A stretch of DNA of 21,165 bases, from the IMG/VR virus record IMGVR_UViG_3300013093_000328, positions 1-21,165 of that record. One strand, 5' to 3'. Under the pieces are notes generated by a model. The model saw nothing but the letters and a program-made list of their open reading frames with translations. It searched no databases and had not been told where the DNA came from. Source of the DNA: a virus. The position numbers and the translations under genes are program-made. Positions 1-21,165 of this stretch are shown piece by piece. Each line of letters begins with the position of its first letter. The first letter of the stretch is position 1.

Positions 1-97
1 GTTGTGGATATTGAGGAGGCTGTGGCTGATATTGCTGAGGAGGTTGTTGCGGTCTATTCCCCAGTTGGCGTGACCACCAATCGCTATTGTTGCTCAT
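1..97 (-). CDS. Partial Pro/Gln-rich phage protein (N-terminus only)
   Basis: An ATG at 95-97 opens a frame that runs off the left edge (32 codons visible). It begins MSNNSDWWSRQLGNRPQQPP and continues as a Pro/Gln/Tyr-rich, low-complexity stretch, so the visible part is probably a disordered N-terminal tail. The start is supported by an AGAGGG Shine-Dalgarno sequence on the minus strand about 7 nt upstream, and it overlaps the end of the preceding gene by 14 nt, as is usual in this genome. The rest of the protein lies outside the window, so I cannot assign a function. The DWW-SR opening followed by a P/Q linker may lead into a small folded domain, but that is a guess. Confidence 0.6.
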   Translation of the reverse strand, partial: MSNNSDWWSRQLGNRPQQPPQQYQPQPPQYPQ

Positions 98-590
98 CTG
101 TTATCCCTCTATTTGCTTCGGCATAGCCTTCTTGAAACAATCCTATCGCAAATCCTGCTGATAAAGTAAATAGCGAAGCAGCAAGGCTAATCTGGTTAAA
201 TAGCACAATGCTGTCCTCGATTATGGAGTCAATAGCCTCTGATTCATCATCGTCTAGAGACTCTCTTAACTCTTCAAATCGCTTCTCATAATTCTTCATT
301 TGAATGCTATTGATGACATAGCTGTTGATTTCAGATATCCCGCTAACAAAGTCTTCGTATGGAGCAACCCTAGCCATGCGAATCTCGCTATCTCGCTGTT
401 CCATCTCCACGCCTTCTTGGCTGATGGGAGGGATATCTAGTTCTTGAGCCAGCTCTTCTCCATTAGTTACCTGCATGTCGTACAGATACCAGCGAACTAA
501 AGTGGACATAGGTATGTAGCCGATATCTCCAGGCTCTTTAGTGAAAGCCTCTTCGTCTTTATCGCCACGAAACTTGTCGAAAAAACTCAC
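84..590 (-). CDS. Hypothetical protein with one predicted membrane helix
   Basis: This 168-residue protein starts at GTG (588-590), which overlaps the polymerase TGA in a GTGA arrangement and implies translational coupling. Residues 1-130 are acidic and mostly helical, with the charged segment RFEELRESLDDDESE near 105-120. Residues about 132-153 (SLAASLFTLSAGFAIGLF core) are hydrophobic and could be one membrane-spanning helix or a buried amphipathic hairpin. I do not recognise a named family. Its place directly after the polymerase and before another small gene suggests an early accessory protein, perhaps one tying replication to the membrane, but this is inferred only from position and the hydrophobic segment. 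Confidence 0.8.
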   Translation of the reverse strand: MSFFDKFRGDKDEEAFTKEPGDIGYIPMSTLVRWYLYDMQVTNGEELAQELDIPPISQEGVEMEQRDSEIRMARVAPYEDFVSGISEINSYVINSIQMKNYEKRFEELRESLDDDESEAIDSIIEDSIVLFNQISLAASLFTLSAGFAIGLFQEGYAEANRGITDEQQ

Positions 591-2536
591 TTCTTACCAT
601 CACCCCACTTATCCACAATCTTAATATCCGCAATAAGCGGAACTCGAATAGTCTTAACGCCCTTCATAACGTTCTCCATGGCATCCCTAATAGCCTCAGC
701 AGTTTCCTCAGCCAAATGATTAGGAGCCAAAGTCACTAGTTCGTCGTGAACCGTTAGTAGAAGCTTAGACCCTTGAGGAATCTTTCTGTATGCGCCACAC
801 ATGGCTAGTTTCATAATATCTGCAGCCGAACCTTGAATCTTGGTGTTAAAGGCTTGTCGCTCGGCAGAGCTACGCTTCTCTCTAATATCTGAGTTAATAT
901 CAGGCAAATAGCGACGGCGGTCACAAATGGTGGTCACATACCCGTTTTTACGGGTGCTGGCAATAACCTTACTGCGGTAGTTATTGATTTCCTTAAACTC
1001 CTTGGCGAAATTGTCTAGGAGCTCTTTAGCCTCTGCAAGCTTAATTCCAAGGGTCTTTGCTACCTTGTCAGGACCTACGCCATAGGACATGGATAGGTTG
1101 AGGACTTTACCCGCTGAGCGGTCTTTACCTACTTTGGAAGCAATAGCAGTATAGATATCTTTACCAGTATTAAAAGCCTCAAGCATGGTCGGGTCTTGGG
1201 AAAAGGAAGCAATCAATCTAGGCTCAATTTGGGCATAGTCAGCGACAACTAACTTATAACCTTCAGGAGCGATAAACAGGTTGCGAATCTTCTTACCTAT
1301 TTCGCTCTTCTCAGGGTTAGGGATGTTCTGTAGGTTAGGGTTTTTACTGGAGAATCGCCCTGTTTCCGCGCCGTTCTGAAGGAAGTCACAGTGGATACGC
1401 CCACTTATGAGCAGGCTGGTCTTCTCCTCATCTCCCAAGTAAGGGATGATGTAGGTAGTTAGCAATTTGTTAAGGTCTGAGTAGGCAGATAGCAACTTAC
1501 CCAGTGGGTCATGGACAAGTTCCTTAAGAGCTTCTTCTGAAGTTGAGTAGTCTAAGTAAGTCAATTCCTCATTGTTCATGCTTTTATTCTTACCTTTGGT
1601 GGTTAAGACCTTAGTCTTTAATCCCCTACCGCCCTCAGATTTAGGGGCATAAAGAATAAATTGCTTCTCTGGAACTGAGTTGATATTAAACTTTTGATTT
1701 GCTTCCTGATAAATCTTGGTACGCAATTCATCAATGTCTCGCTCTAAATCTACCTTCAACTGAGCCAAAGCTTCAGTATCAATAGGTGCGCCAGCTAACT
1801 TCATGTCACAAAGAACACGAAGAACTTCCATCTCTAAGTTCATAACTTTTACAACATTAGCCTCTTCAACCTTTTCTTTAAGTTTTCCCCAAAGAAGCCA
1901 TGTGTATTTAGCATCAAGCTCTGCGTAAGTAGCGACATCATCAAATGTGTGAACAGAAATATCTTTACCAACACCTTTGACCATGTGGTAACCAAGCTCT
2001 CTTTCAACGCAATCGTCTAGAGAGCACTTGCCCTTATTACGGTTATCATAAAGAAAGGATGCAAGCATGGTGTCAAAGTAAGGTCCTGGAGCGACTTCGT
2101 TATTGCAGTATTTTGCAATAGAAGTTAAGTCAAAAATTAAGTTGTGACCAATCTTTAGTTTGTCACTAAAAAGAAGCGGTCTAAGTGCCTCAAACACTTC
2201 GTCTGGGAATAGTTGTGCTGGAGGCTCAGTAAAGACTTTGGTGGCTTTGCGGTCATCTCTAGAGTAATCACTGGGACGGACTACTAGACCAGTATCTAGT
2301 CTTTTTTGTCCTTGTCCAGTAAGAGGTCTAACAAGCTCGATAAAGTCACCATTGGGATGACCCATAGGAATAGAATCAACTCGACCATAGGTAGCAAGAC
2401 TTATCCAAACTACTTGATTTACAGGAGTAAGAACCCTTTGCTCTCCCATAGTTTCAACGTCAAAAGCAAACGCATCTTGTTTTAAATAATACTCAACCAA
2501 CTCATTAAGTTGGTCCTTGTTCAGAATAACGCTCAT
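587..2536 (-). CDS. polA: Family A (Pol I-type) DNA polymerase with 3'-5' exonuclease
   Basis: This 649-residue polymerase should copy the phage genome. The N-terminal DnaQ-like proofreading domain has Exo I D26-V-E28, Exo II D136 (in GHNLIFD) and Exo III Y204-x3-D208. The palm and fingers follow: TGRFSS plus PNLQNIP (392-406), motif A DYAQIEPR (433-440), motif B R473-x3-K477-x3-L481-x3-Y485-G, and motif C H597-D598-E599. There is no 5'-3' exonuclease domain, as is typical of phage enzymes. All catalytic residues I can check are intact. The residue equivalent to E. coli Phe762 is Leu (L481). ATG is preceded by AAGGGGAG, and the leader carries a large hairpin. The gene ends in a 3-nt overlap with the next gene. 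Family assignment is secure. Confidence 0.97.
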   Translation of the reverse strand: MSVILNKDQLNELVEYYLKQDAFAFDVETMGEQRVLTPVNQVVWISLATYGRVDSIPMGHPNGDFIELVRPLTGQGQKRLDTGLVVRPSDYSRDDRKATKVFTEPPAQLFPDEVFEALRPLLFSDKLKIGHNLIFDLTSIAKYCNNEVAPGPYFDTMLASFLYDNRNKGKCSLDDCVERELGYHMVKGVGKDISVHTFDDVATYAELDAKYTWLLWGKLKEKVEEANVVKVMNLEMEVLRVLCDMKLAGAPIDTEALAQLKVDLERDIDELRTKIYQEANQKFNINSVPEKQFILYAPKSEGGRGLKTKVLTTKGKNKSMNNEELTYLDYSTSEEALKELVHDPLGKLLSAYSDLNKLLTTYIIPYLGDEEKTSLLISGRIHCDFLQNGAETGRFSSKNPNLQNIPNPEKSEIGKKIRNLFIAPEGYKLVVADYAQIEPRLIASFSQDPTMLEAFNTGKDIYTAIASKVGKDRSAGKVLNLSMSYGVGPDKVAKTLGIKLAEAKELLDNFAKEFKEINNYRSKVIASTRKNGYVTTICDRRRYLPDINSDIREKRSSAERQAFNTKIQGSAADIMKLAMCGAYRKIPQGSKLLLTVHDELVTLAPNHLAEETAEAIRDAMENVMKGVKTIRVPLIADIKIVDKWGDGKK

Positions 2537-2540
2537 ATCT

Positions 2541-2612
2541 CCCCTTATATGCTTGCAGGGACAGGATGAAAGGGGTGCTGTGAACTCAGCGTGAACATCC
2601 TGCCCCTGAAGC
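2541..2612 (-). promoter_or_regulatory. Structured leader (hairpin, possible pseudoknot) of the polymerase gene
   Basis: The 87-bp gap before polA is largely a single inverted repeat. On the minus strand the arm at 2596-2612 (GCTTCAGGGGCAGGATG) pairs with that at 2551-2568 (CATCCTGTCCCTGCAAGC): 17 pairs with one G·U and one bulge. The 27-nt loop holds a small GCTG/CAGC hairpin (2577-2580 with 2587-2590), two GTTCAC copies spaced 11 nt apart, and CCCCTT (2570-2575), which is complementary to the AAGGGG Shine-Dalgarno at 2541-2546. Loop-to-SD pairing would make a pseudoknot that hides the ribosome site. No U-tract follows, so a simple terminator is unlikely. The structure is visible in the sequence; its function is inferred. 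Confidence 0.65.
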
Positions 2613-2623
2613 GACCTAGTGTG

Positions 2624-3316
2624 TTAGTTACCCATCATTTCTTGAGCAATCTCCATGAGTTCCGCGTAAGAGTTTTGGCGGTATAGAGACGATTCGAAAG
2701 GAGTAGTGGCACTAACTAGTTCCTCTGCCTTAGCCTCATTGATACCCCAATCTTCAAAGAGGTCACGAGCCTTAACAGCCTGAAGGTGATAAACAGTTGT
2801 CTGCTTCTCTCCTGTACGGCTAAGAGCCCAGTATGGCTTGGTCAAAGGACCTTGTGGGGAGAAGTGTGCATTGTGCAGTGACTTCCAAAAACGAGCGGTA
2901 GCAATGAGAATCTGCTTCTCAGGCTTTCCGTCTTCAGTTGAAAAGTTAACGATAGTGAATATGCGCTTCTCTTCAGCCTTGTTATGTAGAACAGTGCAGA
3001 GAGGGCAATCATTGTCACTATTAGAATTCAAGCAAATGTAAGACTTCTTTCCTGGCTTTCCAGTAAGGAAGTGTTGCTTGAAAGCAGCAAACGGACCGTT
3101 CTCTCCAATAAACTTTACGACCTGTGGGGTTTCCTTCTGCTTAAATTCAGTTGGAAATCCAGTGCTTTCAGTCTTGGCAGTGAGTCCTTCTGCAGCATCC
3201 CAACCAGAAACAATCAATGATGAAGCTGATTGAACTGGACGGTCATTGATAGAAAAATCTTCCTCTTCTGTAACAAACTCAGAAGCGATGAAGTCTGGTG
3301 TTGATTCTTTAGCCAT
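2624..3316 (-). CDS. Probable zinc-binding single-stranded-DNA-binding replication protein
   Basis: This 230-residue protein has an acidic N-terminal tail (about 1-40) and then a central region with Cys95-x8-Cys104-Pro-Leu-Cys107, plus His82 or His111 as a likely fourth ligand. It looks like the zinc-ribbon-in-OB arrangement of T4 gp32-type ssDNA-binding proteins, where the Cys cluster sits between aromatic-rich strands (FTIVNF, ARFWKSL, PYWAL). I place the start at the ATG at 3314-3316 (MAKESTPDF), because GAAGGA lies 7 nt upstream; the longer version from 3346 lacks this and would overlap the previous gene by 38 nt. Its position just before the polymerase fits a strand-protecting role. The match to the ssDNA-binding family is by pattern only. 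Confidence 0.65.
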   Translation of the reverse strand: MAKESTPDFIASEFVTEEEDFSINDRPVQSASSLIVSGWDAAEGLTAKTESTGFPTEFKQKETPQVVKFIGENGPFAAFKQHFLTGKPGKKSYICLNSNSDNDCPLCTVLHNKAEEKRIFTIVNFSTEDGKPEKQILIATARFWKSLHNAHFSPQGPLTKPYWALSRTGEKQTTVYHLQAVKARDLFEDWGINEAKAEELVSATTPFESSLYRQNSYAELMEIAQEMMGN

Positions 3317-3785
3317 TTTTATTTCCTTCATTTGTGGTGTTATCACGTAGCAACTTTTGCCACGTCTCGTTTAGTTCTTTATAAACTGAACGGTGTTGAG
3401 TCCAATCTATACGAGATTTGTTCATAAGTCCATTTCTCGTAAAGATTTCGACTGCGGAGTCAATCATAGCCCTTGTGTAGAGTCTACGACCTTTATGCTC
3501 CTCCCCGTTTTTATCTTTTTTAGTCGGTAAGCGGTAAAAGGATTGTGGAACATGACCTTCCCTCATCCACTTACGAACTGTTATAACTGGGCGACCTACA
3601 GCGCCTGCAAAAGCGCCTATGGTAAACATCTCAACCTCTACACCATTGATGTATTTTTTATAAGGTTTTGCATCCCAGTTTTCGTCAGGTACTACCTCAG
3701 GAGGTAGAGCCTCACGACGTTTCCTCTTGCTTCCTGGATAGTAGGTATCCAGTTCTGCAAACTGTTCCATAAAATCTTCTTGCAT
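3309..3785 (-). CDS. MerR/excisionase-like helix-turn-helix DNA-binding protein
   Basis: This 158-residue protein has a basic N-terminus (KRKRR at 20-24). Residues about 53-116 form a winged-helix segment: MFTIGAFAGAVGRPVITVRK is helix-turn-helix, WMREGHVPQ the connection, and RRLYTRAMIDSAVEIF the wing and following helix. This is the layout of MerR/AlpA/Xis-type domains. The C-terminal tail (125-158) is polar and helical. The ATG at 3783-3785 follows the previous stop by 1 nt with AAGGG upstream; an alternative ATG five codons later has a weaker site. It ends in an 8-nt overlap with the ssDNA-binding-like gene. It could regulate the operon or recognise an origin. DNA binding is likely; the target is unknown. 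Confidence 0.75.
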   Translation of the reverse strand: MQEDFMEQFAELDTYYPGSKRKRREALPPEVVPDENWDAKPYKKYINGVEVEMFTIGAFAGAVGRPVITVRKWMREGHVPQSFYRLPTKKDKNGEEHKGRRLYTRAMIDSAVEIFTRNGLMNKSRIDWTQHRSVYKELNETWQKLLRDNTTNEGNKNG

Positions 3786-3786
3786 G

Positions 3787-4191
3787 TCAACCCTTGTTTA
3801 CAAAGAAGGCATATGAAACTTTTTTAGGAACAATGGTGTTCATATCTTCTTCAGAGATTTCGCCCTCATAGTAAGCAGCCATAAGCGCATCTTCTTCAAC
3901 CATCTTTACTTGCTTGATGCACTTATCTAAGCCCCTCTCTTCCAAGAATGGGATAGCGGAGTCTGTATTAATCTCCATGCTAGTGCGCTTGCGCTTTGTA
4001 ATAGAGACGACGCCAATAGTCTCATCACCAATGTCTAGAGTGATGTTTCCTTTGGAGTCTTCTTCACCATGCTTATCAATGGCATCTGTTAAAACTGAGT
4101 GTAAAGCTTTCTTGCGCTCAGCTAAAAGCTTCTCTTGTTCTTGAATACCAACGTACTGACGAATGTTACTGCGGATAGCTTCTGCATCCAT
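3787..4191 (-). CDS. Hypothetical protein with N-terminal coiled coil
   Basis: This 134-residue protein begins with a charged helix (about 8-40, containing EQEKLLAERKKALHSVL) likely to form a coiled coil. A short β-rich segment follows (ITLDIGDETIGVVSITKRKR, about 49-68), then a helical domain ending GEISEEDMNTIVPKKVSYAF. The layout resembles hypothetical proteins I associate with actinobacterial phage replication regions, but I cannot name a family or a catalytic residue. It is the first gene after the dyad and promoter-like site at 4199-4248, and heads the group that continues through the HTH, ssDNA-binding-like and polymerase genes. Its Shine-Dalgarno AAAGGGGG lies inside the downstream arm of that dyad. 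Confidence 0.8.
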   Translation of the reverse strand: MDAEAIRSNIRQYVGIQEQEKLLAERKKALHSVLTDAIDKHGEEDSKGNITLDIGDETIGVVSITKRKRTSMEINTDSAIPFLEERGLDKCIKQVKMVEEDALMAAYYEGEISEEDMNTIVPKKVSYAFFVNKG

Positions 4192-4198
4192 AAAAGAA

Positions 4199-4231
4199 CC
4201 CCCTTTAGATTCAAGCAGAATCTATCGGGGG
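4199..4231 (-). promoter_or_regulatory. Two-tier inverted repeat covering the ribosome site (operator, attenuator or SD-hiding hairpin)
   Basis: On the minus strand the element reads CCCCC-GA-TAGATTC-TGCTT-GAATCTA-AA-GGGGG, then TTCTTTT and ATG. The inner 7-bp repeat is perfect; a 2x2 internal loop separates it from a perfect 5-bp C/G clamp. The GGGGG arm is the Shine-Dalgarno of the gene starting at 4191, so an RNA hairpin would hide it. The TTCTTTT tract after a GC clamp also resembles an intrinsic terminator, giving an attenuator possibility. The inner repeat overlaps a -10-like hexamer and lies just downstream of a ribbon-helix-helix gene, so it may instead be a DNA operator. Sequence symmetry is certain; which use is real is not. 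Confidence 0.6.
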
Positions 4232-4248
4232 TCCTGTAGTCGTGTCAA
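4219..4248 (-). promoter_or_regulatory. Candidate sigma70-type promoter
   Basis: The minus strand has a perfect TTGACA (4243-4248), an 18-bp spacer, and TAGATT (4219-4224), which matches the -10 consensus at 4 of 6 positions. It starts just after the stop of the RHH gene and points toward the gene at 4191. The predicted transcription start falls near the loop of the dyad at 4199-4231. The consensus -35 in a non-coding gap is the main support; the -10 is imperfect. Confidence 0.4.
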
Positions 4249-4251
4249 ATT

Positions 4252-4395
4252 TTAGTCTTTAATGTATTCCTCAAGGGCTTGGATAATAACGCTGGTAACG
4301 GTCACTTTTTGCTCAGAGGCTTTAATTTGGACGGCTTTCCATAGGTCATCTGCTACGCGGATGGTGCGTGTGGGCGTCTTAGGTGCATTTGGCAT
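4252..4395 (-). CDS. Small ribbon-helix-helix (Arc/CopG-like) DNA-binding protein
   Basis: A 47-codon frame starts at ATG 4393-4395 with AGAGGA directly upstream and stops at TAA 4252-4254. The protein is MPNAPKTPTRTIRVADDLWK followed by AVQIKASEQK and VTVTSVIIQALEEYIKD. It fits the ribbon-helix-helix pattern: a β-strand with alternating basic residues (about 8-14), helix A (15-28), a turn, and helix B (32-45). Such proteins bind DNA as dimers through the paired strand. It begins 4 nt after the preceding stop and ends beside a promoter-like site and inverted repeat, so it is a natural candidate to regulate the downstream genes. Fold confidence is good; the operator assignment is inferred. Confidence 0.8.
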   Translation of the reverse strand: MPNAPKTPTRTIRVADDLWKAVQIKASEQKVTVTSVIIQALEEYIKD

Positions 4396-4399
4396 TCCT

Positions 4400-4972
4400 C
4401 TAGTCTACCTCTTGCAGTGACATATCGGGGTCTAATTCGGTAACTTCTAGAAGACCTGCCTGCATAACCATATAGGTATCTGTCTTAGGAAAATACAGGT
4501 AGTAGTCATCCTTAGTTGCAGTGGATGCGTCTATAGCCTTTTCCCGTGCTGTTGCTATCTCTATGCCACCTAGTAAAACTACCTTTTGCGAATTTTGGTA
4601 GTCCACATAAGCCAGGATAGCGGTCTTGGTAATCTCATCATCCCCACGGATTGAGAGCTGACCATCAATCTCGTTTACTCTTCTAACCTCAAAATAGGGC
4701 TCTACATCTGGAGCCTTGCGGTTATTGTTGTGCTCTGAAAGCTCCCAGTACTTATCGTTCCACTTAGTGCCGTAGAACTTAGCCACAGCGCATTCAGCGA
4801 CCGCTCCTAGCATATCGCCAGCGATGTCAGGTAGTTGGCGACCTGTACGGAACTTAGTCCCTACTCGCTCACCGTTTGCTTCTCGGTGCTTGATGCTACG
4901 TTCAAATCCAATATCCAACGCGTGTTTATATTCTTCTCTGGTTAGCCAGACCTCTGCCCGTATTGTTGCCAT
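4400..4972 (-). CDS. Hypothetical protein, possible PD-(D/E)XK-like nuclease fold
   Basis: This 190-residue protein contains a helix with a buried acid (GAVAECAVAKFYG, E60), then KAPDV (D89) and YFEVRR (E95-V-R97) on the next strand, then QLSIRGDDE and a strand AILAYVDYQ. An E...D...ExK-like order is the layout of restriction-type nucleases, and I have seen phage proteins with a similar arrangement. The final catalytic lysine is replaced here by Arg97 or Arg98, so activity is uncertain. It follows the helicase gene by 9 nt with a clear AAGGAG at its ATG and precedes the RHH gene by 4 nt. A nuclease acting with the upstream SNF2-type helicase would fit. This is fold guessing, not a firm match. 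Confidence 0.5.
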   Translation of the reverse strand: MATIRAEVWLTREEYKHALDIGFERSIKHREANGERVGTKFRTGRQLPDIAGDMLGAVAECAVAKFYGTKWNDKYWELSEHNNNRKAPDVEPYFEVRRVNEIDGQLSIRGDDEITKTAILAYVDYQNSQKVVLLGGIEIATAREKAIDASTATKDDYYLYFPKTDTYMVMQAGLLEVTELDPDMSLQEVD

Positions 4973-4981
4973 AAGTGCTCC

Positions 4982-6568
4982 TTATATTGTGGTTGTTCGT
5001 AGAAAACTGCTGAGTGATGCTAGAGTCAATTCAACCCCACCTTTGTCATCTATTCCTTTGCCATCAATCACAGCTGAGGCAACGGAAGATTTAAATTGAA
5101 GCGCATCATACTGACGTACTTCCAAAGACCCCGCTACAAGGATGTCTTGTATAACGGCGGCTTGAAATTTGGAAGAGGCTCGGATAATTCGCCCGTTTCT
5201 TTGAGTGGCTGCGCCTGACGACCACGGTAGGTCATAATTGATGAGCAGATTTCCAGCGGGTAAATCAACGCCGTAACCCCCAGCATCGCTAGAAATAAGT
5301 ACCCTAATACTTGGGTCATTATTGAAAGCAATTTTGTTCTCCTCTTTTTGTTTGGCGTTTAATTTCCCTGAATACAACTTACAGATATCTTCTCCGAGTT
5401 CTTTCTGAATAATGTCAAGCATGTGCACATGGGTAGCAAATATAACTACCTTGTTATCTTCAGAAATATCCAAGAAATCTTTTACATAGGACACTAAAGT
5501 ACTGAGCTTATCGCACTTAGTAATCCCATCTAACAAACCATCGTCAACGAGTTCTGCAGCATAGGCGGAGCCGTCCCCTTTTTGTTCATGGAACTTTTCA
5601 GCACTGATGCGTATCAAATCTGGATGGGAGCACAGCATCTTAAGTGCACCGATTTTAGACATAAGCTTTCCACGCAGTTCATCTGCTGGACCGCCCCACT
5701 GTTTCTCTAAACCGTAGTGGGCTAGGAGATTAAAGGATGTGCCAAACAACGCCTCGGCGTCCTCTAAATCCCTTAATAGGTCATTTGCTATCTTGTTGTA
5801 CAGCTTGGCTGTTTTCCTGTCTGGGACTACCAGCAGAGGGTCTTTATGGATAGCATCTGGAAGATACGGGGCTACATCAGGGTCTTTTTGAGACTTTCGC
5901 ACGCAAGCTTTTTTAAGCCTCTCGTGTAACGTAGGCAGGTTCCTGTAGCGGGAGACAGCGCCCCAATGATTTCGGACAATGAAAGTGTGGTCAAATACGT
6001 CAAACTTACCAAGGAGCTGATTGTCAACAAATTGCATAATGCTAAACAGTTCTTCGGGTTTGCCGTTTTCAATAGGAGTACCTGTTAGTGCAAATCTATA
6101 GGGGGCATCAGCAAGGTTTTTAACATGCTTAGAGCGCTTAGAGCGAAATGACTTAATAGCAGTGGCTTCATCAATGACAATAAAACCTCTCGGGAGCTTG
6201 CTTACAAACTTCCAATCATTAACCACTTGCTCGTAGTTAATAATCACATAGTCAGTAGTTTCAATCCCACCATTAATAACGGACATATACTGCTCAGCTC
6301 TTTTAGTAGGAGAGCCGTCAATAACTAAAGCTTTTGAAGTACCTTCTGTAAACTTTTTAATCTGGTTTGCCCATTGGTATTTAAGTGAGGATAAGCAAAT
6401 AACAATTCCTGGGGTTACTACTTTTTGCTCTTCTTTCAACCGCTCTAAGGCAGCGATAGTCAATACGGTTTTTCCCAGCCCTAAGTCGTACGCCACAAGC
6501 ACTTTGCCTGTTTCGCACATCTTGTCAACCGCCTCAGGTTGATAGGGCAGTAGAGTTCCCTTAAACAT
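4982..6568 (-). CDS. SNF2-type superfamily 2 DNA helicase/translocase
   Basis: This 528-residue protein has a full set of SF2 motifs. A Q-like motif (LLPYQPEAV, 6-14) precedes Walker A DLGLGKT (28-34). Walker B is IDEAT (132-136, DEAT in place of DEAH), motif III is TGTP (162-165), and the second RecA lobe carries KVVIFATH (373-380), motif V SSDAGGYGVDL (426-436) and motif VI QRNGRIIR (456-463). The compact spacing and LTGTPIEN plus QRNGR signatures are typical of SNF2 proteins found in phage replication regions, where they may remodel protein-DNA complexes or help recombination and fork restart. It overlaps the dNMP kinase gene by 8 nt. The family is secure; its exact phage role is not. Confidence 0.93.
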   Translation of the reverse strand: MFKGTLLPYQPEAVDKMCETGKVLVAYDLGLGKTVLTIAALERLKEEQKVVTPGIVICLSSLKYQWANQIKKFTEGTSKALVIDGSPTKRAEQYMSVINGGIETTDYVIINYEQVVNDWKFVSKLPRGFIVIDEATAIKSFRSKRSKHVKNLADAPYRFALTGTPIENGKPEELFSIMQFVDNQLLGKFDVFDHTFIVRNHWGAVSRYRNLPTLHERLKKACVRKSQKDPDVAPYLPDAIHKDPLLVVPDRKTAKLYNKIANDLLRDLEDAEALFGTSFNLLAHYGLEKQWGGPADELRGKLMSKIGALKMLCSHPDLIRISAEKFHEQKGDGSAYAAELVDDGLLDGITKCDKLSTLVSYVKDFLDISEDNKVVIFATHVHMLDIIQKELGEDICKLYSGKLNAKQKEENKIAFNNDPSIRVLISSDAGGYGVDLPAGNLLINYDLPWSSGAATQRNGRIIRASSKFQAAVIQDILVAGSLEVRQYDALQFKSSVASAVIDGKGIDDKGGVELTLASLSSFLRTTTI

Positions 6569-7103
6569 TTTGCAATCTTATCTTTACAGCATAAATTAAA
6601 TCTTCAAGAGAGCCGTCATTTATAAAACGGCAGTCAAAGTCCCAATCATCCATATCTAACTCTGATATGTGGTTGTTTACTGGTCCAACTCCAGGACGCT
6701 CTATTCTCCACACTTGAGCATAGTCTCTACGCTTAATCACCGAAGCTTCATTCTTAAAACGCACATCAGTAATAACAAAATTTCCTGTAAAAGAAACTTT
6801 GTTCAAAGCAATGTTAATCCAAAAAGATTCTCCGAAGCGTGCTCTGGCAGATAGCCCGACGTTCTGTAAAATCTTTCTGACAGTTGGATGTTGCTTTGCT
6901 TTATCCCAACCTTGAGTATCTACTAAATCTTGAAGATTGGTTAACCCGTCATATTCTGAAAAGTCAACAAGTGGATTGATGTCATATGCAAAATCTCTAA
7001 CTGCATCAGCAAATGCCACTCTTGTGTAGCCATGATTGTTAACTAGATACTCTGCAACAGTATCTTTTCCAGATTGTGCGTATCCGCTTAAGCCAATAAT
7101 CAT
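6561..7103 (-). CDS. Deoxynucleoside monophosphate kinase
   Basis: This 180-residue P-loop kinase resembles T4 gp1, which phosphorylates dNMPs to dNDPs and supplies precursors for replication. Walker A is G7-YAQSGKDT (7-15). The segment YTRVAFADAVRDFAYDINP (26-44) matches the substrate-binding part of the family, and FVITDVRFKNEA (109-120) carries the D-x-R-F-x-N-E motif. The length is normal for the short members of the family. The ATG overlaps the primase stop (ATGA), and the 3' end overlaps the helicase gene by 8 nt, so all three are likely translated in a coupled way. The enzyme class is confident; which bases it prefers cannot be told from the sequence. Confidence 0.9.
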   Translation of the reverse strand: MIIGLSGYAQSGKDTVAEYLVNNHGYTRVAFADAVRDFAYDINPLVDFSEYDGLTNLQDLVDTQGWDKAKQHPTVRKILQNVGLSARARFGESFWINIALNKVSFTGNFVITDVRFKNEASVIKRRDYAQVWRIERPGVGPVNNHISELDMDDWDFDCRFINDGSLEDLIYAVKIRLQNV

Positions 7104-8032
7104 CGAGAAAATGCTCCTTTTCGTAGAGATAGTTTTGCGTTTTGTATTCCTGTGTAGACCTCAAGTTTACTCATACCTCCCACATCCTTCTGGTCGGTGT
7201 GGCTGTAGTCAAAGAACTTGATTGCTTTATTATGGTCATCAGCCCATCTAAGGATTTCATCAGATGAGCGCATCCCTGCCTCATCATTATCCATAGCTAC
7301 GCAAATGCTATCTATGCTCTCAAGCAAGGCATACTGCTCTTTAGTTAACATAGCGCCGTAGACTGCAACAGCACTATGTATGCCTAATGAATGTAGGCGA
7401 ACAACATCTAGGGGAGACTCAACGACTATAGTTGGTTCAGATACATCAATCTGATAATAGCCAAATAGTGCCTTACCCTTCTTTATCCCTTCGGGATAGT
7501 TCATAAAATATCTGCCACGATAACCCTTTTCCTGCCAACCCCACAAGGCATTCGTGCGTGGGTCGCGGATAGGGATAATCCAACAGAGCTTTTTAAGGTC
7601 GAACATAAGACCGTAAAACTTTGCACTAGTAGCCAGCAAACCTCTGCTTTTTAAAGCATCCGTAGGAGGTTCTATAAATAAAGCTAATTCAGACTCATAT
7701 AGAACGGTGGGCACTGCCTCTGATTCAGGGGTTTCTCCAAGTTTTTCTAACTGCTTACTTAGATAGTCATCTCTTTCCCTCAGATACTCATCAACGTTCT
7801 CTAAAGCCACTCCCCCTAGGTATCCAACCAAAAACTGCAGGTTACCTCTGAAATCGCAAGACCAGCAACGAAAGGCACCAGTCGAGGCGTTTATAGAGAA
7901 CGATGGGTGCCTATCTTCTTTGCCAGTTCTCTCCAAGTGAGCAGGACACTTAGCCTTTACTTCACGACCTTGACTTTCAATAACCTCTACGCCGATTTTC
8001 TCCAAAAGTTCAGTCATCTCATCAGTAGTCAT
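7100..8032 (-). CDS. DnaG-like primase with CHC2 zinc finger and TOPRIM domain
   Basis: This 310-residue primase should make RNA primers for the phage polymerase. The N-terminal zinc finger has C29-x2-H32 and C56-x2-C59, with the HPSFSI and GNLQFLVGYLGG contacts typical of CHC2 domains. The TOPRIM domain has VVESPLDV (E205, D209) and AMDNDEAG (D248, D250), the acidic metal-binding residues, all intact. At 310 residues it is about half the length of bacterial DnaG; the C-terminal helicase-interaction domain is missing, so contact with the DnaB-like protein must use another surface. It overlaps the helicase gene by 11 nt and the kinase gene by 4 nt. Confidence 0.93.
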   Translation of the reverse strand: MTTDEMTELLEKIGVEVIESQGREVKAKCPAHLERTGKEDRHPSFSINASTGAFRCWSCDFRGNLQFLVGYLGGVALENVDEYLRERDDYLSKQLEKLGETPESEAVPTVLYESELALFIEPPTDALKSRGLLATSAKFYGLMFDLKKLCWIIPIRDPRTNALWGWQEKGYRGRYFMNYPEGIKKGKALFGYYQIDVSEPTIVVESPLDVVRLHSLGIHSAVAVYGAMLTKEQYALLESIDSICVAMDNDEAGMRSSDEILRWADDHNKAIKFFDYSHTDQKDVGGMSKLEVYTGIQNAKLSLRKGAFSR

Positions 8033-9257
8033 CTAAATCACTTGACTCCTGCTCTTTGAATACGCCTCTCTCCCACTCCCATGTCAGGGATATCTCTGCT
8101 GGGGCAGAGTTACGGCTAGCCATAATCTTTAGGATACGCATATCGTCAACCTCTTCAGACTCTCGCTCTAAACCCATCACAATGTCGGCATCTTGAGCAA
8201 AAGATGAGGCGTAACCAATAGAGTCAATGGTTGCCTTACCTTTGTTGGTCTTATGCGCTAGGTACTGAGTATTAATAATGATTGGTTTATTGATACGCAA
8301 AGCAAGGTTTTTAAGGCTACGGGTAATTCCAGTAAGCGCTCTTGGAGTCTGTGATTCTCCTGAAAGCTCATCCGTCATCAAATACACACCATCAATAAAA
8401 ATAACATCAGGGTTAATGAGTTGAATCTTATTAGCGATTCCAGTAACTGTTCTTAAGCCAGTCTGGTCAGGCAAAATAAAGTCACTCTCTAATTGCTTAG
8501 TGACATTAAGGCTTGAACGAAAACGACCATACTCTTCATCAATCAAAGAGCCAGTCATCAAACGGAAGTGTGAAATCTTTGCGCGAATAGCATCATAACG
8601 AGCCTGCTGTTCTAGGTTAGTCATTTCGTATGACTGGAACATAACCTTCTGTCCCTCAAGTTGCATATTAATCCCCATTTGCAGACAAAGAGTTGACTTA
8701 CCAGTTTTAGGCAAAGCAGCGACAACAATCAAGTTACCTTTTTGAATACCGCTTGTGCTCTTATCAATAGTTGGGAAACCAGTTCTATATCCGATGATTC
8801 CGTCAGGAGTACCTTTCCTGCGCTCATACTCTGCTAAACGTTCTTCAGTAGTATCTCTAAGACTGATATCACGGCTAGCGGTAAAGCTCTCCTCATCAAT
8901 GCGTACTAGACCGCCCTGTAATGTTAAGAGAGCTTTCTCAGCATCCATCTGCTCATAGACATTAATTGCATCTTTTAGGAGAGAAAATGTAAGAGCCTTT
9001 CGGCGGTCAGATATAAAAGCATCAATAAGATACTCAATAGAATCTTTAGGAGTTTCTAAAGTAAAGTTAGGAAAATTTCTCTTTACTGCTTCTTCACTTG
9101 GGCACTCGGCGTAGTTAACAAAGTGTGCTCTGACAAATTGAAATAGACGCTTATCCTCATCGCTAGCAAACCACTCTTCAGTGATTCCTCTATTGAATAG
9201 AGGCGACAGGTCTCTGTCAGAGATAGCTTTATGTAAAAGCTTCAGTTCGTTGTTCAA
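8022..9257 (-). CDS. DnaB-like replicative DNA helicase
   Basis: This 411-residue hexameric helicase should unwind the fork. A small helical N-terminal domain (about 1-115) and a linker precede the RecA-like core. Walker A is AALPKTGKST (180-189), in which the usual first glycine is replaced, and Walker B is VIFIDG (285-290). The segment TQYLAHKTNKG and FAQDADIVMGLERE (353-366) match DnaB motifs, and MASRNSAPAEI (379-389) carries the arginine-finger region. The start is TTG (9255-9257), overlapping the previous TGA as TTGA; there is no in-frame ATG before residue 104, so TTG is very likely real and coupled. It is next to primase and near a DnaC-like loader, completing the unwinding and priming set. 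Confidence 0.93.
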   Translation of the reverse strand: MNNELKLLHKAISDRDLSPLFNRGITEEWFASDEDKRLFQFVRAHFVNYAECPSEEAVKRNFPNFTLETPKDSIEYLIDAFISDRRKALTFSLLKDAINVYEQMDAEKALLTLQGGLVRIDEESFTASRDISLRDTTEERLAEYERRKGTPDGIIGYRTGFPTIDKSTSGIQKGNLIVVAALPKTGKSTLCLQMGINMQLEGQKVMFQSYEMTNLEQQARYDAIRAKISHFRLMTGSLIDEEYGRFRSSLNVTKQLESDFILPDQTGLRTVTGIANKIQLINPDVIFIDGVYLMTDELSGESQTPRALTGITRSLKNLALRINKPIIINTQYLAHKTNKGKATIDSIGYASSFAQDADIVMGLERESEEVDDMRILKIMASRNSAPAEISLTWEWERGVFKEQESSDLDDY

Positions 9258-9676
9258 ATTCTACCGCCAAACAAATCGTTGAAAGATAGTCCCCAATGCC
9301 CATACATTAGCAACCTATTTGGAACATCCACAACTCCTACAACCTCTGGTCTGTAAGGGAGTTCTGCGACGAGATGCTCAATGGATTCATACGCTGTTGC
9401 GTAACGAAATGGGTTAGTTCCGACTTTATCTAGATAGTCAATAATTTCTTGGATAGCTTCTTCAGACCTATCAGTACTTATAAGCTCTAAAGTATCGCCA
9501 ACACGGGAAGCATAAAGATAGAACCTGCTAAGAGCACCCATGTCGTACTTAACGTTATAGGTTATCTGCGGAATTATTTTAAACTTCTTTTTAACCTCAG
9601 GTGTTGAGGTGGTTATTACATCAAGGTGAACCAGAAATCGCCTAGGTAAGGCGTTACTGATATCCCCATTTTGCAA
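9254..9676 (-). CDS. Hypothetical protein, possible degenerate HAD-like fold
   Basis: This 140-residue protein starts at TTG (9674-9676), directly after the SWIM-protein stop, with GAGGTG 7 to 8 nt upstream; no in-frame ATG fits better. It appears α/β: strands RFLVHLDVIT and TLELIST, helix SEEAIQEIIDYLDKVG, then VVGVVDVPNRLLMYGHWGLSF near the C-terminus. The latter half recalls the end of HAD-type phosphatases (a strand with Asp, then an Arg and a Gly-rich turn), but the nucleophile motif DxDx(T/V) at the N-terminus is not convincing. I cannot assign a function. It sits between the SWIM and DnaB-like genes in a tight operon, so a replication-linked role is plausible. Confidence 0.7.
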   Translation of the reverse strand: MQNGDISNALPRRFLVHLDVITTSTPEVKKKFKIIPQITYNVKYDMGALSRFYLYASRVGDTLELISTDRSEEAIQEIIDYLDKVGTNPFRYATAYESIEHLVAELPYRPEVVGVVDVPNRLLMYGHWGLSFNDLFGGRI

Positions 9677-9973
9677 TTAAAACACCTCTATTTTTCCAAA
9701 TCTGATAACAAAGTCCCTCATCGTTTTATTCGATGACTTTGCCATCTCTGAGTCGTATGCTGTCGCTTTATTTGAAATTGCTAGCGGATAGACGCCATTG
9801 TTCTCGTCCATCCTAGCCTTAACAAAAGTAGTGTGCTTACAGGACTCCCTTGCGGTGAACCCTGGGCAGTTGCAGTGTAACCTATCATGCTCATTGATAG
9901 ATACTTCGAAGATTCCTGGATGGGTCGTAGTCTTGGTACTTAGGAATACCTGTACTAGTCTGTAACCTTTCAC
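9677..9973 (-). CDS. Small SWIM-type zinc-finger protein
   Basis: This 98-residue protein has the SWIM signature C34-x-C36-x8-C45-x-H47 in LHCNCPGFTARESCKHTTFV. SWIM fingers bind DNA or partner proteins and occur in transposases, RecA-family partners and helicases. Here the finger stands almost alone, with a β-rich N-terminus (RLVQVFLSTKTTTHPGIFEV) and a polar C-terminus. It starts with GTG (9971-9973) that overlaps the helicase loader stop as GTGA and abuts the next gene. Its place between loader and helicase suggests an accessory role in replication or recombination. The motif is unambiguous; the partner is unknown. Confidence 0.85.
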   Translation of the reverse strand: MKGYRLVQVFLSTKTTTHPGIFEVSINEHDRLHCNCPGFTARESCKHTTFVKARMDENNGVYPLAISNKATAYDSEMAKSSNKTMRDFVIRFGKIEVF

Positions 9974-10662
9974 GACTTTAATCTTAGATTACCTACCTTA
10001 CTTTGAACAGGTATATCGGTAAAAGCTTCAAAAAGAAAATTGCGTGTTGCATCACCATAAGCATCTTCCCAGCCTTCTGGGTCAATGTTTGTAGTGATAA
10101 TTGTAGGTAGACCGTTTTCGTGCCTTGTTCGTATTACTTCGTGGAACAAGTTAATATTCCAACCGTTCTTACCAGCGTGCTCTCTACCAACGTCATCTAT
10201 AACCAAAACTCTAATGTTGTACGCATCGTCAGCACACTCACCTAGCATCCCGTAGTAAAGCTTCTCATCCCAGTCGTTAGATTCGTTTCCAATGAGGCGT
10301 CCTTTTAAGGAAATAAGTTTTACAAAAGATGTGAAATAGCATGGACGAACCAATACGCCAGTTTCATTCTTAAACTCTTCCAAAGAAAAAGTTGTAATCA
10401 TCTCCTGTAAAAGCGCAGAGGCAAGAGTGGACTTTCCATTTCCTGGAGGTCCATACATCAAGATTCCTTTACCGCACATCTTAGAATCATAACTTCGTAT
10501 AACTCTGCCTGCTTTTACATGGCGTATCCAGCCTTGAACAATATCTTTAGATTCAGCTAAGTCAGCGCAATCAGCAGTAGTCCAGCCGATAGATGCTGCA
10601 GGAATAGATGCAACCTTGAACCACGAGCGACGACGTATCTTTAAATTTTCTACTTTGTACAT
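9970..10662 (-). CDS. DnaC/IstB-like AAA+ ATPase, probable helicase loader
   Basis: This AAA+ protein has Walker A GPPGNGKST (72-80, counted from the GTG), Walker B VLVIDDVG (153-160) and sensor 1 TTN (191-193) in PTIITTNID, the DnaC/IstB arrangement. The DnaC family loads the replicative helicase onto DNA. I place the start at the ATG at 10660-10662 (230 residues), which overlaps the previous stop as TGATG and lies 4 nt after GGAGG; a GTG one codon upstream is too close to that site. A Gly-rich DVGREHAGKNGW segment after Walker B is typical of phage loaders. It precedes the SWIM and DnaB-like genes, as expected for a loading module. Confidence 0.92.
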   Translation of the reverse strand: MYKVENLKIRRRSWFKVASIPAASIGWTTADCADLAESKDIVQGWIRHVKAGRVIRSYDSKMCGKGILMYGPPGNGKSTLASALLQEMITTFSLEEFKNETGVLVRPCYFTSFVKLISLKGRLIGNESNDWDEKLYYGMLGECADDAYNIRVLVIDDVGREHAGKNGWNINLFHEVIRTRHENGLPTIITTNIDPEGWEDAYGDATRNFLFEAFTDIPVQSKVGNLRLKS

Positions 10663-11576
10663 CACTCCTCCAATAATCTTCTAGCCCGTTCAAGGCTGTC
10701 TTTTGCCGATTGCTCAAACCTATCAGAATCATAGAACTGGCGCGAGGCTTGTTCTTTAAGGTTTGTAAAGTTTGTTAAAAAAGTTTTCCAAATTCGGTCG
10801 GGGTCAATAACCGTCTTAAGCCATGGCTGGGCTAAATAGATATCAACCATCTTCTTCTCAATAAGCCCGTCAGTTCTAGAAATGCTTCTCTTCTCAGAGA
10901 GTGCTGGTACAAAGCGAGTGTCTTTAACTTCCCAAGGCTTTACATCAAAACGCTTGAGCATCAAAGTATCTTTGAAGTAGTAGGCGACATCTGAAGGAGT
11001 CCAATCCTTTGGATTCAGTCTGTCCCTGTCCCGAAGGCTTACCTTCTTGCGGTGAATCTCTTGGCGCTGGGTATCGCGCTCTCTTTGCTTGCGCTCACGT
11101 TCGGCGGAACGGCGGGCGATAGCCTCTGCCTCGTACTCCCTGTCGTCAGCGGTGTACTCAAAGTCCACAGAGCCCTCTCCAAATTTTAAAATCGTAACAC
11201 GCGAATTTTTTCCTTCCGAAATTTTTTTCGGAATAGTTAAGTTCTTAGAGGTATTAGAGATTAAGCCTTTTGGCTTTATGGAATTAGTAGCTAATTGACT
11301 ATATGGGCTATACAACAGTATCAGGAGTTCCTTTTCGGGACTCCCATCTGGGAACTCCCGTAATCGTGAAACTGTCACATATTTGTTGCCTGACTTGTCA
11401 GTAGCAACTATCTCTCTAGTAGTCTCTATCCCACCAGCATCGCGTATCTCCTTGAGTATCTTCAAGAAATACTTACGCCCGTGGTCGGGAAAAAGCTCGC
11501 TCAGGTTATCCGCGCTAATTCTTGTACCTGTAGCGGTAAGGAACATGTAATAAACAATTGCTTCCAGCGAAATCAC
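10662..11576 (-). CDS. Winged-helix replication-initiator-like protein
   Basis: This 304-residue protein starts with a winged-helix-like domain (about 5-55: helices around AIVYYMFL, SADNLSELF and KYFLKILKEIRDAGG, then a β-hairpin TTREIVATDKSGNKYVTVSR). The middle (146-185) is an Arg/Glu-rich helix (RRSAERERKQRERDTQRQEI) likely to be coiled or to bind nucleic acid. The C-terminal part has WTPSDVAYYF and repeated Trp/Phe-rich helices. This layout, directly upstream of a DnaC-like loader, is that of phage initiators or DnaD-like adaptors that melt the origin and recruit helicase. The start is GTG (11574-11576), overlapping the previous TGA. The role is inferred from context and fold, not from a sequence match. 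Confidence 0.55.
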   Translation of the reverse strand: MISLEAIVYYMFLTATGTRISADNLSELFPDHGRKYFLKILKEIRDAGGIETTREIVATDKSGNKYVTVSRLREFPDGSPEKELLILLYSPYSQLATNSIKPKGLISNTSKNLTIPKKISEGKNSRVTILKFGEGSVDFEYTADDREYEAEAIARRSAERERKQRERDTQRQEIHRKKVSLRDRDRLNPKDWTPSDVAYYFKDTLMLKRFDVKPWEVKDTRFVPALSEKRSISRTDGLIEKKMVDIYLAQPWLKTVIDPDRIWKTFLTNFTNLKEQASRQFYDSDRFEQSAKDSLERARRLLEE

Positions 11577-12241
11577 TGGGACTTCTTTACTTCAGAAACA
11601 ATCATCTTTGCCATGACCTTTGCGAATTCTAGCATAGAGTCATAGAGGCGAGCCATTAGCTCTTCCTCCTCCTCGGTGTACTCCTCAGAATCCTCAAAAT
11701 CGTCCTCTACGCCCTCTAGGAGCCCTTCAGAACCATCTTCTGGTGTATTGACTACTTCAACCTCTTCTACAGGCATCTTAGGGGCTTTTTGAGCCTTTAT
11801 TCCTGATACAGGGGTAATATCCAGTAATCCCTTGGTTAGGTCATAGCAGGGTATCCCTTTAGCCGAAAAACTGGCTAGGGCATCTAAACAGCGTGGGTCT
11901 TCGTCATCCCATAGCAGGAATCCATATGCCTTGGAGTCCCCTGCAAAAAGCTTGCTAGCGTCCTTGTAGGGACTCTTAGAAACTGTGAAGGTGGTTCCCT
12001 TAGGTAACCCAACCGCTTTTGACTCGTCGGTCAAATAGGCAAGGATTTGTAGATTTTTCTCTTTGGCGACATTGGCAGCAAACTGCTGACCCTCTGATGG
12101 GTAATCGTCATAGACAAGCGTGATGATTGGCTCTTGCTTTTGTTGCTTGAGCATAATTAAATAATCGTTGAGTAAAGCCTCAACATTGATATTACTGGTC
12201 TTTCCATTTCCTGCAATTAGCAGGTAAGTTGATTCAGCCAT
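11573..12241 (-). CDS. Rossmann/SLOG-like protein with acidic tail, unknown function
   Basis: This 222-residue protein has an α/β N-terminal half and a very acidic linker (about 158-195, rich in E and D), then a final amphipathic helix (196-220). Residues 6-13 (YLLIAGNG) form a first strand and Gly turn; GQQFAANVAKEKNL (51-64) and GFLLWDDEDPRCLDALASFS (107-126), then KGIPCYDL, resemble the ligand-binding pattern of SLOG/YspA-type Rossmann folds (G-x-x-x-A...WD-x-S-x-GT). It is the first gene of the replication module, set off by a hairpin-bearing 41-bp gap. Such domains bind nucleotides or related ligands. The fold resemblance is moderate and I do not assign an activity. Confidence 0.5.
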   Translation of the reverse strand: MAESTYLLIAGNGKTSNINVEALLNDYLIMLKQQKQEPIITLVYDDYPSEGQQFAANVAKEKNLQILAYLTDESKAVGLPKGTTFTVSKSPYKDASKLFAGDSKAYGFLLWDDEDPRCLDALASFSAKGIPCYDLTKGLLDITPVSGIKAQKAPKMPVEEVEVVNTPEDGSEGLLEGVEDDFEDSEEYTEEEEELMARLYDSMLEFAKVMAKMIVSEVKKSQ

Positions 12242-12269
12242 GGCTGCTCCTCTGTTTGAAGGGAGAGCC
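12242..12269 (-). promoter_or_regulatory. Bulged hairpin including the ribosome site at the module boundary
   Basis: On the minus strand GGCTCTCC (12262-12269) pairs over 8 bp with GGAGCAGCC (12242-12250), leaving one bulged C and an 11-nt loop. The downstream arm contains GGAG, the Shine-Dalgarno of the gene starting at 12241, and ends immediately before its ATG. No U-tract follows. It could limit translation of the first replication-module gene, or mark an RNA processing site between the late and early modules. The pairing is visible; the role is inferred. Confidence 0.45.
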
Positions 12270-12271
12270 AG

Positions 12272-12299
12272 TCTATAACCTCTTAGCGGTTTCTTCCAA
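12272..12299 (-). promoter_or_regulatory. Weak candidate promoter for the replication module
   Basis: Minus-strand TTGGAA (12294-12299) and TATAGA (12272-12277) are separated by 16 bp; each matches consensus at 4 of 6 positions. They lie at the end of the membrane-protein gene and just upstream of the first replication gene, where an early promoter would be useful. The match is weak and could be chance. Confidence 0.2.
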
Positions 12300-12546
12300 G
12301 TGGTGTGACAACGGCTTTTGTAAAGGACGCTAACTTGTCAGCGGCAAGTGCTAAAAATGGTGCTAGAAAGCATGATGCGCCTATATAGACAATCATTTCT
12401 TTTATGGACAAACCACCTAAAAGGGCGCAACCCACCACAGAAAAGACAATTGCGACAAATACCTTCATAACGCCTAGATGAGTAAACCGCTCAAATAATG
12501 CGATGAAGAAAGCAGTAAAACAAGAAATAAGCATGAGTGTTGTCAT
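12283..12546 (-). CDS. Small membrane protein, possible holin
   Basis: This 87-residue protein is almost entirely hydrophobic, with three likely membrane helices (about 4-19, 27-47 and 50-69) and a short basic C-terminus (KAVVTPLGRNR). Three membrane helices with a charged tail fit class I holins, which form lesions that release endolysin at the end of infection. Its position directly after the receptor-binding protein, at the end of the structural module, is common for lysis genes, but no endolysin is seen in this window. It has AAGG about 9 nt before the ATG and follows the tail gene by 12 nt. Being a membrane protein is confident; being a holin is inferred. Confidence 0.7.
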   Translation of the reverse strand: MTTLMLISCFTAFFIALFERFTHLGVMKVFVAIVFSVVGCALLGGLSIKEMIVYIGASCFLAPFLALAADKLASFTKAVVTPLGRNR

Positions 12547-12558
12547 AATGTGACAACC

Positions 12559-15354
12559 TTACATCGCTTGATAATAGACTGCAAAGTTGGAGCCATAAGG
12601 CAAGAAACTAGCTAAGTTGTTGTTAAGAACTGCATTAGTTGCAACTTTGTTTTTGTAGTAATAAGAAGCGCTCTGACCAACTGTTCCCGCCCATGAGATA
12701 TCGGTATCTTCTGCGTAGCCCCAGTCTCCATTGAAATAATTGATAAAGAATGGTTGGTTTTCAAAGATAACTCCACCAAATCTCAAACCGTAGCCAGCTC
12801 CTGGAGGTGTCCACAAAATATGTAAATTAGCGTAAACAGCGCTTGCTGGAGATGAGTCTGTTAAATAAAAATATTGAGAGTTCGCTGGGTCCATCGGGGT
12901 TACCGCTGGTTGCGTGTATGAAGTGCTTATCAAGTTATAGCTGGAGTCGTACCAGTCAATTGCTAATTGAGCTGTAACTCCAACGCTAGGGTTGTTATCG
13001 TTTGAAGTTATTAACTGAGCGCTATACGTATATTGCGAACTTCCATTTACTGGTATGTATTGACCTGTGCTGGATGCGTAGGTGATTGTTACTTGAGATG
13101 TTCCAGTTGAATATGTTTCAGCCATATTTGGGCTAACAAGGGTATTGCCTGAAGTAGGAGAGGCTCCTTCACCAGTTGCAATGTCGATAGTTGCGTTAGA
13201 AGCTGACCAACCACCTAAGATTCCATAGTCAAAATCTGAATAAGCGGCTAAATTAATTCGGTTAGGTTGTACGTAAACTTGAATTTGTCGGGCATCCTGA
13301 TAATACGTTGCAGAAGAGGATTGCTCTAATTGGCAAGCATCAACATAATGAACGTGTGTTGAAGTATCTGTAAGAGAAATGTTTGGGACAGCAAAGTAAG
13401 CGTTTGATGGGGCGGTTGCTGATACAGATACTTTAGTCCAAGCAGTTTTAGAAGAGGTAGTTCCAGTAGAGGTATTAGTAGAAATAAAGTTTCCTCGGTA
13501 GTCATACCAAGAAATACCAGCAAAAAATGAGTTAGTCGCAGTCACAGAATAGACTTGATAACTAAATGTGTACGAAAGACTTGATGTTACTGGAATTCCC
13601 TGTCCTACAGCATTTGATGCTCCGCAAGATGCTGAAACAACTCCATTAGATGTGGTTAATATTCCCAACCCTTGTATTGCATTCGCAACTCCCATAGGGT
13701 TTCCTGTTTCAGAATATGGCAATACAGGTTGAGCATACAGATACCCAGTAGTTCCAGATGCTGTAGGGTTTCCCGTCACTGTTGTTATAGTTACTGTAAG
13801 CGTGTTTACTTGTTGAATTGTGTTAGTAACAGTTGATACAACTACTCCAGAGGTATAAGCGCCATCAATAGATGGGCTTCCTTTAATATACACAGAGCTT
13901 CCAGTTGCAAAAGCAGATGAGTTCTTTGAGTTATAGACGCACGTTACAGTGATAGTGTTTCCAGAGGTGCTCCAAGAAGTTATAGGTACAGCAACAGAGC
14001 CTGCAAGAGTTCCGTTATTAACTACCCAACGACCTGATGGAGAATCTGTAGAAAGTACCTCAAAAGATGAATCGCTAGAGTCTAGGAACAGATTTTTTCC
14101 TTGAACTACTTTTGATGAGTTACCTGTTAAGGCTTTTATGTAATCAATAGTTCCTTGGTAACTACCTTTAGATTGATAGATATGAATTGCATTAGATATT
14201 AAAGAACGCATTCTTTTAAAACCAAGCTCAGGCTCATAATTAAAGTTAAACTGCTGTAAAGCTGCTGGTATTAGAGTTCCCGCTAGCTTATCTATTTGAT
14301 TTCTCTTGCCCACTAAATCAGCGTAAGTTTTTAACAAATCGTAATAAAAACCAAACATTCCCAAAAAACTTCGAAGAGTAGAGTTCTCTGGGTTGTCTAT
14401 ACCAAGCTCTGTATTTGATACTTTGTAAATATTAGGAAGATAGTCATAGAGTTTATACTGAGACCCGTAATCTTTTACAGATAGTCCTGAAGCATTTCCA
14501 ACTCTAACCCATTGAGTGTTGATACCAACAGTTGCTGTAACAGATGATGAGCTTGCAGATGTTCCAGTAGTATTAGAGTAAATAGTAAAGGTGTACGGAG
14601 TTGTTGACACAACTTCTACCCCAAAAAAGTTAAAACTTGGATTTTCCATATTAACAATTCCTACAAAGTTACCTACTGAAAATCCGTGAGGATTAGCTGT
14701 TGTGTAAGTTATTGACGTGCCATTACCTGTTGCGCTTGTTACGGTAACTGTATTTGTAAGGATTTTTAAAAATACCGAGTAATAATAAAAACGACCTTGA
14801 ACCAGTTCATTTACATATACATATCCAGAAGTGCCTGATTGACCGTTAAATTCATTTTGAGTGGTGGCAATAGTTATAGTGTTTCCACTGACAGATGAAA
14901 CTACCCAAGTGCCGTCAACCGCAGTTTCACCGTAAATGTTAATAGTTGAACCAGTAGCGATGTATGTGGCATCGTTAACTACTACTGTAAAATTAGAGAT
15001 TCCACCAGTCCACGACGAAATGTATCTAACTGAGTTAGGGTCAATCGCTATATTTTGGTGAGGAAGGATTGGGATTTCTGGAGCAGCAGGGTCGTAGTAA
15101 GAGGTAGTTGTTGTGGCGTTGGTGTACCCAACAGTTTGGTCTACTAAAACAGTTCCATCATCAGCTGTTTCTGGAAATCCGTAAATACTTCTTAGTAATC
15201 TTATTCCAGTCCAGTTACCTGTAGGGGCTGACCAACTTAAATATATTTTTGCATAATCTACGGGCGTGGCTGTAAAAGTCCCGATGTTAAAACTAGTTAC
15301 GGAAGGGCTGCCGTATACCCCTTTACCGTAGTAATCAATTCCGTAGCGTGCCAT
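12559..15354 (-). CDS. Baseplate wedge (gpI-like) and receptor-binding/adaptor mosaic tail protein
   Basis: This 931-residue tail protein is a mosaic. An FnIII-like domain (about 17-95, with its last strands after 183 as RFYYYSVFLKI) is interrupted by a β-rich segment (105-182). Another such segment (200-280) precedes the P2 gpI-like wedge domain (about 300-420: YDYLPNIY, FLGMFGFYYDLL, HIYQSKGSYQGTIDYI), and a third lies at 455-542. The three share a pattern (phrase such as GFSVGNFVGI or ATGS-x-x-x-I, then a Val-rich end) like FCCH-type domains in phage tails. Two jelly-roll, carbohydrate-binding-like domains follow (about 545-695 and 700-875), and a C-terminal tail. It likely joins the wedge to host-surface binding. 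Domain boundaries are approximate. Confidence 0.75.
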   Translation of the reverse strand: MARYGIDYYGKGVYGSPSVTSFNIGTFTATPVDYAKIYLSWSAPTGNWTGIRLLRSIYGFPETADDGTVLVDQTVGYTNATTTTSYYDPAAPEIPILPHQNIAIDPNSVRYISSWTGGISNFTVVVNDATYIATGSTINIYGETAVDGTWVVSSVSGNTITIATTQNEFNGQSGTSGYVYVNELVQGRFYYYSVFLKILTNTVTVTSATGNGTSITYTTANPHGFSVGNFVGIVNMENPSFNFFGVEVVSTTPYTFTIYSNTTGTSASSSSVTATVGINTQWVRVGNASGLSVKDYGSQYKLYDYLPNIYKVSNTELGIDNPENSTLRSFLGMFGFYYDLLKTYADLVGKRNQIDKLAGTLIPAALQQFNFNYEPELGFKRMRSLISNAIHIYQSKGSYQGTIDYIKALTGNSSKVVQGKNLFLDSSDSSFEVLSTDSPSGRWVVNNGTLAGSVAVPITSWSTSGNTITVTCVYNSKNSSAFATGSSVYIKGSPSIDGAYTSGVVVSTVTNTIQQVNTLTVTITTVTGNPTASGTTGYLYAQPVLPYSETGNPMGVANAIQGLGILTTSNGVVSASCGASNAVGQGIPVTSSLSYTFSYQVYSVTATNSFFAGISWYDYRGNFISTNTSTGTTSSKTAWTKVSVSATAPSNAYFAVPNISLTDTSTHVHYVDACQLEQSSSATYYQDARQIQVYVQPNRINLAAYSDFDYGILGGWSASNATIDIATGEGASPTSGNTLVSPNMAETYSTGTSQVTITYASSTGQYIPVNGSSQYTYSAQLITSNDNNPSVGVTAQLAIDWYDSSYNLISTSYTQPAVTPMDPANSQYFYLTDSSPASAVYANLHILWTPPGAGYGLRFGGVIFENQPFFINYFNGDWGYAEDTDISWAGTVGQSASYYYKNKVATNAVLNNNLASFLPYGSNFAVYYQAM

Positions 15355-15364
15355 CTATTTAACC

Positions 15365-15766
15365 TTAAAACCCACCCATTGCATCTATGGCATAGATGTT
15401 ATTAATGAGAGCTGTTTGAGCAGTAACAGTAGAGCTAACTCCAACAAATGAGTTAGCTAACGAGTATGCAGTAGCAGCTAAGTTTTCTACGTTAGTTATT
15501 CTGTCCCCCACGTTGTAAAACGTAGTTGCTCCAGTGTAAAGATAGGTGCTAATGACTGGGGAAGTAGACCCTGAAGTGTTTAAAGTTAAGTTAGTTTTAA
15601 ACGTTCCAGAGTTTTGAGGAGAAAGTCCCAAAGTTGTCTCAATAGCGTAAACTTCAGCTTGGATTAAGTTAGGATGGGAGGCATCAACAACTTCGCTTTG
15701 GTTTGCGTGCGTAGCAAAGCTAGTTACTGTTGCAGAAGGATACTGAGGCGTCACTCCGTATGGCAT
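15365..15766 (-). CDS. Small tail/baseplate-associated protein
   Basis: This 133-residue protein lies between the gpJ-like and gpI-like genes. The segment HPNLIQAEVYAIETTLGLSP (about 31-50) is a pattern common in phage tail-fibre and adaptor proteins, where an amphipathic helix probably mediates trimer formation. The rest is rich in Ser, Thr and Ala, with a helical stretch ITNVENLAATAYSLANSFVG (about 90-109). It has a strong GGAGAT site before its ATG. It may be a minor baseplate component or an attachment piece for the large receptor-binding protein. The structural role is inferred from pattern and position. Confidence 0.6.
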   Translation of the reverse strand: MPYGVTPQYPSATVTSFATHANQSEVVDASHPNLIQAEVYAIETTLGLSPQNSGTFKTNLTLNTSGSTSPVISTYLYTGATTFYNVGDRITNVENLAATAYSLANSFVGVSSTVTAQTALINNIYAIDAMGGF

Positions 15767-15779
15767 TTTATCTCCTTAA

Positions 15780-17234
15780 TTAAAATCCACCGACTGTGTT
15801 TACAGTGATGGTAAGTGCCTGAGGAATTTCAAAGTATTGAGTAGTCACATCTACTACACCACTGCTGCCGTCCCTGTTAAGCAGGGTCAGCGTGGAGCTT
15901 GTAACCCCATCTACTGCGTTTACAGCGTTGTAAATATCTGTTTGTCGAATAGTTTCTCCAAAAAATACATTTGTAAAAGACAGTAAATTAGAAATAGCGT
16001 TTTGAACTGCTAGTTGAACAGTAGAAGCTTTTCTGTTAGAAGGAATAGTAACCAAAATAGTTACGTCTATGTTTACATAGCTTGGAGGCAGCACAGTTAG
16101 GGATGTGTTTGGAGGAACTATTGGTGCCAAGCCTGTAATGATATTGCTTTGTAGGGTGGTGAAGTTAGATGTAAAGGCACCACTCACTACTCCTGGGTCT
16201 CCAGCTTGAGCTGCATAAATAACAATACTGGAAAACGAATTTCCTACAGCAGTTGCCATATCAGCGCCTAAGTTAGCTCTAACATAATCTGCGTAGTCTT
16301 GAAGAGTAACAATTCTGTTAAGAGTTGAAATTCCCTTTTTAGTGTTGATTCTAATAGAGTCTGTAGCTTCTTGGTCAGTTCCTCCATAAGCAGCACTTGG
16401 CTGAGAAACATTTAGACCAGGTTGAGAGTTAATAACCTTAGTAATAGAGCCTGCAGCAATATTTCCTGCTGAACCGCTAGTGACTACATATGAAAAAATA
16501 AGCTGTGCATTAATCGGAGGAATTCTTCCGCTTACACCATCTCCAAAGATTACAAATGTATTTCCTAAATCATCGTAAATTGTAGAAAATACAGGGTCGT
16601 TAGAGCCCGCATCTATAAGATTCTTTACATAAGAATACACTGTTGAATCTACAGCAACTGAAAGCGTTTGGTCTGCAATAGGAGATTGCAAAAGTTGATA
16701 GACCTGAGTAGCTAGACCATCAGAGATTTGTACAGGGTCAGTTACAGTAGTTCCTTCCCTTACCTGCACAAGAGTTCCAGTGCTTCCAGCTGGAATACTG
16801 GTGCTGGTCAATACTTCAAATATAACCTGTTGATTGCTGCTGTTTACTACAGTTGTAGTTGAAACTTGGGTGCCTGAAGCAACTAAGATTGGTGAGCTAG
16901 TACTATTAGAAAAAGCAACTGTTGCTACCGCTGCTCTAGCGTTTTTAGGAAAATAATTAAGCGTGCTTGCAATATCTAAAATACTGCTTCGTTGGCTGGC
17001 TGTAGTAAGAAACGATTCATTTGCCGCTCTATCAATAAAAAAGCTTAAGTTATCTGCAGCTGAAGCAAAAAGCTCAAGCAAGGTAATTCCAAAATCAGAG
17101 GGGTCTCTGTTAGTCCATGTTGGTAAGAAGTACTGAATTAATCCCTCTAAATCAGCTTTTATAGATATAAAATCTCGACTTGTGTAGTCCTGTTGAGGTA
17201 CAAAGTTGCTATATACGGGGTATGAATTAGCCAT
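15780..17234 (-). CDS. Baseplate wedge protein, gpJ/gp6-like
   Basis: This 484-residue protein matches the baseplate J family (P2 gpJ, T4 gp6), which forms the ring of wedges around the tail hub and triggers sheath contraction. Signatures include DYTSRDFISIKADLEGLI (17-34), WTNRDPSDFGITLLELFASA (40-59) and the NLSFFIDRAANESFLTTA helix, then YGGTDQEATDSIRINTKKGI, and RIVTLQDYADYVRANLG. The C-terminal half carries repeated Thr/Val strands ending in LTITVNTVGGF. Length is in the usual range. A strong AAGGAGGAT precedes the ATG. The assignment is confident. Confidence 0.92.
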   Translation of the reverse strand: MANSYPVYSNFVPQQDYTSRDFISIKADLEGLIQYFLPTWTNRDPSDFGITLLELFASAADNLSFFIDRAANESFLTTASQRSSILDIASTLNYFPKNARAAVATVAFSNSTSSPILVASGTQVSTTTVVNSSNQQVIFEVLTSTSIPAGSTGTLVQVREGTTVTDPVQISDGLATQVYQLLQSPIADQTLSVAVDSTVYSYVKNLIDAGSNDPVFSTIYDDLGNTFVIFGDGVSGRIPPINAQLIFSYVVTSGSAGNIAAGSITKVINSQPGLNVSQPSAAYGGTDQEATDSIRINTKKGISTLNRIVTLQDYADYVRANLGADMATAVGNSFSSIVIYAAQAGDPGVVSGAFTSNFTTLQSNIITGLAPIVPPNTSLTVLPPSYVNIDVTILVTIPSNRKASTVQLAVQNAISNLLSFTNVFFGETIRQTDIYNAVNAVDGVTSSTLTLLNRDGSSGVVDVTTQYFEIPQALTITVNTVGGF

Positions 17235-17235
17235 C

Positions 17236-17646
17236 TTATCCTCCTTGGACTATATCGCCGTAGCGGTTGAGTGAAGCAGTTTGGGCAGACATAGTCTGTG
17301 TAATGCCATTAGGTAAAGTATAGTCAATTTCAACGTTTATTCCGCCGTGTAAGTCATCAAGAGTTGTAGTTACTCTATTTAAAGTTAGCTTTGGCAACCA
17401 TTTAGCAAACGCTGTAGAGACTATGCCTTCAGCTAGGGTAGTCACTGACCAACTTCCTTCAAATACTAATGAGTTAATGTCTGAACCAAAGTCTGGACGC
17501 ATGACTCTTTCAGACAGCTGAGTAAGGACTACAAACCTAACTCTGTCTCTCCAAATAGTTTCGTCATCATTTTCCACGTAGTTGATAGAACCAGATGAGT
17601 TGATAGAAAATGGAAAGGCTATAGCCTTTCCCTCAGTGTTATACAT
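17236..17646 (-). CDS. Baseplate wedge protein, gp25/gpW-like
   Basis: This 136-residue protein matches the gp25-like family (P2 gpW, T4 gp25), which links the wedge core to the sheath and is needed for sheath assembly. The signature is the helix IWRDRVRFVVLTQLSERVMR followed by PDFGSDINSLVFEG (residues about 31-64), then the core strands up to INVEIDYTL. Length is typical. It starts with an ATG that overlaps the spike-protein stop by 1 nt (TAATG) and ends 1 nt before the gpJ-like start. The assignment is confident. Confidence 0.92.
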   Translation of the reverse strand: MYNTEGKAIAFPFSINSSGSINYVENDDETIWRDRVRFVVLTQLSERVMRPDFGSDINSLVFEGSWSVTTLAEGIVSTAFAKWLPKLTLNRVTTTLDDLHGGINVEIDYTLPNGITQTMSAQTASLNRYGDIVQGG

Positions 17647-18020
17647 TAGATATATACCCCCATCCAGACAGGAAAGTTAGGGTCGCCTTTTTCAAACATA
17701 ATCCAGACGACTTGGTTGATATTGGGAACACTTATATGGGCGCTATGAGATGAGTTCAGGGTTACAGAGTGGGAGTGAGACGACGACCCCGTACCCCCAT
17801 CGTTTACCGAACTGGTTGCATAAGTATCTGTGTGGTTTGAATGAGTGCTGTTGTCCACTACAGGCATACATCCTGGAATCCAGTCTGTAACTGCTTGAGA
17901 GTTTAGAGACGGGTCACCCAGTAAATCAGGTATAGATACTTTAATCCTGTTATGTTGTGTAGGGTCTTGATTATCGTAGCAAATCCCACGATATAGACCG
18001 TAGTAGCGATTATCTGACAC
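17646..18020 (-). CDS. Tail spike/hub OB-fold protein (gp5/gpV-like) with His-rich insertion
   Basis: This 124-residue protein has an OB-fold like the N-terminal part of T4 gp5 and P2 gpV: strands around YGLYRGICYDNQDPTQHNRI (7-26) and KVSIPDLLG, and a final VVWIMFEKGDPNFPVWMG (104-121). Between them sits a polar, Ser-rich insertion (about 54-96) with His60, His63, His82, His84, His92 and His95. It lacks the C-terminal β-helix needle and any lysozyme domain. I place the start at the second GTG (18018-18020), 5 nt after AGGAG; the first GTG at 18026 sits against that site. It overlaps the hub gene by 11 nt. Family confidence is high; the role of the histidines is unknown. Confidence 0.88.
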   Translation of the reverse strand: MSDNRYYGLYRGICYDNQDPTQHNRIKVSIPDLLGDPSLNSQAVTDWIPGCMPVVDNSTHSNHTDTYATSSVNDGGTGSSSHSHSVTLNSSHSAHISVPNINQVVWIMFEKGDPNFPVWMGVYI

Positions 18021-19326
18021 CTGCACTCCTAAGCTTATTTACAGTGGCTGCCGTAGCGTTAGATTTTGGCACAGATGTTCTTATATCTCCCGCTGTATTA
18101 ACCCATTTAGGAGAGGTAGCTTTTGAAGACCTAACTGATACAGGTTGTTTTCTGTTAGTAGCTAATCCAAAACCAGTGCTTTTAGATGAGTTATTTATGG
18201 TCGGGGTATTTATAGAAAGTTTTGAGGGAACAGGTTTAGTTCTAGATGGAGTTGCTGGGTTAATAACTCTTACAGCGGTAGGTCCTGGAATAGCTGTTCC
18301 AGAGGAGACCTGACCTAATGAATCTGTTCCAAGTACCATCTCAACGGTATAAAGGTGCTCTTTAAATATGTGGGTACATTCAAGAACAGTCCAATAACCA
18401 GAATAATCTTTACCCACTCCATCTATAAATACAGGTAAGTCTGGTCTAATTCTTGCATCACCTAGAACCTCAGCTTTTCCTCGGTAAGGAAATTTATTTC
18501 TCTCATCTGCAGCAATTGCTTCATATAAAGCTACCGTGGAGTTTGGTATAACAGCATTGGTATGAAACCTGTCAAAGAACTCTGGTTGAGAGCTTGCTTT
18601 ACTTGTAGAAGGTCTTGTTTGATTGGTGTTAACAATAGAACTACCGCTAGTTAAATCAATTCCACCAACTGCTGTAGCAGCCTTCATGTAGCCTTCATGT
18701 TCATTAGCTTCGCTTATTTCAGGAGTAAAGTGAAATAAGTTGTAGCCTAGGGGGTCGTTTGTAGCTCTCATAATAAAGTAAGGCGCACTTGCTTGATAAT
18801 CTGTAAAATCTTTATTTACAGGGTCAAAGTAGAGAGTTGTTCCATCAGCTCTAAGCGTATACCCTGAACGAATTGCTAAAGAACATGCAAATTCCCAGTC
18901 AGTTTCCCCCACCTGCAAAAGGTTGTCGTAAACACGCCCATGGGGAGTACTGTGATATGCAAATTGATGTTTCTTTGCTATTTGAGTTATTACTTGGTCA
19001 GCTGTAACTTTAGACCAAGCGTTTTGAGATGCTTGTTTCATAGTGTACGAAGCGCCTACAGCTGTTATTTCTACAAAATGCTTATTAGTGGCTAAATCTG
19101 GAGTAACGGAGTGAATGTATCCGACAAATTCTTGAGAACCGTTTGCGGAAGAGTATGTTACTTTTACAGGAGAGCCTGTCTTAATATCTGAATAGTTTAA
19201 TCCCCAGTTTTTTACATACATGGTCAAGTGTTGATGTTGATATCTGCCCATGGTTAAAACAGTCCTGTACGACAAAATAGTCTTAGTCTCGGACTGTGGA
19301 AGCTGAATATCTATAAAGTTATACAT
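18010..19326 (-). CDS. Tail hub protein, gpD/gp27-like (late control D family)
   Basis: This 438-residue protein matches the phage late control D (P2 gpD, T4 gp27) family, which forms the trimeric hub connecting the tail tube to the spike. Signatures include TGSPVKVTYSSANGSQEFVGYIHSV (split, residues about 51-75), VITQIAKKHQF (112-122), VGETDWEFACSLAIRSGYTL (about 139-158) and the long ADERNKFPYRGKAEVLGDARIRPDLPVFIDG. The C-terminal 90 residues are Pro/Ser/Thr-rich and probably unstructured. It has no obvious Shine-Dalgarno, so its ATG is likely reached through coupling with the LysM gene (8-nt overlap). Confidence 0.92.
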   Translation of the reverse strand: MYNFIDIQLPQSETKTILSYRTVLTMGRYQHQHLTMYVKNWGLNYSDIKTGSPVKVTYSSANGSQEFVGYIHSVTPDLATNKHFVEITAVGASYTMKQASQNAWSKVTADQVITQIAKKHQFAYHSTPHGRVYDNLLQVGETDWEFACSLAIRSGYTLRADGTTLYFDPVNKDFTDYQASAPYFIMRATNDPLGYNLFHFTPEISEANEHEGYMKAATAVGGIDLTSGSSIVNTNQTRPSTSKASSQPEFFDRFHTNAVIPNSTVALYEAIAADERNKFPYRGKAEVLGDARIRPDLPVFIDGVGKDYSGYWTVLECTHIFKEHLYTVEMVLGTDSLGQVSSGTAIPGPTAVRVINPATPSRTKPVPSKLSINTPTINNSSKSTGFGLATNRKQPVSVRSSKATSPKWVNTAGDIRTSVPKSNATAATVNKLRSAGVR

Positions 19327-19600
19327 GAGGAATTATCAACTTTGTTCCTGGTGCAATGTTCATAGGGTCTTTTATTTGAGGATTAAACTCAGCAATAACC
19401 CACCAAAGGCTAGGTCTGTTGTAGTAATTAAAAGCTATTTGGTCTAGCCGTTGACCTTCTACATAGGTGTGAACATCATATGTAATATTACCTAAGTTAG
19501 AAAACTTGTAGGTTACAAAAGGAAGTTGCTCACCGCCTTCTTTTAACTGTATGAACTCTATTACAGACTCAATGTATCTAGAATTATTATTAATCGCCAC
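19319..19600 (-). CDS. LysM-type baseplate protein (P2 gpX-like)
   Basis: This 93-residue protein ends in a LysM domain: YVEGQRLDQIAFNYYNRPSL followed by WWVIAEFNPQIKDP and GTKLIIPHV, with LDQIAF and the PGTKLIIP ending matching the family. In contractile tails, such proteins (P2 gpX, T4 gp53-like) bind the hub or tube rather than peptidoglycan. I choose the GTG at 19598-19600 because GGAGG lies 8 nt upstream; the upstream GTGs at 19609 and 19606 overlap or abut that site. It overlaps the upstream gene by 11 nt and the hub gene by 8 nt. The assignment is confident. Confidence 0.88.
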   Translation of the reverse strand: MAINNNSRYIESVIEFIQLKEGGEQLPFVTYKFSNLGNITYDVHTYVEGQRLDQIAFNYYNRPSLWWVIAEFNPQIKDPMNIAPGTKLIIPHV

Positions 19601-21165
19601 GAGCACCACCTCCAGTCAATCCTGAGATTCCCGTTAATTTTTTAGGAGATGTAGTTGAAGTATTTCCTACTCCATTTTGTTGAGAAACAGATGCAGTAGA
19701 CATCAAAACAAATGACAAATCAACCTGAGTAGTAATAGGAATCATGTCTTGAGTAAACTTTTCATGCGTTATATTTAGAGAGTTTAAATACCCTAAATAC
19801 TTTTTAGGACCAATTTGAATTTGTACTAAAGTCATAGATAGGAAGCCAATATCTGAAGTATTTCCAGATATAGGGTTACTCCATCCATCTCCATTTATGG
19901 TTTTGTATAGATATTCTAAATCAGCAATGGTTCCGTACTTCATTAGATTAAGAATCTTTTGGTCAACAGTGTTTGTTGAGTTTATTCCTTTGGAATCTTG
20001 CGTCCAATCTGCTCCACCCGCAGTTTGAACGTTGTAGTAGCTCTTTATTTTTGATAGGTCATTTCCAGCGGCTTTGTAGGTAGCAAAATCATTTGTTCTA
20101 TCTAAAATAACGCTAACAGCTAATGATTCCCAGCTAGGGTACACAGGAATAGCTGTAGCCCAAAACATTTGTGAGTTTGGAGTAGCGTCCTGATTAATTT
20201 GAACAGATACGCTATAAGATTCTGGGTTCCATAAGAATTGAAAACCATATTTGTTATTTCCAGCAACAGCCCCTTTTTTTGCAGATGCTGTTGAGTAGGT
20301 AGCATTTGTAAAGCTTTGATTACTATCTGCGTAGTACCAAAACCTCCCTCTTCTTTCTAAATCATCTGTACCTTTGTGCACATAGTCACCGCTAGTATTA
20401 GTAGGAATAGGCAGACTAGAGTTGTGTGGTGGAAGATTAAAATCACAGTCTTTAGGTTGTATAGGTATAAATGTAAAGTCTCCACCGCCTAAAGGATTTT
20501 TTGTGTTTTTATTATTAGCAGCTGAGCTTGTAGTGGATACGGTAGATGTAGGGGAAGGTGCTGTAAATGATTGACCAGTTATGCTATTAATAGTACTTAC
20601 ATAGGTAGCTATGGCGTTTGTGTAAGCTGCTTTTCCACTATTTATTTGTGAAGCTAAGCTAGCGTATTTTGCTACTATTTTTTTAAAATTTGTTTGATAG
20701 TCAGTCAATTGCGCGTATACACCATTTTTTTGCTGTTGTGTAGCATCAGGGCTTGTTACAACAGCGTTATACATCGCCTTCAAGTAGTTTAATACAGCAC
20801 TATCTTGATAGTAGTCATACGCCCATTTTAAAGGAACTGTTACTGTAAGGCTTCCTCCGTATACAGGAGTTCCCCCTCCAACTTTTGTTGCACCTGCTTT
20901 AGACCACGGATTAGTTATATTGCCAATAATATTGGAGTTGTAACTAAAATCATGTACATGTCTTGCAGCGTATGTATCAAACAAGCCACTTGCATTTCCA
21001 GCAAAACCCGTATACCCAGTCCAAGCTTCTGTGTGAGAAGCGTTGTAGTAAAGACTGCCATAAAAAGTTATGGTAACTTCATTAGCAGCGGAAGCTCCTT
21101 GATACCAAACTGAAGAATCTGGATACTTCACAGAAGGTGCTACAGTTCCATTAGTGTAACTTGAA
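19590..21165 (-). CDS. Baseplate/tube-initiator-like tail protein (5' end outside the window)
   Basis: The frame is open from 19590 to the right edge. A GTG at 21129-21131 would give 513 residues, but it has no Shine-Dalgarno, and the frame continues coherently upstream (S-Y-T-N-G-T-V-A-P-S before V-K-Y-P-D), so I treat the gene as 5'-partial. Counting from that GTG, an N-terminal β-rich part is followed by helices (about 105-186), then a Ser/Thr/Asn linker and a C-terminal domain with FQFLWNPESYSVSV (297-310) and PSWESLAVSVILDRTND (332-348). This resembles the tube-initiator proteins of contractile injection systems, which precede the LysM gene. Function is inferred from pattern and position. 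Confidence 0.65.
   Translation of the reverse strand, partial: SSYTNGTVAPSVKYPDSSVWYQGASAANEVTITFYGSLYYNASHTEAWTGYTGFAGNASGLFDTYAARHVHDFSYNSNIIGNITNPWSKAGATKVGGGTPVYGGSLTVTVPLKWAYDYYQDSAVLNYLKAMYNAVVTSPDATQQQKNGVYAQLTDYQTNFKKIVAKYASLASQINSGKAAYTNAIATYVSTINSITGQSFTAPSPTSTVSTTSSAANNKNTKNPLGGGDFTFIPIQPKDCDFNLPPHNSSLPIPTNTSGDYVHKGTDDLERRGRFWYYADSNQSFTNATYSTASAKKGAVAGNNKYGFQFLWNPESYSVSVQINQDATPNSQMFWATAIPVYPSWESLAVSVILDRTNDFATYKAAGNDLSKIKSYYNVQTAGGADWTQDSKGINSTNTVDQKILNLMKYGTIADLEYLYKTINGDGWSNPISGNTSDIGFLSMTLVQIQIGPKKYLGYLNSLNITHEKFTQDMIPITTQVDLSFVLMSTASVSQQNGVGNTSTTSPKKLTGISGLTGGGARGD

Follow-up and report, generated by a model that had tools for sequence, protein, structure and literature searches.

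A conserved hairpin leader before a phage Family A DNA polymerase gene, predicted to mask its Shine-Dalgarno sequence through an H-type pseudoknot

Here we describe an intergenic element in a virus record of 21,165 bases (IMG/VR IMGVR_UViG_3300013093_000328), analysed over its whole length and hereafter called the window, which has a G+C content of 41.6% and carries phage replication and baseplate genes. On its minus strand, a gene resembling those for ssDNA-binding proteins (SSB-like) is followed by a DNA polymerase gene, whose attribution to Family A in a preliminary description of this DNA is borne out by a Pfam match (Table 1). The SSB-like identity proposed there for the upstream gene stands in part: the syntenic homologue in the Streptomyces phage LuckySocke is annotated 'SSB protein' and borderline hits to SSB families were obtained in PHROG, whereas the structure comparison gave no significant fold match for the protein, so that the assignment can be regarded as weak but consistent. 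The conserved start of this gene is probably internal, at MAKEST.... Between its stop codon and the polymerase start there are 87 nt, and this is indeed the only gap above 60 bp in the window, provided that the 47-aa ORF 4252-4395 counts as a gene, in which case the only competing gap (4192-4251) measures 60 nt.

Table 1. Features of the SSB-like/polymerase junction, in window coordinates
Feature	Position	Strand	Basis
Family A DNA polymerase with 3'-5' exonuclease domain (putative controlled gene)	587..2536	minus	Pfam PF00476 2.8e-99, PF01612 6.9e-15
Polymerase start ATG	2536-2534	minus	window sequence
AAGGGG, polymerase Shine-Dalgarno and predicted pseudoknot stem 2, 3' strand	2541..2546	minus	sequence
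AUAU linker, required to bridge stem 1 in the predicted pseudoknot	2547..2550	minus	sequence; geometry
Long hairpin (predicted pseudoknot stem 1)	2551..2612	minus	window sequence, minimum-energy fold, covariation in relatives
5' arm of hairpin, GCTTCAGGGGCAGGATG	2612-2596	minus	window sequence
3' arm of hairpin, C2555 bulged	2568-2551	minus	window sequence
Apical loop, 27 nt	2569..2595	minus	window sequence
CCCCUU (CCCCTT), 5' strand of predicted pseudoknot stem 2 and complement of polymerase Shine-Dalgarno	2570..2575	minus	sequence; correlated evolution with Shine-Dalgarno GGGG
Small inner hairpin within loop, GCUG-AGUUCA-CAGC	2577..2590	minus	sequence
Two GTTCAC copies, 11 nt apart	2596-2591 and 2585-2580	minus	window sequence
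SSB-like gene end	2626-2624	minus	window sequence
SSB-like gene, upstream	2624..3346	minus	LuckySocke synteny, A3 alignment, weak PHROG SSB hits

The gap contains a hairpin of 17 pairs, with one G·U, one bulge and a 27-nt loop, exactly as the preliminary description had it, and the complementarity that it reported between CCCCTT in the loop and the polymerase Shine-Dalgarno (SD) AAGGGG is likewise found. The GTTCAC direct repeat which it pointed out is present in the sequence, though not retained in a relative (L082), and is probably incidental. In that same relative the inner hairpin GCUG/CAGC persists as GCAG/CUGC, this small element being found in the three closest members only. The folding of region 2500-2640 that had been suggested returns the hairpin in the minimum-energy fold of the window RNA, with a stability against shuffled sequences that is modest for this 141-nt stretch (z = -1.4). 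For the gap alone z reaches -3.3, with none of 200 shuffles equally stable, and 25 junctions average -3.6 (45 of 5000 shuffles equally stable).

Hundreds of relatives of the window polymerase are encoded on viral contigs, and an SSB-like gene lies upstream of the polymerase nearly everywhere among them; no nucleotide relatives of the window were found among phage records. Relatives were gathered through the polymerase protein, at 55-81% identity, and the comparison covered 78 non-redundant SSB-like/polymerase junctions. The closest cultivated relatives, with about 40% polymerase identity, are the Streptomyces phages BRock, LuckySocke, Alone3, GiJojo and pSt2308, all five having the same SSB-polymerase order, with additional ORFs in two. 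These cultivated phages carry the hairpin, with a loop devoid of CCCC, and in GiJojo and pSt2308 (L086 2557-2660 and L168 1053-1160) ORFs are inserted between it and the polymerase, the hairpin remaining with the SSB gene. As regards the surroundings, clusters of three tRNA genes occur not far upstream of the SSB-polymerase region in two loci (L018 764-989 and L085 6-230). Between the SSB stop and the stem, CUAG is found in the window (2619-2616) and in about 33 of the 78 relatives, while most of the Streptomyces phages have GCUAGACA at the equivalent leader position; either could possibly be an extra recognition sequence.

Nearly all 78 junctions present a long hairpin (median 16 pairs), set about 10 nt beyond the stop codon of the SSB-like gene, with arms largely unrelated in sequence. 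The comparison with related phages, called for in the preliminary description, thus reveals paired arms that are retained through compensatory changes. Between the window and L083, where the flanking genes are just 71-74% identical, the stem is altered with compensation around an apical loop that is unchanged at 27 of 27 positions. Using RNAalifold on 31 sequences, double changes were detected at 13 of 14 pairs, and a covariance model built from those 31 junctions recovers more than 30 further ones outside its building set. Elsewhere in the loci this model gives weak, chance-level matches (E above 0.5), with the exception of L087:7777, before a RecA-like gene, and when searched against entire records (up to 115 kb) it yields at most one match per record. 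In the model's alignment all 14 modelled pairs show double changes and 96.1% of the cells are paired, against 45-59% when the alignment is slid by one base, while the covariation score is 0.860 versus 0.269 after shuffling; an alignment fitted to the structure is biased towards pairing, and the margin is nonetheless large. A plain hairpin scan over 477 kb of loci, in turn, places 70 of its 82 long stems directly before the polymerase start. Since G·U outnumbers A·C by 98 to 6 among the stem cells, the structure is selected as RNA of the gene strand, and this asymmetry led us to reject a function at the DNA level as its main role.

A second layer of evidence concerns the loop. A C-run is found there in 62 of the 78 relatives, in 55 of which the SD carries GGGG, leaving seven with CCC in the loop and no GGGG (among them L092 and L093, which retain CCCC before a GAGG SD), whereas the 16 loops lacking CCC all face an SD without GGGG. 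On the polymerase tree, a model in which loop CCC and SD GGGG depend on each other is preferred to one of independent traits with a likelihood ratio (LR) of 37.7. Six control pairs of traits gave LR values between 2.7 and 14.3, two of them at a nominal p of 0.006-0.007, and for this reason the test is to be read as strong and not as the literal p of 1e-7. The two runs were lost jointly in about six places on the tree (L107; L114/L127/L142/L144/L146; L018/L025/L096; L042; L065/L066/L155; L002). Within the CCC group, loops pair with their own SD no better than with swapped ones (1638 of 5000), these elements being interchangeable there, so that what is supported is a match in the presence or absence of the C-run and G-run, and not base-by-base covariation. 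Across clades the loops have no consensus other than CCCC(U), the remainder varying widely.

For lineages lacking CCCC, masking of the SD through nested pairing with the SSB stop region was also considered and rejected. There were promising single cases (L107, 0.93; L087, 0.76); matched pairs of pre-stop regions and SDs performed no better than swapped ones, and the polymerase SD is no less accessible than those of other genes in the window.

From a structural perspective, an H-type pseudoknot needs the C-run near the 3' arm, and it is closer to that arm in 44 of 61 loops, at 24 nt from the SD (10-90% range, 21-28). The linker, with a median of 5 nt, is short for a 16-bp stem, which initially spoke against a pseudoknot. 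Modelled as an ideal A-form helix, however, a stem of 14-17 bp leaves 37-43 Å to be bridged, and at 6.2 Å per nucleotide the opening of at most one basal pair suffices in 44 of 58 junctions. The stacking of stem 2 minus the opening cost has a median of -12.5 kcal/mol and outweighs a pseudoknot penalty of 9.6 kcal/mol in 46 of those 58, these energies being rough and the value for the window slightly optimistic, as it assumed a 6-nt linker where 4 nt precede AAGGGG. According to this modelling, the geometry allows the pseudoknot and its energy is roughly favourable, and in the window itself one to three basal pairs would probably have to open.

Altogether, compensation in the stem and co-evolution of loop CCCC with SD GGGG on the tree support the SD-masking pseudoknot advanced in the preliminary description, and we consider it likely that this is a cis-acting mRNA leader limiting translation of the polymerase by masking its SD. 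On the message that carries both genes, the conserved stem of about 16 bp begins some 10 nt past the SSB-like stop, and CCCC(U), which most relatives have in the loop beside the 3' arm, would pair with the AAGGGG SD about 24 nt downstream, as the co-evolution suggests. The resulting H-type pseudoknot would hide the ribosome-binding site of the polymerase and may keep the amount of this enzyme small in relation to the SSB-like protein translated from that message. Its level might be set by a factor favouring or disrupting the pseudoknot, presumably the polymerase or the SSB-like protein, or otherwise the ribosomes translating the upstream gene.

Masking is not the sole role of the hairpin, because 16 of the 78 relatives keep it without a C-run in the loop. 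Moreover, its presence in Streptomyces phages without the CCCC loop, and its staying behind the SSB gene in GiJojo and pSt2308, point to a second or older role. These same facts are what an alternative would build on, in which the hairpin mainly serves to process, protect or insulate the 3' end of the SSB-like message (an RNase III-type site, an exonuclease block or a barrier to ribosomes leaving SSB) and the loop-SD match arose later, in one clade; a stem base lying near the edge of a terminating ribosome would also suit it. We regard this as rather unlikely, given that it explains neither the joint gain and loss of the C-run and G-run nor the placement of the former beside the 3' arm. A protein operator, in which the SSB-like protein or the polymerase binds the stem-loop and sequestration is due to the protein instead of the pairing, has a precedent in T4 (PMC3014915) and would account for the intact loop shared by the window and L083, as well as for the related hairpin before the RecA-like gene of Streptomyces phages, which suggests a common ligand. 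It is an unlikely explanation, as loops differ widely among clades outside the C-run.

A stable G+C-rich stem could also belong to a leaky intrinsic terminator (attenuator) between the two genes, and at least five U in the eight bases after the stem are indeed found in 9 of the 78 junctions. No U-tract follows the stem in the window, in L083 or in the Streptomyces phages, a terminator would not require its loop to match the SD, and the terminator scan does not call the hairpin, although it allows loops of 3-8 only; a terminator is therefore rejected as very improbable. In viral recoding signals a stop codon is followed by a spacer and then a pseudoknot, an arrangement which the stop codon, spacer of about 10 nt and predicted pseudoknot of this junction resemble. 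Yet readthrough or frameshifting into an SSB-polymerase fusion can be dismissed almost entirely: in just 9 of 78 cases does the open polymerase frame extend back beyond the SSB stop, the relative frames are mixed (32/26/20) and slippery heptamer-like runs occur in three.

The DNA polymerase of phage T4 belongs to Family B. Its gp43 operator is a hairpin of 16-18 nt whose loop is of the UAAC type and for which there is no evidence of a pseudoknot, while in gene 32 the pseudoknot belongs to the leader of that SSB gene and is bound by gp32; in 2010, T4-type gene 32 was described as perhaps the sole viral pseudoknot in translational autoregulation (PMC3014915). Like the gp43 operator of T4 and RB69, the present element is a hairpin that precedes a phage DNA polymerase gene close to the ribosome site and likely limits polymerase translation, and it departs from it in its 17-bp stem (about 16 bp in relatives), its 27-nt CCCC loop without a UAAC-type motif and the family of the enzyme. 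With the gene 32 leader of T4, T2 and RB69 it would share an H-type pseudoknot for translational control in the leader of a replication gene; unlike it, in the compared loci it stands after the SSB-like gene and before the polymerase, and is predicted to pair with the SD itself. From its sequence, then, the leader would work like these two elements without being a member of either family, and the earlier suggestion that it may be analogous but unrelated holds, given the differences in loop, stem length and location.

In SD-sequestering H-type pseudoknot riboswitches (SAM/SAH, preQ1 and SAM-II types), the stems are short and a ligand pocket contains conserved bases. The pairing of a hairpin loop with a downstream SD region is common to them and, as predicted, to this leader, in which the stem sequence is almost free and no Rfam match exists. 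As to the wider class of SD-sequestering H-type pseudoknot leaders, the hairpin with an SD-complementary loop is found, though absent in 16 of 78 relatives, and so is loop-SD co-evolution at the LR given above, base-by-base covariation being absent. STAXI, consisting of tandem repeats of a pseudoknot, is another RNA candidate near SSB genes (PMC2864571); here there is a single long stem and no Rfam hit. Indeed, Rfam 15, with STAXI and the SD-masking riboswitches included, gave no match in the window at the gathering score, and from ten loci, searched with E as high as 5, it returned only tRNA and chance hits below the cut-off. Among open-licence papers, the T4 work was all that we found on a phage polymerase pseudoknot, and a description elsewhere is possible.

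Further hairpins exist in these genomes. A second SD-masking one (window 4192-4235, minus strand; GGACCCCC..UAGAUUC/GAAUCUAAAGGGGGUUC; z -4.9) covers the SD of ORF 3787-4191, and in several relatives its CCCC..GGGG is retained next to a conserved TTGACA box. The CCCCC arm in the window is upstream of the promoter's second hexamer, so it would mask only read-through transcripts. In BRock, GiJojo, LuckySocke and pSt2308 another long hairpin directly precedes a RecA-like recombinase gene (L087 7795-7826; L169, L170, L171), and in GiJojo and LuckySocke it follows the same GCUAGACA leader as the hairpin after the SSB gene. The polymerase pseudoknot and the CCCCC/GGGGG hairpin over the SD of gene 3787-4191 (start 4191) are the basis of a speculative reading, in which GGGG SDs with CCCC masks label replication genes and one phage factor unmasks or locks them jointly, as a replication regulon at the RNA level; a similar idea would apply to the Streptomyces relatives, with their matching hairpins ahead of polymerase and RecA. 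We hold such a regulon to be quite unlikely.

The leader is thus probably a previously unreported RNA brake that sets the amount of polymerase. Conserved before the polymerase gene of a large, mostly uncultivated phage clade, and with very strong comparative support, it would constitute an independent case beside T4-type gene 32, and one accessible to experiment, as a form of the hairpin occurs in its cultivated Streptomyces relatives.
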